A stretch of 64,000 bases of DNA from an uncultured Salinisphaerales bacterium (GTDB lineage Bacteria > Pseudomonadota > Gammaproteobacteria > Nevskiales > CAJXLF01): contig CAJXLF010000009.1 of NCBI GenBank assembly GCA_913055805.1, positions 62,001 to 126,000 of the forward strand. Direction: 5' to 3'. Of the stretch, positions 1-64,000 are shown in pieces (within the stretch, counting starts at the first letter, position 1; each line of letters opens with the position of its first letter). The notes beneath the pieces are model-generated. The model saw only the letters and a list, made by a program, of their open reading frames with translations, made no database searches and was not told where the DNA came from. The position numbers and the translations under genes were made by a program.

Positions 1-1
1 A

Positions 2-205
2 CTAGTCGTATTCCGAATCAAACTCCGGAATACCGGCTCTGGAAATGAATCTGTAGAAGAGCCAGGCCCCCAGCATCATCACCACTGCGCATTCAATCAG
101 CGCGATGGCGATCATGCTGTGCTGCAACAGTGCAGCGAACCCGCCGAAAAGCAGGCTCCACAGGCTCATGGTGGAAAAAATCAGGAAAACCGCTTTTGTG
201 ATCAT
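2..205 (-). CDS. small two-helix membrane protein
   Basis: A 67-residue protein of unknown function. Two hydrophobic segments (about residues 3-25 and 30-52) are followed by a short acidic tail ending DSEYD, so it is probably an inner-membrane protein. A longer frame begins at 232, but the ATG at 203-205 is preceded on its strand by GGGAG seven bases away, which makes it the better start. The stop lies at 2-4, so the gene is complete. I recognise no family; its neighbour on the left is outside the window. Confidence 0.5.
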   Translation of the reverse strand: MITKAVFLIFSTMSLWSLLFGGFAALLQHSMIAIALIECAVVMMLGAWLFYRFISRAGIPEFDSEYD

Positions 206-517
206 GGTATGACTCCCGAAAAGCCTATCCATGGCGGTGTGTGTATTTTTATCTGTAGTTAAGTAAAACCAATTCCGCTGAAAAAAACAAGAAAAATCTG
301 CTGTGTCGGATTCGGCAATGCATGCTGAACAGCTCTGGCCCGAATAGATAAGTAATTAGACACTTTTAGCCATTACCAGGCGGCCGCCTGGCAGACATAA
401 TGCTGGCTTCCGGAGAGTATTGCCTGGGAAGAGATTGTCCCTCCTCATGTTTTCTCCGGAAATCTCCTGCCGTTTGCGCCACTCCCGATCGGGAGTGGCG
501 AATTTTTATATGCTCCC
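206..517. other. intergenic region with two palindromes
   Basis: No convincing gene lies here. It must carry the promoter of the small leftward membrane gene. A perfect 16-base palindrome with a CGGCCG centre is at 376-391. A second perfect palindrome is at 477-500 and is listed separately. An open frame at 420-608 has no recognisable protein character and runs into the AraC gene. Confidence 0.5.
477..500. terminator. 24-base perfect hairpin after AraC gene
   Basis: The arms CGCCACTCCC and GGGAGTGGCG flank GATC. The hairpin sits 17 bases beyond the stop of the leftward AraC gene. The only T tract (AATTTTTATA) follows on the + strand, so termination is better supported rightward than leftward; it could serve both directions. 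Confidence 0.45.
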
Positions 518-1546
518 CTATCGTTGCCGGCTTTGCTCACGAAAAGCAGTAGGCGTCATACCGGTCCACTTGCGAAAGGCGCGGGTGAAATTAGCGGGCT
601 CGCTGTAACCCAGTTTGGTGGCGATCCTCTCCATGCTCAGCGTGGACTCCTTGAGCAGGCGCTTGCTTTCGCTGCTGCGTAATTCCTCGGTGAGGCTTTT
701 ATAAGTCACACCATGCTCGCTCAGCTTCCTTTTGAGCGTACGTGTCGACATACACAAACGCTCCGCCACCGCTTTAAGATCCGGTATCTGGCCATCGGCA
801 TAACGCAAAATCGCACGTACCTGCCCGGTCAAATCCCCCTTGAGCCCGAGTTCAGCCAGCTCCCGATCGCACTGTTCAGTCACCAGTTTGGCCGTAACCG
901 GGTTGGCTGTTTCCAGCCGCCTGTCCAGATAGGCGGCTGGAAAGCGCAATTGATTAACCCCCATATTGAAACGCGCCCGGGGCAGGCGGGCGCGATACGA
1001 CTCGTAGTAATCCGGCTCAGGGTAGTCGAACCACATTTCCAGTTCCTGCGCATCAATCTGACGGTTGGCCAAAGCCGGAGCCATACGGGCGAGCCCCGCC
1101 AGGAACAGATCAATCATGCACTGCCGGATTGGGCCCAGCGGCAGGGTCTCCCTGACCTCGACGGCGCCAACCGATCCTTCCTGAATCAGTTGTACACTCA
1201 GATTGGGTAGCCGCAGCTGAATGAATTTGGCCCCCAGGTCTATGGCCTCACGCAGGCTGGCCGAGCTCAGCAGCCCGTAGCCCATGATGCCGTGTGAGGT
1301 GAGATGGCTGTGCAGTCCGATCTCATAGCCGATGGCCGGATAACCCGTTTGGCTCATGGCCTGGTAAAGCATGGCGCCGGCCTGCAACATGGACAGGCGG
1401 CCGTCCGGGTTATCCAGGATCGCCGGATCCACCCCGCACTGGCGCAGCAATTCGGCACGCGGCAGCCCATGCTGTTCCGCCACTTCCAGCACCAGCAACC
1501 CATAGGCTACGGGGATAAAGGGTTTGCCCAGGTCTGCGGGTTTCAT
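518..1546 (-). CDS. AraC-family transcriptional regulator (arabinose-binding-like N-terminal domain)
   Basis: A 342-residue regulator. The N-terminal 200 residues match the arabinose-binding-like domain of the OruR/ArgR-like AraC subgroup, and the last 100 residues hold two helix-turn-helix motifs (LKAVAERLCMSTRTLKRKL, then IATKLGYSEPANFTRAFRKW). The ATG at 1544-1546 follows GGAGG closely and gives the normal family length of about 340; a frame extending to 1672 would add 42 uncharacteristic residues. It is divergent from the multiheme cytochrome lipoprotein gene, whose expression it probably controls. Members of this subgroup often regulate degradation of lipids, sterols or hydrocarbons, but the ligand cannot be read from sequence. 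Confidence 0.88.
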   Translation of the reverse strand: MKPADLGKPFIPVAYGLLVLEVAEQHGLPRAELLRQCGVDPAILDNPDGRLSMLQAGAMLYQAMSQTGYPAIGYEIGLHSHLTSHGIMGYGLLSSASLREAIDLGAKFIQLRLPNLSVQLIQEGSVGAVEVRETLPLGPIRQCMIDLFLAGLARMAPALANRQIDAQELEMWFDYPEPDYYESYRARLPRARFNMGVNQLRFPAAYLDRRLETANPVTAKLVTEQCDRELAELGLKGDLTGQVRAILRYADGQIPDLKAVAERLCMSTRTLKRKLSEHGVTYKSLTEELRSSESKRLLKESTLSMERIATKLGYSEPANFTRAFRKWTGMTPTAFREQSRQR

Positions 1547-1700
1547 ACGCCTCCGGCTTTTCGTCGTTCTTTTATTCTTATCACACTGGCCCCAAATGAC
1601 AAGAAGATTGTCACCCATGCGACTCACAATTACATTGCCGCCAAGCGCATAGTGGCCATATTCAAGAGCCATGGCTCAATAAAAAATGTTGGAGAGAGCA
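1547..1700. promoter_or_regulatory. divergent promoter region with dyad TGACAA-N5-TTGTCA
   Basis: This region separates the AraC gene from the cytochrome gene. It contains the perfect dyad TGACAA-GAAGA-TTGTCA at 1597-1613 and the 12-base palindrome GAGCCATGGCTC at 1666-1677, close to the cytochrome start. Either could be a regulator site; the assignment is inference from position. Confidence 0.35.
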
Positions 1701-4526
1701 ATGTTCAGGCGTTATTTAGTGGGCCCGGCGCTTTGCCTGGCCCTGACAGCATGTGGTGGAGGCAGCGGGGATGGTGCGCCTCATGGGTCGGCTGACACGA
1801 CGGATAGCAGTGGCGGCGATAACACCACGCAATTTGCCAGTACCGAAGCATTCTTTGAATCCGAAGTTGCCCCCGAACTGAATTTCTGCCGCAGCTGTCA
1901 TGTGCCGGGTGGCATAGCCGATGTTGAAGAAGGCCATCGCTTTTTGCTGTCACCGTCCGGTGAAGATGACTACGCCAAGACCCGTGCGGCCTGGGAGGCC
2001 ATGGGCAAGGGTGTGGAATCCAGCATGCTGCTGGTCGAACCCTCGGATGGGGTGGAAAAACACAGTGGCGGCAAGCCCTGGCCCAAGGGCAGCGCCGCCT
2101 ATAGCGCCATGCAAACCTTGCTGGCCTGCTGGGACGACCCAGCCGCTTGCGCCAATCTTGCTGGCGGCAATACAGGCGGCGAAGTACTCGCTCTGCTGGG
2201 CAACCCTGGCAAGCATTTCTTCGTCAATCAACTCTGCGACGGCGCCCCGGATGAAACGCCCATCGACTGGAGCCAGGACCCGCGCCGGTTGCTGCAGAAC
2301 AGTGGTTTCCCGGGCTCGGGCGAGCTCATCGATTCCGAGGAATATGCCGTTCATTTCAACGACCCCTTCGAAATCTGTCATACCGAAACCCTGTTTGAGA
2401 CCCAGGCCAGGCAAAACGAACTGCGCGCAGCCGCCGGACAGAAGCCCGTCTATTCGGCCAAGCGCGACCCCGCCACCTGCGGCGAATGGCGGGCCGCGGT
2501 TCAGCGTGGCCACGACTGGATTGCCATGACACCGACCGACCAGCCCCTGACGGGCGATCATGGCGACAGTTTTCAGGACGCCATATATGGCGGGACTAAC
2601 GCGGTATCCTGGAACAACCTTTGGCGGGTCTGGGGCATGGATGAGCGCCCCGATAATTTCGACGAACAACTCTTTGAGCGTTACGGCCACACGCCGCCAC
2701 CGGATCACATCTACAACCCCTACCCGATTGTCGATCCGGATAACGGCATCGACGAACGGCCCATGCTCAGTGAAACCTTCGGCGGCAGCGGTCGCCTGCC
2801 ACTGGGTTATGCCCAGGGACGCAAGGCCGACGGCACCTACAGCGGCACCCTGGGTCTGACCTGCTTCTCCTGTCATGCAGGGCAGATTGGCAACGGCGAA
2901 GTCACCGGCCGCGACGGCAATGTCAATCCTGAAAGTTACGGCGCCAACGACACCGGCAGCTTCATGGGTCTGCCCAACACCAATACCGAACTGGGCGTGC
3001 TGATTGCCGATCTGATCAACGCCCGTCAGTACGACTTGTTCCCCTTCGCGTCCGAAAGCCCGGTCACCATGCCGGCCTTCGGTTACATCCCGCTGGTGAA
3101 TACCACCCGCGGCACAAACGCGGCCGACACCGAAATCGAAGCCATTGTGGTCATACGCGACTTCGACACCCTGGAATTCAGCCATGTGCTGACCTACCCC
3201 CTGCATGCCAGCATGGGTGACCAGGACCCGCCCGCCTGGTGGTGGCTGTCGAACAAGACCCGCTACCTGTGGTTCGGCGGGCATTCCACCGACTCCTCGC
3301 GCGGCAACATGTACTTCGGCAGCGTCAATGGACTGTCCGGGGATCAGGTGAAGGAAAACGAAGGCGTCTTCGAGGATGTGCATCAATGGACCCTGACGGT
3401 GGAGGCGCCGGAATACCCTGCCGGTTATTGCTCTGGAGAGAATGGCGCGCCCGCTCCCGGCGATGCGGAAGGCTGCATCAACCGCACGCTGGCGGAACAG
3501 GGCGCGATCCTGTTCCATGAAAAAGACCTCTGGGCCGATGGCGAGAACGAGGATATCCCCCGACCCAAGGGCAATGGCGCCTGTGCCGGCTGCCATGGCG
3601 CCTACTCGCCACGCTACGTCAACGACAGGCGCTTCCTGCCGGATCCCGCCCTGGCCGGCATGGTCGGCTATACCGTACCGATCGAGATCATCGACACTGA
3701 TCCCGCCCAGGCCGAAGGCTGGAGCCAGGAACTGCGCGAGCATGTCTCCACCTTCTGGTGGTCCTATCCGGATGCCGTGGAAGGTTATCGCCTGCCTGAA
3801 GAGAAAGACCCGATTTCGGAGCTGCTGGACGACTATGCCTTCTTGGGCATCGAGGGCTCGGACTTCGCCGATCACTTGCGTCGCAACCTTGACCGTATGG
3901 GCGCACTGCAACCGGTCGGTACGGCTCTGGCGGATGTACTCGGCCTGGTGCTCGATCCCGTGCCGGAGCTGCCGTTTGGCGAAGTCATGGGTCGGGTCAA
4001 AGGTGCCTGCAGCTTCGAGGAAAAAACCGTCGGATATGTCACCCCGCCGCTGCACGGCGTATGGGCTTCAGCGCCCTACTTCCACAATGGCTCGGTGCCC
4101 AACATCTGGGGCATCCTCAAACCCGAGGAGCGTCCCAAGGTCTGGCGGCGTCAGCGCAGCGTAACCGAGGTGCATTTCAACCAGTTCGAGACCCGCATCT
4201 CCGGCGTAAACAGCGGTTATGACTGGCAGAAACTCGGCTGGAAATATGATGATGTGCTATGTGACAGCAGTTCCGGCATACCCTTCTACACCTGTGACCC
4301 CGGCATGGATGTGCCACAGGAAATCCAGTGGCTGGCGGATACCGTATTGGGTGGACTGCTATGGCCTACCTGGGTCGTGCCACCGCCCTTTGATACCCAG
4401 GGTCTGGAAGAGCGCATGATCTTCAACACCAATATGTACTCCAAGAAAAACCGCGGCCATGAGTGGACAGGCACACTCACCGACGCGGAACGGATAGCCT
4501 TACTGGAATATCTGAAGACGCTTTAA
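1701..4526 (+). CDS. RoxA-like multiheme cytochrome c lipoprotein
   Basis: A 941-residue exported lipoprotein: the signal peptide ends in the lipobox LTAC with Cys18 as the lipidation site. Three c-type heme motifs are visible: CRSCH at 63-67, CFSCH at 388-392 and CAGCH at 628-632. Near the C terminus, APYFHNGS (from about residue 791) resembles the distal region of the diheme peroxidase/MauG/RoxA superfamily. RoxA rubber oxygenase cleaves polyisoprene with two hemes; this protein is longer and has an extra N-terminal heme. The start is placed at 1701 because GGAGAG lies four bases before it. The next gene is alkB, so an oxidative role on hydrocarbons is plausible but unproved. A cytochrome c peroxidase-like or thiol-oxidase-like role is the alternative. 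Confidence 0.75.
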   Translation: MFRRYLVGPALCLALTACGGGSGDGAPHGSADTTDSSGGDNTTQFASTEAFFESEVAPELNFCRSCHVPGGIADVEEGHRFLLSPSGEDDYAKTRAAWEAMGKGVESSMLLVEPSDGVEKHSGGKPWPKGSAAYSAMQTLLACWDDPAACANLAGGNTGGEVLALLGNPGKHFFVNQLCDGAPDETPIDWSQDPRRLLQNSGFPGSGELIDSEEYAVHFNDPFEICHTETLFETQARQNELRAAAGQKPVYSAKRDPATCGEWRAAVQRGHDWIAMTPTDQPLTGDHGDSFQDAIYGGTNAVSWNNLWRVWGMDERPDNFDEQLFERYGHTPPPDHIYNPYPIVDPDNGIDERPMLSETFGGSGRLPLGYAQGRKADGTYSGTLGLTCFSCHAGQIGNGEVTGRDGNVNPESYGANDTGSFMGLPNTNTELGVLIADLINARQYDLFPFASESPVTMPAFGYIPLVNTTRGTNAADTEIEAIVVIRDFDTLEFSHVLTYPLHASMGDQDPPAWWWLSNKTRYLWFGGHSTDSSRGNMYFGSVNGLSGDQVKENEGVFEDVHQWTLTVEAPEYPAGYCSGENGAPAPGDAEGCINRTLAEQGAILFHEKDLWADGENEDIPRPKGNGACAGCHGAYSPRYVNDRRFLPDPALAGMVGYTVPIEIIDTDPAQAEGWSQELREHVSTFWWSYPDAVEGYRLPEEKDPISELLDDYAFLGIEGSDFADHLRRNLDRMGALQPVGTALADVLGLVLDPVPELPFGEVMGRVKGACSFEEKTVGYVTPPLHGVWASAPYFHNGSVPNIWGILKPEERPKVWRRQRSVTEVHFNQFETRISGVNSGYDWQKLGWKYDDVLCDSSSGIPFYTCDPGMDVPQEIQWLADTVLGGLLWPTWVVPPPFDTQGLEERMIFNTNMYSKKNRGHEWTGTLTDAERIALLEYLKTL

Positions 4527-4548
4527 GCAGAGACTCACTCTGTTACCA

Positions 4549-4581
4549 GCCGCTGCCGGCTTTAACGGCAGCGGCTTTTTT
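4549..4581 (+). terminator. rho-independent terminator after multiheme cytochrome
   Basis: A perfect 10-base stem (GCCGCTGCCG, pairing with CGGCAGCGGC), a seven-base loop and a run of six T. It lies 22 bases after the cytochrome stop and separates it from alkB, so alkB has its own promoter in 4582-4779. Confidence 0.9.
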
Positions 4582-4779
4582 AATGCCCGAAGGCCGTTTC
4601 CGGCTGCCGATTAAGAATTTATCTCATTGTTTTAATTTAACTAATTCCAACTTTCTATTCGCGAGGCATGAACTATACTGAAATAAGTGCTGGACATTAA
4701 ACAAACCGATTGGTAAATTACATTGATCACTGACACAGTCATGATCGTTTTTTGATTTTCGGCTTGGGGGAGAGACGAT

Positions 4780-6177
4780 ATGAGCACGACGACGGCATCA
4801 CTCGAACACTGGACAGACCGCAAACGCTACCTGTGGCTGCTCAGCCCCATGATCCCGTTCCTGGGCATACTCGGTATCGGCGCCTATATGTGGACGGATA
4901 TCGGCATCTTCACCTGGACCGGGCCGATCATTATCTACGGCATTATTCCCCTGCTGGACTGGCTGGTCGGCACTGACCGCACCAACCCGCCGGAATCGGC
5001 GGTGCGGCAACTGGAAGACGACCGCTACTACCGCCTGATCGTACTGGCCTACATCCCCTCACAGTTTGCCGTCACCATCTGGGGTGCCTGGCTGGTGGTG
5101 AACTATGATCTGGCTGCCTGGGAACTGATTGGCCTGATCTTCTCGGTGGGTGCGATCAATGGCATTGCTATCAATACGGCTCACGAACTCGGGCACAAGA
5201 AGGAAAACCTGGAACGCTGGCTGGCCAAATTGACGCTGGCGCCGGTGGCTTATGGACACTTCTTCGTAGAACACAACAAAGGCCATCACAAGAATGTAGC
5301 CACCCCCGACGACCCGGCCAGTTCCAAGATGGGTGAAAGCTTCTGGGCATTCCTGCCGCGCACCATGATCGGCAGCGTAAAATCCGCCTGGGGGATCGAG
5401 GCCGATCGGCTGACCCGCAAGGGCAGCGCCGTAATTTCAACGGAAAACGAAAACCTGCAGGCCTGGGGCATGACGGTAATCTTCTTCGCAGCCCTGACGC
5501 TGTGGCTGGGCTGGGCGGCCCTGCCCTTCCTGCTGTTGCAGGCCTTCTACGGCGCCTCGCTGCTGGAAGTCATCAACTACATCGAACATTACGGCCTGCT
5601 GCGCCAGAAACTGCCGAACGGCCGCTGGGAACGCTGCACGCCGGAACATTCCTGGAACAGCAACCACATCATTACCAACCTGTTCCTCTATCAGTTGCAG
5701 CGGCATTCGGACCATCACGCCAATCCGACCCGCCGCTTCCAGGCCCTGCGGCATTTCGACGACAGCCCGCAGCTGCCCTCCGGCTATGCTTCCATGCTGA
5801 TTCCCGCCTACATCCCCTGGCTGTGGTTCCGGCAGATGGACCCGCTGGTGGTGAAGCACTACAAGGGCGATATCAGCAAAGGCAACCTCTATCCGCCCAA
5901 GCGCGAAGCCCTGCTCGCCAAATGGCAGAACCCGCAACTGGATGATGGCAAGCCGGACCTGTTCCCGGAAGAAAAACGCAGCGCCACCAGGACCGATGCC
6001 ACTGGCGCCACCCGCTTCCGCTGCACGGACTGCGGTTACATCTATGATGAAGCCGAGGGCTGCGAGCGCGAAGGCTTCCCGCCCGGCACCCGATGGACGC
6101 AGATTCCGGACAACTGGCCCTGTCCTGACTGCGCGGTACGCGAGAAAGTGGACTTCGTGCCGCTCAAGGACAACTAG
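4780..6177 (+). CDS. alkB: alkane 1-monooxygenase (AlkB) fused to C-terminal rubredoxin
   Basis: A 465-residue integral membrane diiron hydroxylase that would convert medium-chain alkanes to 1-alkanols. The histidine boxes are complete: HELGHK 135-140, EHNKGHH 164-170, NYIEHYG 266-272 and LQRHSDHH 306-313. Hydrophobic segments lie around 19-60, 84-130 and 230-262. After a linker at about 380-410 comes a rubredoxin domain with CTDC (415, 418) and CPDC (448, 451) iron ligands, so the electron carrier is built into the enzyme. GGGGGAGAG precedes the ATG. No separate rubredoxin or rubredoxin reductase gene is in the window. The stop codon overlaps that of the convergent Rieske gene. Fusions of this kind are known in some bacteria. 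Confidence 0.96.
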   Translation: MSTTTASLEHWTDRKRYLWLLSPMIPFLGILGIGAYMWTDIGIFTWTGPIIIYGIIPLLDWLVGTDRTNPPESAVRQLEDDRYYRLIVLAYIPSQFAVTIWGAWLVVNYDLAAWELIGLIFSVGAINGIAINTAHELGHKKENLERWLAKLTLAPVAYGHFFVEHNKGHHKNVATPDDPASSKMGESFWAFLPRTMIGSVKSAWGIEADRLTRKGSAVISTENENLQAWGMTVIFFAALTLWLGWAALPFLLLQAFYGASLLEVINYIEHYGLLRQKLPNGRWERCTPEHSWNSNHIITNLFLYQLQRHSDHHANPTRRFQALRHFDDSPQLPSGYASMLIPAYIPWLWFRQMDPLVVKHYKGDISKGNLYPPKREALLAKWQNPQLDDGKPDLFPEEKRSATRTDATGATRFRCTDCGYIYDEAEGCEREGFPPGTRWTQIPDNWPCPDCAVREKVDFVPLKDN

Positions 6178-7295
6178 CAGGTATAACTTTCAACGACTTG
6201 CTGGAGAGCAGGAAGGGCCGCTTCATTACGGCCAAACGTCAGGGCCTGGTTGGCACCGCTGACCAGGCCTTTTTGTATGCTTTCCGCCAGCGCAAAATCC
6301 TCTTTCAGCGTCGCCGTGGTGATGTCGTGATTGGTTCGCCAGTAGTCCTTGCGGTCTGCTTCTGAAGACGGCACCAGGGTTATGACCGCTATTTCGGTCT
6401 GGTCCACCGCCAATGGTTTGGCATGCACCCACACCACATGGTCGGCCTGCACCAGCAGGGTCATCATGGGAAACAAGGCATAGGTCAGATGCGTATAGTC
6501 ACGCAAGCGCCACTCGTCCTCTGGCAGGGACTTCAGTTCATCCAGATTGCGTTTGGGCAGCACAGAGCGAAAATGTGGCCCGAACTGATCGTAGATGGAG
6601 AGGTTGTCGTAGAAATACGGCGCGATGGTGGCCTTGTGCGCCTGCCGGAAGTGGTAGGACTCCAGGCCACCTTCAGCGACCAGTTTCCAGTTGCTGCGCC
6701 ACAAGTGCCGGTCTTCGGCGAACACCTGGTGACTCTCCAGACCAAGGCCATCCAGTTCCACTTCCAGACCCGCGAAATATTCCTCAAAGCGAATGTCGTC
6801 GGCCACAGCCCAGAGAAATCCAAAGCGCTGCTCTACCCTGACCGGAACCAGACCCGATTGCTCCCGATCCAGTTCGGGAAAACAACTGTCACCATGCGGC
6901 ACACCGACCAGCTGCCCCTGGCTGGAATAGGTCCAGGCGTGGTACGGACAGACAAAGCGTTGCGCACAGCCACGGTCTTCATTCACCAGCTGTGTGCCGC
7001 GATGCCGACAGACGTTATGGAAGGCCCGGACTTTGCCCTGATCATCTCGCGTCACCAGAATGGAGCCGCGATGCGTTTCCACCACTCTGAAATCACCTGA
7101 TCCGGGAATTTTGGAGGCATGCACCAGCGGCACCGGCAGGCGGCGGAACAAGCGCTCGATTTCACGCTCGAAACCGGCGACATCCTGGTATCGACTGATC
7201 GGCGAGAAGCCTTGTCTCTCGCCCAACTGTGTGCTGCCCGCCACGACCAGTTCCAGACATTTCCGGAGTAAGGCAACCTGCTCCTTCTGTTGCAT
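6174..7295 (-). CDS. Rieske-type ring-hydroxylating oxygenase alpha subunit
   Basis: A 373-residue non-heme iron oxygenase. The Rieske [2Fe-2S] ligands are C96, H98, C116 and H119 (CRHRG ... CPYHAW). The catalytic mononuclear iron motif is WKLVAEGGLESYHFRQAH with H215 and H220, and Asp333 in EDFALAESIQ fits the third ligand. The normally conserved Asn or Glu-Asn before this motif is Glu-Gly here. Its reductase and ferredoxin are not nearby. GAGGG lies ahead of the ATG. It is convergent with alkB and shares a CTAG with its stop. The substrate is unknown; choline-monooxygenase-like and aromatic dioxygenase members have this size. Confidence 0.88.
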   Translation of the reverse strand: MQQKEQVALLRKCLELVVAGSTQLGERQGFSPISRYQDVAGFEREIERLFRRLPVPLVHASKIPGSGDFRVVETHRGSILVTRDDQGKVRAFHNVCRHRGTQLVNEDRGCAQRFVCPYHAWTYSSQGQLVGVPHGDSCFPELDREQSGLVPVRVEQRFGFLWAVADDIRFEEYFAGLEVELDGLGLESHQVFAEDRHLWRSNWKLVAEGGLESYHFRQAHKATIAPYFYDNLSIYDQFGPHFRSVLPKRNLDELKSLPEDEWRLRDYTHLTYALFPMMTLLVQADHVVWVHAKPLAVDQTEIAVITLVPSSEADRKDYWRTNHDITTATLKEDFALAESIQKGLVSGANQALTFGRNEAALPALQQVVESYTC

Positions 7296-7513
7296 ATTCG
7301 CCCTCTGAATATTTCAAATATACGCATCAAATCTAATAAAACGTAATGATGGCATGCGAGGCAATACACGCCAACGGCGGCGATAACTGGCCGGTAATCA
7401 TGCAAACCGCACTTTCGACGAGCGGCGGTTTATCGGCAAGCTTGCGCCGCACCATACGGTAGAGTATGTTTTGCTCCGACAACATCGCTCGGCATACGTT
7501 TTCGGAGAAAGTA
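7296..7513. promoter_or_regulatory. divergent promoter region, Rieske oxygenase / acyl-CoA dehydrogenase
   Basis: This spacer drives both genes. It contains the dyad CATAC-N6-GTATG at 7453-7468, about 45 bases before the acyl-CoA dehydrogenase start, a plausible repressor site. The Rieske side (7300-7350) is AT-rich. No gene is evident. Confidence 0.35.
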
Positions 7514-9301
7514 ATGCCCACCTATACCCCCCCTACCCGCGACATGCAGTTCGTGCTGCATGAAATGCTCAACGTTGAAGCTGCCTTCAAGGAACTGCCC
7601 CAGCACGGCGACCTTGATATCGACATGATCAACCAGATCATCGAGGAAGCCGGCAAGTTCTGCGCCGACATCATCTTTCCCCTGAACCAGAGCGGTGATG
7701 AACAGGGCTGTACGCGACATGAGGATGGCTCGGTCACCACGCCGGAAGGCTTCAAGGAAGCCTACCGCCAGTACATTGAAGCCGGCTGGCCGTCCCTGGC
7801 CTGTGAACCGGACTTCGGCGGCCAGGGCCTGCCGGAACTGGTCAACAATGTGCTGCAGGAAATGCTGAACTCCTCCAACCAGGCCTGGACCATGTATCCC
7901 GGCCTGACCCACGGCGCCTATGCGGCGCTGGTGGCCTACGGCACCGACGAACAGAAAGCCCTGTACCTGCCCAAGCTGATCGAGGGCTCCTGGACCGGCA
8001 CCATGTGCCTGACCGAATCTCATTGCGGCACCGACCTGGGCATTCTGAAAACCAAGGCCGAGCCCAACGCCGACGGCAGCTTTTCCATCACCGGCAGCAA
8101 GATCTTCATCTCCAGCGGTGACCACGACATGTCCGACAACATCATTCACCTGGTGTTGGCGCGCCTACCGGATGCACCGGGCGGCACCAAGGGCATTTCC
8201 CTGTTCATCGTACCCAAGTTCATCCCCGACGCTGACGGTAACCCGGGTGACAAGAACGGCGTCTCCTGTGGCTCCATTGAACACAAGATGGGCATTCATG
8301 GTAACGCTACCTGCGTCATGAATTTCGATGGCGCGCAGGGCTGGATGGTTGGCGAACCCAACCGCGGCCTGCAGGCCATGTTCGTGATGATGAACGGCGC
8401 CCGACTCGGTGTCGGCATCCAGTCGCTGGGTCTGTCCGAAGTCGCCTACCAGAACTCACTGGCCTATGCGAAGGAGCGCCTGCAAATGCGTTCGCTGACC
8501 GGCCCCAAACTGAAGGACAAGCCGGCCGATCCGATCATCGTGCACCCGGACGTGCGCCGCATGCTGCTGAGCCAGAAGGCTTACACCGAAGGCGCACGCG
8601 CCTTTGCCTACTGGGTGGGCCTGATGATCGACCAGGAACATAGTCATCCGGATGAAGCGGTACGCAAGGACTGCTCAGACCTCGTCGCCCTGCTCACCCC
8701 CGTGGTCAAGGCCTTTCTTACCGAAAACGCCTTTGAAACCACCAACCAGGGCATGCAGGTGTTCGGCGGCCACGGCTATATCAGTGAATGGGGCATGGAA
8801 CAGTACGTGCGCGATGCTCGCATCAACATGATTTACGAAGGCACCAACGGCGTACAGTCGCTGGACCTGCTGGGCCGCAAGGTGCTGGGCGACATGGGCA
8901 CCAAACTGATGAAATTCGGCAACATCGTGCAGGATTTCATCAAGGACAATGCCGAACATGAAGGCATGGCCGAGTTCATTGGTCCGCTGACGGAACTGGG
9001 TAACACGGTCCGCAGCCTTACAGCCGAAATCGGCCAGCGTGCAATGAAGAATCCGGACGAAGCCGGTGCGGCCGCTTTCCCCTACCTGCGTATCGTAGGT
9101 CACCTGGTTTACGCCTACCTGTGGGCGCGCATGGCCAGTATTGCTCTGGACAAGGGCGACAGCGACAACGGCTTCTATACCGCCAAGCTGGCCACCGCCC
9201 GCTTCTACTACGCCTACCTGCTGCCGGAAACGCAGTGGCTGATCGGCGAAGTCAAGGCCGGCGCCGAGCCTCTGATGGCGCTGGAAGCGGATTTGTTCTA
9301 G
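7514..9301 (+). CDS. acyl-CoA dehydrogenase, long DmdC-like type
   Basis: A 595-residue flavoprotein that would introduce the alpha-beta double bond into acyl-CoA. The family order is visible: N-terminal helical domain, the middle-domain motif MCLTESHCGTDLG, and the C-terminal helical domain with IYEGTNGVQSLDLLGRK, where Glu442 is the probable catalytic base. The extra C-terminal 130 residues place it in the 595-residue class that includes 3-methylmercaptopropionyl-CoA dehydrogenase (DmdC). Substrate cannot be assigned; beta-oxidation of alkane-derived acids is a reasonable guess given alkB upstream. The start at 7514 follows GGAGAAAGTA. It is followed by a clear terminator and so is monocistronic. 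Confidence 0.93.
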   Translation: MPTYTPPTRDMQFVLHEMLNVEAAFKELPQHGDLDIDMINQIIEEAGKFCADIIFPLNQSGDEQGCTRHEDGSVTTPEGFKEAYRQYIEAGWPSLACEPDFGGQGLPELVNNVLQEMLNSSNQAWTMYPGLTHGAYAALVAYGTDEQKALYLPKLIEGSWTGTMCLTESHCGTDLGILKTKAEPNADGSFSITGSKIFISSGDHDMSDNIIHLVLARLPDAPGGTKGISLFIVPKFIPDADGNPGDKNGVSCGSIEHKMGIHGNATCVMNFDGAQGWMVGEPNRGLQAMFVMMNGARLGVGIQSLGLSEVAYQNSLAYAKERLQMRSLTGPKLKDKPADPIIVHPDVRRMLLSQKAYTEGARAFAYWVGLMIDQEHSHPDEAVRKDCSDLVALLTPVVKAFLTENAFETTNQGMQVFGGHGYISEWGMEQYVRDARINMIYEGTNGVQSLDLLGRKVLGDMGTKLMKFGNIVQDFIKDNAEHEGMAEFIGPLTELGNTVRSLTAEIGQRAMKNPDEAGAAAFPYLRIVGHLVYAYLWARMASIALDKGDSDNGFYTAKLATARFYYAYLLPETQWLIGEVKAGAEPLMALEADLF

Positions 9302-9320
9302 GCAGTATCACAGTCCTTAT

Positions 9321-9347
9321 AAAGCCGCCTTCGGGCGGCTTTTTTTA
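9321..9347 (+). terminator. rho-independent terminator with UUCG loop
   Basis: The stem AGCCGCC pairs with GGCGGCT around a TTCG tetraloop closed by a C-G pair, followed by seven T. It ends the acyl-CoA dehydrogenase transcript. Confidence 0.93.
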
Positions 9348-9472
9348 TGTCCGGACCAGCACAGAAACCAGCAGCAGATTACAGGCCTATAGGGAAATTT
9401 CCGACATTCATATTACTGCCAATGAATTACAGTAAAGACCGGCAGAAAACTTGGCAGGAGAGCTCAGGCAGG

Positions 9473-10090
9473 ATGCGTATCCTGATTGCAGACGATCATT
9501 TGCTCGTAAGAGCCGGGATTCGGCAACTTATTGATAATCTTGATGATTTCCAGGTGGTTGGCGAAGCCTCGAATAATCGTGAAATGTTTGACATGCTGGC
9601 AGACAAGCGGCCGGATATCGTTTTGCTTGATATTTCCATGCCCGATGGCAGCGGCCTCGACAGCATTCAGGACATACGCAAGGAGCTCCCGAATGTAAAA
9701 ATACTCGTGCTCTCGATGCATTCGGACCTGCAGCACGTCAACGAAGCCCTCACCGGCGGTGCCGACGGCTTCCTGGTCAAGGATGCAGCGCCCGCGGAGC
9801 TGGAACTGGCACTTAAAGCAGTAAGCCGTACCCAGATATTCCTCTCCCCCAGCATCTCCAACCTGTTGGTGGAGGCCTGGAAGCACCCCAAGCCTATTAC
9901 GCGGCAGGGAAAACTGTCACCCCGACAACAGGAAATTCTGGATCTTATTGCCGAAGGCTACAGTACCCGGGAAATTGCCGACCTGCTCGACCTGAGCATC
10001 AAGACCATCGAAACTCACCGTTCACGTATGGTGCATTCATTAGGACTCAAACGCGGCGCCGAATTGCTGCGCTACGCACTCAATCAATAA
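9473..10090 (+). CDS. NarL/FixJ-type response regulator (orphan)
   Basis: A 205-residue two-component response regulator. The receiver domain starts MRILIADDH with acidic pocket D7/D8 and phosphoacceptor D53 in LLDISMPDGSG; the conserved lysine lies in GFLVKDAAP. The C-terminal LuxR-type helix-turn-helix runs from LSPRQQEILDLIAEG through TIETHRSRM. The chosen ATG begins directly at the conserved receiver strand and follows GGAGAG; a longer frame reaches back into the terminator region. No histidine kinase is adjacent, so the partner is elsewhere, possibly the kinase at 54755-56995, which is speculation. Confidence 0.9.
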   Translation: MRILIADDHLLVRAGIRQLIDNLDDFQVVGEASNNREMFDMLADKRPDIVLLDISMPDGSGLDSIQDIRKELPNVKILVLSMHSDLQHVNEALTGGADGFLVKDAAPAELELALKAVSRTQIFLSPSISNLLVEAWKHPKPITRQGKLSPRQQEILDLIAEGYSTREIADLLDLSIKTIETHRSRMVHSLGLKRGAELLRYALNQ

Positions 10091-10152
10091 CCCTCGCAGG
10101 CCAGCGATAGCTGCGCTTGAATAAAAACGGCCGGCCATCGATAGTAGCCGGC

Positions 10153-11364
10153 ATGCAGGACTCCAGTAATCCACGAACAGCGGCCATCGCCGGCGCCGGC
10201 ATTGGCGGCTTGACGGCTGCACTGTGTCTCGCCCGCAGCGGCTGGAAAGTCGAGATATTTGAAAGCGCCTCCCGATTGTCCGAAACAGGCGCCGGCCTGC
10301 AGCTCAGCCCCAACGCGATGCGGGTACTTGATTCACTTGGACTGAAAGAAAAACTGACCGCAAATGCCTTCCTGCCGGAAGCCATTGAAGTCCGCCAATG
10401 GCGCAGTGGCCGTATACTCAGCGCCGAGAAGTTGGGAGACGTCACCTGTCAACGCTGGGGGGCGCCGTATTATCACGTTCATCGCGCCGACCTGCAGAAT
10501 GTACTGGTCAACGCCGTTTCCGAACGGGGCATTCCCCTTCATCTTGGCCATTCCATTGAAGACGTACAGAGCGGCACCCGTGGCACGGAATTCGTCCTTG
10601 GCAATGGTCAGGCACGCAATGCCGCCCTTCTGATTGGTGCGGACGGCATTCATTCCAGGATCCGGGAACGCCTGTGGGGCCGCCAGAACGCCCGATTCAC
10701 CGGCCATGTTGCCTGGCGCTTGCTGATTCCTTCGGCACTTCTGCCGGCAGACAGCATCAGACCTGTGGCATCTCTATGGATGGGGCCTGGCGCACACTTC
10801 GTGCATTACTACGTACGGGGAGGAAACTGGCTCAACTGTGTCTGTGTGGTCGAACAACCGGACTGGCGCGAGGAGTCCTGGACGGTTCCGGGTGACAAGG
10901 CGGAACTTAAAAAAGCCTTCGAGGGCTGGCACCCTCAGATTGGCATGCTGCTGGCTGCTGCCGATCCCGGCCAATGCTTCCGCTGGGCTCTGTTCGACCG
11001 CGAACCCATGCCCCACTGGAGCAAGGGGTCGGTTACGCTGCTCGGAGACGCCTGCCATCCCACCCTGCCCTTTCTTGCCCAGGGAGCAGCCATGGCCATA
11101 GAGGATGCTGCCGTGCTGGCCTCATGCCTGCAAAGCACAGACGACATTTCATCTGCCCTGCAGCGCTATGAACTCAGGCGCCGTTCACGGACGGCGCGGG
11201 TACAACGCACTTCGCGCCGCAATGCTCGCATTTACCACATGCGGGGCCCCATGGCCTGGGTCAGAAACCTCGCACTGAAGACCGGGTTGGCTTCAACCCG
11301 CAAGATCACTGACTGGTTGTATTCCTATAACGCACTGGAATCGGACGAAGCTGCAACGCATTGA
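10153..11364 (+). CDS. FAD-dependent monooxygenase, salicylate hydroxylase-like
   Basis: A 403-residue class A flavoprotein hydroxylase. The dinucleotide motif GAGIGG is at 14-19, the NADPH/FAD motif GADGIHSR is mid-protein, and the FAD-ribityl motif LLGDACHPTLPFLAQGA follows. This set is typical of UbiH/salicylate 1-hydroxylase/6-hydroxynicotinate 3-monooxygenase relatives of about 400 residues. The aromatic substrate is unknown. No strong Shine-Dalgarno is seen; an in-frame TTG at 10117 would add 12 residues. It lies 62 bases after the response regulator and may be co-transcribed. Confidence 0.87.
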   Translation: MQDSSNPRTAAIAGAGIGGLTAALCLARSGWKVEIFESASRLSETGAGLQLSPNAMRVLDSLGLKEKLTANAFLPEAIEVRQWRSGRILSAEKLGDVTCQRWGAPYYHVHRADLQNVLVNAVSERGIPLHLGHSIEDVQSGTRGTEFVLGNGQARNAALLIGADGIHSRIRERLWGRQNARFTGHVAWRLLIPSALLPADSIRPVASLWMGPGAHFVHYYVRGGNWLNCVCVVEQPDWREESWTVPGDKAELKKAFEGWHPQIGMLLAAADPGQCFRWALFDREPMPHWSKGSVTLLGDACHPTLPFLAQGAAMAIEDAAVLASCLQSTDDISSALQRYELRRRSRTARVQRTSRRNARIYHMRGPMAWVRNLALKTGLASTRKITDWLYSYNALESDEAATH

Positions 11365-11400
11365 GGCACTGACGACAACCAGACTTACCCGGCCCCCCAG

Positions 11401-11446
11401 AGTTTATAGACAAGTATTTGCATATAAAATTAATTGTCTATAAACT
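11401..11446. promoter_or_regulatory. operator-like 13-bp perfect inverted repeat
   Basis: AGTTTATAGACAA (11401-11413) is repeated inverted as TTGTCTATAAACT (11434-11446), with a 20-base AT-rich spacer that holds a -35-like TTGCAT. The TATAAA of the right arm could be the -10 (15-base spacing, short). It lies 37 bases before the nitronate monooxygenase ATG. The PadR repressor encoded two genes downstream is the obvious candidate ligand; that is inference. Confidence 0.6.
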
Positions 11447-11483
11447 GCCGGCCATCACCCGACTACATCACAGGGAGTCACCC

Positions 11484-12452
11484 ATGTCACTGCCCGCCAT
11501 ACTCAAAGACCGGCTTTCGCTGCCGGTGGTCGCTTCACCCATGTTCATTGTGTCCAACCCGGATCTGGTCATTGCCCAGTGCAAGGCCGGCGTGGTCGGC
11601 TCTTTCCCGGCGCTGAACGCACGCCCCGCCGAGGAACTGGAAAACTGGCTGAAGAGCATCACGGAAGAACTGGACCGGCACAACCAGGAAAATCCGGATA
11701 ATCCGGCAGCGCCCTTCGCCGTCAACCAGATCGTTCATCGCAGTAACGACCGCCTGCAGCACGACCTGGAAATGTGCGTGAAATACAAGGTACCCATCGT
11801 GATTACTTCACTAGGCGCCAGGGAAGATCTGAACGAAGCCGTGCACTCCTACGGTGGCATCACCCTGCACGACATCATCAACAATCGCTTCGCGAAAAAG
11901 GCCATCGAAAAAGGCGCCGACGGCCTGATTGCGGTGGCCGCCGGTGCTGGCGGCCATGCCGGCACCACCTCCCCCTTCGCCCTGATCCAGGAAATCCGCG
12001 AATGGTTTGACGGCCCGCTGCTGCTGTCCGGCTCCATCGCCACCGGCGATGCCGTTCTCTCGGCGCAGGCCATGGGCGCCGATCTGGCCTATATCGGTTC
12101 AGCCTTCATCGCCACCAGGGAAGCCAATGCCGACGAACGCTACAAGCAGGCGATTGTTGATCATGCCTCCGACGAAATTGTCTACTCCAACTTCTTCACC
12201 GGTGTGCATGGCAACTACCTGAAACCCTCGATCCGGAACGCCGGCATGGATCCGGACAATCTGCCGGAATCCGATGCACGCGCCATGGATTTCGGCTCCG
12301 GCGGCGGCTCCGAAGCCAAGGCCTGGAAAGACATCTGGGGCTGCGGCCAGGGCATCGGCGCGGTCAAGGAAATCCAGACAGCAGGCGAGTTCGTTGCCAA
12401 GCTCAAAAAGGAATACGAAGCGGCCAAAACCCGGCTGCTGGCGGCCGCTTAA
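11484..12452 (+). CDS. NAD(P)H-dependent flavin oxidoreductase / nitronate monooxygenase
   Basis: A 322-residue FMN-binding TIM-barrel protein of the 2-nitropropane dioxygenase family. Diagnostic segments are the N-terminal PVVASPMFIVSNPDLV, the phosphate-binding GAGGHAGTTSPFALI and GADLAYIGSAFIATREA. Nitronate monooxygenases oxidise alkyl nitronates; many relatives are simply flavin reductases or enoyl reductases, so the substrate is open. The start at 11484 follows GGGAG with a six-base spacing; an upstream in-frame extension lies within the inverted-repeat operator. A PadR gene follows after 13 bases, indicating an autoregulated operon. Confidence 0.9.
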   Translation: MSLPAILKDRLSLPVVASPMFIVSNPDLVIAQCKAGVVGSFPALNARPAEELENWLKSITEELDRHNQENPDNPAAPFAVNQIVHRSNDRLQHDLEMCVKYKVPIVITSLGAREDLNEAVHSYGGITLHDIINNRFAKKAIEKGADGLIAVAAGAGGHAGTTSPFALIQEIREWFDGPLLLSGSIATGDAVLSAQAMGADLAYIGSAFIATREANADERYKQAIVDHASDEIVYSNFFTGVHGNYLKPSIRNAGMDPDNLPESDARAMDFGSGGGSEAKAWKDIWGCGQGIGAVKEIQTAGEFVAKLKKEYEAAKTRLLAAA

Positions 12453-12465
12453 TTCATTTCCAGCC

Positions 12466-13011
12466 ATGGCCCTGTCCCACGCCATTCTCGTGTCGCTGCT
12501 CGACCGGCCGCAAACCGGTTACGACCTGGGTAAGCGCTTCGAGCGCACCGTGGGATTTTTCTGGAAGGCCAGCAACCAGCAGATATACCAGGAACTGCAC
12601 AAGATGGCCGATGCCGGCTGGGTGACGGCTGAAACGGTTGCCCAGTCGGACCGACCCAATCGCAAGGTTTACGACATCACGGATACGGGGCGCCAGGTGC
12701 TGGAAGACTGGGCGGCCACGCCCACCGACCCACCGTCGGTGAAGGAAGAACTGCTGGTCAAGCTGTTTGCCCTGGGTGACATCAACACAGAAACCATCCT
12801 TGCCGAACTCCGGCGCCGGCATGATTTCCACAAAACCCGTATCGCCTATTACGAGGGCGTGATGCGCGAATACTACCCGGAACCGAAGAAACTCAAGGCC
12901 CGCCAGCGCGGCCGTTACCTGGGCCTGCGGTTGGGCATACTGTCCGAACAGACATCAATTAAATGGTGCAAGGAAGCCATCGACCTGGTGAGTGAGTCGG
13001 GAAGCGAATAA
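12466..13011 (+). CDS. PadR-family transcriptional regulator
   Basis: A 181-residue repressor. The N-terminal winged helix (ALSHAILVSLLDRPQTGYDL, then QQIYQELHKMADAGWV) is the PadR signature, and the C-terminal helical half fits the virulence-activator alpha domain used for dimerisation. It sits 13 bases after the flavin oxidoreductase gene and is probably translated from the same message. PadR regulators commonly sense phenolic or xenobiotic ligands and repress a neighbouring gene; the inverted repeat at 11401-11446 is a candidate operator. Confidence 0.9.
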   Translation: MALSHAILVSLLDRPQTGYDLGKRFERTVGFFWKASNQQIYQELHKMADAGWVTAETVAQSDRPNRKVYDITDTGRQVLEDWAATPTDPPSVKEELLVKLFALGDINTETILAELRRRHDFHKTRIAYYEGVMREYYPEPKKLKARQRGRYLGLRLGILSEQTSIKWCKEAIDLVSESGSE

Positions 13012-13013
13012 TC

Positions 13014-13108
13014 GTCATTTCGACTGGAGGCGCGAGGCGCCGGAATGGAGAAATCCCAGGCTTAGAGATTTCTCGACTACGCGACTGAGTCGCTTCGCTC
13101 GAAATGAC
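13014..13108. repeat. palindromic extragenic element (REP-like)
   Basis: A 95-base element with terminal inverted arms GTCATTTCGA (13014-13023) and TCGAAATGAC (13099-13108) and internal arms GAGAAATC (13048-13055) and GATTTCTC (13067-13074). Sequences of this type are dispersed extragenic palindromes in many bacterial genomes; only one copy is in this window. Confidence 0.7.
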
Positions 13109-13136
13109 CGGAATCAACCCACCCCCAAACAGCACC

Positions 13137-13267
13137 GTCATTGGGGAAGCCTGCCCTAAACACCCTGTCATTCCGGAAGCCTGCCCTAAATTCCCCGTCA
13201 TTCCGGAAGCCTGCAAAGGCTATCCGGAATCCAGACAATCCATGGATTCCCGCCTGCGCGGGAATGA
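13137..13267. repeat. tandem 30-bp repeat plus inverted GTCATTCC/GGAATGAC arms
   Basis: Units beginning GTCATT at 13137, 13167 and 13197 recur at exactly 30 bases and share GGAAGCCTGC and, in the first two, CCTAAA. The block ends in a hairpin (ATTCCCGCCTGCGCGGGAAT), and its final GGAATGAC is inverted relative to the unit starts. It lies between PadR and the convergent GST gene and probably folds in transcripts of both. Confidence 0.75.
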
Positions 13268-13277
13268 CAATGAAAGG

Positions 13278-13925
13278 TTATTGCCAGACCACTACAAGCG
13301 CATCCTGCCCCGGTACCCACAACGGATATTTCTTCATCACCCGCGCAAACAGTTCTGATTGTACGTGCTGCCCGAGCCAGTTCTGCAATAAAGGATATGG
13401 CGCCGATTCGAACCACTGGTTATCAGTATTGGCAAACTGCCGTATAAAAGGAAAGATGGCCAGGTCCGCCAGTGAATCTCTGTCTCGAAGAAGACCTTTG
13501 CCCTGCGTATCTTCCAGCAGTGTTTCCAGTTTTTGCAGGAATACTTCGCCCAGCGCCCGGTAGTGTTCCCGTGAATGTTCGGGAAATCGCACATGGTATT
13601 TGTAGCGGTCCAGAGCATCCTTGAACGGGCCGTCGTTCTGCTCAATGAGTTCGGCCGTCAACTCTTGCTCCGGCAGCAGCCAGCCATCAGGATCGTTCTG
13701 CGCCAGCGCCCAGTGCATGACATCGATACTCTCGTCGATGATCTGGCCGTCCGGCAGCTGCAGCACCGGCACCGTGCCCTTGGGTGAAATATCCAGCATG
13801 GCCTGCGGTTTGTCCTTGAGCAGGATTTCGCGCAGTTCGACGGAAATTCCAGCATAGGCCAAGGCCAGCCGTCCACGCATGGCATAGGGACAGCGCCGGA
13901 AGCTGTATAGCACCGGCAGTGTCAT
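13278..13925 (-). CDS. glutathione S-transferase family protein
   Basis: A 215-residue cytosolic GST. The thioredoxin-fold N-terminal domain begins [18 protein letters not shown], with a CPYA active-site motif (Cys at about residue 12) that suggests an omega- or glutaredoxin-like chemistry rather than a tyrosine/serine [15 protein letters not shown] holds the cis-proline. An all-helical C-terminal domain follows. The start overlaps the trhO stop by four bases (ATGA), so it is translationally coupled as the second gene of a trhO-GST operon. Confidence 0.88.
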
Positions 13926-14863
13926 GACGTGGCTGCGTTCCGGTGGTTGGGGGCTTTCACGCCAATGTGCTGATCACCGCGGGATTCAGCCAGTTCCACC
14001 TGGCGCTGGCGTTCGGCGAACCGGGCGCGCTGCTCGTCGCTGAATTCATTGATGCAATGCGGGCAGGACACACCCTCGACGAAATCGGCCGAGCGCTTGT
14101 CCTCAGGTGAAACCGGACGCCGGCAAGCGTGGCAGAGATCATGCACGCCAGGCTGCAGATCCTTGTCGACCGCCACCCGGTTGTCGAACACGAAACACTC
14201 GCCTTCCCAGAGATTGTTGTCCGATTCGACCGTTTCCAGGTATTTGAGAATACCGCCCCTGAGGTGAAAGACATTTTCAAAGCCCTGCGATTTCAGGTAG
14301 GAGGTCGCCTTCTCGCAGCGGATGCCGCCGGTGCAGAACATGGCGATTTTCCTGTCTTTCTTGTCGGCCAGTGCCTGCGCTACATATTCAGGGAATTCAC
14401 GAAAAGTCTGCGTCTGCGGTGAAATGGCGTTCCGGAACGTACCGATGTCCACCTCGTACTGGTTACGGGTGTCGATCACCAGCACCTCCGGATCGCTGAT
14501 CAGTTCGTTCCACTCCGCCGCATCCAGGTAGGTGCCGACGATATGCGCCGGATCGGTGTCCGGCACACCCATGGTCACGATCTCTTTCTTCAGCTTGACC
14601 TTCATGCGGTAGAAGGGCATTTCGCCGGTGAAGGATTCCTTGTGTTCCAGCGCGGCCAGACGCTCGTCTGAACGCAACTGCGCCAGCACGACATCGATGC
14701 CCTCACGCGAACCGGCAATGGTGCCGTTCACACCCTCCCCGGCCAGCAGGATCGTGCCCTTGATACCCTGCTGCTCGCAACAGGCCAGCAGCGGCTCATG
14801 CATCTGCCGGTAATCCGGCAGGCGTGCAAAGTGGTAAAAGGCGGCAATAACAATCCGGGACAT
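13922..14863 (-). CDS. trhO: tRNA uridine(34) hydroxylase TrhO (rhodanese-related, YceA)
   Basis: A 313-residue protein that forms 5-hydroxyuridine at the wobble position of tRNAs with oxygen. The N-terminal ferredoxin-like region ([23 protein letters not shown]) and the rhodanese domain with active-site Cys177 in [12 protein letters not shown] match the family. The C-terminal Cys pairs (CHAC and CPHC) probably bind zinc. Length is slightly below the E. coli protein. It is the first gene of an operon with the GST. Confidence 0.93.
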
Positions 14864-14969
14864 GGCTGGAAAAATGCGATTGGGCTGCGAATTTTAACAT
14901 CCGGCTCGCCATGAGCCGATATGTGTAGAATTTGACTGATAAACAGTAATACAGGCAGGAGATAACATC

Positions 14970-15962
14970 ATGATCAGGCTGCACCCCGGCTATCTATTGC
15001 TCTGTTGCTGCCTGTTGCTGTCAGCCTGTGGCAGCGATTCCGGTGACTCGCCGGCCGCAGCCAACCCCGAACCAGTGGCACGCGGTGATAATCCCATCGT
15101 TTCCGCCCATCGTGGCGGCGCTGCCTACGCGCCGGAGAACACTCTGCTGGCGATGGATAACGCCATCCGGCTGGGCGTTGATCAACTGGAGGCCGACACC
15201 CAGTTAAGCGCCGATGGTGTTGCTGTGTTGATTCATGACGACACGCTGGATCGCACCACTGACTGCAACGGCCCGGTCAATGCCAAAACGCTCGAGGAAT
15301 TGCAAAGCTGCGACGCCGCGCACTGGTTCTCGCCGGGCCAGGCAGTGACTTCACCCGATGACGCACGCGAACACCCGTTGCGCGGAGAGGGCATCACCAT
15401 ACCCACTGCGGAAGCACTGCTGGCGCAGCTGGCCGCCATGGGCGACGAAGCACCCGGGCTTTCCATCGAGATCAAGGACATACCGCCCGAGTCGAATTTC
15501 GATCCCGTCGGCACACAGGTAGCGAGTGTACTGGTGCCACTGATCCAGCAATACGGCCTGCAGGACAAAACCATCATCCAGTCCTTCTGGCCAACCGTGC
15601 TGGACGCGGTGAAGCTGATGGATTCATCGATCCGCACCCAGTTTCTCACCAGTTCGGAACTGGGCATTATCGCCACCCTGAACCTGCTCTATTCCACGGC
15701 CCGGCTGCACGACATCCTGGCGCCCGACTTCGAGTCCCCCGACTTTAACGCCACGCTGGTGGACCTGGCCCATACCCTCGGCAAGCAGGTCATTCCCTGG
15801 ACCATGGACAGCCGTAGTGAACTGGAGGCCGTCACTGCACTGGGCGTGGACGGCCTGATCACCAACTACCCGGCCTGCCTGCTGGCAATTCAGGGCCGGC
15901 GCGGCCAGGGCGAAGCAGCGCCCATGGGTGTGCCGGCCATTGCCGATTGCCCGGGCGAATAG
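14970..15962 (+). CDS. glycerophosphodiester phosphodiesterase lipoprotein
   Basis: A 330-residue exported lipoprotein with lipobox LSAC (Cys20). The GDPD catalytic motif HRGGAAYAPENT gives H47, R48 and E56, with metal ligands E74 and D76 in LEADTQLS and H89 in LIHDDTLDRTT. It would hydrolyse glycerophosphodiesters to glycerol-3-phosphate and an alcohol in the periplasm, GlpQ-like. An insertion with paired cysteines (about 99-113) is seen in periplasmic members. AGGAGATAACATC precedes the ATG. It appears monocistronic. Confidence 0.92.
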   Translation: MIRLHPGYLLLCCCLLLSACGSDSGDSPAAANPEPVARGDNPIVSAHRGGAAYAPENTLLAMDNAIRLGVDQLEADTQLSADGVAVLIHDDTLDRTTDCNGPVNAKTLEELQSCDAAHWFSPGQAVTSPDDAREHPLRGEGITIPTAEALLAQLAAMGDEAPGLSIEIKDIPPESNFDPVGTQVASVLVPLIQQYGLQDKTIIQSFWPTVLDAVKLMDSSIRTQFLTSSELGIIATLNLLYSTARLHDILAPDFESPDFNATLVDLAHTLGKQVIPWTMDSRSELEAVTALGVDGLITNYPACLLAIQGRRGQGEAAPMGVPAIADCPGE

Positions 15963-15974
15963 TTTTCTTCACTG

Positions 15975-16006
15975 AATAAAAATGTCCCCTCCCGGGAGGG
16001 AGGGGA
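15975..16006 (-). terminator. terminator of the leftward beta-helix operon
   Basis: On the minus strand TCCCCTCC pairs with GGAGGGGA around a six-base loop and is followed by CATTTTTATT. It lies about 120 bases after the stop of the surface protein gene and just beyond the stop of the convergent phosphodiesterase gene, for which it lacks a T tract. Confidence 0.75.
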
Positions 16007-16123
16007 TAACACCTCAATCATGGTTTGAGGCGGGGAGAACCTGACGGTTGCCGGACCGGTTCAGCGCCCGGCTGCCGCAGGTGAGTTCGGCATCCCTGCC
16101 GAGGACACACACTCCTTGAATTT

Positions 16124-18829
16124 TTATTGCATGGCTTTTCTGCGCGCCAGATAACCCAGGGCCAGCAGGGCCAGGAATGGCAGCAACGGATCGACCGGGC
16201 CGCCAACAGGCCCCATGGAACAACCGTCCGTGCCGGCGCAAAAGATCAGATAATCAGCGCCGCTGCATTCATCATCATCGTCGCCATCGTCACCGCCGCT
16301 GCCGGCACCGCCGTCGTTGCCATTACCACTGTCAGCGCCGTCGCCACCGTCACTGGAGTCATCCGCGGTGGTAACCGGACCGCCGGGATCGGTGATCACA
16401 CCATCGGCCGTATCGTCACTGTCACCGCGTTCACCGTCGCACAGCGCCAGCACGAAGATATGAACCTCCTCGCCGTTAATCTGCGCGGAACGGATTTCCT
16501 TGAGGCCGGTGGTGCCGTCGAAGGAGAAGTCGAACCACTCGCCGGCCGAGTCCTGCTTGGCGTATTTGTCTACTGTGTCGTCCAGGCCATAGAAGACCAG
16601 TTCCACATCTGCACAATCACCTACAGCAAGATCGTTGAGCTGGAAGCTCACCACGCCCGCCGGGAAGTCGGCCCCGGTCAGCTCGGCAGGCAGATCATCC
16701 TCGGCTGGTGCGGACTCGGTGGCGATGTTGGTGAAAGAGGTTCCATCTGGCGCAGCAAGGCTGATGTATTCACCGTTCTCGCTGGGGAAGCTGTCGACAT
16801 TGGTCTGGTCGGCATCGGAAACGCCGTCGCCGTTGGCATCGCCGCCGTTAGGACCTTCATTTTCTGTGCTGGGCGGAATAGTGGTATCTCCGTCACCATC
16901 ACCATCACCATCACCATCACCATCACCATCACCATCACCATCACCATCACCATCACCATCACCATCACCGTCTCCATCACCACCGGCGACGCTGTCCGAT
17001 TCATAGGGACCGACGTCGCAGCCGGACACATGAGCAAAGCCACGTTGATCGACACCTTCGGGGCCAGGCGGGTTGTTGTCAGTCCCTTCACTACACACGG
17101 TGTTGTCACCTGCGTTGATGGCCGGTGAACCGACCTCCAGCGCATGCGTTTGTGTATCACCACCGTTGTCCGCCAGATCGGCGATCATGACATCATCCAC
17201 CAGTCCGCAGTTGACCGCGGTTTCGCATCCGCAGGTGCTCACCTGGGAGGGGACTTCACCCCGATTATCGTCGAACAGGTTCTGACCCACGTAGGTGAAA
17301 CTGGCAGGCGGGTCGTTGTCATAAAGCACGCAGTCACCGGCATCGCCGCCGCCTTCCTGATTGTTGTGCAGGTTTTCCGCCACAATGCTGTTACGCAATG
17401 TGTGTGACTGGTCGGTAAAGATGCCGGCTGTGGCGGCAAATGCAGTGCCGCCGCCACCCGTGCGATTGTTGACCACCGCCGTGTTGGTCAGCACAACCGG
17501 GCCGATGGTGTTGTAATAACCTCCGCCGCCATTGGACGCCAGGTTTCCACTGACGGTGCTGTTGGTGATGAGCAACACCGGGCTGGCCACGTTGTCATCG
17601 CTGAGATTATCCAGATAGAGGCCTCCGCCGAAGGCTTGTGCCGGTGTATCCACCCGTTCAACCTGGTTCCCGCTGATTTCGCTGCTATGAATATCAATCA
17701 GCAAATCCATCTGGCCGGCAGGAATCTGGCCCATTTCAACGGCCAGACCGCCACCGCTGCGCCGCGCACTGTTACCGATGATACGGCTGTTGCTAATCGA
17801 CACATGCTGCTGGCCCGTGCCACCAGTGGCGATTGCCTCGCCTGTTACCAGAATACCGCCACCGCGGCCCGATGTGGGGCTAACAGAATTATTGGAAATT
17901 ACGCTATTCGTGACCGTCAGGTTCGTACTGCCATTGGTGGCGTCGGTTGTGATGCGATTTGCGATACCGCCACCATTGAGTTGCAGGGAACCATTCTGAT
18001 CGATTGTGCTGCTATCGATGGTCAGCAGGGCATGGCTGCCCGCCCCAGCCTGGTTGAGTATGCCGCCGCCTTCTCCTGTATTGCTCTCATTTAATTGAAT
18101 CAGGCTTTCGCCGATGATGTTCATAGTGGCGGTAAAACCATCACTGGCATAGTTGAGCACACCGCCGCCCTGAATCTGCGAGAAGTTATTGTCAATGGTT
18201 GTGCCCTGAATGGTCGTCATCGCATCTGCCGTGGAAGCAATGCTGGCGAGTGCACCGCCCCCATGCGCCTCCAGATAGGCATCAATGCCGATTTCATTCG
18301 TATCAAGCTGGCTGTCGACCACGCTCAGGGTGCCGCCATAGTTCAGCACGGCGCCGCCAGGCGAATGATGATTGTCCTTGCTGCCACCGTTGAGCAGTCT
18401 GACGTCTCTCAATGTCAGGTCGCCACCGTTATTGACCTGAAAATGGCGCCCATGCCCCGGAGGCGAAGAAGAAATCGTTGCATTATTGCCCTGGATTTCA
18501 ATGCTGCTGGCCACGATCGGCGTTTTCGTATTGCCGGTACCGCCCGCCACTTCATCCTGTACCACATCGGCGCCCAGAATGAAGGTGCTCATGTTCGGCA
18601 ACACAATTACGTCATCGCCGGAACCCTCTATGCAGCCATCCACTGCCGTATCGGTATTGGCCGCGTTGATAGCATCGATTATCGAGCACTGTGTGGGATC
18701 GGTACCGTTGTCCACCGCACCGTCGTCCACGTTGATAGTAGCGGCCAGCGCTACGGGCGAGCACAGTAACGCAGCCAACAAAGCTGGCCACTTCATCTGC
18801 ATCAAATATCCTAATTGTCTCTTGATCAC
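16124..18829 (-). CDS. secreted beta-helix surface protein with (Gly-Asp)n linker and C-terminal sorting-type tail
   Basis: About 901 residues. Order: signal peptide ending VALA; a CSLREA-like N-terminal block (CSIIDAINAAN); a long right-handed beta-helix with repeated ITNSTVSGN-type and GGGIxN turns to about residue 590; a (Gly-Asp)n stretch; and a domain containing GLKEIRSAQINGEEVHIF and DTADGVITDPGGPV that resembles choice-of-anchor-U domains. It ends with an acidic Gly-rich linker, then GCSMGPVGGPVDP, a hydrophobic helix and ARRK. That tail resembles JDVT/GlyGly-CTERM-like sorting signals. A GTG start at 18829 is preceded by GGAGG at five bases; ATGs at 18859 and 18802 are alternatives. 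It is the second gene of an operon with its paralogue. Confidence 0.82.
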   Translation of the reverse strand: MIKRQLGYLMQMKWPALLAALLCSPVALAATINVDDGAVDNGTDPTQCSIIDAINAANTDTAVDGCIEGSGDDVIVLPNMSTFILGADVVQDEVAGGTGNTKTPIVASSIEIQGNNATISSSPPGHGRHFQVNNGGDLTLRDVRLLNGGSKDNHHSPGGAVLNYGGTLSVVDSQLDTNEIGIDAYLEAHGGGALASIASTADAMTTIQGTTIDNNFSQIQGGGVLNYASDGFTATMNIIGESLIQLNESNTGEGGGILNQAGAGSHALLTIDSSTIDQNGSLQLNGGGIANRITTDATNGSTNLTVTNSVISNNSVSPTSGRGGGILVTGEAIATGGTGQQHVSISNSRIIGNSARRSGGGLAVEMGQIPAGQMDLLIDIHSSEISGNQVERVDTPAQAFGGGLYLDNLSDDNVASPVLLITNSTVSGNLASNGGGGYYNTIGPVVLTNTAVVNNRTGGGGTAFAATAGIFTDQSHTLRNSIVAENLHNNQEGGGDAGDCVLYDNDPPASFTYVGQNLFDDNRGEVPSQVSTCGCETAVNCGLVDDVMIADLADNGGDTQTHALEVGSPAINAGDNTVCSEGTDNNPPGPEGVDQRGFAHVSGCDVGPYESDSVAGGDGDGDGDGDGDGDGDGDGDGDGDGDGDGDGDTTIPPSTENEGPNGGDANGDGVSDADQTNVDSFPSENGEYISLAAPDGTSFTNIATESAPAEDDLPAELTGADFPAGVVSFQLNDLAVGDCADVELVFYGLDDTVDKYAKQDSAGEWFDFSFDGTTGLKEIRSAQINGEEVHIFVLALCDGERGDSDDTADGVITDPGGPVTTADDSSDGGDGADSGNGNDGGAGSGGDDGDDDDECSGADYLIFCAGTDGCSMGPVGGPVDPLLPFLALLALGYLARRKAMQ
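16893..16982. repeat. hexanucleotide microsatellite TCACCA
   Basis: Twelve uninterrupted TCACCA units (16893-16964) are followed by three degenerate ones. On the coding (minus) strand they encode alternating Gly-Asp. Because the unit is six bases, slippage changes linker length without shifting the frame. Confidence 0.92.
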
Positions 18830-18867
18830 CTGTGCCTCCATGGCGGTCTTCTTCATCATTCGTTCAC

Positions 18868-21786
18868 TTAACCGAAGCGACGTTTACGTGCCAGCCAACC
18901 CAAGGCCAGCAGGCCCAGCAGCGGCAGGGTGGGGTCCACCGGTCCGCCGACCGGCCCCATGCTGCAACCCTTGACGTCCTTGCTGTCCGAAGTCGTGCAG
19001 AGCAGCAACAGCTCTCCACCCTCGCAGTGGTCGTCATCGTCGTCGTCATCCGAGGCGCCCGAACCACCGCCGGCAGTGCCGGGGCTGTCCTCATCCAGGT
19101 AGTCGGGTATACCGTCCCCGTCGGCATCGTCGTTGGTGGGATCACCATCCCCATCGGTGTCCTCGTCAGCCGTGGGGGTACCGTCGCCGTCGTCGTCCTC
19201 ATCCCGGTAGTCGGGCACGCCGTCACCGTCGGTGTCGTCGTTGGACGGGTCACCATCGCCGTCTGAATCCTCATCGGCGGTGGGGATACCGTCGCCGTCG
19301 TCGTCTTCGTCACGGTAATCCGGCGTGCCATCGCCATCCGTGTCATCGTTGGACGGATCGCCGTCGCCATCCGAGTCCTCATCGGCCGTGGGTATGCCGT
19401 CGCCGTCATCGTCCTCATCCCGAAAGTCGGGTGTGCCGTCACCATCGGAATCATCGTTGGTGGGGTCACCGTCGCCATCCGTATCTTCGTCGGCGGTGTT
19501 GACGCCGTCACCGTCGTCGTCTTCGTCGATGTAGTCCGGCGTGCCGTCACCGTCGGTATCGTCATTGGATGGATTGCCATCGCCGTCGGTGTCTTCATCA
19601 GCGGTGGGGATGCCATCGCCATCGTCGTCTGTATCCATGAAGTCCGGCGTGCCGTCACCATCGGTATCGTCGTTGGACGGATCGCCGTCGCCGTCGATGT
19701 CCTCGTCGGCGTCATTGATACCGTCGCCATCCGTATCCATGGTGGGCGCGCCGGCCTCGAAGGCGCCGACATCACACAAGCCGTCCGCACCCGCAGTGCC
19801 GTTGTCCACGCCATCAGGACGACCGACACTGCGTTGATCGCTGGGTGCGTCCATGCCATTCAATTGATTGCAAACAGTCGAGTCCGCCGTATCTATAGCC
19901 ACACTGCCGGTTTGCAGCTCGTGGGTTTCGGTCGGGCCGCCGTTGTCGGTCAGGGCACCGAGCGCGAGTGACGTCAGGTCCGTGGCCGTGCCGGTGCAGG
20001 TGTCGTCGGTGGCAAGGGTACCTGTGGTGCTGGTGGTGCCCAGCGCCAGTACGTTACAGGCGGTCTCGCCGGCATTTTGCGCCACCAAGCTGTTTTCCAG
20101 CGCAAGATTGCCGTTGACACCGATAAATACCCCGTCCACACCGGTATCGCTGGTGTTGAAAGCCACCGTACTGTGCAGGACCGAGACACTACCCAGGCCT
20201 TCCACGTTGATGCCGCCACCAGCACCGCTGGCGGCGTTGCCAGAGAAGGTGCTGTTGGTAATGGTGACCGTGTCCGGACCGCGCACCCCCAGGCCGCCGG
20301 CATCGCCGTCGTTGCCGGTTACATCGCCCAGCTCGCCGGTGGTGCGATTGTTGGAGAGGGTGCTGCGGTTGATGGTGACCAGAAGATTGCGTGCACCGAT
20401 ATCGTCCTTGGCCCAGATAGCGCCACCCTCGGCGTCGTTACCCGCTGTGTAATTGTCATCAATAGTACTGTCGGTAATCGTCAGACTGGTTGCTGTATCG
20501 GCATTGACATTGACGAAGAGAATGCCGCCGCCCCCGGCAAGGCCTCCACCGGGACCGCTGCCCTCGGTCCAGTTGCCCAGGATGCGGCTATTCGTGATAG
20601 TGGCATCGGCGTTAGCCAGCGCAAGACCACCACCGCCTGCGACATCATTCAGGGTGCGGTTCTCCTCTACCGTAACGTCGGTCAGGCTGAGCGAGCCCTG
20701 CTGCACGATAATGCCACCACCGTTCGCGCCCTCACCCCGCGTCTCGTTGCCGGTGACGCTGCCACCTTCCACGGTCAGATCGCCTGCACTCCAGTTGATG
20801 CCACCGCCGAAGTTTGTTTCGCCTTCGGTGTGATTATTGGCGACGGCGACATTGGTCAGATTGGCATTCCCCAACCCGCCGAACAGACCGCCGCCAGCTG
20901 ATGTGCCTGCCCCTGCGGTGGTAGCAGTCCAGTTGTTGGAAATCTCACCCCCCATCATGGTCAGGTTTCCCTGCACCGCCAAACCACCTGCCGGAGATTG
21001 TTCGCCCTCGGTGTGGTTGTTGGTGATGGCGACATTAGTCAGCATCGCATCACCGTTAAAGACAACCAGTCCGCCTCCCGAGGAAATACTGCCCGTGGTT
21101 TCGTTGCCATCGATCGTGCTGTCGCTGATGGTGGCATTGCCGTCCTGTACATAGATGGCGCCGCCGTCGGAATTTGGCCCGGAGGTGGAGTTGCTGGAAA
21201 CCGTGCAGTCGCTGATTTCCAGGTTGCCGGCATTGATCACGGCAATAGCGCCGCCGGCCGAGTCCGCGTGGTTGGTCAGGTTGTTGTTGACGTTGCAGTT
21301 GTTGAGCGTCAGGTCGGCGCCGTCGGCAATCGCCGCGCTGCCGCCGCCGATGCGGTTGCCGTTGGTCAGAATGATGTCGTTGACCGTCAGCGCAGCGGTT
21401 GTTTGCAGAATGGCAAAGCCGCCCCCATCGATGGTGATGTCCGGCGCATCGCTACCGTTCACCAGGCCGGTGATGGTCAGCGCCTGCGTAATGATGGGCA
21501 GTGCGCTACCCAGGGTAATCGTGCCACCAGCCAGAGAAGCATCAAAATTGATGGTGTCGTCTGTGCCGAAAGGCCCGAAATCGACGCAACCGGAGAACCC
21601 GACGTTCTGGTCGTTCATGGCAGTGATGGCCTCTCTCAGGCTGCAGGCCATGCCGGGGGAACCCGGATCCCCTGTACTGTCAACCGTAATCGTCGCCGCC
21701 GTCGCACTGCCACAAACAAAAAAGCTGCCGGCAACCATGCCCAGCAGCGCTCTGTAGATAATCTGTCGGATGGACTTTGTAGCCAT
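18868..21786 (-). CDS. CSLREA-domain beta-helix surface protein with TSP3-like calcium repeats and C-terminal sorting-type tail
   Basis: A 972-residue secreted protein. The signal peptide (MATKSIRQIIYRALLGMVAG) is followed by the CSLREA N-terminal motif in MACSLREAITAMND. A long beta-helix (polymorphic-repeat-like, NSTFSGNAASGAGGG) runs to about residue 630. After a choice-of-anchor-Q-like segment come six 36-residue repeats rich in DGDGDPSNDDTDGDG, the thrombospondin type 3 calcium-binding pattern. The end is an acidic stretch, GCSMGPVGGPVDPTLPLL, a hydrophobic helix and ARKRR, nearly identical to the tail of the next gene. The ATG at 21786 directly precedes a good signal peptide, while the open frame runs on to 21960. 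It is the first gene of the pair, with a short gap to its paralogue. Confidence 0.85.
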   Translation of the reverse strand: MATKSIRQIIYRALLGMVAGSFFVCGSATAATITVDSTGDPGSPGMACSLREAITAMNDQNVGFSGCVDFGPFGTDDTINFDASLAGGTITLGSALPIITQALTITGLVNGSDAPDITIDGGGFAILQTTAALTVNDIILTNGNRIGGGSAAIADGADLTLNNCNVNNNLTNHADSAGGAIAVINAGNLEISDCTVSSNSTSGPNSDGGAIYVQDGNATISDSTIDGNETTGSISSGGGLVVFNGDAMLTNVAITNNHTEGEQSPAGGLAVQGNLTMMGGEISNNWTATTAGAGTSAGGGLFGGLGNANLTNVAVANNHTEGETNFGGGINWSAGDLTVEGGSVTGNETRGEGANGGGIIVQQGSLSLTDVTVEENRTLNDVAGGGGLALANADATITNSRILGNWTEGSGPGGGLAGGGGILFVNVNADTATSLTITDSTIDDNYTAGNDAEGGAIWAKDDIGARNLLVTINRSTLSNNRTTGELGDVTGNDGDAGGLGVRGPDTVTITNSTFSGNAASGAGGGINVEGLGSVSVLHSTVAFNTSDTGVDGVFIGVNGNLALENSLVAQNAGETACNVLALGTTSTTGTLATDDTCTGTATDLTSLALGALTDNGGPTETHELQTGSVAIDTADSTVCNQLNGMDAPSDQRSVGRPDGVDNGTAGADGLCDVGAFEAGAPTMDTDGDGINDADEDIDGDGDPSNDDTDGDGTPDFMDTDDDGDGIPTADEDTDGDGNPSNDDTDGDGTPDYIDEDDDGDGVNTADEDTDGDGDPTNDDSDGDGTPDFRDEDDDGDGIPTADEDSDGDGDPSNDDTDGDGTPDYRDEDDDGDGIPTADEDSDGDGDPSNDDTDGDGVPDYRDEDDDGDGTPTADEDTDGDGDPTNDDADGDGIPDYLDEDSPGTAGGGSGASDDDDDDDHCEGGELLLLCTTSDSKDVKGCSMGPVGGPVDPTLPLLGLLALGWLARKRRFG
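19091..19739. repeat. six 108-bp coding repeats (TSP3-like)
   Basis: The sequence recurs at a 108-base period (for example TCATCC at 19091 and 19199, TCGTCA at 19307). Each unit encodes one 36-residue calcium-binding repeat. Units differ at synonymous and a few replacement positions, so they are not freshly duplicated. Confidence 0.85.
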
Positions 21787-21960
21787 TTCGAATTCCCCGC
21801 CTCTTTGTGCCCGCTTATCCACAGGCACGCTCAAACCCCGGGCGCATTGCGCACCGCTCTCAATGTCGCGAGTAGTTTCTTGCAAGCGGGCGTCGTTATC
21901 TTGTGATTTCGTGTACACTTTTTTGTGATTTGGCTCGGCAGGTATGTCAGGGAAGGACAA
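21787..21960. promoter_or_regulatory. divergent promoter region with tandem TTGTGATTT repeats
   Basis: The region separates the beta-helix operon from an AraC gene. TTGTGATTT occurs at 21901-21909 and again at 21923-21931 in the same orientation, 22 bases apart (two helical turns), with GTGTACAC between. Direct half-sites at this spacing fit binding by an AraC-family protein. Confidence 0.5.
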
Positions 21961-22992
21961 ATGCAGGAACCAACGTCACTCAGCGCGTGGGCGGGGACCA
22001 TTGCCACGGCTTTGAAAGATGCCGGTGTCGACGCGGAAGCCGCATTCTCCGAAGCAAATATGGATTGGTCGCTGTTGAGCGACCCCTATGCGCGCTATCC
22101 CGCCAGCAACATGATGCAGCTGTGGCGGATCGCCGTCCGGCAAACCGGTGATCCCGCGTTCGGGCTCAAGGCGGTGGAACAGATGGGGCCCACCAACTTC
22201 TATGAGTTGAGTGTGGCCATACTGGCCAGCAAGACCTTTGGCGATGCCCTGCAGAAAATTTCCGAATACGGCCGCTTCGGTTCCAATGCCGTGGAATACG
22301 TCATAAAACGCGGCGAGGACAGCCTCCAAATGGCCCTGCAAGTCCCGGACCACGGCATTCCACTGGAATACGAGGCGTACGACACCGCCCTTGGCATAGT
22401 CGAGAAAACCCGGCTGCTGCTGAATCCCGGTGGAAGCGAAAGCGAAGTGGGCTGCGCCCCGCTGACAGTCGAATTGATGCGCCCGCTGCCTGAGGACCCA
22501 TCCCCCTGGGAAAACTTTTTCCAGTCACCGATTGAATTCGGCGCCAAGCGAAACTGCCTGCATTACTCCAATGAAGGAGTAGACGCGCTATTGCCGGGCG
22601 CCAACCGGCATCTGGAATTGCTCAACGAGCAGTTTGTCGAAAGCTATCTTGTCACGCTGGAGAAGCACCCACCCTTCGCGGCCCGGGTGAGCAGCTATAT
22701 CGTGCAGCGCCTGCCCTCCGGACGGCCCGCGCTTGACGATATCGCCGATGAACTCAGCCTCAGCCGCAGTGCCCTGCAACGCAAACTGGGCAAGGAGAAG
22801 GTGACGTTCAATGCACTGCTGGACGAGGCCCGGCGCAACCTGGCTGAAAAGTACCTGCTGCATACCGACCTGAGCATCAGCGAAATCACCTATCTGCTGG
22901 GCTTTTCCGACCAGGGTAACTTCACCCACAGCTTCAAGCGCTGGTACGACACCACGCCCAGCAAATACCGGGCGGAGCAGGAAGCGGCCTGA
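21961..22992 (+). CDS. AraC-family transcriptional regulator (arabinose-binding-like N-terminal domain)
   Basis: A 343-residue regulator of the same architecture as the one at 518-1546: an N-terminal domain with FYELSVAILASKTFGDAL and a C-terminal double helix-turn-helix (LDDIADELSLSRSALQRKL and EITYLLGFSDQGNFTHSFKRW). The ATG at 21961 follows AAGGA by five bases. It is divergent from the surface-protein operon and is the likely controller of it or of itself through the TTGTGATTT repeats. The ligand is unknown. It is followed by a hairpin terminator. Confidence 0.9.
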   Translation: MQEPTSLSAWAGTIATALKDAGVDAEAAFSEANMDWSLLSDPYARYPASNMMQLWRIAVRQTGDPAFGLKAVEQMGPTNFYELSVAILASKTFGDALQKISEYGRFGSNAVEYVIKRGEDSLQMALQVPDHGIPLEYEAYDTALGIVEKTRLLLNPGGSESEVGCAPLTVELMRPLPEDPSPWENFFQSPIEFGAKRNCLHYSNEGVDALLPGANRHLELLNEQFVESYLVTLEKHPPFAARVSSYIVQRLPSGRPALDDIADELSLSRSALQRKLGKEKVTFNALLDEARRNLAEKYLLHTDLSISEITYLLGFSDQGNFTHSFKRWYDTTPSKYRAEQEAA

Positions 22993-23101
22993 TTTAATGG
23001 GCGCGAGAAAAGCCAATAAGTTGACTGATATATAAAAGTTCGATATTTTTTGGCTACTACTCACCCACGGGAATTGGATTAGGTTCCATGAAGCGATGGG
23101 C

Positions 23102-23130
23102 GAAAACACCGGCCTCAAGCCGGTGTTTTC
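23102..23130 (+). terminator. 12-bp hairpin terminator after AraC gene
   Basis: GAAAACACCGGC and GCCGGTGTTTTC pair perfectly around a five-base loop. The T run is inside the 3' arm, with ATTT following. It lies 110 bases after the AraC stop and 16 bases before the NYN gene start. Confidence 0.75.
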
Positions 23131-23146
23131 ATTTGGGAAAAATATA

Positions 23147-23815
23147 ATGAAAACCAGCATTTATATTGACGGTTACAATCTCTATTACAGCCGGTTAAGG
23201 CACAGCCCTTATAAATGGCTGAATTTAAGAAAATTGCTGGAAATCATTCTGCTTCAGCAAAATCCCGAGACAAGAATTGAGAAAATCACGTACTGCACAG
23301 CAGGCGTACTTGAACGCTTTGCACGCCATGGCAAAGAAAGTGTGGCAGCACAAAATAACTATCATATGGCATTGGAAACCGTGGGAATCACGATAGACAG
23401 AAGCAGGCACCACACGGAAAAGAAGGATCTGATTCTTGTTTCCCCCAACAAGAAAATAGACCTGGATCGTCGAGAGAAAGTATGGACCGTCACAGAAAAA
23501 CAAACCGACGTAAAACTCGCTCTCGGTCTGTACCGTGATGCGATGGGCGGCAAGTTCGATCAGATTGTTTTAGTGAGCAATGACTCCGATCTTGAGCCCG
23601 CTTTACACACTATGAAATCGGACGCACCTGAAATTATCAGGGGCATCATATTCCCCTTGCGCAAACTGGGCAGCCGGCCAAAAAGCAATTCTTTGTCTTC
23701 ACTCGGTCATTGGACTCGTTCACATATTCTGGACCAGGAACTACAGTCCGCCCTATTTCCCGAAAACATACACCGGCAAGGGAAAAAACATATTCCCAAA
23801 CCACCCCATTGGTGA
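23147..23815 (+). CDS. NYN-domain (PIN-like nuclease fold) protein
   Basis: A 222-residue protein. The NYN hallmarks are the N-terminal SIYIDGYNLYYSRL, the middle EKQTDVKLALGLYRDA and the late IVLVSNDSDLEPAL, giving the three or four conserved aspartates of a metal-dependent ribonuclease pocket. The basic C-terminal tail may bind nucleic acid. Codon use and base composition are visibly more AT-rich than the flanking genes, which suggests recent transfer. There is no recognisable partner gene, so role (RNA turnover, defence or regulation) is open. Only a weak ribosome-binding sequence precedes the ATG. Confidence 0.85.
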   Translation: MKTSIYIDGYNLYYSRLRHSPYKWLNLRKLLEIILLQQNPETRIEKITYCTAGVLERFARHGKESVAAQNNYHMALETVGITIDRSRHHTEKKDLILVSPNKKIDLDRREKVWTVTEKQTDVKLALGLYRDAMGGKFDQIVLVSNDSDLEPALHTMKSDAPEIIRGIIFPLRKLGSRPKSNSLSSLGHWTRSHILDQELQSALFPENIHRQGKKHIPKPPHW

Positions 23816-23828
23816 TTCGCCGATTTGG

Positions 23829-24890
23829 TCAACCCGGCTGAGTCAACTCCCCGTACTTCAGTTCGCCCCGCTGAAAACTCGGCGCAGTCCCCGGAAACAG
23901 CCAGAAGCCGTCGGACTCGGAGGACGGCGCGATATTGGGAATACGCTCGTCCTGTTTCGAAGGCCCGGCGATGGCCTTTTCCAGCACCATGGAGATGTAC
24001 TGGTCCACTACGTATTCCTGGGTGTTGCCGTTGATGATGACCTCGGCGCCGGTCATTTTTGCGTAATCGGCCAGACCCGGAATCTTCGAATACTCCGGCG
24101 CATAGGCGTCCAGGCTGACGCCGTTCTCGCTGGTCACGAACAGGCCATCGTCGGTATGCGCCACGATGGAATGATTGCCCTCGGTGTGGCCCTTGGTATT
24201 GACCAGTGCCACGCTGCCGTCGCCCAGCTTCACGTCACTGTCGAGCAGGATCAGCCTGTCCTCGGGAATGCCTTCCAGGCCCTGTGGGCAGAACCACTGG
24301 TTCTGCCAGGGAATAGGTGACCGGGCGCAGTTCCACTCGTCACGCATGATCAGCAGTTTGGCATTGGGAAACACGGCCGGCTGACCATTGGCGCCGAGCC
24401 AGCGCTGCAGGTTGACGGTGTGCATATGGTCGTAGGTGAGGTAGTCGATGTCCTCGGGCTTGAGGCCGATGCTGGCAAGCACATCGGTCACGGTATTGGT
24501 CTTGCGGGTCACCAGCGCCTCGCCCAGTGGCGCGAAGATACCGCCACTCTCGGCCAGTCGCTTGAAGTACGGTGTCTCGCGCTGGTTCTCCCAATCCATC
24601 GGCGATACCAGCAGGGTCTTCAAACCTTCGTCGCTGTCGAACTGGATCACGAACAACCGGTTCACCAGTTGCACGAACGCCGTCCTGCGACTGAAGGCAT
24701 TCAGGTAGGCGAACTTCGAGGGATACGGCACCCGCACCAGTTCGAAGCTCTGGTAGTAACGTACCTTCGGGCCAGCCAGCATGTCGCGGCGGAAGTCCTT
24801 TGCTGCTTCCTTTACATTGTCCACGCGCGCCGTAGGCAGCGCGGCGTTACGGGTGTCGTCGAAATAATGAATGGGGTGAATAATGCTCAT
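23829..24890 (-). CDS. metallo-beta-lactamase-fold protein with degenerate metal site
   Basis: A 353-residue protein similar in layout to AHL-lactonase-like MBL hydrolases (LTYDHMHTVNLQRW, VNTKGHTEGNHSIV, GLFVTSENGV). The canonical HxHxDH motif is reduced to H155 and H157: the positions of the conserved Asp and third His are Val and Asn. The Asp of the later metal-bridging motif appears to be Glu. H235 (KGHTEGNH) is kept. It may bind one metal or have lost hydrolase activity. It is divergent from the nitrilase gene and convergent with the NYN gene. Confidence 0.72.
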   Translation of the reverse strand: MSIIHPIHYFDDTRNAALPTARVDNVKEAAKDFRRDMLAGPKVRYYQSFELVRVPYPSKFAYLNAFSRRTAFVQLVNRLFVIQFDSDEGLKTLLVSPMDWENQRETPYFKRLAESGGIFAPLGEALVTRKTNTVTDVLASIGLKPEDIDYLTYDHMHTVNLQRWLGANGQPAVFPNAKLLIMRDEWNCARSPIPWQNQWFCPQGLEGIPEDRLILLDSDVKLGDGSVALVNTKGHTEGNHSIVAHTDDGLFVTSENGVSLDAYAPEYSKIPGLADYAKMTGAEVIINGNTQEYVVDQYISMVLEKAIAGPSKQDERIPNIAPSSESDGFWLFPGTAPSFQRGELKYGELTQPG

Positions 24891-24974
24891 GGGACTCCTG
24901 CAGTTCTGTATATAGGCGGTTTTTGAAAGTCAGGTGACTGCATAAGCTGCATTATGCATGCTACGGAGGTAAAG

Positions 24975-25955
24975 ATGAGCACAGAAAACCTTAAAGTCGC
25001 TGCCGTGCAGTTGCAAAGCACCATGGGTGATGCCGGCACCAACATCGCGCTGGCAGAACGCATGGCCAGCGAGGCGTTTGAGCACGGTGCCCAAGTGGTG
25101 GGCCTGCCGGAGTTCTTTACCGGCGCGATTGCACCCTGCGAGGAAGCCTTCAATATCGTACTGCCCAAGGCCAATGCCGCCATCGACATGCTGCAGCGCC
25201 TGGCGAAAAAACACGGCGGGCATATCGGCGGCTCCATGCTGGTGGCCGACGGCGGTGAAATCTATAACCGCTATATCTTTGCCGGCCCGGATGAACTGCA
25301 TACGCATGACAAGGACCTGCCCACCATGTGGGAGAACGTGTTCTATACCGCTGGTCATGATGACGGCGTATGGGATACCGCAATCGGCACCGTCGGCGCT
25401 GCGGTGTGCTGGGAACTGATCCGCCACCAGACCCTTGAACGCATGCGCGGCAAGGTGGAACTGGCCATGACTGGTACGCACTGGTGGACCCTGCCGGAGA
25501 ACTGGCCAGCCACCGAACCCGTGCTAAAAGCCATCGGCCAGTACAACCGCTACATGAGCGAACAGGCGCCGGTGGAATTCGCGCGCCGCCTGGGCGCGCC
25601 CGTGCTGCAGGCCAGTCATTGCGGCCCGGTCAATGGCCAGTTTCTGTTCGGCCCCGGCAGCAATCTGGGTGTGCAATATGCAACACATTTTGTCGGCGCC
25701 ACCCAGGTCGTGGATGCTGCCGGTAAAGTGCTGGCATGCCGCAATACCTCTGAAGGCCCCGGCATCGTGTATGCCGAGGTCACAGCAGGATCGCAGGCGC
25801 CGGTGGTAGAGCCGGAAGACCGCCGATTCTGGATACCGGAATTGCCCATGTTTCTGAAGGCCTACTGGCACCAGCAGAACTGGGCCGGTAAAAGTGCCTA
25901 TAAACGCTACGGCCGCCAACGTGGCCTCATGATCGCTGAAAGGAACCACCCATGA
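24975..25955 (+). CDS. carbon-nitrogen hydrolase (nitrilase superfamily)
   Basis: A 326-residue amidase/nitrilase-fold enzyme. The Glu-Lys-Cys catalytic triad is visible: E46 in GLPEFFTG, K113 in THDKDLPT and C145 in GAAVCWELIR. It would hydrolyse a nitrile or amide C-N bond; the Cys-Trp-Glu signature fits nitrilase as well as amidase branches. GGAGGTAAAG precedes the ATG at 24975. Its stop overlaps the next start (ATGA), so the downstream membrane protein is translationally coupled, and a GST follows 13 bases after that. Confidence 0.9.
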   Translation: MSTENLKVAAVQLQSTMGDAGTNIALAERMASEAFEHGAQVVGLPEFFTGAIAPCEEAFNIVLPKANAAIDMLQRLAKKHGGHIGGSMLVADGGEIYNRYIFAGPDELHTHDKDLPTMWENVFYTAGHDDGVWDTAIGTVGAAVCWELIRHQTLERMRGKVELAMTGTHWWTLPENWPATEPVLKAIGQYNRYMSEQAPVEFARRLGAPVLQASHCGPVNGQFLFGPGSNLGVQYATHFVGATQVVDAAGKVLACRNTSEGPGIVYAEVTAGSQAPVVEPEDRRFWIPELPMFLKAYWHQQNWAGKSAYKRYGRQRGLMIAERNHP

Positions 25956-26398
25956 TCACTGCTCCCGAATTCGCCCTGATCTGCTCCGGCGCCTTCCTGC
26001 TGGTGGGTATGCTCACCGGCATCTGGAAGTATCGTCACATGATGACCAGCGCCAATGCTGAAGCGCCCTACTACGTGAATATCGCGCACCGCACTTCGCT
26101 GATGTACAGTTTCGCCACCCTGGTGCTCTACGCCATGGCGCAGCACAGCGTATGGAGCAATACAGTCAACTTCCTTGCCGTACTGGTGAGCGTTGGCTTT
26201 TATGCCGCCGCCATCGGCACCTATGTGCTCCATGGCCTGTTGCGCGACACCGATAATCAGTTACAGAAACCGCACAAGCTCGGGCATGCCGAACTGCCTT
26301 CATGGGCCATCGGGACATTTATGCTGGGATTGATCGTTGGTGAGGTCGGCGGCGCCGCGGTGCTTTTCTCCGGCATGGTGCTTGGGGTTATTTCCTGA
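25952..26398 (+). CDS. four-helix membrane protein, function unknown
   Basis: A 148-residue protein with four predicted membrane helices (about 8-25, 50-66, 72-96, 119-142). The loop KYRHMMTSANAEAPYYVNIAHR after helix 1 is conserved-looking and polar. Its start overlaps the nitrilase stop by four bases. No family is recognised; coupling to the nitrilase suggests a role near that enzyme, such as a transporter component or membrane anchor. Confidence 0.65.
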   Translation: MITAPEFALICSGAFLLVGMLTGIWKYRHMMTSANAEAPYYVNIAHRTSLMYSFATLVLYAMAQHSVWSNTVNFLAVLVSVGFYAAAIGTYVLHGLLRDTDNQLQKPHKLGHAELPSWAIGTFMLGLIVGEVGGAAVLFSGMVLGVIS

Positions 26399-26411
26399 AG
26401 GGAACGCTTCA

Positions 26412-27023
26412 ATGTTACGACTTTACGATTACTGGGAATCCGGCAACTGTTACAAGGTTCGCCTGCTACTCTCGTTGCTCGGCATCCCCTACGAGCGCAT
26501 ACACATCGATATCATGCAGGGCGAATCGCGCACCCCCGGCTTTCTGGAGAAAAACCCGAATGGCCGGGTGCCGCTGCTGGAATGGCCGGATGGCCGCCGC
26601 CTCGCAGAGTCGAATGCCATTCTCTGGTACCTGGCAGAAAAAACCCGGTTCTTGCCGGATGACCCATGGCAACGGGCCAACATCCTGCAGTGGATGTGCT
26701 TCGAACAGTACAGCCATGAACCCAACATCGCAGTGGCGCGCTTCTGGCACTTCGCAAAACTGGCCGAAAAAAACAGGGATGCGCTGCCTGCCAAAATGAA
26801 GAACGGGTATAAGGCCCTGCAGGTTATGGATGACCACCTGGAATCACAGCCCTATTTCGGCGCCGACTGCTATACCATCGGTGATATCGCCCTGTACGCG
26901 TACACTCATGTGGCGCATGAAGGTGGTTTTGATCTGTCTGGGTTCCCGGCCATAGGCAACTGGCTGAAACGCGTTTCGTCAGAGGCCGGCCATGTATGCA
27001 TCACGGATGGAATGGGAATATAA
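26412..27023 (+). CDS. glutathione S-transferase family protein
   Basis: A 203-residue GST with N-terminal MLRLYDYWESGNCYKVRLLL, in which Ser10 or Cys13 is the probable thiol-activating residue, and NGRVPLLEWPDGRRLAESNAI containing the cis-Pro and glutathione-binding Glu-Ser. The C-terminal helical domain is complete. It is third in the nitrilase-membrane protein-GST operon; GAAGGGAA precedes the ATG. A disrupted SnoaL-like gene follows directly. Confidence 0.88.
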   Translation: MLRLYDYWESGNCYKVRLLLSLLGIPYERIHIDIMQGESRTPGFLEKNPNGRVPLLEWPDGRRLAESNAILWYLAEKTRFLPDDPWQRANILQWMCFEQYSHEPNIAVARFWHFAKLAEKNRDALPAKMKNGYKALQVMDDHLESQPYFGADCYTIGDIALYAYTHVAHEGGFDLSGFPAIGNWLKRVSSEAGHVCITDGMGI

Positions 27024-27048
27024 GGACTCTGCGCTGGATGGTAATCCT

Positions 27049-27468
27049 GTGACGACGACAACTTCCGGAAAAGATTTCGCGCAACAGTTCGCCGATGCCT
27101 GGGCAACCCCCACACCGGAAGGGCTGGTCGCTCTATTACATCCGGATGTCACTTTGTTGCAGCCGCATCTGCCCCCGATCCACGGCAAACAGGCAGCATT
27201 GTAGGAGTTCCGGAAACTGTTCCGCTGGATGCCCGGCACCCGCGGCGAAATCGACCGCAGCTGCAGCGAAGGCGATCTGGTGTATATCGAATGGCGCCTG
27301 ATCTTTCCCATTGGCAAACGCGGCGTAACGTTACCTGCGGTAGACCGCTTCCTGCTCAAGGATGGCCTGGGCCATGAACGCCGCGTGTTTTTCGACCAGA
27401 TGCCGCTGATACTCGCCGTGCTCGTCCGGCCCTGGTTGTGGCCAGGGTTTCTCAGATATCGGCTCTAA
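27049..27468 (+). pseudogene. SnoaL/NTF2-like protein gene interrupted by an in-frame TAG
   Basis: One frame encodes an NTF2-fold protein: FAQQFADAWATPTPEGLVAL and LHPDVTLLQPHLPPIHGK, then after a TAG at 27202-27204, EFRKLFRWMPGTRGEIDR and GDLVYIEWRLIFPIG to the stop at 27468. Both halves are in the same frame, so a single base change has split the gene. A GTG at 27049 is the likely original start; an ATG at 27007 is an alternative. Expression of a 51-residue fragment, or restart at the ATG at 27229, cannot be excluded. Confidence 0.75.
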
Positions 27469-27506
27469 CCCCCTCTCCCTAACCCTCTCCCGCGAGGGGT
27501 GAGGGG
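27469..27506. repeat. C-rich/G-rich extragenic palindrome
   Basis: CCCCCTCTCCC and CCCTCTCCCGCG are followed by GAGGGGTGAGGGG. The arrangement can fold into a hairpin and resembles dispersed extragenic palindromes found in many genomes. It starts right at the pseudogene stop and may act as its terminator. Confidence 0.5.
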
Positions 27507-27663
27507 ATTGTTTCATTTATCGGATCTCCCGCCAGGGGAAAGTGGATTCCCGATCAGTCACGTGGATTACCTACCGATCGGTTTTTTTAATGAAAGCAGC
27601 ATAACCATCGGCTATCCTCAGCAGCATACCAATAGAAACCACTGTGCGAGACAGGGAGAAACC
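27507..27663. promoter_or_regulatory. upstream region of PQQ dehydrogenase
   Basis: No gene is visible in this stretch. It should hold the promoter for the dehydrogenase-PqqU operon; a possible weak dyad, GATCAGTCACGTGGATTACC, lies at about 27553. The open frame running through it into the dehydrogenase lacks protein character before the signal peptide. Confidence 0.3.
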
Positions 27664-29823
27664 ATGAGTAATCGGCGACTGGCACTGGCAGGGGCAACAT
27701 GCCTCCTGCTGACACTGGCATTGGGCACGGGCTGTGACCGCGACAAGGAACCTGCAGCCGACAAGACAGAAGAAAAAGCGAAGGCCGTGACCGCCGAACG
27801 CATCATCCAGGCCGACAAGGAGCCCGGCAACTGGATGAGCCATGGCCGCACCTACGACGAGCAACGTTTCAGTCCGCTAGACCAGGTCAACAGCGAGAAC
27901 GTGGGTGAACTCGGCCTGGCCTGGAGCTACAAGCTGGATGTGGACCGCGGCACGGAAGCCACCGCCCTGGTGGTCGACGGCGTCATGTACACCACCGGCG
28001 CCTGGAGCATTGTCTATGCCCTGGATGCCAGGACCGGCGAATTGCTGTGGAAATATGATCCCGAAGTGCCACGCGCCGTGGCCGGGCGCGGTTGCTGCGG
28101 CGTAGTCAATCGCGGCGTCGCTATCTGGGAAAACAAACTCTACCTGGGCACATTTGATGGCCGGCTGGTCGCACTGGATGCCAAGACCGGTCGTGAACTC
28201 TGGTCTGAAGTCACAGTAGACCAGAACAAGAACTACACCATCACCGGTGCGCCCCGCGTCATCAATGGCAAGGTGCTGATTGGCAACGGCGGCGCCGAAC
28301 TCGGCGTGCGCGGCTACATCAGCGCCTACGACGCCCGCACCGGTGAAATGATCTGGCGCTTCTACACGGTGCCGGGTGATCCCTCGCAGCCGCAATCCAA
28401 TGCCGCTCTGGAAGAAGCGGTCAAGACCTGGCACGGCAAGCTCTGGTATGAACAGGGCGGCGGCGGCACGGTGTGGGATTCCATGGCCTACGACCCGGAA
28501 CTGGACCTGCTGTACATCGGCACCGGCAACGGTTCGCCCTGGAACATCAAATACCGCTCGGAAGGCAAGGGCGACAACCTGTACCTGTCCTCCATTGTGG
28601 CGCTGAAACCTGATACCGGTGAATACGTCTGGCATTACCAGACCACACCCGGTGACACCTGGGACTTCACCGCCACCCAGCACATCATCCTGGCCGACCT
28701 GGAAATTGCCGGCAAAAAACGCAAGGTGCTGATGCAGGCGCCCAAGAACGGTTTCTTCTATGTCATCGACCGCGCAACCGGCGAACTGATCTCGGCCAAC
28801 AATTTCGTGCCCATCAACTGGGCCAGCGGTATCGACATGGAAACCGGCCGCCCGATCAAGACCGGCGAAGCCGACTACAGCAAGGAACCCAAGCTGGTCA
28901 TGCCCAGCCCTTTCGGCGCGCATAACTGGCACCCCATGTCCTATAACCCGCAGACCGGACTGGTCTACATCCCGGCGCAGATCACCTTCATCGTGCACGC
29001 GGATCTGGGTCAACCTCCGGCCAGCGCCATCAATCTCTGGAACGTGGGTATCGCACCGTTCGACATCCCGGACAGCGAAGACGAAATGGCCAAGATGGGC
29101 GAAGGCTTCAAGGGCCTGCTGCTGGCCTGGGATCCGGTAAAACAGGAGGCGGCCTGGAGTGTGGAATACATTTCTCCCTGGAACGGCGGCACCCTGAGTA
29201 CCGCCGGCAATCTGGTATTCCAGGGTACGGCCGATGGCCGCGTCACCGCCTATGAAGCCGGCAGCGGCAAGCTGCTGTGGGAATCACCGGCTAACACCGG
29301 CGTCATTGCCGCCCCCATGACCTATACCGTAGACGGCGAGCAGTATGTGACTTTCATGGCTGGCTGGGGCGGCGCCTTTCCGCTGGTGACCCCGGGGCTG
29401 GAACCGGATATCAAGGTACAGGCCGAAGCCCGGGTACTGACGTATAAACTCGGCGGTGATCAGTCATTGCCGCCGGCCAAACATGATCCGGTGCCGATCC
29501 CCACGCCGCCCGAGCTCACCGCAGACGCCGAGCAACTGGCTCTCGGCAAATTCTTCTACCAGGGCTTATGCGCCACCTGTCATGGTGTTTCCGTCGTCAG
29601 CAGCAGCGTTACTCCGGATCTGAGATACCTGTCTGCCGAGACACATGAACAGTTCAATGCCATTGTCGCCGGCGCACGCGCGGACAAGGGCATGCCCGCC
29701 TTCGGCCACCTGATTCAGCCCGAGCAAATGGAAGCCATTCATCAGTACATCATCAAACGCAGCCACGACCTGGTGAAACGGGCCGAGGAGATGAAAGCAT
29801 CTGCTGAACCGGAAGTTGAATAA
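27664..29823 (+). CDS. PQQ-dependent quinohemoprotein alcohol dehydrogenase, type II-like
   Basis: A 719-residue periplasmic enzyme. The N terminus is a signal peptide ending LALGTGC, possibly a lipoprotein site, though the -3 residue is atypical. The eight-bladed propeller carries W-motifs (ALDARTGELLWKYD, ALDAKTGRELW), and the vicinal disulfide Cys144-Cys145 in GRGCCGVVNRG is diagnostic of PQQ alcohol dehydrogenases. The C-terminal cytochrome domain has CATCH at 636-640. It would oxidise alcohols and pass electrons internally from PQQ to heme c. GGGAGAAACC precedes the ATG. Its stop is three bases before the PqqU-like gene. Confidence 0.95.
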   Translation: MSNRRLALAGATCLLLTLALGTGCDRDKEPAADKTEEKAKAVTAERIIQADKEPGNWMSHGRTYDEQRFSPLDQVNSENVGELGLAWSYKLDVDRGTEATALVVDGVMYTTGAWSIVYALDARTGELLWKYDPEVPRAVAGRGCCGVVNRGVAIWENKLYLGTFDGRLVALDAKTGRELWSEVTVDQNKNYTITGAPRVINGKVLIGNGGAELGVRGYISAYDARTGEMIWRFYTVPGDPSQPQSNAALEEAVKTWHGKLWYEQGGGGTVWDSMAYDPELDLLYIGTGNGSPWNIKYRSEGKGDNLYLSSIVALKPDTGEYVWHYQTTPGDTWDFTATQHIILADLEIAGKKRKVLMQAPKNGFFYVIDRATGELISANNFVPINWASGIDMETGRPIKTGEADYSKEPKLVMPSPFGAHNWHPMSYNPQTGLVYIPAQITFIVHADLGQPPASAINLWNVGIAPFDIPDSEDEMAKMGEGFKGLLLAWDPVKQEAAWSVEYISPWNGGTLSTAGNLVFQGTADGRVTAYEAGSGKLLWESPANTGVIAAPMTYTVDGEQYVTFMAGWGGAFPLVTPGLEPDIKVQAEARVLTYKLGGDQSLPPAKHDPVPIPTPPELTADAEQLALGKFFYQGLCATCHGVSVVSSSVTPDLRYLSAETHEQFNAIVAGARADKGMPAFGHLIQPEQMEAIHQYIIKRSHDLVKRAEEMKASAEPEVE

Positions 29824-29826
29824 CGA

Positions 29827-31812
29827 ATGCCTTACCGCCCGCTGATTGCGGCGGCACTTCTGAGTGCCGCCGCCGGTTCGGCCCTGGCCGTCGATGACAA
29901 ACGCCTTGATACGCTCACTGTGGTGGTGACAGCGGACGAGACTGACAACCTGCCGCTGGCGGTCAGCCACGTGGAAGCGCACGACCAGCCTGCCCCCAGC
30001 GAACAAAGCCTGCAGGATTTTCTCGCTCCCGCACCCGGCCTGTTCGCCCAGAATCAGGACAACGCCGCCCAGGGACTACGGGTTTCCATCCGCGGCTTCG
30101 GTACCCGGGCTGCCTTTGGCATACGCGGCATTCAGGTGCTGGTGGATGGCGTGCCGATGACTCTTCCTGATGGCCAGACCGAACTCGACGCCATTGATCT
30201 GGGCCTGCTGGAATCCGCTGAAATCGTGCGTGGGCCTTCGGCCACGCTGTTCGGCAATGCGGCAGGAGGCGCTATTCTGCTGCATACCCGGAAACCTTCG
30301 GAGTCGCCTGAAGCACGCCTGGAATTACAGGGTGCTTCCTTCGATCATTACCGGGCACGTCTGGAAGGTAGTGGCCGCGTAGGCAGCGCCCATCTGCTGG
30401 GCGCTATCACTGCTTCGGATATCGACGGCTTTCGTGAGCATTCACAAACCGAAACACAGCTGCTGAATGCGCGCATGACCCAGGCTGTGGGCCCCGGCCA
30501 GCTGAATGCTTTCGTCAGTGCACTGGATATCACATCACAGGACCCCGGCGGCCTGACGGCCGCACAGGTGGACCAGAACCGCCGGGGAGCAGCCAGCGGA
30601 AACCGGCAATTCGACGCCGGCGAAACCATAGAACAACAGAGAGTAGCACTGAACTGGTCCGGGCCATTGGGGTATTGGGGTGTGCATGCAACCGGCTATG
30701 CAGGGCAACGCGATTTTGCCAATCGCCTGCCCTTCACAGACGGTGGCCAGGTCAGCTTCGACCGCAACTTCGCCGGCATGGGCGCCACAGTGTCGCGGCG
30801 CTTCGAACTTGGTGGTCTGGCGCATCGGTTCAGCGCCGGCTTCGATGCCCAGCTGCAGCAGGACGACCGGCGCCGTTTTGATAACAATGACGGCGCCCGC
30901 GGCGCGGCCACGCTGGCACAGGATGAAGAAGCCGCCGGTGCCGGTGTGTTTGTGCGCGACAGCATTGCCCTTGCCCCCGCCTGGGAAACCAGTATTGGCC
31001 TGCGCTACGACACGCTGAGCCTGGAAGTGGATGACCGTTTCCTGGCCGACGGCGATGACTCCGGCTCACGCGACATTGACGATGTCAGCGCTGATATCAG
31101 CCTGTCGCACTGGCTTGGCAACCGTATGATCTATGGTCGGCTGGCCTCGTCTTTCGAGACACCCACCATCAATGAACTCGCCAACCCGGCCGGCGGCGGC
31201 TTCAATCCGGATCTGGGTTCCACCGAAGCCCTGAACCGGGAAATCGGCATCAAGGGCGCCTGGAACCAGCTGCGTTACCAGATGGCCGTTTACCGGGTGA
31301 CGGTAGACGACGAACTGCTGCCCTTCGAACTTCCGGGTCAGCCGGGGCGCAGTTTCTTCCGTAATGCCGGTGAAACCGAACGCGAGGGTATTGAGATTGC
31401 CGGGGAGTACGACATCAATTCGATCTGGCGGCTGGACGCCAGCGCCAGCTACGCCCGCAACGAATTTGACGGCGGCAGCCTGGACGGAAACGAGCTGCCC
31501 GGCATTCCCCGGCAGACAGCCTGGCTGTCGCTGACGCGCCGCCAGGGCGGCTGGCAAAACGCCCTGATCGCCAGTCATACCGGGCGGATGTATGCAGACG
31601 ATAGCAACAACACCGAAGTAGACAGCTACCAGCTGCTGCACTGGCAGAGCGCATGGCAACCGGCAGGATCAGCCTGGAGTGTGCAAGCCGCGATAGATAA
31701 CCTGCTGGACAAGGACTACAACGACAGCGTCCGCATCAATGCCTTCGGCGGCCGCCATTTTGAGCCGGCGGCAGGTCGCACTTACCGCCTGGGTCTCAAG
31801 GTCAGAATGTAA
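29827..31812 (+). CDS. pqqU: TonB-dependent receptor, PqqU (YncD)-like PQQ importer
   Basis: A 661-residue outer-membrane receptor with signal peptide (ending SALA), plug domain and beta-barrel ending in a motif with terminal RLGLKVRM. Segments match what I recall of E. coli YncD/PqqU: RGFGTRAAFGIRGIQVLVDG, VPMTLPDGQ, DPGGLTAAQ, SFETPTINELANP and GRHFEPAAGRTYRLGL. PqqU imports pyrroloquinoline quinone. It follows the PQQ dehydrogenase after three bases and so is in the same operon, which supports that substrate. The stop overlaps the convergent pilus tip gene by 11 bases. The substrate assignment still rests on similarity and context. Confidence 0.85.
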   Translation: MPYRPLIAAALLSAAAGSALAVDDKRLDTLTVVVTADETDNLPLAVSHVEAHDQPAPSEQSLQDFLAPAPGLFAQNQDNAAQGLRVSIRGFGTRAAFGIRGIQVLVDGVPMTLPDGQTELDAIDLGLLESAEIVRGPSATLFGNAAGGAILLHTRKPSESPEARLELQGASFDHYRARLEGSGRVGSAHLLGAITASDIDGFREHSQTETQLLNARMTQAVGPGQLNAFVSALDITSQDPGGLTAAQVDQNRRGAASGNRQFDAGETIEQQRVALNWSGPLGYWGVHATGYAGQRDFANRLPFTDGGQVSFDRNFAGMGATVSRRFELGGLAHRFSAGFDAQLQQDDRRRFDNNDGARGAATLAQDEEAAGAGVFVRDSIALAPAWETSIGLRYDTLSLEVDDRFLADGDDSGSRDIDDVSADISLSHWLGNRMIYGRLASSFETPTINELANPAGGGFNPDLGSTEALNREIGIKGAWNQLRYQMAVYRVTVDDELLPFELPGQPGRSFFRNAGETEREGIEIAGEYDINSIWRLDASASYARNEFDGGSLDGNELPGIPRQTAWLSLTRRQGGWQNALIASHTGRMYADDSNNTEVDSYQLLHWQSAWQPAGSAWSVQAAIDNLLDKDYNDSVRINAFGGRHFEPAAGRTYRLGLKVRM

Positions 31813-32758
31813 TGGTCACGGTAATGGTGTCGCTGTAGGTGCCGGGGGACGGCAGGGTCTGCAGCGGTACCCGGCCATAGACGGTCAGATTCTGCTGAGA
31901 GCCGCTACCGGTTCCGGTCTGCGTGTTCAGGCCAAGGGTGTTGCCCCAGCGCAGCAAGCGACTGGAATCCCGGTACAGGTCGTATTGAATGTAGTTACTG
32001 CCGCTTTTCATGCGCCTCAGGCCCAAGAGATCATTCATGCCATTATTCAGCCCCACTTCATAGGCGGCGCCATTGGTACAGGTCACGGCAATACTGGAAG
32101 CGGCGTCGGCCGCGGCGCCAAGGCTGGAATGCGAGCCAAAGTCCATGTTGCTGGCAGAAATCGAACACTGCGGCTGCACCGTGGCCAGCGCCGAAAAACT
32201 GAAGTTCGCCGTACCCTCGTTACAGTTAGTGGGTGACGAGCCATCAGCCCAGCGAATACGTGCATTGATGCCGCTGAATGCGTTGCTGTAACTGCCCGGC
32301 ACCGCTGAACTCTGACCACCGAACACACGGCCGTAAATCTGGATGGTATCGATAATGGTGAACAGGCCCAGCAGGTCATAGCTTCTGACGGTTGTGTAAG
32401 TGGGATAGGCGTAGGACGGATGCCCCCAGATAATGCTGCGGGCGGAATCGGTGTAAAGGTTGAAATTCAGATAGCCGCCACTGCCATTGCCCATGCGCCG
32501 GGGGCTGATCGTGCCATCTCCGGCTGTTCCCTCGCCGATATCCACGCAGATTCTCACTTCGCTCGATAGATCCAGCAGCCCTTTGGAGCAGGTGAAAGTC
32601 AGGGTAGCCGCAACATCCACGTTGCCTCCGAATGGGTCGACCGTGCCAAAATTGATATTCGACAGACTGGCCGAGCAGTTGGAACTGGCATATACAACCT
32701 GAGGGACCAATGCGGCCCACGTCAGGCAAAGGGCGAATATGTATTTCCCTACTCGCAT
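31802..32758 (-). CDS. two-domain spore coat U (SCPU) protein, CsuE-like pilus tip
   Basis: A 318-residue secreted protein with a signal peptide ending VYA, then two consecutive spore-coat-U (SCPU) domains (CSASLSNINFGTVDPFGG and CSISASNMDFGSHSSLG), each with the paired cysteines of archaic pilins. It ends with a YSDTITVTITF donor-like strand. In Csu pili the two-domain subunit CsuE is the tip adhesin. Its start overlaps the usher stop, making it last in the pilus operon. Confidence 0.85.
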   Translation of the reverse strand: MRVGKYIFALCLTWAALVPQVVYASSNCSASLSNINFGTVDPFGGNVDVAATLTFTCSKGLLDLSSEVRICVDIGEGTAGDGTISPRRMGNGSGGYLNFNLYTDSARSIIWGHPSYAYPTYTTVRSYDLLGLFTIIDTIQIYGRVFGGQSSAVPGSYSNAFSGINARIRWADGSSPTNCNEGTANFSFSALATVQPQCSISASNMDFGSHSSLGAAADAASSIAVTCTNGAAYEVGLNNGMNDLLGLRRMKSGSNYIQYDLYRDSSRLLRWGNTLGLNTQTGTGSGSQQNLTVYGRVPLQTLPSPGTYSDTITVTITF

Positions 32759-35121
32759 ACGAATGGCCCCAGTGTCGGCACCGTGCCGGGCTTATGTGTA
32801 TAGCTGAAACTGACCAGGCAGTCCTGTTCGTCCGGCAACTTGACCTGCAAACGGTTCTCGGCTTCCAGCCCCTGAATATACAGCTGCCCGTCATAACCCA
32901 CATAGCCGCTAACGGTCTCGCTCGTATTCAGGTAGGCCGGCTGGCCAACCGGCACATCACTGCCGTCCGGCATCTGCAATAGCAGGGTAGCGGATTTTCT
33001 GCGCCGCAGATGGAATGTGGCCTGTGCCCCTGCCCGCTCGGAAGGCACAATCCGCTTGTCCACCGCGTCGAAATAAACATCCTCCGGCAGACTGCCGGGA
33101 TCAATACTGATGCGGTTGTCCTGATAGCTGCTCAAAGGCGTCAACAGGTAATAACCACGGCTGTCCGTGTACCCGATTTCGCGGTTCTCCAGCAATACCG
33201 GCACATCTGCAGTACCGTTGGTCGAAACCAGGGCAAAGGCATCGGAAATGCGGCGGGACAGAAACAGATCGTTATCCATGCCGATCAAGGCCCCTGACAG
33301 ACTGGCGAAATACCGCTTCTGTTCGGCAAACTCGGCCACCCCGGCATTCAGCTGGCCGTAATCTCCGCGATAGCCCGACTCCAGTTGCCAGAGGTCACGA
33401 TCCCCGTTCTCCGCCAGCGCCCGCCAGCCAAATCCGCCATCAATGGGGATGGGCCGATTGGCCTGGAAAGCTTCCACCTGGCTGTCACCCTGACGCGAGG
33501 CCGACAGGGCATAGGAGTTACCGCCCCAGGCATAATTCAGGCCGGCAAACACATTGGTCCGGTCCTCATCATCCAGGTCTTCCGTCACGCTGGCGAAAAA
33601 GTTGAGCCGCATGCTCAGGGGCAGGCTGTAAAAGACGGAGGCCAGTCTTGAATCGTCGGACAGCGCTCCGGTTTCCTGCGACTTGAGCCGCACGTATCCC
33701 ATGGTGATGGCGCCAAGATGCTGTCCCAGACGCAAACTCAGAAAAGCCCTGTCCGTACGCCGGAATGGCAGGCGTCCATAGAAGCTGGCCACATCATGGT
33801 AATCCTCACTGGCCTGCGTGGTACTCAGGTTCACGCCGACCCAGCGCCCATGCCATTCGTAACCGATCTGGCCCTGCTGGCCCAGCTGTTCATCCGAACT
33901 GCTCAGCGAAAACGCCGCATTGAAAACCCCGTATTCTTCCAGGCGCAGCGCCGTACCACCGCCCAGCATGGCCAGGCCCCGGGTGGCCTCGGCATGCCCC
34001 TCCAGCGTAAAGAACTCGTTGAGACCATGGCGAACAGAGGTGCTGCCGATCAGATCATCCCCGTAATCGGCGGATTTGACGCCAAAGTTCTGCCGCACAT
34101 AACCCAGCTCCACTGAATAGTCTGTCAGCCCGGGCCGCAATAACTGACTGCTGGCATAGACAGGCAGCACGGTCACCGACTGTCTGCCCAGAGTGTCGGT
34201 CACGACCAGGGTGGCCTGGCCGCGTTGATTGACACTCGGCAGTGCAGCGATTTCAAACGGCCCGGAGGTCACGCGGTCCTGAAACTGACGCACGCCGTTC
34301 ACATACAGCTCGACGGTCGAGGGTAATGCGGCCTGGCCCGCGAATTCCGGTATAGGGAAGGTGATCAGATCCGGTTGCAGGCTGAAATTGCGTGAATACT
34401 GCAGACCGGCGAAGCGCGTGGGCCGGCTCCATGAGAGACCACGGGTAATACCATCACCTAACTGAAAAGTCGTCAGTGCTTCAGGGTCGGAATAACGCCA
34501 GGCCGTGTCCAGGCGCACCCAGGGCTTGATACCGGTCTGAGGTTCGGTAAACCCCAGCATGTCATTGGTCAACAGACCGAAATCACCGAACACACGGGTC
34601 TCGAGCAAACCGTTGATGCGGGTGTTCATACCTTCCGGACGGTCGGCAAAAACATCATAGTTGATCACCACACCGGCAGCTGAATCCACTTCCAACGGAG
34701 CCATTACCGGCTGATTCAGGCTGCGGGTCTCAAGATTCAGGGCATCCAGAGGCGCCTGCAACTCGAGTATCTGCCGGCCCTGGTCGAGCCGGGCAGTCAA
34801 ACCGCTGATGCTCTGCAGGCGCACCCAGCCTGTCGTCCGGGGCAGCTTGAAAGAAAGCGCCTCCAGCGCCTTGGCCGGCATATGGAAGGATTGGCCTTGC
34901 TGAATAACATGAGCGAGGTAACCGGTGGCGGACTGGTTGAGCACCACCTCAAGATAATAATCGGTGCCTTCAGGCGGGTTGGGAGCATCAGGCAGCATAT
35001 CCAGGTTGTCGCCGGAAGCCATGACAGCCCGGGCGCCGAGGATACTGAGGACTACGATGACAAGAACGCTGTCAGCGAGCCTGCGCATCCCCGCCGATGC
35101 TGTGCTCGACAAGCTCCCCAT
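32749..35121 (-). CDS. fimbrial outer-membrane usher protein (CsuD-like)
   Basis: A 790-residue usher. A signal peptide or membrane anchor at about residues 14-36 is followed by the N-terminal domain (YYLEVVLNQ), the 24-strand barrel with plug region (VELYVNGVRQFQDRVTSGPF) and C-terminal domains (YVGYDGQLYIQGLEAEN). It would export and assemble the SCPU subunits in the outer membrane. The ATG at 35121 has AGGG five bases upstream and overlaps the chaperone gene by 50 bases; an ATG at 35088 is an alternative. Confidence 0.93.
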   Translation of the reverse strand: MGSLSSTASAGMRRLADSVLVIVVLSILGARAVMASGDNLDMLPDAPNPPEGTDYYLEVVLNQSATGYLAHVIQQGQSFHMPAKALEALSFKLPRTTGWVRLQSISGLTARLDQGRQILELQAPLDALNLETRSLNQPVMAPLEVDSAAGVVINYDVFADRPEGMNTRINGLLETRVFGDFGLLTNDMLGFTEPQTGIKPWVRLDTAWRYSDPEALTTFQLGDGITRGLSWSRPTRFAGLQYSRNFSLQPDLITFPIPEFAGQAALPSTVELYVNGVRQFQDRVTSGPFEIAALPSVNQRGQATLVVTDTLGRQSVTVLPVYASSQLLRPGLTDYSVELGYVRQNFGVKSADYGDDLIGSTSVRHGLNEFFTLEGHAEATRGLAMLGGGTALRLEEYGVFNAAFSLSSSDEQLGQQGQIGYEWHGRWVGVNLSTTQASEDYHDVASFYGRLPFRRTDRAFLSLRLGQHLGAITMGYVRLKSQETGALSDDSRLASVFYSLPLSMRLNFFASVTEDLDDEDRTNVFAGLNYAWGGNSYALSASRQGDSQVEAFQANRPIPIDGGFGWRALAENGDRDLWQLESGYRGDYGQLNAGVAEFAEQKRYFASLSGALIGMDNDLFLSRRISDAFALVSTNGTADVPVLLENREIGYTDSRGYYLLTPLSSYQDNRISIDPGSLPEDVYFDAVDKRIVPSERAGAQATFHLRRRKSATLLLQMPDGSDVPVGQPAYLNTSETVSGYVGYDGQLYIQGLEAENRLQVKLPDEQDCLVSFSYTHKPGTVPTLGPFVCE

Positions 35122-35842
35122 TGATTACTGCCCTGATGGATTTTGTTCTTGTAACCACGTCGGCGTCGACATTATCCAGCCGCCATTCGCGAGTCTGGCC
35201 CGCAAGCACATACCCGAAAAGTCCGTCCTTGATGGTCATTTGCTTTGGCGGGCTCATGAAAATGAGGTCCGCAATCTGGGCGCTCTTGCTGCCGTTGTTC
35301 TGCAGCGACAGAACCACACCCGTCTCGGTGTTCCTTAGCGACCACTGCAAATCCACATCCGGATTCAGCTGCATTTTCGCGGACGGCCACACAAACAATG
35401 GCAGGGAGTAACGAAATACGAAGTTCACACCCTGCTCTCCGGAGCCATTGGCCACCGGCAGTTCATCTACCAGAATGCGGAAGCTGGCCTCCCGCTGCGC
35501 AGCGGCATTCACTTGCGCCGGCCGGCGAATCACCCGAACCAGTTGCCGCTCCCCCGGAGGGATACTGACCATCGCGGGACTCAGGGCGAAGGCCTGGCTG
35601 GCCTGAAGCACTTCCCGGTCCTGTTCCTGGGCCCAGCCAAACAGGCGTACCTGCGCCTGAATAGTGCGTTCGCCGTTATTGATAAGCCACAAGCGGTGTG
35701 ACTGGTCGCCGGGTTCGAACACAAGGTTCGTCGGCGTGACCTGAAGACTGGCTGCATACAATGGCAAGCTGACCACCCAGATTCCCAGTACGGGAACCAG
35801 GCGGCCAGCAATTTTGCCAATATGCCGTATGAGCGTCTTCAT
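35072..35842 (-). CDS. fimbrial periplasmic chaperone (PapD-like, CsuC-like)
   Basis: A 256-residue chaperone with signal peptide ending LYA. The first immunoglobulin domain starts SLQVTPTNLVFEPGDQSHRLWLINNG; a subunit-binding strand is visible in RQLVRVIRRP, and the second domain contains NNGSKSAQIADLIFM. It delivers pilin subunits to the usher. It lies six bases after the pilin gene and overlaps the usher gene by 50 bases. Confidence 0.92.
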   Translation of the reverse strand: MKTLIRHIGKIAGRLVPVLGIWVVSLPLYAASLQVTPTNLVFEPGDQSHRLWLINNGERTIQAQVRLFGWAQEQDREVLQASQAFALSPAMVSIPPGERQLVRVIRRPAQVNAAAQREASFRILVDELPVANGSGEQGVNFVFRYSLPLFVWPSAKMQLNPDVDLQWSLRNTETGVVLSLQNNGSKSAQIADLIFMSPPKQMTIKDGLFGYVLAGQTREWRLDNVDADVVTRTKSIRAVINGELVEHSIGGDAQAR

Positions 35843-35848
35843 TAATCA

Positions 35849-36346
35849 TCAGAATGACACAGTTACGGTCACGGTGTCTGTAAAGATACCGGTAGAAACA
35901 CTCTGGCCACTGGGCACACGGCCATAGACAGTGAAGGCCTTGATACCGTCCACGTCACTGCCATCGTCACCCTGGGTCGTGGTGCCGCCGATATCATCCC
36001 AGCGGGTCGTACGCGAGGAGTCAGTGTACATATCGTAGTTCACATAGTTACCCGAACCGTCATGCAGACGGCGCTGGGTCACATCCGCGTTCACGCCGTC
36101 GTCCAGACCAATCTGATAATCCGAACCGATGGTACAGGTCGCCGTTACCGTCGACTGGGCATCGTTATTGGATGCCAGAGAAGGCACGTCAACGAAGGTC
36201 AGCGGCGTCGCCACCACCAGACAACTTTCCAGAACCGTCAGCGACACGGTAAACGTGGTGGTGCTGTCGGCCGCATAGGCCGAACCGCCCAACATGCTCA
36301 TACTCAAGGCCGACACAGCGGCAAAACGTTTAAAACCTTTCATCTC
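35849..36346 (-). CDS. spore coat U (SCPU) domain major pilin (CsuA/B-like)
   Basis: A 165-residue secreted subunit with one SCPU domain. The signal peptide ends SAYA; the mature chain starts with a TTTFTVSLTVLESC-like donor strand, has paired cysteines, and ends VSTGIFTDTVTVTVSF. GGAGG lies eight bases before the ATG at 36344-36346, so the longer frame from 36367 is less likely. It is first in the operon, as expected for the abundant shaft subunit. Confidence 0.88.
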   Translation of the reverse strand, partial: EMKGFKRFAAVSALSMSMLGGSAYAADSTTTFTVSLTVLESCLVVATPLTFVDVPSLASNNDAQSTVTATCTIGSDYQIGLDDGVNADVTQRRLHDGSGNYVNYDMYTDSSRTTRWDDIGGTTTQGDDGSDVDGIKAFTVYGRVPSGQSVSTGIFTDTVTVTVSF

Positions 36347-36643
36347 ATTAACCTCCAGGTTGAACATGGAAAGCCAGGCTTTCCTGCTGAACCGCCGGGC
36401 TCCCCCCTGGGAAAACCCTGTTTTGTTGGCTGTTCAACTGATTGTTATTTTTGGCTTTCCGGAGGTTTTCAGGTATCCGTCAAATTACCGTCGCTGAGTG
36501 AGCCCTGGACTCATAAATGAATAGGAAAAGGCTTACAAAACCCTTACAGAATCATGCGTGCACCAGAGGCAACCGGATTATCGAAGTCAGCGGAAGGGCA
36601 GTTCAAAAATGCCCGCTGACAGCTTCGAAAGCTTGAGCGAAGG
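36347..36643. promoter_or_regulatory. pilus operon upstream region with three GGAAAGCC copies
   Basis: No gene is visible. GGAAAGCC-A-GGCTTTCC forms a perfect 17-base palindrome at 36368-36384, and one further half-site (GGCTTTCC on the + strand) lies at 36453-36460. These may be a regulator site or a leader hairpin for the pilin message. The remainder to the LysR gene is featureless to me. Confidence 0.45.
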
Positions 36644-37519
36644 TTACTGGTTCTCAAACCAGGCCTTGAGAAAATTCACGCAGCTGGTGATCTTGGGCGG
36701 CACGAACTGACGTGCCGGATAGATGGCATAAAGTTCCAGTTGCGGTCGCGAGGCATCGGGCAGGATTTCCACCATGCGGCCGTCTGCCAGTTCGTCCCTG
36801 CACACAAAACTGGGCAAAAAGCCGATGCCCTGCCCGTCCATAATCAGCTGCTTCATGAAAATGGTGCTGTTGACCCGCAGGTTGCCGGCCACCTGCACGC
36901 CATCGCCCAGCGGCCATTCGTTGCGCCCGCGAAAATAGCTGTACACGAAACAGTTGTGTTGCTGGAGATCCTCAGGCTGCCTGATGGCTGAGTGCTTTTT
37001 GAGATAGTCCCCGGAGGCACAGACCCGGTAATCGAAACGGGTAATGGCCTTGCCGATATAGCTGGAGTCGAAGGTCCGGCTGGCGGCGCGGAAGCCCAGA
37101 TCGAAGCCATGCTCGACGAGGTCCACCCAGTCGTCGCTGAGCTGGATGTCCAGACGAATCTCGGGATATTCCTGCATGAAGGCAGAAAAGGCCCGTGACA
37201 GGTCGGTCATGCCCAGCGCCATGGGTGCATTGATACGCAACTTGCCGGCCGGCTTGCTCTGCAGGTCCTGGATGTAGCTGTCGGCATCTTCCACTTGCAA
37301 CAGGATCTGGCGGCAGCGTTCCAGGTAGCCCTCGCCGGCCTGCGTGAGTTGCAGGCTGCGCGTGGAACGGTTCAACAGCCGCGCGCCCACATCCTTTTCC
37401 AGACGGGTGATTTCCTTGCTGATAAGCGACTTGGAAATGCCCAGATCATCGGCCACCTGGGTAAAGCTGCCGGTATCCGCCAGCAGCACAAACCAGTGCA
37501 TTGCGCGCAGTCTGTCCAT
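36644..37519 (-). CDS. LysR-family transcriptional regulator
   Basis: A 291-residue LTTR with a helix-turn-helix at the N terminus (FVLLADTGSFTQVADDLGIS, SLISKEITRLEKDVGARLLN) and an effector-binding domain of CrgA/DsdC-type layout (LRINAPMALGMTDLSRAF, GFDLGFRAASR). The start is at 37519 with GGGGTGAAT before it; a GTG two codons upstream is possible. It is divergent from the GST-NTF2-DsbA-tautomerase operon and probably regulates it. Confidence 0.92.
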   Translation of the reverse strand: MDRLRAMHWFVLLADTGSFTQVADDLGISKSLISKEITRLEKDVGARLLNRSTRSLQLTQAGEGYLERCRQILLQVEDADSYIQDLQSKPAGKLRINAPMALGMTDLSRAFSAFMQEYPEIRLDIQLSDDWVDLVEHGFDLGFRAASRTFDSSYIGKAITRFDYRVCASGDYLKKHSAIRQPEDLQQHNCFVYSYFRGRNEWPLGDGVQVAGNLRVNSTIFMKQLIMDGQGIGFLPSFVCRDELADGRMVEILPDASRPQLELYAIYPARQFVPPKITSCVNFLKAWFENQ

Positions 37520-37637
37520 ATTCACCCCGTTTCCAATTCATAAACAGTCCATTCGCATTATAGGCGTTTTTCTGAACAAGGCAGCCGCCTAGACTGCAAC
37601 GCAGATTCACTAACCCGCACCCGAAAAAGGAGTCACC

Positions 37638-38249
37638 ATGTACAAGCTCTACTACCTGCCCGGCGCCTGCTCGCTGGCCACCCAGACCATCATTCACGAA
37701 CTCGGTCTGCCGGTGGAAATCGTCAACAAGACCCAGGCGCCGGAATTCGCCGAACTCAACCCGGTGGGTACCGTGCCGGTGCTGATCGACAACGGCGAAG
37801 TCCTGCGCGAAGGCGCGGCTGTCATGCTGCATCTGCTGGAATCCAACCGCAGCGCCATGTTGCCGGCAGACGGACCGCAGCGCCGGCGCGCGATCCAGTC
37901 CATCATGTTCGCCAACGCCACCATGCATCCGGCCTACAGCCGCCTGTTTTTCCTGACCCAGAACATGGAAGACAGCCCGGCCCGCAGCGCCGCCCTGCAG
38001 GCCGCCGCCGACAATATCAGCAAGCTGTGGCAGGTGGTGGATAACCAGGTTGGCGACAAGCCCTTCCTCGACAGCGACCAACTCAGCGCCGCCGACGTCA
38101 TGCTCACCGTGTATTCCCGCTGGGGCCAGTACTTCCCGGTGAACATCACGCTGGGCGCCAACAGCGAACGCATGATCGCCAACGTCAGCAACCGGCCCAG
38201 CTTCCAGCGCGCTCTGGCGGCCGAGCAGGCGCAGAGCGAGGCGGCCTGA
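37638..38249 (+). CDS. glutathione S-transferase, beta-class-like
   Basis: A 203-residue GST with MYKLYYLPGACSLATQTI, the beta-class N terminus in which the Cys (about residue 11) forms mixed disulfides with glutathione, and NPVGTVPVLIDNGEVLREGAA for glutathione binding. AAGGAGTCACC precedes the ATG. It is first of four genes in a probable LysR-controlled operon that would handle an electrophilic compound. Confidence 0.93.
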   Translation: MYKLYYLPGACSLATQTIIHELGLPVEIVNKTQAPEFAELNPVGTVPVLIDNGEVLREGAAVMLHLLESNRSAMLPADGPQRRRAIQSIMFANATMHPAYSRLFFLTQNMEDSPARSAALQAAADNISKLWQVVDNQVGDKPFLDSDQLSAADVMLTVYSRWGQYFPVNITLGANSERMIANVSNRPSFQRALAAEQAQSEAA

Positions 38250-38615
38250 ATGAGTGCGCTGGCATCAGACCTCGACACCATCACCCACATTCTCGGCGAG
38301 TATTTCCTCGGCCTGCATGAAGGTGACAGCGAGCGACTGCGTGCCATTTTCCATCCGCAGGCTGCGTTGCAGGCCCCCGGCCTGCGGCGCAGCCGCGCGG
38401 AATGGCTGGCTCTGGTGGAGGAACGCGAAAGCCCCGCCGCCCGTGGCGATACCTTCGCCTACCGCATCCTCGGCATCGAGATTCTCGGGGACCAGGCCAT
38501 GGCGAAAGTTGACTGCCCGCTGCTCGGCCGGCGTTACGTTGATTACCTCGGACTGCTCAGGGAAGACGGCCGCTGGCGCATCGTGAACAAGATGTATGCC
38601 GACCGCCCCGAATAA
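38250..38615 (+). CDS. NTF2-like (putative lumazine-binding) protein
   Basis: A 121-residue protein with the NTF2 fold: helix-rich N-terminal third (TITHILGEYFLGLHEGDSER), a FHPQAALQAPG turn and a C-terminal LGLLREDGRWRIVNKMYAD strand pair. Its ATG begins immediately after the GST stop. Such proteins act as small-molecule isomerases or binding proteins; the substrate is unknown. Confidence 0.75.
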   Translation: MSALASDLDTITHILGEYFLGLHEGDSERLRAIFHPQAALQAPGLRRSRAEWLALVEERESPAARGDTFAYRILGIEILGDQAMAKVDCPLLGRRYVDYLGLLREDGRWRIVNKMYADRPE

Positions 38616-38626
38616 AAGGAACTGCC

Positions 38627-39283
38627 ATGCAAACCATCAAGATTGAAATGATCCACGACATCGTGTGCTCCTGGTGCGCGATTGGTTACCGGCATCTGCA
38701 AACCGCCCTGCACGATCTCGAAGGCCAGGTAGAAGCCGATCTGCATTTTCTGCCCTTTGAACTCAACCCCGACATGTCGCCCGAAGGCGAGGACATTGTG
38801 GCGCATCTCGGGCGCCGCTACGGCTGGGACGAAGAACGGGTGATGACTTACCGCCGCGACCTCATCCCCAAAGGCCTGGCTGCCGGTGTGCACTTCGACT
38901 TCAGTAAACGCACGCATTACTACAACACCTTCGATGCGCACTGCCTCATGCACTGGGCCGAACAGCAGGGCCGGCAAGTCGAGCTCAACGAAGTGCTGAT
39001 TCCTGCCTATCACAGCGAAGGCGCCAACCTTGCCGATCGTCAGGCCTTGCTCGATCTGGCCGCGCGCGCCGGCCTTGACCGTGAAGCAGCCCGACAGGCT
39101 TTAGTCTCCGGGGAACTCGTGCAACCGGCAAAACAAAAGATGGCCCGGGTCGCCACCTACAAGGTGCGTAGCGTACCGGCGTTCATTTTCAACGAAACCG
39201 ATTTTGTTTCCGGTTCCAACTCGCCGGAATTTTTCCTCCAGTACCTGCACGGCCAACTCAAGGCTTCAACCACTGCTGCATAA
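38627..39283 (+). CDS. DsbA-family (FrnE-like) oxidoreductase
   Basis: A 218-residue protein of the DsbA/2-hydroxychromene-2-carboxylate isomerase group. CSWC at residues 14-17 is the CxxC pair; the helical insertion and the C-terminal VRSVPAFIFNETDFVSGSNS with cis-Pro match FrnE. There is no signal peptide, so it is cytoplasmic. It lies 11 bases after the NTF2-like gene. FrnE-like proteins act in oxidative stress or aromatic isomerisation. Confidence 0.88.
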   Translation: MQTIKIEMIHDIVCSWCAIGYRHLQTALHDLEGQVEADLHFLPFELNPDMSPEGEDIVAHLGRRYGWDEERVMTYRRDLIPKGLAAGVHFDFSKRTHYYNTFDAHCLMHWAEQQGRQVELNEVLIPAYHSEGANLADRQALLDLAARAGLDREAARQALVSGELVQPAKQKMARVATYKVRSVPAFIFNETDFVSGSNSPEFFLQYLHGQLKASTTAA

Positions 39284-39294
39284 AGGAGTGCTCC

Positions 39295-39519
39295 ATGCCC
39301 TACGTAAACATCCAGATCACCGACGAAGGCGTGACCCGTGAACAAAAGGAAGCGCTGATCCAGCGCACCACCCTCATGCTGGTAGAAGTGCTGAACAAGG
39401 ACCCGGCTACCACTTTCGTGGTGATCGACGAAGTCAGCACTGATAACTGGGGCGTGGCCGGAGAACTGGTCAGTGATTTGCGCAAACGTCAGGCAGAGAA
39501 ACGAACGTCAAAAAAGTGA
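39295..39519 (+). CDS. 4-oxalocrotonate tautomerase family protein
   Basis: A 74-residue tautomerase. After Met removal the catalytic base is Pro2 (MPYVNIQITDEGVTREQK), and the VVIDEVSTDNWGVAGEL region matches the family's core. It completes the LysR-controlled operon, 11 bases after the DsbA-like gene. Length is a little above the 62-residue classical enzymes because of a basic tail. Substrate unknown. Confidence 0.88.
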   Translation: MPYVNIQITDEGVTREQKEALIQRTTLMLVEVLNKDPATTFVVIDEVSTDNWGVAGELVSDLRKRQAEKRTSKK

Positions 39520-39588
39520 TGCCCGGGGCACATCAGGTATATCAGGGAGTTGCAACCAGAACCTGCACAATAGCTTCGCCTCTGGGGT

Positions 39589-39861
39589 GTGGCGTATTAC
39601 TATCGTAAACTCAGCGATAAGAATGGTATCGGCGTAGTGCTGGGTCTGGGCCCGGAACGCGACCGCGACCTTGACGGTGGTTATGAGCTGGGCGGAAACC
39701 TCTCGGTAGAAGACCTTTTTGGCATCTATCGAGACTGGCAACTGCGGGCCTATGCCGGACTGGGCGGCCGCGTCAGCGACAGTGGCGCCGGCTCTGCCAC
39801 CGGCCGTATTCAGGCCTTCCGCGGCTACAGCTTCGGCCTGGAGTTCATTTACCGCTTTTAA
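39589..39861 (+). pseudogene. outer-membrane beta-barrel fragment
   Basis: The frame, open from 39574, encodes amphipathic strands ([34 protein letters not shown]-like) and ends FGLEFIYRF, a typical outer-membrane protein C terminus with terminal Phe. There is no signal peptide or N-terminal half; an in-frame TAG precedes at 39571. It looks like the 3' remnant of a barrel gene. A genuine short GTG-started gene is the less likely alternative. Confidence 0.5.
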
Positions 39862-39884
39862 ACTGCCAGCTACAGGATTCAGGC

Positions 39885-41192
39885 ATGACTGACACTACGG
39901 GTTTCGTAGATAAAGTACGGGACCATTCCGCCGTTATCGGCATTTACGGCCTGGGCTATGTCGGCCTTCCACTGGCAATATGCTTCGTACAGGCAGGCTT
40001 CAGAGTCATCGGCTTTGATATCGATGACAGCAAAATCCGCGCACTGGAGAGCGGCAAGAGTTATCTGCCGCATATCGATATCTCGCCGCTGCAGGGAGCC
40101 GACGGACGCTTTCAGGCAACGACCGATTTCTCCAGAACGTCGGGAGCTGATGCCCTGATTATCTGCGTGCCCACGCCACTGGATGCGCACCGCAATCCCG
40201 ACCTCAGTTTTGTCACCGGCACCATGGACAGCATCGCCCCCTGGCTAAGGCCGGGACAATTGGTTGCGCTGGAAAGCACCACCTACCCCGGCACCACCGA
40301 GGAAGAGCTCAAGCCGCGCATCGAGGCCCGCGGACTGAAAGTGGGCAGCGACGTTTATCTGGTCTACTCGCCGGAACGCGAAGATCCCGGCAATCCCCAC
40401 TTCACCACCCGTAACATTCCCAAGGTCTGCGGCGGCATGACCGAAGCCTGCCTGGAAGCCGGCGTGGTGCTCTACGGCCAGGTCATTGAAAGCGTGGTTC
40501 CGGTCAGTTCGGTGGGCACGGCGGAAATGACCAAGCTGCTGGAAAATATCCAACGCGCCGTCAATATCGGCCTGGTCAATGAAATGAAAATCGTCGCTGA
40601 CCAGATGGGCATCGACATTCACGAGGTTATCGAAGCGGCGGCCACCAAACCCTTTGGCTTTGTGCCCTACTATCCCGGCCCCGGTCTGGGCGGCCACTGC
40701 ATTCCCATCGACCCCTTCTACCTGACCTGGAAAAGTCACGAGTTTGGCGGCAACACCCGCTTCATCGAACTGGCGGGCGAAATCAACTCCAGCATGCCGG
40801 AATGGGTGGTGCACAAGATCTCCGCGGCACTCAACGAACAGAACAAGTCGGTCAAGGACAGTCGCATTCTCATTCTGGGCATTGCCTACAAACGCGATGT
40901 CGGCGACATGCGCGAATCACCCGCCGCCAAAATCATGGAGCTGCTCAGACGGCGCGGCGCCATACTGGCCTACAGCGATCCGCATGTAGCGGCGTTCCCG
41001 AAAATGCGGGAATACGATTTTGAGTTGCACAGTGTTCCCGTCGATGCCGACACCCTGCCCGATTATGACTGCGTGGTGGTCGTGACCGACCATATGGCCT
41101 TTAATTACGACCTGATCCTGGAACATGCCAGTAGCATCGTGGATACGCGTGGCGTTTACCGAACCCCCCATCCCAAGGTACTCAAGGCTTGA
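39885..41192 (+). CDS. UDP-N-acetylglucosamine 6-dehydrogenase (WbpA-like nucleotide sugar dehydrogenase)
   Basis: A 435-residue enzyme that oxidises the 6-hydroxyl of a UDP-sugar to a carboxylate in two NAD-dependent steps. The N-terminal Rossmann motif is GLGYVG (22-27), and active-site Cys272 is in [12 protein letters not shown]. The C-terminal UDP-binding domain has [17 protein letters not shown]. Family members supply UDP-uronic acids for O-antigen, Vi or capsule. It stands alone here without glycosyltransferases. UDP-glucose dehydrogenase is the other possible assignment. Confidence 0.9.
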
Positions 41193-41247
41193 TTCAGATA
41201 TAGCGCCACGACAAGCGCCAGATAGCATGACACTTTATTGAGGAAGA

Positions 41248-41281
41248 AAACCGGGCCCTGCGCCGACGCCCGGCCCGGTTT
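41248..41281. terminator. bidirectional hairpin between convergent genes
   Basis: AAACCGGGCC pairs with GGCCCGGTTT around a 14-base loop. On the minus strand it is followed by TTCTTCC and lies 18 bases after the P460 stop; on the plus strand it lies about 55 bases after the dehydrogenase stop. Confidence 0.7.
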
Positions 41282-41298
41282 CTGGAAGCAGAATAAAA

Positions 41299-41844
41299 CT
41301 AGCGTTTCAGCGTCGGATAACCGTCCAGAAACACCCAGTCGCTGTCTTTCGCCGGCAGGTGGCAGCCCTGACAGGTCTGCTCGAAACTCACCGACACATT
41401 GGTAGTCGGGTCTTTCGCTTCGTACAGCGCCCAGCCCCAGCCTTCGGCCCAGTGCGGCCCGTCGAAACGCGCCTTGCTGTCCTTGACCATAACGAACCAG
41501 ACGGCCGGGTCGGTCGCCCACTGCGCCTGGCCGGTGGTCAGGGCGCCGGCGCCGATACTGCGGATTTCCTTCACCAGCACGGTACCATCGGCAAACTTGC
41601 CGGTCTGATTAAAGGCCCGTGCCGCCTCCGGCTGGGTATAGACGTCGTGAAAGCCATGGCCCGGCGCCTTCTCATCCGTCACCACCCAGGAACCCAGGTG
41701 CGTCCATTCCTGGCGAAAGTTTTTTGGCAGCTGAATACCGCCCTGCTTGTCCACGACCGTGGCGAAGGTCTGCGTCGGCAGATCAGACGCCGCTGCAACG
41801 AAACTTGCGGTCAGGATGACCGCCGTAAGAATACGCGTATACAT
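41299..41844 (-). CDS. cytochrome P460-family protein
   Basis: A 181-residue secreted heme protein. The signal peptide ends VAAA; the C-terminal CQGCH (158-162) binds heme, and the domain shape (FRQEWTHLGSWVV, VWFVMVKDSKARFDG) matches cytochrome P460/cytochrome c'-beta. P460 enzymes oxidise hydroxylamine or bind NO; which applies is not decided by the sequence. GGAGAGGGAC precedes the ATG. It follows a YHS gene across a hairpin. Confidence 0.88.
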   Translation of the reverse strand: MYTRILTAVILTASFVAAASDLPTQTFATVVDKQGGIQLPKNFRQEWTHLGSWVVTDEKAPGHGFHDVYTQPEAARAFNQTGKFADGTVLVKEIRSIGAGALTTGQAQWATDPAVWFVMVKDSKARFDGPHWAEGWGWALYEAKDPTTNVSVSFEQTCQGCHLPAKDSDWVFLDGYPTLKR

Positions 41845-41861
41845 GTCCCTCTCCTGAAATT

Positions 41862-41884
41862 GGCGGGGGCATTACGCCCCCGCC
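41862..41884 (-). terminator. intercistronic GC-rich hairpin between YHS and P460 genes
   Basis: GGCGGGGGC pairs with GCCCCCGCC around a five-base loop. It is read leftward after the YHS stop and is followed only by AATTTC, so it could be partial termination or a message-stabilising hairpin within the operon. Confidence 0.55.
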
Positions 41885-41891
41885 ATGCGGT

Positions 41892-42341
41892 TTAGAGTTC
41901 GCTCGGGGCCTTGTTGATGATTTTCGGCCACTTGGCGTCGGCGGTCTTAATGCTGCCGGGTACGTCTTTCAGCCACATATCCTGAATTTGGGCATCCAGA
42001 TTCAGGTAGAGGCGGCCGTCAACCACACGCCAGACTTCCGGGTCACCGTGGAACTTCTTGCCTACCGACACCCCGAAGGCGCAGTAGCCGCCGTAGGCCG
42101 GGATGTATTTGCCCGGGTTGGCGTCGAAGGTTTTCTTGTTGGCCTCGTTGGCGAACAGATAGGTCACGCCGTCATGCTCGGACACGAAATGGCCGTTGCC
42201 GCGCAATGGGCGTTTGCTGTTGTGGTAGGAAACCAGGTCATAACCCCCTACACCCGGGGTCATATGGGTGACGTCAGCGGCCATTGCCTGCGCACTGAAG
42301 AACATGAACAGCGCTAGAAAAGAAGTAAATAAAGTTTTCAT
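41892..42341 (-). CDS. exported YHS-domain protein
   Basis: A 149-residue periplasmic protein: signal peptide ending AQAMA, then a YHS domain (GGYDLVSYHNSKRPLRGNG, TYLFANEANKKTFDANPGKY, GGYCAFGVSVGKKFHGDP). YHS domains are metal-associated; the family function is unclear. The ATG at 42341 follows GGAGTCCGAG, while the longer frame to 42395 adds 18 residues without a good start. It is divergent from an AraC gene and precedes P460 in a small operon. Confidence 0.88.
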   Translation of the reverse strand: MKTLFTSFLALFMFFSAQAMAADVTHMTPGVGGYDLVSYHNSKRPLRGNGHFVSEHDGVTYLFANEANKKTFDANPGKYIPAYGGYCAFGVSVGKKFHGDPEVWRVVDGRLYLNLDAQIQDMWLKDVPGSIKTADAKWPKIINKAPSEL

Positions 42342-42459
42342 CTCGGACTCCGTTATCAGTTGATCACTACCCGGCAGTACCGGGGCGGAGTCCATATTGC
42401 GGCAGTAATCAATACTTATGGTATCTTGTAGTTTATTATTCTTACCTTAGAGTATCGTT

Positions 42460-43296
42460 ATGCATGATCGTCTGGTTTCGCTTCTGCAACAGTTCGACCT
42501 CAGTGCCCAGGTCTTTCATACCGGCGCACTCTGTGATCAGGTCCAGTTCGACGCTGCCGATGGCGTCGGCTTCATCCATACCCTCAAGCAGGGGCAGGTG
42601 ACGGTGGAAACCCACGGCCAGGCGCGTCTGGATATTCAGGCGCCGGCAGTGCTGTTCTATCTGAAACCCACCAGTCACCGGCTGATCCCCTCATTAAGCG
42701 CGGGGACTGAACTCGTCTGCGGCTCCATCGATTTCGGCGCCGGCTGCGAAAACCCGTTGACGCAGGCCGTGCCCTCTCCCCTGGTCATTCCGCTGGATGG
42801 CGAAAACCGCATTCATCTGACCCTGGAACTCCTGTTTGCCGAGGCCTTTGAAGACCACTGTGGCCGCCAGGCGGCGATGAACCGGTTGTGTGAATTACTG
42901 GTCATCCAGCTGCTGCGGCATCTCATGGACCAGGGTGATATTGACGTAGGTGTGCTGGCGGGTCTGGCCGATCCACGCCTGGTAAAAGCTCTGAACGCCA
43001 TGCACGACGATCCAGCCCATCCCTGGACACTGGACAGCCTGGCGGAAAAGGCCGGCATGTCCCGCGCCCGCTTTGCGGTGAACTTCCGCGACACTGTGGG
43101 TATGACCCCGGGCGACTATCTGACGGCCTGGCGGCTGGCCATGGCGCAGTCGCTGCTGCGCAAGGGCAAACCCGTCAATCTGATCGCACATCAGGTGGGT
43201 TACAGCGGTCCGGCAGCGCTGGCGCGGGTATTCAATGCCCGGCTCGGCGCTTCACCCTCTCAATGGTTGAAGCAGTCCCGGCAATCAATTACCTGA
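42460..43296 (+). CDS. AraC-family transcriptional regulator (cupin-type N-terminus)
   Basis: A 278-residue regulator: an N-terminal cupin-like half (TGALCDQVQFDAADGVGF, VLFYLKPTSHRL) and a double helix-turn-helix (LDSLAEKAGMSRARFAVNF, IAHQVGYSGPAALARVF, LGASPSQWLK). It lies between two YHS genes and is likely to regulate them; the intergenic region to the leftward YHS gene contains ATAC-TTATG-GTAT at about 42412-42424. Confidence 0.9.
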   Translation: MHDRLVSLLQQFDLSAQVFHTGALCDQVQFDAADGVGFIHTLKQGQVTVETHGQARLDIQAPAVLFYLKPTSHRLIPSLSAGTELVCGSIDFGAGCENPLTQAVPSPLVIPLDGENRIHLTLELLFAEAFEDHCGRQAAMNRLCELLVIQLLRHLMDQGDIDVGVLAGLADPRLVKALNAMHDDPAHPWTLDSLAEKAGMSRARFAVNFRDTVGMTPGDYLTAWRLAMAQSLLRKGKPVNLIAHQVGYSGPAALARVFNARLGASPSQWLKQSRQSIT

Positions 43297-43334
43297 AACA
43301 ACGGTCAATCAAGTACCACAAGGAGGAGTAAGCG

Positions 43335-43802
43335 ATGAAGATACTTAAATGGTCGGCTGTTGTACTGGTAATTCTGGCCGTGGGCGCGATTGTTTTTCTG
43401 CGTTCGATGGGCATGTTCGCGTCCGCCCCGGTCTACGCCACAGCGCAGGGGGCTATCGGTGGTTATGACCCGGTGGCCTATTTTGATGAACAGAAACCGG
43501 TCAAGGGCAGCGCGGAGTTCACAACCGACTGGAACGGCGCCACCTGGTATTTTTCCAGTGCCGGGCGGCTGCAGCGTTTTCAGGCTGAGCCGGAACGCTA
43601 CGCACCCCAGTTTGGCGGTTACTGCGCCATGGCGGTGTCCGGCGGCTATACCGCAAAAACCGATCCGGCTGCCTTTGCCATTGTCGGTGACAAGCTCTAT
43701 CTGAACTTCGACGCCTCGGTACAGCAGGAATGGAACCAGCAAAGGGACACGCTGATCGCCCAGGCGCACAAGAACTGGCCCGGCGTGCTGCTGGGACAAT
43801 AA
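43335..43802 (+). CDS. membrane-anchored YHS-domain protein
   Basis: A 155-residue protein: an N-terminal anchor helix (VVLVILAVGAIVFLRSMG) then a YHS domain (GGYDPVAYFDEQKPVKG, APQFGGYCAMAVSGGYTAKT). It is a clear paralogue of the YHS protein at 41892-42341. AGGAGGAGTAAGCG precedes the ATG. Its TAA shares bases with the following GNAT start (TAATG), so the two are coupled. Confidence 0.88.
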   Translation: MKILKWSAVVLVILAVGAIVFLRSMGMFASAPVYATAQGAIGGYDPVAYFDEQKPVKGSAEFTTDWNGATWYFSSAGRLQRFQAEPERYAPQFGGYCAMAVSGGYTAKTDPAAFAIVGDKLYLNFDASVQQEWNQQRDTLIAQAHKNWPGVLLGQ

Positions 43803-44302
43803 TGGCAGTCACCCTCAGGCTGGCGTCAACGTCCGACGCCAGCCTGCTTCTGCCTCTGGTCAGCGCCTATCACGCCTTTGAAAACATTGGCGCTCAGCTG
43901 TCCGATGAATCGAGAATGGCCGCCCTGCAGCCCCTGCTCACCCCTGACTCGGTGGCTGGCCGTATCTGGCTGATCAAGGAAGATGGCAACGCCATTGGCT
44001 ATCTCGCACTGTGCTTCGGCTACAGCATCGAATTCGGTGGACGCGATGCCTTTGTCGACGAATTCTACATTCGGCCGGAATCACGCGGACAGGGCATCGG
44101 CGCACTCTGCCTGGAACGGATTAAACGGGAAACGCAGAAGCTGGGCATCGCGGCACTGCACCTGATCGTCGACCGCAACAATGCGCCGGCGCAACGCCTC
44201 TACGCCGGCCAGGGCTTCACTGAACGTGAACGCTTTCAGCTATTGTCCTGCCCGCTCAACTCCGACCAGACGCCAGTACGCGCATTGAAGGGCGAGGCCT
44301 GA
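43802..44302 (+). CDS. GNAT-family N-acetyltransferase
   Basis: A 166-residue acetyltransferase. The acetyl-CoA motif A is visible in EFYIRPESRGQGIGALCLE, with motif B in VDRNNAPAQRLYAGQGFTE. It is coupled to the YHS gene (TAATG overlap). Its last 67 bases overlap the 3' end of the convergent PPOX gene. Substrate unknown. Confidence 0.9.
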   Translation: MAVTLRLASTSDASLLLPLVSAYHAFENIGAQLSDESRMAALQPLLTPDSVAGRIWLIKEDGNAIGYLALCFGYSIEFGGRDAFVDEFYIRPESRGQGIGALCLERIKRETQKLGIAALHLIVDRNNAPAQRLYAGQGFTERERFQLLSCPLNSDQTPVRALKGEA

Positions 44303-45195
44303 GAAAATTCCCAACGCAGTGGCAGCGCGGCCGGAATACGCAGCGCTTTCTCCACGGTGAATGCCACGAATCGCTCGGCACCGGGAAACCCCTGCTGAAA
44401 GTCGGCATCCCAGATCACCTGCGCACGCCCGCTCAGTTGCAGGCTGTCACCGCTGTTGAAATCGATAAACAGGAGCCCGGCACGCGGATCGACGGCGAGG
44501 TTGCCCAGCGTGTTGAACAGGAAGTTGCCGACAAAATCCGGCCACACAAGCCGATTATTCTCGACTTGCACGAACCCCGGGCGGCCGCCGCGGTGGGAAA
44601 TATCCGTTCCCGCACGCGGGTCGTCATCCGCCCCCTCGATACCGCTGGCAATAAAGAAGGTATCCGCCTGTTCGATTAGTGCAGTATCCGCCGGCGCGAG
44701 CTGCGAGGACATATGCGCCGGTCCGGGCTGTACATCGAGTTTCACCGGTGCACGGGTCTGGATGTATTTCGGACAGTTACCAAAGGTCTGATCGATAGCA
44801 ACGCTGAATCCCGACCGGCCTGCCTCCTCCACCCGGCCAGCGATACGGTTGCGGCGCCGCGTCTCGAACTGCAGCCCGAGAAAACCCAGCCGTTTGCCCG
44901 GCATCAGTGCGCGGGACAGGGGGTCCGCCTGCAGTGGCAACACTCCAATGCCGAGTCTTCGCGCATCGGAGGTATCAATGAAGCCCGGCTCGCCATGCAG
45001 CATGGAAGCCCACAGCGCACCCTGCTCATCCCGGCTGCCGACCAGCAAGGTCGGCAGCATGGGGAAAAAGGCCTGGTGTTCCTCGGTCAGGTGATCACGG
45101 ATCAGCCGCGGGGCAAAAGCCGCCACCCGCTCGTCCACGCCCAGGCGCTTCTGAATGGATAACTCACCTTCGTGGAAGGGCTGTTCGCTGTCCAT
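44236..45195 (-). CDS. pyridoxamine 5'-phosphate oxidase (split barrel) family protein
   Basis: A 319-residue flavin-binding-type protein: FMN split-barrel residues appear in ALWASMLHGEPGF, then NLAVDPRAGLLFIDFNSGDS and LQLSGRAQVIWD in the C-terminal half. The N-terminal region includes helices like HLTEEHQAFF. The start is placed at 45195 because the upstream part of the open frame overlaps the GST coding region. It is second in the GST-PPOX operon under the TetR-divergent promoter. It may reduce or bind flavin or heme. Confidence 0.82.
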   Translation of the reverse strand: MDSEQPFHEGELSIQKRLGVDERVAAFAPRLIRDHLTEEHQAFFPMLPTLLVGSRDEQGALWASMLHGEPGFIDTSDARRLGIGVLPLQADPLSRALMPGKRLGFLGLQFETRRRNRIAGRVEEAGRSGFSVAIDQTFGNCPKYIQTRAPVKLDVQPGPAHMSSQLAPADTALIEQADTFFIASGIEGADDDPRAGTDISHRGGRPGFVQVENNRLVWPDFVGNFLFNTLGNLAVDPRAGLLFIDFNSGDSLQLSGRAQVIWDADFQQGFPGAERFVAFTVEKALRIPAALPLRWEFSQASPFNARTGVWSELSGQDNS

Positions 45196-45208
45196 GATGC
45201 AATCCGAC

Positions 45209-45832
45209 TCAGGCCGCCAGACTGACCCTGGTCGCCTGCATGGGCACGAAGCCGGGCAGGTTTTCGATGCGCTGCAGCCAGGCGCGCACATGCGGATAGT
45301 CTTCCAGCGAAACGCCGCCTTCGGGTGCATGCGCGATATAGGCATAGTTGGCCAGATCCGCAATGCTGGGTTTGCCGGTTGCCAGCCATTCCCGGTCTGC
45401 CAACAGCGAATTCAAGACCTTGAGCAAGGCATGCGCACGATTGATGGCGCCCTGGTGATCCAGCTGGGCGCCAAACACATTCACCAGCCGGGCGGCACAG
45501 GGGCCAAAGGCCACATCACCGGCCGCAATGCTTAGATAGCGCTGCACTTCCTCGGCGCCGGGCGCATCCTCCGGCAGCCAGCGGTGCTCGCTGTCGTAGC
45601 GCTTGGCCAGATAGACCAGGATGGCATTTGAATCCCAGATCACGCGCGAGCCGTCTTCAAGCAGCGGGATCTTGCCGAAGGGATTCTTCTGCAGAAACTC
45701 GGGGCGCTTGTGCGCACCGGCTTTCAGATCCACATCCACCACCTCGTGCTCAAGGCCCAGGATGGAAAGAAACAGCTCGACACGGTGGCAATGGCCGGAA
45801 AGCGGATGGCGGTAGAACCTGAGCGTGGACAT
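45209..45832 (-). CDS. glutathione S-transferase family protein
   Basis: A 207-residue GST. The N-terminal MSTLRFYRHPLSGHCHRVEL has Ser13 near the thiol-activating position, and NPFGKIPLLEDGSRVIWDSNAI binds glutathione. AGGAGAAGCCC precedes the ATG at 45832, favoured over a longer frame. It is divergent from the TetR gene and first in an operon with the PPOX gene. Confidence 0.93.
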   Translation of the reverse strand: MSTLRFYRHPLSGHCHRVELFLSILGLEHEVVDVDLKAGAHKRPEFLQKNPFGKIPLLEDGSRVIWDSNAILVYLAKRYDSEHRWLPEDAPGAEEVQRYLSIAAGDVAFGPCAARLVNVFGAQLDHQGAINRAHALLKVLNSLLADREWLATGKPSIADLANYAYIAHAPEGGVSLEDYPHVRAWLQRIENLPGFVPMQATRVSLAA

Positions 45833-45872
45833 GGGCTTCTCCTTTGAAGTGTAATCGGAAGAATCAAAATAT

Positions 45873-45965
45873 ACAGACTTGTCTGTCTTGTCAATGAAAT
45901 ATTTAATATCCACTTGATTTGATTATTCAGAATATAAAAGCTATAAAATATACCGATCTGTATAT
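45873..45965. promoter_or_regulatory. TetR-type operators between GST and TetR genes
   Basis: ACAGAC-TT-GTCTGT lies at 45873-45886, and ATATAC-N6-GTATAT at 45948-45965, the latter with core TACCGATCTGTA immediately before the TetR start. The core matches the paired operators at 61320-61364. These are expected to bind the adjacent regulator. Confidence 0.6.
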
Positions 45966-45971
45966 AGAGTT

Positions 45972-46556
45972 ATGCTCATGCCCGCCCTCAGCAAACGCGA
46001 CCAACTGGTAAACACGGCCCTGGCCATGTTCACGCGAGACGGTTTTCACAGCACCGGCATCAACGGCATCCTGGAAGAAGCCGGAGTCGCCAAGATGACC
46101 CTCTACAAATACTTCAAATCCAAGGACGAGCTGGTGGTGGCCGCCCTGCGCCTGCGCGACGAACGTTTCCGTGACTGGTTCATGCAATACGTGGAAGCCG
46201 ATGACGCGGGGCCGCGTGAACGCCTGCTGCGCGTCTTCGACGCCCTCAACCTGTGGTTCAACGACAAGTCCGTGCCGGGTGACAAGTTCCGCGGCTGCAC
46301 CTTCGTCAACGCCGCCTCCGAGTACCATGACATCGACAATCCGGTGCGCAGCCTCTGCGCGGAACACAAGCGCATGATGAGCATGTACCTGCGCGGCCTG
46401 GTGGTGCAGGCAGGTCTGCGTAATCCCGACAGCCTGGCGCAGCAGCTGAATCTGCTGGTCGAGGGCGCCATCTCCAACGCCTATGTCTGCGGTGACAAGA
46501 ACTCGGCACTCACCGGCAAGGCCGCCGCGGAAGCCCTGATCAAGGCGGCCGGCTGA
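45972..46556 (+). CDS. TetR/AcrR-family regulator
   Basis: A 194-residue repressor. The N-terminal TetR helix-turn-helix (GINGILEEAGVAKMTLYKYF) is complete, and the C-terminal ligand domain resembles regulators of the NemR/AcuR type with Cys in FRGCTFVNAASEY. It is divergent from GST-PPOX, autoregulation being likely. A cupin gene starts four bases after its stop. Confidence 0.92.
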   Translation: MLMPALSKRDQLVNTALAMFTRDGFHSTGINGILEEAGVAKMTLYKYFKSKDELVVAALRLRDERFRDWFMQYVEADDAGPRERLLRVFDALNLWFNDKSVPGDKFRGCTFVNAASEYHDIDNPVRSLCAEHKRMMSMYLRGLVVQAGLRNPDSLAQQLNLLVEGAISNAYVCGDKNSALTGKAAAEALIKAAG

Positions 46557-46560
46557 AGTC

Positions 46561-47220
46561 ATGCGCGCCAAGGCCATCAATGCCGATCTGGACGAAGCGG
46601 TCGCCGTCGATACCTCTACACTTGAATGGCAGCCCAGCCCCAGCGGCACGGTATGGCGCAAGCGCCTGTATCTCGACGGACTGGCGGAAACCGGCAGGGT
46701 CACTTCGGTGGTGCGCTACGAACCGGGCGCCAGCTTCCATGCCCATGATCATCCGCAGGGCGAAGAAATCCTCGTACTCGACGGCGTGTTCTCCGACGAA
46801 CACGGCGACTGGCCGGCGGGAGCCTACCTGCTGAACCCGGAAGGCTTCCGGCACAGCCCGTTTTCCCGCGAAGGCTGTCTGATCTTCGTGCGCCTGCGCC
46901 AGCATCCGGGCCGTAACCGGCAGCATGTGTCACTGAATACCCGCGTTATGGAATGGAAAGCCTCGAATACGCCCGGCATTGAGTTCAAACAACTGTGGTC
47001 GCAGCAAGGCTACCGAGACTGCAGCTATCTGGAGCGCTGGGCACCTGGCGCCAGCCGCCAGCAGCGGTTTGCGAACGGGGCCGAAATATTCGTGCTTGAA
47101 GGCGCCATCAACTACGGCAGGCAGTCCTACCCAAAGCATACCTGGCTGCGATTTCCCGCAGGCACCTCCCCTACGTTAACCACCGCCGACAACTGCGAGC
47201 TTTATATTCGCAGCCGCTAG
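46561..47220 (+). CDS. double-cupin protein (ChrR-type cupin domain)
   Basis: A 219-residue protein with two cupin domains. The first has metal-type residues in FHAHDHPQGEEILVLDGVFSDE, and the second (about 130-219) ends with SPTLTTADNCELYI but lacks an evident His pair. ChrR-type cupins occur in anti-sigma factors and in dioxygenase-like proteins; there is no sigma factor partner here. It is co-transcribed with TetR. Confidence 0.82.
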   Translation: MRAKAINADLDEAVAVDTSTLEWQPSPSGTVWRKRLYLDGLAETGRVTSVVRYEPGASFHAHDHPQGEEILVLDGVFSDEHGDWPAGAYLLNPEGFRHSPFSREGCLIFVRLRQHPGRNRQHVSLNTRVMEWKASNTPGIEFKQLWSQQGYRDCSYLERWAPGASRQQRFANGAEIFVLEGAINYGRQSYPKHTWLRFPAGTSPTLTTADNCELYIRSR

Positions 47221-47256
47221 AATGATGCCCCGACATTGTGTAACAGGGGAAACATC

Positions 47257-47703
47257 ATGAGCACCCAACCAAAGATCAACGACAAACTCTTGCTGGCCGG
47301 CGTCATCCTGCTTCTGCTGGGCCTGGTTACCGGCCTGGGTGTGGGCATGATGGAAAACCCGCGCATGGGCCTTTCCAGCCATATGCAGGGCATTACCAAC
47401 GGCCTGCTGCTGGTCGGCATGGGCCTGCTCTGGCCGAGGCTGGCCATGGGGGACAGGGCGCTGGCCACCCTCTTCTGGCTGTCGCTGTACGGCACCTATG
47501 CCAACTGGCTCGCAACCCTGCTGGCCGGCATCTGGGGCGCAGGCCACAAGATGATGCCGCTAGCGGCTGCCGGTCATAGCGGCCTGCCCGTGCAGGAACA
47601 GATCATTGCCTTTCTGCTGATGAGCCTGACGGCTGTGATGCTGATTGTCTGTCTCATGCTGATCTGGGGTCTGGCTGCGGGCATGCGCAGCCGCAGAGTC
47701 TAA
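47257..47703 (+). CDS. four-helix membrane protein, possible hydroxylaminobenzene mutase-like
   Basis: A 148-residue protein with four hydrophobic segments. The region GLVTGLGVGMMENPRMGLSS followed by HMQGITNGLLLVGMGLLWP resembles hydroxylaminobenzene mutase (HabA), which rearranges hydroxylaminobenzene to 2-aminophenol. That similarity comes from memory and is moderate. GGGGAAACATC precedes the ATG. Its stop overlaps that of the convergent DUF1772-like gene by four bases. Confidence 0.6.
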   Translation: MSTQPKINDKLLLAGVILLLLGLVTGLGVGMMENPRMGLSSHMQGITNGLLLVGMGLLWPRLAMGDRALATLFWLSLYGTYANWLATLLAGIWGAGHKMMPLAAAGHSGLPVQEQIIAFLLMSLTAVMLIVCLMLIWGLAAGMRSRRV

Positions 47704-48203
47704 TCGGGTACAACTACGCCGAGATCGAAGACAGCCAGCACCAGAAGAAAGGTCGAAAGCAGGGTGGCCACAGCGCGCAGGTGATTCCAGCGCGTCCAGC
47801 GAGAGAGATACCGATTCCACAGAACCCGGCCCGCCTGCGTGTCCGGGTTCGTTTTTTCCAGCTGATTATTCAGCGGCACATTAAAGGCCATGGTGATACC
47901 CAGACAGCCGACCACGTACACGGCCGCGGCAGCCAGCACGGTCATGCGGATTTCAGGCTGCGGCCAGGCCAAAGGGATCGCCAGTAGACAGAGCAACCCG
48001 GTGCCGAAAAAAATGACCAGGAAAGATGGCCGCAGAATATGCCGGTTGATGGCCTGCATGGCCTGCATACCGCAGGCGTCCGGCAGGCTGGACAGCGCCT
48101 TCATCATGAAGCTGGAGAAGGACGCAAACAGACCCGCCATCATGCCGCTGCCGACACAGGCGAAGATCAGCAGCCATGTCAGGACTTCGGATGCAAAGGA
48201 CAT
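47700..48203 (-). CDS. DUF1772 (anthrone oxygenase-like) membrane protein
   Basis: A 167-residue protein with four hydrophobic segments and the DUF1772 pattern (GLFASFSSFMMKALSSLP, MQAINRHILRPSF, FNVPLNNQLEKT, WNRYLSRWTRWNHLRAV). DUF1772 is the fold of fungal anthrone oxygenase; bacterial functions are mostly untested. It is the third gene of a VOC-SnoaL-DUF1772 operon (14-base gap to the SnoaL stop). Confidence 0.82.
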   Translation of the reverse strand: MSFASEVLTWLLIFACVGSGMMAGLFASFSSFMMKALSSLPDACGMQAMQAINRHILRPSFLVIFFGTGLLCLLAIPLAWPQPEIRMTVLAAAAVYVVGCLGITMAFNVPLNNQLEKTNPDTQAGRVLWNRYLSRWTRWNHLRAVATLLSTFLLVLAVFDLGVVVPD

Positions 48204-48217
48204 ATCGGACTATAACC

Positions 48218-48589
48218 TCAAGGCGCTATCCAGACATCATAAGCATGCTGCGTGTCCAGATATTCCCTGAGCATATGATAGGCCTGCCGATAACGCCTGC
48301 CGTTTTTGAGGTCGCCGCGCGATTCCACTTCCAGCGCCACCGAGTCCCCTTCTCCGATGCAGGATTTCACCGTCATTTCGAGGCCGTCCTCCAAGGCATC
48401 CAGCATGCGGTGAAACTGGGCCTCAATGGCCTCTCTGGAGTAAACCCCGGCTGTGGGTAAACGATCCTTCTTGCCGGGGATCATCCAGGTCGCGTCAGGT
48501 GTCAGGGTATTCAGCGCGCCTTCCAGATCACTGGCGGTAAAGCACCTGAAGAACTCCCGGGCAACCGCCTTGTTGGCCTCGACACTCAT
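48218..48589 (-). CDS. SnoaL-like (NTF2-fold) protein
   Basis: A 123-residue protein with the SnoaL pattern: AREFFRCFTASDLEGALNTL and LTPDATWMIPGKKDRLPTAG, then C-terminal strands AYHMLREYLDTQHAYDVW. SnoaL-like proteins are cyclases or hydrolases of small metabolites. Its ATG overlaps the VOC stop by four bases, so it is translationally coupled. Confidence 0.85.
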   Translation of the reverse strand: MSVEANKAVAREFFRCFTASDLEGALNTLTPDATWMIPGKKDRLPTAGVYSREAIEAQFHRMLDALEDGLEMTVKSCIGEGDSVALEVESRGDLKNGRRYRQAYHMLREYLDTQHAYDVWIAP

Positions 48590-49005
48590 GCACCCGCCTC
48601 CGCCTGGGGCATGCCTGCCGGGTCCATCCACATCGCTTCCCAGACATGGCCGTCCGGATCGGCCAGATTGCGGTTGTACATGAAGCCGTAATCCTGAGCG
48701 GGATTAATGTCCGCCGTACCGCCATTGGCCGCCGCGGCCTCGTTCATGGCATCCACCGCATCACGGTCCGGCAAGGAAATGGCCAGTAGCACCTCGCCGG
48801 ACGTCGCGGGCGGAATCGGCCGCTGCGTGAACGTGCGCCACTTGTCATGCGTCAGCAGCATCACGCTAATCGTCTCGCTCCACACCATGCAGGCGGCGGT
48901 GTCGTCGGTGAACTGTGGATTGTTTTCAAAGCCGAGTGCCGCATAGAAGGCCATCGACGCCTTCAGGTCGGTCACCGGCAGATTCACGAAAATCATCTTG
49001 TTCAC
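48586..49005 (-). CDS. VOC (glyoxalase/bleomycin resistance) family protein
   Basis: A 139-residue metalloenzyme-fold protein: VNLPVTDLKASMAFYAALGF is the first beta-alpha-beta unit, and FMYNRNLADPDGHVWEAMWM the last, with Glu and His metal-type residues. A GTG at 49005 is preceded by GGAGAGG at about six bases and is preferred; an ATG at 49020 would make that ribosome-binding site part of the coding sequence. It is first in the operon. Confidence 0.9.
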   Translation of the reverse strand: MNKMIFVNLPVTDLKASMAFYAALGFENNPQFTDDTAACMVWSETISVMLLTHDKWRTFTQRPIPPATSGEVLLAISLPDRDAVDAMNEAAAANGGTADINPAQDYGFMYNRNLADPDGHVWEAMWMDPAGMPQAEAGA

Positions 49006-49125
49006 GGTCATCCTCTCCATTGGATTCAGAATACAAACGCAAACGCCAGTCTTCCTTTAGTCGAAGCATGAATAACGGTTTCGACAGCCGGCGAAAAATT
49101 TTATCGCCAATGAGTCTGGACTTAT

Positions 49126-49530
49126 CTAACTGCTTTCTCTCTGTGCGTGTACCGTCCAGATAACGGGTGCCAGTGCGAAGAAAACAAGGCATATCAGATA
49201 CACACTGCCGGACACCGGGTCACGGGAAGCAATGTATTGGGCAATGGACTGATTACTGATGACGGTGGCCAGCACGAGCTCGGAGGCAAGAAGCAAGCAC
49301 AACGCCAACCCGCCCGACGCTAACCGCTGCAGCCGGGTGAGTTCGGCGTGACGCAAAACCAGCCAGCGCGAAGACCAGACAATCACCACCAGCATTACCG
49401 GCATTTCCAGCAGTTCCGCCATGCGCTCACCCAAGCGAGGGACAAGAAACGGCACGCGGATCATGCCCAGAAGAAAGCCGGCTCCGAAGACGGTCAGAAA
49501 ATACATTAATGCGAATCGCAGGATTGGCAT
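49126..49530 (-). CDS. four-helix membrane protein, function unknown
   Basis: A 134-residue protein with helices at about 7-25, 42-58, 70-92 and 108-126, and an amphipathic MIRVPFLVPRLGERMAEL loop. No family is recognised. It lies alone between the VOC operon and the zinc-ribbon gene. Confidence 0.6.
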   Translation of the reverse strand: MPILRFALMYFLTVFGAGFLLGMIRVPFLVPRLGERMAELLEMPVMLVVIVWSSRWLVLRHAELTRLQRLASGGLALCLLLASELVLATVISNQSIAQYIASRDPVSGSVYLICLVFFALAPVIWTVHAQRESS

Positions 49531-49641
49531 TTTTCAAAAAGGATCGGAATTAGTTGTGTATTGCACTTGGGAAACGCCAATGCAAAATAATTAACTCCAC
49601 CCCTATTTGTTGCCTTTTATTCTTATGATGGGCGTTCATTC

Positions 49642-49980
49642 TCAGGCCTTTTTGACGAATTCCGATTTGAGCTGCATGGCGCCAATCCCGTCGATCTTGC
49701 AATCAATGTCATGATCTCCCTCGACCAGGCGGATGTTCCTGACCTTGGTTCCGACCTTGACCACGGCAGACGAACCCTTGACCTTCAGGTCCTTGATAAC
49801 CGTGACGCTATCTCCATCCTGCAGCACATTGCCATTGGCGTCCTTGACCATCGCCTCCTGTTCAGCCGCATCAGCCTGAGCAGCAGACCACTCATGTCCA
49901 CATTCAGGGCAAACGAAAAGACCGCGATCTTCGTAGGTATATTGCGAACTGCATGCCGGACAATTCGGTAGAACGCTCAT
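49642..49980 (-). CDS. yjdM: PhnA/YjdM-family zinc-ribbon protein
   Basis: A 112-residue protein: the N-terminal zinc ribbon has CPAC and CPEC ([29 protein letters not shown]), and the C-terminal PhnA domain has [20 protein letters not shown] and [14 protein letters not shown]. Despite the old PhnA name, the function is unclear. The start is placed at 49980, where [10 protein letters not shown] is the family's usual N terminus; the longer frame to 50031 adds an unlikely leader. Confidence 0.92.
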
Positions 49981-50063
49981 CTGCCATCCTGTATTCGTGT
50001 ATGGGGGGGGACGGAATAATACAGACATCATAGCCGGGATACTGTTATAAGCTAGGCAGTAAT

Positions 50064-50915
50064 ATGCGCCGCCTGAAAATCGCCCACCGCACAGCCTATT
50101 ACTTCAATCAGGCCGTCACGCTCGGACCCCACCACCTGCTGGTACGTCCGCGTGAAGGTCACGAAGTGCATATCGAGTCCTCCCGGCTGGACATCACCCC
50201 TTCCGCATCCATTCGCTGGCAAAGGGATGTCGATGACAATTCGGTAGCGACCGCCAGTTTTGAAACGCCCACCGAAGAACTGATTATCACCAGCGAAGTC
50301 ATTTGCCAGCACTACGATAGTGAACCGCTGGATTTCATTGTGGCTGACAGCGCGGTGATGTACCCGTTCACCTACAGCGATGACGACGCAGCGGTGCTGG
50401 TACCCTACCGCATCTGCTCGGAACCTCTGGATGGTGGTGAACTCGGCAACTGGGTGGCCGGCTTCTGGCGCTCCGGGCAAACCCTTCAGACCTATAGCCT
50501 GCTCGACAATATATGCAGTTTTATCAGTCAGGCCATGCGTTATAAAAAGCGTGAAACACCGGGCGTGCAGACGGCCGTTCAGACACTGGCCATGGGGGAA
50601 GGCTCCTGCCGTGATTTTGCCAATCTGTTCATCGAGGCTACCCGTTTACTGGGCATCGCATCGCGCTTTGTCAGTGGCTATCTCTACAATCCACCTACGG
50701 ACACCGACTATGGCGCAACCCATGCCTGGGCGGAAGTCTATTTACCGGGTGTCGGATGGAAAGGCTTTGATCCTACGGTGGGCAAAGTAACCGGTAACGA
50801 CCACCTCACGGTCGCGGTTTCCCGGCGGCCCGATAACGTGCCTCCGGTTTCCGGCAGTTACTTCGGAAATGCAGAATCCCGGCTGGAAGTCGCGGTGCAG
50901 GTCAGCGACCTCTGA
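50064..50915 (+). CDS. transglutaminase-like family protein
   Basis: A 283-residue cysteine protease-fold protein: the N-terminal strand region ([19 protein letters not shown]) is followed by the transglutaminase core with triad C182 ([10 protein letters not shown]), H220 ([13 protein letters not shown]) and D236 (GFDPTVG). It has no signal peptide and resembles YebA/Rv2569-type proteins of unknown substrate. It is followed after 18 bases by a MocR gene. Confidence 0.9.
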
Positions 50916-50933
50916 GCGCCCTATACTGCCTGC

Positions 50934-52349
50934 ATGACTCTGTATCGAAGTTACGCAGAAGAACTTGCACAGCTCATTGAAACCGGCGCGCTGAAGTCGG
51001 GCGAGCGCTTGCCTTCACTGCGTGAGGCCAGCCGCCGCCGTAACATCAGCATCTCCACCGTGATGAAGGCCTACCACTGGCTGGAAGCCCGCGGCCTCGT
51101 AGTGGCCAACGTGCGTTCCGGCTTTACCGTAAGTACCCGATTATCTTCCTACCCCGAACTGCCCGTCAGTTCGCGTCCTCGCGCCCGCGCCACCACCGTA
51201 GACAAGAGCGCCCTTATTTTCGACATTTTGGCATCAGCGAAATCGCGTGAAGTTGTGCCGCTGGGATCAGCCTTCCCCAGCCCCCGGCTGTTTCCCCTGC
51301 AGCGACTGTATCGTTCCCTGAACCGCAGCATGCGGCACCTTGATCCACAACACACGGTGACCGATCTCTCGCCCGGTAATGCCGAGTTACGCCGCCAGAT
51401 TGCACTGCGATACCACCTTGATGGCATCAGAATCGCACCCGAGGAACTGGTCATCACCGATGGCGCCATGGAAGCGCTCAATCTCTGTCTGCAGGCAGTT
51501 ACCCGGCCGGGCAATAGCGTTGTGATCGAATCACCGACGTTCTACGCCAGCCTGCAGGCGCTGGAGCGGCTGGGCCTGCGCGCCATCGAGGTTGCCACCC
51601 ACCCTACGGACGGCATTGATCTCGATGCGCTGGCAACCGTTCTGACCCGGCATTCGCCAGCGGCCTGCTGGGTAATGACCAATTTCCAGAACCCGCTTGG
51701 CGCGCGTATGCCCGAGTTCAAAAAACGCCAGCTGGTCGACTTACTGGCGCGCCATGATGTGGCGCTGATTGAAGATGATGTTTACGGCGAACTCTATTAC
51801 GGTGACCGGCGGCCCAAGCCCGCCAAGGCCTTCGACAAGACCGGCCATGTGCTGCACTGTTCGTCCTTTTCGAAGTGCCTGGCGCCCGGTTACCGCATTG
51901 GCTGGGCGGCCGCCGGACGTTACCAGGAAACAGTAGAACGCCTGAAACTGAGCAGCACCCTGTCCGCCGCCCTCCCTTCCCAACTGGCCCTGGCCGACTA
52001 CCTGCAGGATGCCGCTTATGGCACGCACCTGAGTCAGCTGCGGCAGCAACTGTACCTGCAACGCGACCGCCTGATCGACGGCATACAGACGCACTTCCCC
52101 GAGGGCACGAAACTCACGCGTCCCCAGGGTGGATACTTCCTGTGGGTGGAGATGCCCAAAGGCACCGACAGTCTCGAGTTGTATCAACAGGCTCTGCAGG
52201 AAAACATCAGCATTGCACCAGGCGCCCTGTTTTCAGCCCGGGATGATTTTGCTCACTGTATACGTGTGAACTACGGCCACCCGGATCATCCGGGTGTTGA
52301 TGAAGCTATTGCGAGACTGGGCAAACTGACCGCGCAATGCCGGCACTAG
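50934..52349 (+). CDS. MocR-type regulator (GntR HTH fused to PLP aminotransferase fold)
   Basis: A 471-residue protein: N-terminal GntR winged helix (GERLPSLREASRRRNISIST, VMKAYHWLEARGLV) then a fold type I aminotransferase domain with the PLP lysine K314 in CSSFSKCLAPGYRIGW and the FQNPLGARMP motif. MocR proteins regulate genes of PLP, amino acid or taurine metabolism. The target is unknown. The stop overlaps that of the convergent DUF2970 gene (CTAG). Confidence 0.93.
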   Translation: MTLYRSYAEELAQLIETGALKSGERLPSLREASRRRNISISTVMKAYHWLEARGLVVANVRSGFTVSTRLSSYPELPVSSRPRARATTVDKSALIFDILASAKSREVVPLGSAFPSPRLFPLQRLYRSLNRSMRHLDPQHTVTDLSPGNAELRRQIALRYHLDGIRIAPEELVITDGAMEALNLCLQAVTRPGNSVVIESPTFYASLQALERLGLRAIEVATHPTDGIDLDALATVLTRHSPAACWVMTNFQNPLGARMPEFKKRQLVDLLARHDVALIEDDVYGELYYGDRRPKPAKAFDKTGHVLHCSSFSKCLAPGYRIGWAAAGRYQETVERLKLSSTLSAALPSQLALADYLQDAAYGTHLSQLRQQLYLQRDRLIDGIQTHFPEGTKLTRPQGGYFLWVEMPKGTDSLELYQQALQENISIAPGALFSARDDFAHCIRVNYGHPDHPGVDEAIARLGKLTAQCRH

Positions 52350-52588
52350 AGTTGGTGCAGGCTCATGACCCAGTGCACCGCCAGAAGAAATACCAGCACG
52401 ACCATCCCTGTCATCAGAAAAGCGATCAGAATGAACTGTGATGGCCGGCCACGCGTAAAATCACGTTCACGCACGCGTGAACTCTGAACTCCGAAGAAGG
52501 AACTGGCCACGCTGACCACGACCTGCCACAGGCCGGGGGCCATCGACCTGTTTTCGCTGACCTGCTGCCTGCAATACCGGCGATGCAT
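52346..52588 (-). CDS. DUF2970-family small membrane protein
   Basis: An 80-residue protein with the DUF2970 pattern: SVASSFFGVQSSRVRERDFT, RGRPSQFILIAF and one C-terminal helix. GGGAG lies six bases before the ATG. Function unknown. It is divergent from the cytochrome pair. Confidence 0.85.
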   Translation of the reverse strand: MHRRYCRQQVSENRSMAPGLWQVVVSVASSFFGVQSSRVRERDFTRGRPSQFILIAFLMTGMVVLVFLLAVHWVMSLHQL

Positions 52589-52660
52589 ACCTTACTCCCG
52601 CAAATTAACCAGTACGTATGCTGCGTCATGCGCAATCTGAAAATAAGTGACAACCTGAAG

Positions 52661-52704
52661 AAAAAAACGCATAACAGGCTCAGGCTATCTGTTACGCATT
52701 TTTT
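52661..52704. terminator. terminator-like hairpin in a divergent intergenic region
   Basis: An A-rich run, GCATAACAG, an 11-base loop, then CTGTTACGC and ATTTTTT: the stem has one G-U pair and a flanking A/T extension. No annotated gene ends here: it lies upstream of both divergent genes. It may terminate a small RNA made from this gap or attenuate the cytochrome message. Confidence 0.5.
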
Positions 52705-52739
52705 GGCACTGTCTGTTGCTACCCCTGACAAGCCATTCA

Positions 52740-53486
52740 ATGAACAATAACCGCCCAGACTTATTCCGAAACCCTGTGGTGAAAAAATCGCTTCTCATCT
52801 CCGGCCTGGCAAGCGGGCTGCTGCTAACGAGCCTTGCCGTTGTTGCCGAACAGGCCGCGACGCCTGATGACGCAGGCCTGGCGGAACGTCTGCAGGCCTG
52901 CGCAGCCTGCCATGGTGATGAAGGACGCTCACAACAGGAAGACTATTACCCCTCCATAGCCGGCAAACCGGCCGGCTATCTGTATCGCCAGTTACTGAAT
53001 TTCCGGGATGGCCGCAGGCTGCATACCACGATGCGTCTGATGCTGGCCTACCTTTCCGACGCCTATCTGTACGACATCGCCCGCTACTATGCCCGGCAGT
53101 CGCCTGGCCATCACAGCCTCCCGGAAACGAATTTGACTGAAGCGCAGAAGGCATTGGGTAAACAACTGGCCCAGTCCGGCGACCCTGAGCGCGACCTGCC
53201 GGCCTGTACTCAATGCCACGGCTCCCGCCTGCAGGGTCGGGCACCCTATATACCAGGCCTCACCGGTCTGCCGTCTGAATATCTTGCCGCCCAACTGGGC
53301 GCATGGCAGGCCGGCACGCGTCAGGCCCTGACGCCGGACTGCATGGCCACCATAGCCCAGCGTCTCAACGGCGAAGACATCCTTGCCGTCAGCCGCTGGA
53401 TAGCCCACCAGCCCACGGCTGCAGATACCCCTTCAACGAAGGGTTCTTACGCCAACCTGCCCATGGAATGCGGAGCGGTCCAGTGA
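52740..53486 (+). CDS. diheme c-type cytochrome
   Basis: A 248-residue periplasmic cytochrome c4-like protein: an N-terminal signal (KKSLLISGLASGLLLTSLAV, ending VVA) then two class I heme c domains, CAACH at 54-58 and CTQCH at 156-160. It would carry electrons between a periplasmic dehydrogenase and an oxidase. Its TGA overlaps the next ATG by one base, so it is coupled to the triheme gene. Confidence 0.92.
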   Translation: MNNNRPDLFRNPVVKKSLLISGLASGLLLTSLAVVAEQAATPDDAGLAERLQACAACHGDEGRSQQEDYYPSIAGKPAGYLYRQLLNFRDGRRLHTTMRLMLAYLSDAYLYDIARYYARQSPGHHSLPETNLTEAQKALGKQLAQSGDPERDLPACTQCHGSRLQGRAPYIPGLTGLPSEYLAAQLGAWQAGTRQALTPDCMATIAQRLNGEDILAVSRWIAHQPTAADTPSTKGSYANLPMECGAVQ

Positions 53487-54739
53487 TGTGGCGGATCATA
53501 CTCGGCCTCGCTGCCCTCCTGACCGGTCTTGCCCTGTGGCTGTTCTGGGCGGACAGGGCCCCGCCCATCGCGGTCAATGGCGCAGCGCCTTCGGAAGAGA
53601 CCATCGAAAAGGGCGAATATCTGGCCAGGGCCGGCAATTGCATTGCCTGTCACACCGTGCCGGGCAACCCTGAATACAGTGGCGGACGCCGCATCGCCAC
53701 GCCTTTCGGCAATGTCTACAGCAGCAACCTCACACCTGATAACGAAACCGGCATCGGCCAATGGAGCGATGCGGATTTCTGGCGGGCCATGCGTCACGGC
53801 ATATCCCGCGACGGCCGCCGTCTGTACCCGGCATTCCCCTACAGCAACTACAGTCGGGTAAAGCGGGAGGACAGTGACGCCCTGTTTGCTTACCTGAAGT
53901 CCCTGCCTGCGGTACGGCAGCCCCAACCTGAACCCCAGCTGCGTTTTCCCTATAACACCGGCCTCGCATTGCGGCTGTGGCGGGCACTGTTCTTCAAACC
54001 CGGGCGCTTTGAGGCAGACCCCCAACGTTCAACGGCATGGAACCGTGGTGCTTACCTGGTTGAAGGGCTGGGACACTGTAATGCCTGCCATACCGCACGC
54101 GGCTTCCTGGGCAACAGCCTTGCATCGGCTGAGTATGCAGGCGGTCCGGTACCCATGCTTGGATGGGACGCGCTGCCATTGACGAACAGTCAGCCAATGA
54201 GCGACAAACGGGCCAGCGAGATGGCCCGCCTGCTGAAGCACGGTGTTTCCGAACGCAACGTTACTTCCGGACCCATGGCCGAGGTGGTGTTTCACAGCCT
54301 GCAACATCTTGCAGACGACGACATTGCCGCCATGGTCACCTATATTCGCAGTCTGCCACCCGGACAAACGCCCGCTTCGGAGCAGGGTCTGCAGGTGGGC
54401 GAGCAACGCAAGGCCTTGCTGATGAAGCAGGGAGCGCCCCTGTATTCAGAGCATTGCGCCGATTGTCACGGGGAAAAGGGTGAAGGCCACCCTTTTCAGT
54501 ATCCTGCTCTCGCCGACAACCAGAGTGTAGTGGCCGACTCGGCCAACAACATCATTCGCAGCCTGATGTACGGAGGCTTCGGCCCCAGCACGAAAGGAAA
54601 TCCACGGCCTTACGGCATGCCGCCCTATGCGCAGCAAATGTCGGCTGAGGACATGGCTGCGGTACTGACGTATATCCGCAATGCCTGGGGCAATGAGGCG
54701 GCGGCCGTGTCACCACTACAGATCAGAAGACTCAGGTAA
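53486..54739 (+). CDS. triheme c-type cytochrome (AdhB/gluconate dehydrogenase subunit-like)
   Basis: A 417-residue membrane-anchored cytochrome. An N-terminal anchor helix is followed by three heme c domains: CIACH at 52-56, CNACH at 198-202 and CADCH at 324-328. The domain order and length match the cytochrome subunit of alcohol/gluconate dehydrogenases, which passes electrons to ubiquinone. No dehydrogenase large subunit is adjacent; the PQQ dehydrogenase 24 kb away is a possible partner by inference only. The ATG overlaps the TGA of the diheme gene. Confidence 0.92.
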   Translation: MWRIILGLAALLTGLALWLFWADRAPPIAVNGAAPSEETIEKGEYLARAGNCIACHTVPGNPEYSGGRRIATPFGNVYSSNLTPDNETGIGQWSDADFWRAMRHGISRDGRRLYPAFPYSNYSRVKREDSDALFAYLKSLPAVRQPQPEPQLRFPYNTGLALRLWRALFFKPGRFEADPQRSTAWNRGAYLVEGLGHCNACHTARGFLGNSLASAEYAGGPVPMLGWDALPLTNSQPMSDKRASEMARLLKHGVSERNVTSGPMAEVVFHSLQHLADDDIAAMVTYIRSLPPGQTPASEQGLQVGEQRKALLMKQGAPLYSEHCADCHGEKGEGHPFQYPALADNQSVVADSANNIIRSLMYGGFGPSTKGNPRPYGMPPYAQQMSAEDMAAVLTYIRNAWGNEAAAVSPLQIRRLR

Positions 54740-54754
54740 CCGGTATCAAGCGAC

Positions 54755-56995
54755 TCAGTGCTTGGGTACTGTGAAATAGAACACGCTGCCCTGCCCCGGC
54801 CGCGACTGCGCCCAGATTCTGCCCCCGAAGCCCTGGACAATCTTCTGGCATATAGACAGTCCCAGTCCGGTACCCGCATATTCTTTTTTGCCATGCAGAC
54901 GCTCAAAGGGCTCAAAAATACGCTTGCAGTATTCCTGTTTCATGCCGATGCCGTTATCACGCACGACAAACAGCCATTCGTTTCCTTTATCCTCGGCAGT
55001 GATGTGGATTTTGGGGCGCGCGAACGGCGGCTGATATTTAATGCCGTTGGCTACCAGATTCTGCAACAGACGTAACAGGCGAACCGGGTTGGCCGATACG
55101 GTCGGCAGGTTTTCATACTCGATCACCGCCGCCGACTGTTCGATGGTTTCGCGCAGGTTCTCCTTGACCATAACCATCGTGTGGTTCACATCCACCGATT
55201 CGAAGCGGTCCGGATCATTGCCCAGCCGTGCATACTCGAGAATATCCTCGATCAACGTACGCATGCGGTCGGCACTGTCGTTCGCAGCCGCTATATAGGT
55301 TCGCGCCTTCTCATCGAACTGATCCCCGTATTGCCGCTCCAGCAGGGAGGTATAACTGCTGACCTTGCGCAAAGGCTCTTTCAGGTCATGCGAAGCCACA
55401 TAGGCAAAACGTTCCAGTTCGGCGTTGGACTCATGCAGCTGATGCACGGCCCGTTCCAGAGATTCATTCGCCTTGCGTATTTCCTCGGTTTGCTCGGCAA
55501 CCTGACGCTTCACGAATTCAGCCCTTGCTGTCACCACCAGCAGGAAAGCCTGCAGCAGGGTGGTAAAGAAAAGTCCGCCAATGAGAACTACCCAGGAATT
55601 CCAGCCCGGGTGACGCCAGAGGTAGGTTTCCCGCGGGAAGAACTCCAGAGTCCATTGACGGCTGCCGGCCTGCAGCAATATCCGGCTGGAAAATGGCGCC
55701 TGTGGATTGTCCTGGCCATACAGAATCGCTTCGTCGCCCGGAATATAGTTGTCGTAGAAAAACAGCATCAAACCCAGGGCATCCAGCTCAGGCATGGTCG
55801 CATCGATAATGGATGAAAGATTGAATTCACCCAGCACGTAACCCCTCAGGTGTTTACGACGACTTTCCTCGGTGTCCACTGTCCTGCCCGTTTCATAGAC
55901 AGGATGGAATATGAGGATCTGCTTATGTGAATTCGCCTCCCTGAACATACCGAAACCGGAAATCGCGATCGGCAGTCCCGAGTCGCGGGCGTCATTCATG
56001 GCGAAAACGCAGGGCGCGCAAACAGCCGGGTCAAACAACAGAGGCTGGCCCGCATCGACCTCAACCCCCGGTCGCACATAACGCAGGGCAAACCGGTCAT
56101 GCGACCCCGGCGGCAGGTCACGGGCTATCCATGCCAGTGCATGAATACCGCGGCGTTCGCGCAAAGGCTGGGATACGTAACGCCCGAACTCCTCTTCACT
56201 GACGTAATCCGATCCATCGAAAAACCGCTCCACGCCATCCAGAATCTCAAGGTAGAGATTGAATTCCTCCTGCAAACGCCCGCCTTCGTCCCTGGCCAGC
56301 CTGTGAAATTCATCCTGCACCTGTGCCTGGGTATGACTGCGCGAGAAGAAGAACAAGACAAGCACCAGGGAAAAAATAACGAGCAAGGGAGCGATGACAG
56401 CGATTTTTCTTGCTACAGTCACCTTCTTGTCAGCCACGGCCAGCAGAAGCAACACAGGCAGAAACAACACGACCCCGATCGTGTCACCCACCCACCAGGT
56501 GAACCAGGTGATGAGGTAGTTTTCCTGCGGAATGGAGCCGCTCAGCAACAAGGTAAGCGGACCTACAGTGGCGTTCACGGTACAGCCTATGGGGCCACCC
56601 AGCATCAGCAACAGGCCGATTTCCTTTTCATCCTCCAGCGAGGTGGGGAAGCGCACTACCTGGCGAATCAGGTAGCTCCCGAGCGCTGCCTGCAGCACTG
56701 CGCCCGCCGCTATGCCCGAGGAAACAATAAAGGGGATCGGCCCCACGAGATGACCACCTGCATGCACGGCTATCATCAGATTGGCCGCGAAGGAGCCGAT
56801 AAAGACGGCTGGCAGGAACCGATAACCCGCCAGCAGTATTCCACCCAGGGCTATACCCGCCGCCGGCCATACCGGGGAGGCAAATCCCGGCGAAATGGCC
56901 AGATACAGGGACAGGCGGGCCACGACCAGATAAGCCAGCGTCAGCAACGCAAGCGTTGACAGATACTCCCTCAAGTCAGCCAGGTGCTTCTTCAT
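54755..56995 (-). CDS. MASE1-CHASE sensor histidine kinase
   Basis: A 746-residue membrane kinase. MASE1 (eight or so hydrophobic segments, with FASPVWPAAGIALGGILLAG at 38-57) spans about 1-220; a CHASE domain (YLEILDGVERFFDGSDYVS, ALAWIARDLPP) about 230-460; a coiled linker follows. The HisKA has His536 in SHDLKEPLRKVSS, and the HATPase has NLVANGIKYQPP, DNGIGM and GTGLGLSICQKI. No response regulator is adjacent. It overlaps the upstream periplasmic gene by four bases (ATGA), in an operon with a CHASE protein. Confidence 0.92.
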   Translation of the reverse strand: MKKHLADLREYLSTLALLTLAYLVVARLSLYLAISPGFASPVWPAAGIALGGILLAGYRFLPAVFIGSFAANLMIAVHAGGHLVGPIPFIVSSGIAAGAVLQAALGSYLIRQVVRFPTSLEDEKEIGLLLMLGGPIGCTVNATVGPLTLLLSGSIPQENYLITWFTWWVGDTIGVVLFLPVLLLLAVADKKVTVARKIAVIAPLLVIFSLVLVLFFFSRSHTQAQVQDEFHRLARDEGGRLQEEFNLYLEILDGVERFFDGSDYVSEEEFGRYVSQPLRERRGIHALAWIARDLPPGSHDRFALRYVRPGVEVDAGQPLLFDPAVCAPCVFAMNDARDSGLPIAISGFGMFREANSHKQILIFHPVYETGRTVDTEESRRKHLRGYVLGEFNLSSIIDATMPELDALGLMLFFYDNYIPGDEAILYGQDNPQAPFSSRILLQAGSRQWTLEFFPRETYLWRHPGWNSWVVLIGGLFFTTLLQAFLLVVTARAEFVKRQVAEQTEEIRKANESLERAVHQLHESNAELERFAYVASHDLKEPLRKVSSYTSLLERQYGDQFDEKARTYIAAANDSADRMRTLIEDILEYARLGNDPDRFESVDVNHTMVMVKENLRETIEQSAAVIEYENLPTVSANPVRLLRLLQNLVANGIKYQPPFARPKIHITAEDKGNEWLFVVRDNGIGMKQEYCKRIFEPFERLHGKKEYAGTGLGLSICQKIVQGFGGRIWAQSRPGQGSVFYFTVPKH

Positions 56996-57480
56996 AGCGT
57001 TTCGATCAACGCGATCGCCTTGCTAACCTGCTGATAAACATCAGGAGGCGTTTTACCCGGCTGCGGAATCAACAACGGCGGTGCCGCTTTAACCCCCACT
57101 ATTTTCTGGATTGCGCCAACCCTCTGCTCGACAACCTGCAGCAGGGCCAATACATCTGCCGGTATCTTGCGCCCCTCGCGCCGCTCGGGCAGCGTCCACT
57201 CCTTGCCGGCGCCGTATGCCGGCCTGGCCGCAAGGGCATGGATCTTGAGCAACAGTTCGTAAACCTGCTCATACACCTCCGTCGGCGTCTTGTTCTGATC
57301 CAGAGGGATGTGCTCAATGGGCGTGTGAATGTTCCTGGCAGCACGTATTTCATTAATCTGATTTACGATGCTGACAATCAACGGATAGACGTCACGCGGG
57401 TTGACCTGCTCCTGGCCGAGAGCGCTGCCGCCCAGACCCACCGCAAGAAAAATCGCCAGAGATGCTGCCGCGGACTTCAT
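56992..57480 (-). CDS. periplasmic protein with four helical repeats, unknown function
   Basis: A 162-residue secreted protein: signal peptide ending SALG, then four degenerate repeats centred on PRDVYPLIVSIVNQ, TPTEVYEQVYELLLK, IPADVLALLQVVEQ and TPPDVYQQVSKAIAL, each likely a helix or helix pair. The start at 57480 is preceded by GGGGACTAGC. Its end overlaps the histidine kinase start, and it begins next to the CHASE gene stop. No family recognised. It may link the CHASE sensor to the kinase. Confidence 0.75.
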   Translation of the reverse strand: MKSAAASLAIFLAVGLGGSALGQEQVNPRDVYPLIVSIVNQINEIRAARNIHTPIEHIPLDQNKTPTEVYEQVYELLLKIHALAARPAYGAGKEWTLPERREGRKIPADVLALLQVVEQRVGAIQKIVGVKAAPPLLIPQPGKTPPDVYQQVSKAIALIETL

Positions 57481-57481
57481 G

Positions 57482-58531
57482 CTAGTCCCCGGTGATTTTG
57501 CGGATATAGCGATAGGCACGCCGGTTGGCATGCGCCAGCAGGATAAACAGCGTCAGCAAGAGAGCATCGATGATGATGCCGCCAAGCAGTATCAGCAGGG
57601 GCTGGTTGCTGATGGAGGATTCACGGAAAGACAGCGCACTGCGGATATCGAATATCCAGGAACGGCCGTACATATCGACTTCAAAACGCTTGGAAAAAAG
57701 CGGCGATGGATCGTAATCCACCATATCGGGATGATGTTCGTCGTAAAGCACCGTGCCCTCATCCAGAATCTTGATGCCCACCTGGCGATTCTTCTGGTGC
57801 AGCGTGCCCTCCATCAGCTTCTGGAATACGAAGGGCGCGTACACCATGCCGGAGAATGTCGCCCGCCGCTGCTCAAGGCTGTCGTAGACACCCCCTTGAT
57901 AGTAAGGCGCATAGAACAGAAAACCGGGTTTCTTCTGCTCGTCCTGTACCAACGTAATCGGCCCTGTAATCTGGGCCTTGCCACTGTCCCGGGCGCGCAC
58001 CGCGGCAAGATAACGATTGGTTTCATGCGCCATATCCAGACCCACAGCCTTGCGGTTGCCACTCACCGGTTCAATATAGGTAATCGGCCAGTATTCCGCC
58101 CGATCATGCGCTGGATGCACCTTGAAATCCGGGCGGCTGCGACGCTGCTCCGCCAGATAGCTGGGCAGATGGTCAGGAGAAACATAATGAATGACACCAA
58201 TGCCATTGATGCCGGGATACTTCTGGTCAAGACGCAGCGAAGTCGAGAACGTCAACCAATCATTGTAGGAAACGCTGCCGCCCAACGCCTGTATCGCCGC
58301 CACTCCGCCCCATAGGCCGTCTTCATATTTCTGCATGCGTTCGATTACCAGTTCCACCGTCTGGCGGGCATAGCGGTCGAACTGAAGGGCCACCTTGTCA
58401 TCGATGCTGGTACGGGAAACATGCCAGGCGCTGAAGGTCAAAACCATTGAAGCGACAACCACCGCCCAGTGAAACCAGTGCAAACGGCCTGCACTCTCGA
58501 AGGTTTTCCGTTCTTTCTCCAACTCATCCAT
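57482..58531 (-). CDS. stand-alone CHASE-domain membrane sensor without output domain
   Basis: A 349-residue protein: helix 1 at about 20-40, a large periplasmic CHASE domain at about 60-290 (FSTSLRLDQKYPGINGIGVI, HYVSPDHLPSYLAEQ), and helix 2 at about 310-335. It ends 14 residues after helix 2, with no kinase, GGDEF or HTH domain. CHASE domains normally feed such outputs; here the kinase is the third gene in the same operon, which has its own MASE1 and CHASE domains. Confidence 0.88.
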   Translation of the reverse strand: MDELEKERKTFESAGRLHWFHWAVVVASMVLTFSAWHVSRTSIDDKVALQFDRYARQTVELVIERMQKYEDGLWGGVAAIQALGGSVSYNDWLTFSTSLRLDQKYPGINGIGVIHYVSPDHLPSYLAEQRRSRPDFKVHPAHDRAEYWPITYIEPVSGNRKAVGLDMAHETNRYLAAVRARDSGKAQITGPITLVQDEQKKPGFLFYAPYYQGGVYDSLEQRRATFSGMVYAPFVFQKLMEGTLHQKNRQVGIKILDEGTVLYDEHHPDMVDYDPSPLFSKRFEVDMYGRSWIFDIRSALSFRESSISNQPLLILLGGIIIDALLLTLFILLAHANRRAYRYIRKITGD

Positions 58532-58715
58532 TACGTCATTCCTGATCGGCAGCCAGCAGGAAAAGGCAGAACAGGCACAACCACCTCTATCCGCAGGGGA
58601 ACATCACTGAATATATCGGCCGTAAAGCGGCTTTCTTGAATGGCGGCAATCCACTTACCGCCGCACGGTGCAGATTGCTAATATGTCTACAGACAGATTC
58701 AGAGAGGAGAGACAC
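58532..58715. promoter_or_regulatory. divergent promoter region, CHASE operon / membrane protein
   Basis: No gene is visible. The spacer holds small hairpins (GCCG-TAAAG-CGGC at about 58620, and GGCGG ... CCGCC at about 58640-58660). These could be operators or leader structures; nothing more specific is supported. Confidence 0.3.
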
Positions 58716-59135
58716 ATGCCAACGGCCAGCGGCACCACTCGGGCTTTTATTGGCCTGCTCTGGATTTTCGCCTTGGTAAACCTGGCCAACGGCGCCTGGA
58801 TGCTGACGCATGCCTGGTCATGGTTCAGCTGGATTCCGGGCGTGACTGATACCGGCGAAGCCAATGCCCACTTCATCCACGATGTGGGGGTGGCCTATTC
58901 TGTTTGTGGCATCGGTTTCATCTGGTGTGCGCGCCACCTGAACAGGGCCTGGCCGGTATTCATGGGCATTACGCTGTTCTATGTCGGTCATGCCCTGGGG
59001 CATGTGGTGGAAATCCTGGCCGGCCTGCTGCCTCATTCGCATTGGTGGATTGATCTGCCGCTGGTCTTTGCTCCGGCCGTTCTGCTGACCCTTATAGCCA
59101 TTCCGGGGAACTGGAAGAAGATCACCGGTTTGTAG
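58716..59135 (+). CDS. four-helix membrane protein, function unknown
   Basis: A 139-residue protein with helices at about 10-27, 52-68, 76-97 and 108-128 and His-rich loops (AHFIHDVGVAY, HALGHVVEI, LPHSHWW). The histidines might bind metal or heme. AGGAGAGACAC precedes the ATG. No family is recognised. It is convergent with the ECF sigma gene (9-base gap). Confidence 0.6.
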   Translation: MPTASGTTRAFIGLLWIFALVNLANGAWMLTHAWSWFSWIPGVTDTGEANAHFIHDVGVAYSVCGIGFIWCARHLNRAWPVFMGITLFYVGHALGHVVEILAGLLPHSHWWIDLPLVFAPAVLLTLIAIPGNWKKITGL

Positions 59136-59144
59136 CATGACCGC

Positions 59145-60023
59145 TCATTCGGAGCCGGCCATGATGTCCGCCTCCAGCGTCTTGTGCCTCAATGCCTGCC
59201 TGAGCCATTGATTGAAGGGCTCCGACATCTCTGCTTGAGGATGCGAACGAAACAGGGCCGCCGCCCGCCGAGTCTCCTCCAGCTGCCGGATACCGGCAAG
59301 CACCTTGGGGAAGCGGCTTGCCTGCTGGCGAGACGCGGCGAACAACTTATGATGAGGATCGATGCGACCCTGACGGATAGCTGGCCCTACACGCTTGCTG
59401 CAACGGCAGGGGTTTTCCGAATCTACCAACCCGCAGTGCCCCAACATGAAACTGCTGATACGCGAGCGTGCCCGGGAAAGCCGCTTGCGATATAACGTTG
59501 CGCTGATCTCCAGTATCTCGCTCCCCTGGCGCTGGTCCAGGTCCAGAATTTCGCCCAATATGTAGGCCAACCTCTGCTCACGTTCAAGACACAGCAGCAT
59601 TGCGGTGGTACAACCGATTTTCACTTCCTCCAGTAACAGCACGCTGTCGTTATCGACATTTTGTGGCGGATTATTCTCCAACCCACTGGCAAGGTCTTCA
59701 GCGAAGTCTTCGAAACGCATGGCCTGCTTTTCCATACGCTGCTTGCGTAGCGTCAACAAGGTATTGCTCGCCACACGATACACCCAGGTTCTGAAACTGC
59801 TGGCGCCGTGGAAATTGGCGAGGCCGGTAATCACCCGAATGAGAATTTCCTGACTGGCATCCTCGGCATCCTGCGGATGCCATAGAAAACGCAGTGCCAG
59901 ACCGTAGACGTCTTTCTGAATCGACTTGATCACAGCTTCCAGCGCCTCTCGCTCGCCTGCCCTGGCCAGGGCCACCTGGGATTCCAGGTGGCCACTGTGT
60001 AACGGAGGGTTTGGCTCAGACAT
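59145..60023 (-). CDS. ECF sigma factor with C-terminal Cys-rich extension
   Basis: A 292-residue sigma-70 family factor. Region 2 has LRFLWHPQDAEDASQEILIR, and region 4 LGEILDLDQRQGSEILEISA with RKRLSRARSRISSFM. After residue 194 comes a 98-residue extension beginning GHCGLVDSENPCRC, a possible metal-binding Cys cluster. Such extensions can replace an anti-sigma factor, and none is encoded nearby. The start at 60023 overlaps the SRPBCC gene by eight bases; a TTG at 60032 is less likely. Confidence 0.88.
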   Translation of the reverse strand: MSEPNPPLHSGHLESQVALARAGEREALEAVIKSIQKDVYGLALRFLWHPQDAEDASQEILIRVITGLANFHGASSFRTWVYRVASNTLLTLRKQRMEKQAMRFEDFAEDLASGLENNPPQNVDNDSVLLLEEVKIGCTTAMLLCLEREQRLAYILGEILDLDQRQGSEILEISATLYRKRLSRARSRISSFMLGHCGLVDSENPCRCSKRVGPAIRQGRIDPHHKLFAASRQQASRFPKVLAGIRQLEETRRAAALFRSHPQAEMSEPFNQWLRQALRHKTLEADIMAGSE

Positions 60024-60423
60024 GACCTTCAAGACTTTGTTTTAGCGTCATCAACTCCTCGGAGAGAATACGGGACTGAGCTTCCAGCGCCCCTTCGAGT
60101 TGCTCAAGCGGCACTGGCGGCGGCGTCAGTACAAAACTGTATATACAGCGCTGCTCATCAAGTGACACCAGCCTTGAGAAGGCGGTAGCAACCGTGCCGT
60201 CCGGAAAGGTCATATGCCAGTCGACAGTTCCGTTTTCGGGTGTGGGCCGCACTTCCAGTGCAATATCGACTTCACCTTGCGGGGTACGCATGCGGGCACG
60301 ACCGGCGGAGACTTCCGCGAAGGCATGTGTCCACTCCGGCAGGTGGTGCGAATCGGCAATGTAGGCAAAGGCCCTATCCAGTGGCACATCCAGCGCCACG
60401 CTCTGAACATCAAACTGTTTCAT
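60016..60423 (-). CDS. SRPBCC (START/polyketide cyclase) family protein
   Basis: A 135-residue ligand-binding fold protein: DVPLDRAFAYIADSHHLPEW is the helix-grip start, with strands in DWHMTFPDGTVATAFSRLV and a C-terminal helix (LEAQSRILSEELMTLKQSLE). AGAGGAAGTTG precedes the ATG at 60423. It overlaps and precedes the ECF sigma gene, so it may be a sensor or effector linked to it; this is inference. Confidence 0.85.
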   Translation of the reverse strand: MKQFDVQSVALDVPLDRAFAYIADSHHLPEWTHAFAEVSAGRARMRTPQGEVDIALEVRPTPENGTVDWHMTFPDGTVATAFSRLVSLDEQRCIYSFVLTPPPVPLEQLEGALEAQSRILSEELMTLKQSLEGHV

Positions 60424-60509
60424 CAACTTCCTCTGAAAATATATGCACGGCGACATTGCCGTACATGTTTAGACTTCCAGGGATACCAAGGTGTGACCGG
60501 GTGCACTGA

Positions 60510-60539
60510 CACCACCGGCACCGGAAGGTGCCGGTGGTG
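60510..60539 (-). terminator. 13-bp GC-rich hairpin after SDR gene
   Basis: CACCACCGGCACC pairs perfectly with GGTGCCGGTGGTG around a GGAA loop, 16 bases beyond the SDR stop. Neither side has a clear T run, so it is a probable but not typical terminator. Confidence 0.5.
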
Positions 60540-60554
60540 ATTCGGCGAGTCGCA

Positions 60555-61292
60555 TTACGCCGCTTCGGGTAGAGCGCCCCGTACAGCTTCTGCATAGGGT
60601 CCATAGACCTCCCATATGCCTTTTGCCGTGCTGTCCGGGAATAAATGGAACTGCCCGAGCGCCAGGGCGGATACGATGCCCTCTGAAACCAGGTCGACGG
60701 ACTCACCCTCAAACCCCGCTTTCTTCGCCATATCGGTATCAATAGGGCCGGGATGAACACTGAGAACATGAATACCCCTGGGGGCCAGCTTGTCGCGCAG
60801 GCCCTGGGTAATCGAGTACGCGGCTGCCTTTGATGCGCTGTAAGTCGAGAAATCGGCAAAATTGATCACCGACGCAACCGAATTCATCTGGACAATGGCG
60901 CCATCCCCATTCGCTTCAAGCACCGGGGCAAACGCCTTGGCCATTCGTATCAGTCCAAATACGTTGACATCCATTTCATGCTGCAGCGCCGCTTCAACCG
61001 AATCGGATAGCGGATCCGCCACTTCCAGTACGCCTGCGTTATTGACCAGGATCTGCACGTCGGCTGCACGTTGTGCCAACGCCGTTATGGCAGCAGGATC
61101 GCTGACATCAACCTGCAAAGTGCTCACCTTGCCCGGATACTTCTGTTCCAGTTCAGCTGTCGCATCAGGATTGCGTACAGCCAGATAAACCTTCTTCGCG
61201 CCATGTTTGATGAAAGTTTCAACAATTGCGCGGCCGATACCGCGGTTCGCACCAGTAACCAGTGCGACTTTGTCCTGAATGCTGAGTGACAT
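60555..61292 (-). CDS. short-chain dehydrogenase/reductase
   Basis: A 245-residue NAD(P)-dependent SDR: TGANRGIG (13-20), NNAG (84-87), catalytic S138, Y151 and K155 in YSASK. The neutral-to-basic environment after strand 2 (RNPD) favours NADP. AGGAGAAATTC precedes the ATG. It is divergent from a TetR gene, whose two operators lie in the spacer. Substrate unknown. Confidence 0.93.
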   Translation of the reverse strand: MSLSIQDKVALVTGANRGIGRAIVETFIKHGAKKVYLAVRNPDATAELEQKYPGKVSTLQVDVSDPAAITALAQRAADVQILVNNAGVLEVADPLSDSVEAALQHEMDVNVFGLIRMAKAFAPVLEANGDGAIVQMNSVASVINFADFSTYSASKAAAYSITQGLRDKLAPRGIHVLSVHPGPIDTDMAKKAGFEGESVDLVSEGIVSALALGQFHLFPDSTAKGIWEVYGPYAEAVRGALPEAA

Positions 61293-61319
61293 GAATTTCT
61301 CCTATGCGGTGATTTAGTA

Positions 61320-61364
61320 CTGTACCGATCAGTACAGTTGAGATAGTCTGTACCGATCAGTACA
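61320..61364. promoter_or_regulatory. paired TetR operators CTGTACCGATCAGTACA
   Basis: CTGTACCGATCAGTACAG at 61320-61337 and the near-identical CTGTACCGATCAGTACA at 61348-61364, 28 bases apart, lie between the SDR and TetR starts. Each has CTGTAC/GTACAG-type arms. They resemble the site at 45948-45965. Confidence 0.75.
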
Positions 61365-61389
61365 ATATTGTCAAGCGAGTTAATGAAAG

Positions 61390-61998
61390 ATGAAGACAAT
61401 GGCCGGTGGACGACAGCTCGAATTCGACAAACAGGAAGCACTGACTGCAGCCATGCACGTATTCTGGAAGCAGGGCTATGTGGGTGCGTCCCTGTCAGAC
61501 CTGACCGAGGCCATGGGCATAAACAAACCCAGTCTTTATGCCACTTTCGGCAACAAGGAATCCCTGTTTGTCCAGGCCACGGAGCACTACCTGGAGACGT
61601 TCGCCCGCCCTCATGAACTTCATCTTTCCGATGCTGATGCAGACCTGCGAACTCGACTGCAGCGCTATCTACTCGCTGTCATAGGCGGCCAATGCAGCGA
61701 AGAACACCCCAAGGGTTGTTATGTTTCCCTGTGTGTTGCCGAAGCCGCTGGTGAGTGCATGCCACTCGGCGCGATGACCAAACTCGACCAGGTTGGCCAA
61801 CACGCACAGAATATGCTGACGCAGCTGTTTCAGAATGATCCCGAGGCGCGACGCCGCCGCTTTCATCTCGATGCCCAGGAACGAGCCCGCTTTCTTGTCA
61901 CCCTTATCAACGGCACTGCCGCTCTGGCGCGTGCCGGCAGCACGCGCGCCGAACTGGAATCGGTAGTAGACCGAGGCCTGGCGGGTCTGGGGCTCTAG
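61390..61998 (+). CDS. TetR/AcrR-family regulator
   Basis: A 202-residue repressor: N-terminal helix-turn-helix (ASLSDLTEAMGINKPSLYAT, FGNKESLF) and a C-terminal domain with Cys residues (SEEHPKGCYVSLCVAEAAGE) as in the NemR-like/AcrR group. It is divergent from the SDR gene and probably represses it and itself at the paired operators. A second ATG three codons on is a possible start; the ribosome-binding signal is weak. Confidence 0.92.
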   Translation: MKTMAGGRQLEFDKQEALTAAMHVFWKQGYVGASLSDLTEAMGINKPSLYATFGNKESLFVQATEHYLETFARPHELHLSDADADLRTRLQRYLLAVIGGQCSEEHPKGCYVSLCVAEAAGECMPLGAMTKLDQVGQHAQNMLTQLFQNDPEARRRRFHLDAQERARFLVTLINGTAALARAGSTRAELESVVDRGLAGLGL

Positions 61999-62091
61999 AG
62001 CCGGAGCACATAGCGAAACTTGCCACAACAACACGTTTGCAATGTTTTCATGAAGCAAGAGATATGACAGATTGGACATCCGGCAACCGTC

Positions 62092-63414
62092 CTAAAAACC
62101 ATAACGCAAACCTGCCACCAGCCGGTCACGCTCGTCGAACTGTCCAAACAGGCCGTTACGGTCGCCGCTGAAGATATCCAGACCCAGCCACAGCTCCAGT
62201 GCATCACTGTAGTCATGCGACAGCTTGAAACGTGAAAGGCTGTCGCCCTCCTCCGTGGCATGGATGAACAGGGCTTCCGCCGTGAGGGTTTCGTTCCAGA
62301 AGCTGCGCCGCAACAGAAAAGTTGCCGAAGTTTCATGCTGCTTGCGATACAGGCCGGCATGGTCATCGTCCAGGGCACTGTGAAAGATCTGCAGGCTCAA
62401 TACGGTGTCAGTAAAACCGAACCAGTCCAGTCCCAGTACCGTAGCGGTTTCGCTGACGGGGACTACAGCATCCGCATCCAGCCTGTTACGGGTCGGCAGG
62501 TAGACATCACTGGTATAGGCCAGTTCGCCACGCACAGTCAGATTGCCAAAGGCATTACTGAAGCTGCCGCCTGCCAGGTGCGTGCGGCGAAAACCCGGCG
62601 TCACCTCCACGCCTTGCGAAGTCAGCTGACGAAACAGAATGGGAATGTCGTTATAGCGGTAAAGATAATTCAATGTCAGGTCCCAGCCTGCCCAGAAAGC
62701 GCTCAAACGCAGCCCCCAGTCGGAATCGGAAACCAGCGAATCCGGCAACGCCGCATCATTCAGCCGTACCGGCACGCCCGGTGGCGGCCGCGGCACAATG
62801 CGCGGCGTGGTGAATGCATAAAGAGCGCCGTCTTGCGGAATGTCATGCGCAGTAGGGTCAGGCACCCACAGTATCTGGGCAACCAGATCCTGGGGGCCAC
62901 CTTCCCAACCCGGCTGCAACGGCACTTCCAGATTCAGTGTCCAAAGGGGAATTCTCGACTCGTCGAAATCGTCGAGAATAAATTCCCGAAAGGATTGCGG
63001 GTTCACCACATCCAGCACCTTGAGACCATCCGCCTTGCCCCAGACCACCTGCTGTTTGCCCAGAGTGAGAAAGGCTTCACCGATGGCGGTGGTGATATAG
63101 AACTCTCTCAGCTCCAGTTCAGCCCGGCTGCCGGAAAAGGCCCGCCGGTTGTGTGTGGCGCGGCTGTCCTGAGAAGGCCGACCCGGCTCCAGCCGGTCCT
63201 CGGCATCCCAGCGGGCCCGCAGACGCACGGTCAGATCGATACCCTCTCCCAGATCGCTGCGTAACTCGGGTGTGAGTTTGAAGTCCCACTTCTGCGCGAC
63301 ATCGTCTTCATAGCCATAAGCCCATTCGGATTCCAGCTGCCCGGTCAGATCAATGTCGGCCCGCGCCGAAACTGCGGCCAGGCCCAGCCACAGGAGAAAC
63401 AGGCCTCGAATCAT
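62092..63414 (-). CDS. DUF1302-like outer-membrane porin/barrel protein
   Basis: A 440-residue protein: signal peptide ending ARA, then a beta-barrel with alternating amphipathic strands (IDLTGQLESEWAYGYEDDV, LRLSAFWAGWDLTLNYLYRY) ending DRLVAGLRYGF, terminal Phe as in outer-membrane proteins. ELELREFYITTAIGEAFLTL and GKQQVVWGKADG match DUF1302-type proteins often found with RND exporters. An ATG at 63414 is preferred over the GTG at 63420. It overlaps or closely follows the LolA-like gene. Confidence 0.78.
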   Translation of the reverse strand: MIRGLFLLWLGLAAVSARADIDLTGQLESEWAYGYEDDVAQKWDFKLTPELRSDLGEGIDLTVRLRARWDAEDRLEPGRPSQDSRATHNRRAFSGSRAELELREFYITTAIGEAFLTLGKQQVVWGKADGLKVLDVVNPQSFREFILDDFDESRIPLWTLNLEVPLQPGWEGGPQDLVAQILWVPDPTAHDIPQDGALYAFTTPRIVPRPPPGVPVRLNDAALPDSLVSDSDWGLRLSAFWAGWDLTLNYLYRYNDIPILFRQLTSQGVEVTPGFRRTHLAGGSFSNAFGNLTVRGELAYTSDVYLPTRNRLDADAVVPVSETATVLGLDWFGFTDTVLSLQIFHSALDDDHAGLYRKQHETSATFLLRRSFWNETLTAEALFIHATEEGDSLSRFKLSHDYSDALELWLGLDIFSGDRNGLFGQFDERDRLVAGLRYGF

Positions 63415-63416
63415 GT

Positions 63417-64000
63417 TCACAGTCCGCGGCGCAGGGCCTGCTGCGAGAACAGGGCATCGTCGACCTCGGCCTCATAGTCAACATCGCTGAACTGAAACAC
63501 CGTGTGGTGACCGGTTTTATGGTTTTCCACCTCCAGTCGATGCGCGGTCCAGATGCCATCCACTTGCCGAATGTCCTTGATATGAATGGTCTTGAGCTTG
63601 TTGCCGGCCACATCCCAGTATTCGCCCTTGCGATTCATCCAGATACCGGTATCGACATAGCTGACGACCTTCGAATACCCAAGCTCCCTGGCCACTGCAT
63701 CTGACACCGGCAGGGATTCGACCAGGTAGGTTTCATGCCCATCAACCACTTCCATGCCCAGCGTCTTGCGCCGGTAATCCACCAGCGAGACCTTGCTTTC
63801 CAGCTTGATGTCCTCGTAAGTGAAATCGGTGCCCAGAAAATAGTCGCCGCGATCCGAAGCCGATATTCGACGTACCTTGCGTGCCGCTGGCAGGTACAGC
63901 CACTGGTCGTCGTCTACCGACTCGTCCGGATAGTCGTAGGTCAGAAAGGCCGTGTCCTTGATATTGGTGGGCGACAGATAAAACAGGACCGTGCGGCGCT
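63417..64000 (-). CDS. LolA-like outer-membrane lipoprotein-sorting protein (5' end outside window)
   Basis: The C-terminal 193 or so residues of a protein whose start is beyond 64000; reading continues open to the edge (RRTVLFYLSPTNIKDTAFLT, WLYLPAARKVRRISASDRGD). VGNKLKTIHIKDI-like and VSYVDTGIWMNRKGEYWDVA segments match the LolA-fold proteins paired with DUF1302 and RND exporters. Its stop overlaps a possible GTG start of the DUF1302-like gene. Confidence 0.82.
   Translation of the reverse strand, partial: RRTVLFYLSPTNIKDTAFLTYDYPDESVDDDQWLYLPAARKVRRISASDRGDYFLGTDFTYEDIKLESKVSLVDYRRKTLGMEVVDGHETYLVESLPVSDAVARELGYSKVVSYVDTGIWMNRKGEYWDVAGNKLKTIHIKDIRQVDGIWTAHRLEVENHKTGHHTVFQFSDVDYEAEVDDALFSQQALRRGL

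Follow-up and report, generated by a model that had tools for sequence, protein, structure and literature searches.

A type II quinohemoprotein dehydrogenase gene followed directly by a PqqU-family receptor gene: a probable PQQ-salvage operon in an uncultured Salinisphaerales bacterium

Does a PQQ-dependent dehydrogenase whose gene directly precedes that of a TonB-dependent receptor obtain its cofactor from outside the cell, through this receptor? The question is raised by two adjacent genes in a 64,000-nucleotide stretch of DNA from an uncultured Salinisphaerales bacterium (contig CAJXLF010000009.1, positions 62,001 to 126,000, of assembly GCA_913055805.1), hereafter referred to as the window. 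PQQ scavenging through PqqU has already been published (Munder et al. 2025, PMC12124388), and only 23% of PqqU producers encode PQQ synthesis (PMC12124388).

The open reading frame of the dehydrogenase is complete, running from an ATG at 27664 to a stop codon at 29821-29823, and encodes a PQQ beta-propeller followed by a C-terminal heme c domain of the CxxCH type. TIGR03075 matches the product with 673.9 bits (model cut-off 480), and profile searches also returned PF01011 and Cytochrome_CBB3. In a PDB sequence search, ADH-IIG (1yiq) was the nearest solved structure (919 bits), with ADH-IIB (1kv9, 801 bits) and the Comamonas testosteroni enzyme qhADH (1kb0) also among the closest. All three share with the window enzyme the domain order, the vicinal cysteines, the heme motif and the active-site residues; the metal and catalytic positions Glu212, Asn289 and Asp334 align with 1yiq. 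The vicinal Cys144-Cys145 and the heme c described in the first-pass annotation are thus both present, the latter as a CATCH motif. By its domains and residues the protein is a type II quinohemoprotein alcohol dehydrogenase, for which PQQ-dependent oxidation is predicted, presumably with alcohols as substrate. The residue two positions beyond the catalytic aspartate (D+2) separates lanthanide-type from calcium-type PQQ dehydrogenases. With Thr336 at this position, the active site is expected to be calcium-type rather than lanthanide-type; for XoxF, a conserved Asp is cited for the rule in a study on xoxF3 clusters (PMC10875860).

ADH-IIG, ADH-IIB and the C. testosteroni enzyme are soluble periplasmic proteins, whereas the window dehydrogenase is a predicted lipoprotein and, unlike these three, is paired with an importer. 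In G040, G060, G061, G063 and G066, five other genomes of the order, the dehydrogenase paired with the receptor likewise has an N-terminus recognized by eye as lipobox-like, while several distant or unlinked relatives carry ordinary signal peptides, as judged in the same way. The window enzyme is probably lipid-anchored in the periplasm. The genome carries a second quinohemoprotein homolog (G000:C10:144418-146352; L141:6329-8455, minus strand), which is 47-49% identical to the window enzyme. It lacks the vicinal cysteines, with Trp-Gly in this region, and reads GGADFG in place of the GGAELG of the window enzyme; WDFN and CSICH are kept. Related homologs, 46-49% identical, are common across the order.

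Table 1. Positions of the two genes and of their functional residues in the window (E. coli residues are those of PqqU).
Feature	Position	Strand	Basis
Type II quinohemoprotein alcohol dehydrogenase, 719 aa	27664..29823	+	TIGR03075, PF01011, Cytochrome_CBB3, PDB matches
Probable lipoprotein signal peptide, lipobox LGTGC, Cys24, Asp25 at +2	27664..27735	+	by eye
Vicinal Cys144-Cys145	28093..28098	+	aligned to CC of 1yiq and 1kv9
Catalytic Asp334 and Thr336 at D+2 (WDFT)	28663..28671	+	alignment
Heme c motif CATCH, residues 636-640	29569..29583	+	
Likely axial Met677 of heme c	29692-29694	+	
TonB-dependent receptor, PqqU family by signature, predicted PQQ importer, 661 aa	29827..31812	+	
F97 (E. 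coli Y99), stacking residue	30115..30117	+	PMC12124388
E119 (E. coli Q121)	30181-30183	+	
E266 (E. coli K274), proposed metal-site position	30622..30624	+	PMC12124388
R295 (E. coli R304)	30709..30711	+	PMC12124388
N299 (E. coli Q308)	30721-30723	+	
R348 (E. coli R365)	30868..30870	+	PMC12124388
R508 (E. coli R536)	31348..31350	+	PMC12124388

The second gene encodes the receptor. Its top NCBIfam model is PqqU (NF041535); the 299 bits reached there exceed the 165 bits of the runner-up and lie far below the 1200-bit equivalog cut-off for PqqU. The best PDB sequences, 6v81 and 9c4o, were matched with an E-value of about 1e-76 (next best 4e-21), and the same two entries, both E. coli PqqU (YncD), came first in a fold search (TM 0.88-0.89), ahead of FecA, when the predicted structure (mean pLDDT 83, pTM 0.85) was used as query. 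In a reciprocal comparison with five E. coli receptors, PqqU was picked with 261 bits against 58. A quick tree (SH-aLRT 97-100, with long outgroup branches) placed the receptor and E. coli PqqU in one clade, with FhuA, BtuB, CirA and FepA outside and a paralog from the same genome (C2) branching at the base of the PqqU side; within the PqqU clade, the subclade of the window receptor differs from the enterobacterial one. Identity to E. coli PqqU is 30%, and other receptors in some genomes of the order reach 43-47%.

The published PqqU signature consists of Y/F/W99, R304 and R365 in E. coli numbering (Munder et al. 2025, PMC12124388). Aligned to PqqU, the window receptor has this signature in full (F97, R295, R348) and also keeps Q84, as Q82, and R536. 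The set is missing from FhuA, BtuB, CirA, FepA and two paralogs of the same genome, and is conserved across the PqqU clade. With E. coli PqqU the window protein shares, in addition, the fold and the type of outer-membrane TonB-dependent transporter. The likeness to PqqU noted on first reading is borne out by profile, sequence and fold; a closer resemblance to a siderophore or vitamin receptor, which would have spoken against it, was found neither by these three approaches nor in the tree. The receptor is filed here as a PqqU-family homolog on the strength of its residue signature, not as an equivalog of the enterobacterial protein by the strict model, and very probably brings in PQQ.

The most serious alternative is that the receptor is a distant PqqU relative importing another cargo, such as an iron or lanthanide metallophore, a vitamin or the alcohol substrate. 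TonB receptors often switch substrate with little change in fold, the identity to E. coli PqqU is as low as stated above, and other bacteria have lanthanide receptors, LutH for example, that serve PQQ-enzyme systems (PMC12997753). We nevertheless consider another cargo improbable: the PQQ-contact signature is kept here and missing from FhuA, BtuB, CirA, FepA and the two paralogs compared, and the linkage to PQQ dehydrogenases recurs in several lineages. A lanthanide receptor, in particular, would have no obvious use with a partner dehydrogenase of the calcium type.

We then consider whether the strain could make PQQ itself. No match to pqqB, pqqC or pqqD was found in the genome (95.7% complete, 21 contigs; searches covered pqqB to pqqE), and pqqE gave only a weak match of 63.6 bits (cut-off 381), which is typical of other radical SAM proteins. 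The searches work, since the pqqC model matches 39 of the 85 genomes of the order and pqqE exceeds its cut-off in 35 of the 85, the window genome not among them. At family level, the pqqC result refers to one genome, which makes up the family. The initial observation that no PQQ synthesis genes lie near the dehydrogenase-receptor pair holds and, for pqqB, C, D and E, extends to the whole genome, where a cluster located elsewhere would have overturned the proposed dependence. By the absence of pqqBCDE from a 95.7%-complete genome, the strain is a predicted PQQ auxotroph. Synthesis through an unsequenced cluster or some other route, with the importer recapturing leaked PQQ, is the alternative here. 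The few percent missing from the genome leave room for it, recapture is one of the roles proposed for PqqU by Munder et al. (PMC12124388), and linked pairs also occur in Pseudomonas with pqqC. Set against the failure to detect any of the four genes in this genome, and pqqC in the seven other genomes with a strict pair, own synthesis appears highly improbable.

The stop codon of the dehydrogenase gene is separated from the receptor ATG at 29827 by three bases, CGA, in agreement with the spacing given in the first-pass annotation, and the two genes are presumably cotranscribed. Promoter and terminator scans gave nothing beyond chance level, and an Rfam search of 26000-33000 returned no matches. 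Directly upstream of the dehydrogenase gene, at 27022-27470, lies a frame that appears SnoaL-like by eye and is broken by an in-frame TAG, a probable pseudogene. It is followed, at 27470-27506, by a C-rich stretch, CCCCTCTCCCTAACCCTCTCCC, and then CGCGAGGGGTGAGGGG; this resembles an intergenic repeat element, is present as a single copy in the window, and no repeat was found in a search of 27430-27560. On the other side, a chaperone-usher type cluster on the minus strand (31802-36367), with an usher and proteins carrying the spore coat U domain, converges on the receptor gene; the last gene of the cluster extends 11 bases (31802-31812) into the end of the receptor gene.

Among the 85 genomes of the order, a receptor gene directly behind the dehydrogenase gene on the same strand was found in the window genome (G000) and in G040 (Sinimarinibacterium flocculans), G060, G061 (an Abyssibacter MAG), G062, G063 and G066; one further MAG, L075, also carries a strict pair. 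Six genomes of the order besides that of the window keep the arrangement strictly, so the pairing is not due to chance. Strict adjacency is found in four or more family groups within the order, and linkage to the dehydrogenase shows about seven changes on the receptor tree, indicating that it was gained or lost repeatedly. That the two genes are functionally unrelated neighbours is hardly credible in view of this conservation and repeated change, even though most Pseudomonas-type loci have a subclass receptor and no dehydrogenase, the receptor gene often lying, by eye, downstream of an aceK-like gene.

In none of the eight strictly paired genomes (seven of the order and L075) was pqqC found, and in S. 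flocculans neither pqqC nor pqqE was found above cut-off. The other receptor-bearing genomes of the order comprise nine with pqqC and 11 without; taken over all genomes of the order with a receptor, the association between absence of pqqC and strict pairing is no more than suggestive (Fisher p 0.06, relatedness ignored). A wider survey covered 80 named loci. There, the majority of the subclass receptors, mainly those of Pseudomonas and Stutzerimonas, have no such dehydrogenase nearby. A looser linkage, in which some 1.1-1.3 kb separate the receptor from a related dehydrogenase upstream of it, occurs in Pseudomonas japonica, P. defluvii, P. otitidis and a Paucimonas MAG, all of which have pqqC. 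Coupling as a general marker of auxotrophy is ruled out by the pqqC-positive Pseudomonas. The earlier suggestion that physical coupling points to dependence on scavenged PQQ therefore stands in part: the salvage reading is supported and no pqq genes were found, but coupling alone is insufficient, and auxotrophy is deduced from the missing synthesis genes, not from the coupling. Two further arrangements were observed. In four Pseudomonas-type loci (L091, L096, L098 and L105), a gene of the Phenol_MetA_deg family lies between dehydrogenase and receptor, an assignment (PF13557) checked in L091 only. On the Alteromonas macleodii plasmid pTE101a (L002), a PQQ-dependent dehydrogenase and, some 6 kb downstream, a PqqU-like receptor belong to a single gene run; transposase genes lie beyond the receptor, and this is possibly a mobile PQQ-use cluster.

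We put the probability that the dehydrogenase-receptor pair is a cofactor-salvage operon at roughly 85%. This reading draws on features computed directly, namely the gene identities, the spacing, the conserved adjacency, the PqqU signature and the lack of detectable pqqB, C, D and E; counted against it were the low identity and sub-cut-off score of the receptor, the unpaired receptors of the subclass, the pqqC-positive Pseudomonas, the incomplete genome and the no more than suggestive pqqC association. In such an operon, the receptor, powered by TonB, would capture external PQQ and translocate it through the outer membrane to the periplasm. There, the co-encoded dehydrogenase, exported and probably lipid-anchored, would bind PQQ together with Ca2+, oxidize alcohols and hand the electrons over to the respiratory chain by way of its own heme c. 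No inner-membrane PQQ transporter would be needed, because the enzyme would work in the periplasm. Given that the searches found no genes for PQQ synthesis, the strain would need PQQ from outside the cell for this dehydrogenase; both the import by the receptor and this dependence are predicted from sequence.

The binding pocket of the receptor differs from that of E. coli PqqU at K274, Q121 and Q308, which are replaced by Glu, Glu and Asn, respectively. In a set of 112 receptors, the residue aligned with E. coli position 274 is Glu, Gln or Lys. Receptors with Glu274 nearly all have Asn308, and an acidic residue at 121 was found only with Glu274 (62 of 62). All 20 receptors with a linked dehydrogenase belong to the acidic-121 class, as do 42 unlinked ones. 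Each of the three positions underwent only two to four changes on the tree; most of the pattern is thus accounted for by shared ancestry, and the apparent covariation of 121, 274 and 308 is not strong statistical evidence. For homologs with K274E, Munder et al. put forward metal co-import, suggesting that it would take further substitutions as well (PMC12124388). The acidic residue at 121 and Asn308 may be hypothesized to be candidates for these. An import of PQQ as a metal complex by the Glu274/acidic-121/Asn308 subclass, delivering Ca2+-PQQ to the partner dehydrogenase, is a speculative and rather unlikely extension of the salvage operon.

Both protein families are known, and the combination of PqqU and a quinoprotein without PQQ synthesis, as in the window genome, occurs among the PqqU producers of Munder et al.; the synteny considered in their paper is that between PqqU and the synthesis genes rather than a dehydrogenase (PMC12124388). 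E. coli pqqU is divergent from yncE with no PQQ dehydrogenase adjoining, whereas the window receptor gene lies directly behind one. Like the window pair, the xoxF3 clusters combine a PQQ dehydrogenase with a TonB-dependent receptor; they differ in encoding a lanthanide methanol dehydrogenase, in belonging to other phyla and in a receptor substrate that is unassigned there (PMC10875860). No description of a PqqU-quinohemoprotein operon was found in the accessible literature. Within this literature, the pairing of importer and enzyme and the pocket variant look new.

The locus would represent a small natural unit that encodes a cofactor importer jointly with the enzyme it supplies, and the pairing gives a divergent PqqU subclass a likely client. 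The co-occurring pocket substitutions offer specific residues for examining whether some PqqU proteins import PQQ with a bound metal, a question that the 2025 study did not settle. Moreover, the predicted PQQ dependence is directly testable in a cultured relative, as S. flocculans carries a similar pair.
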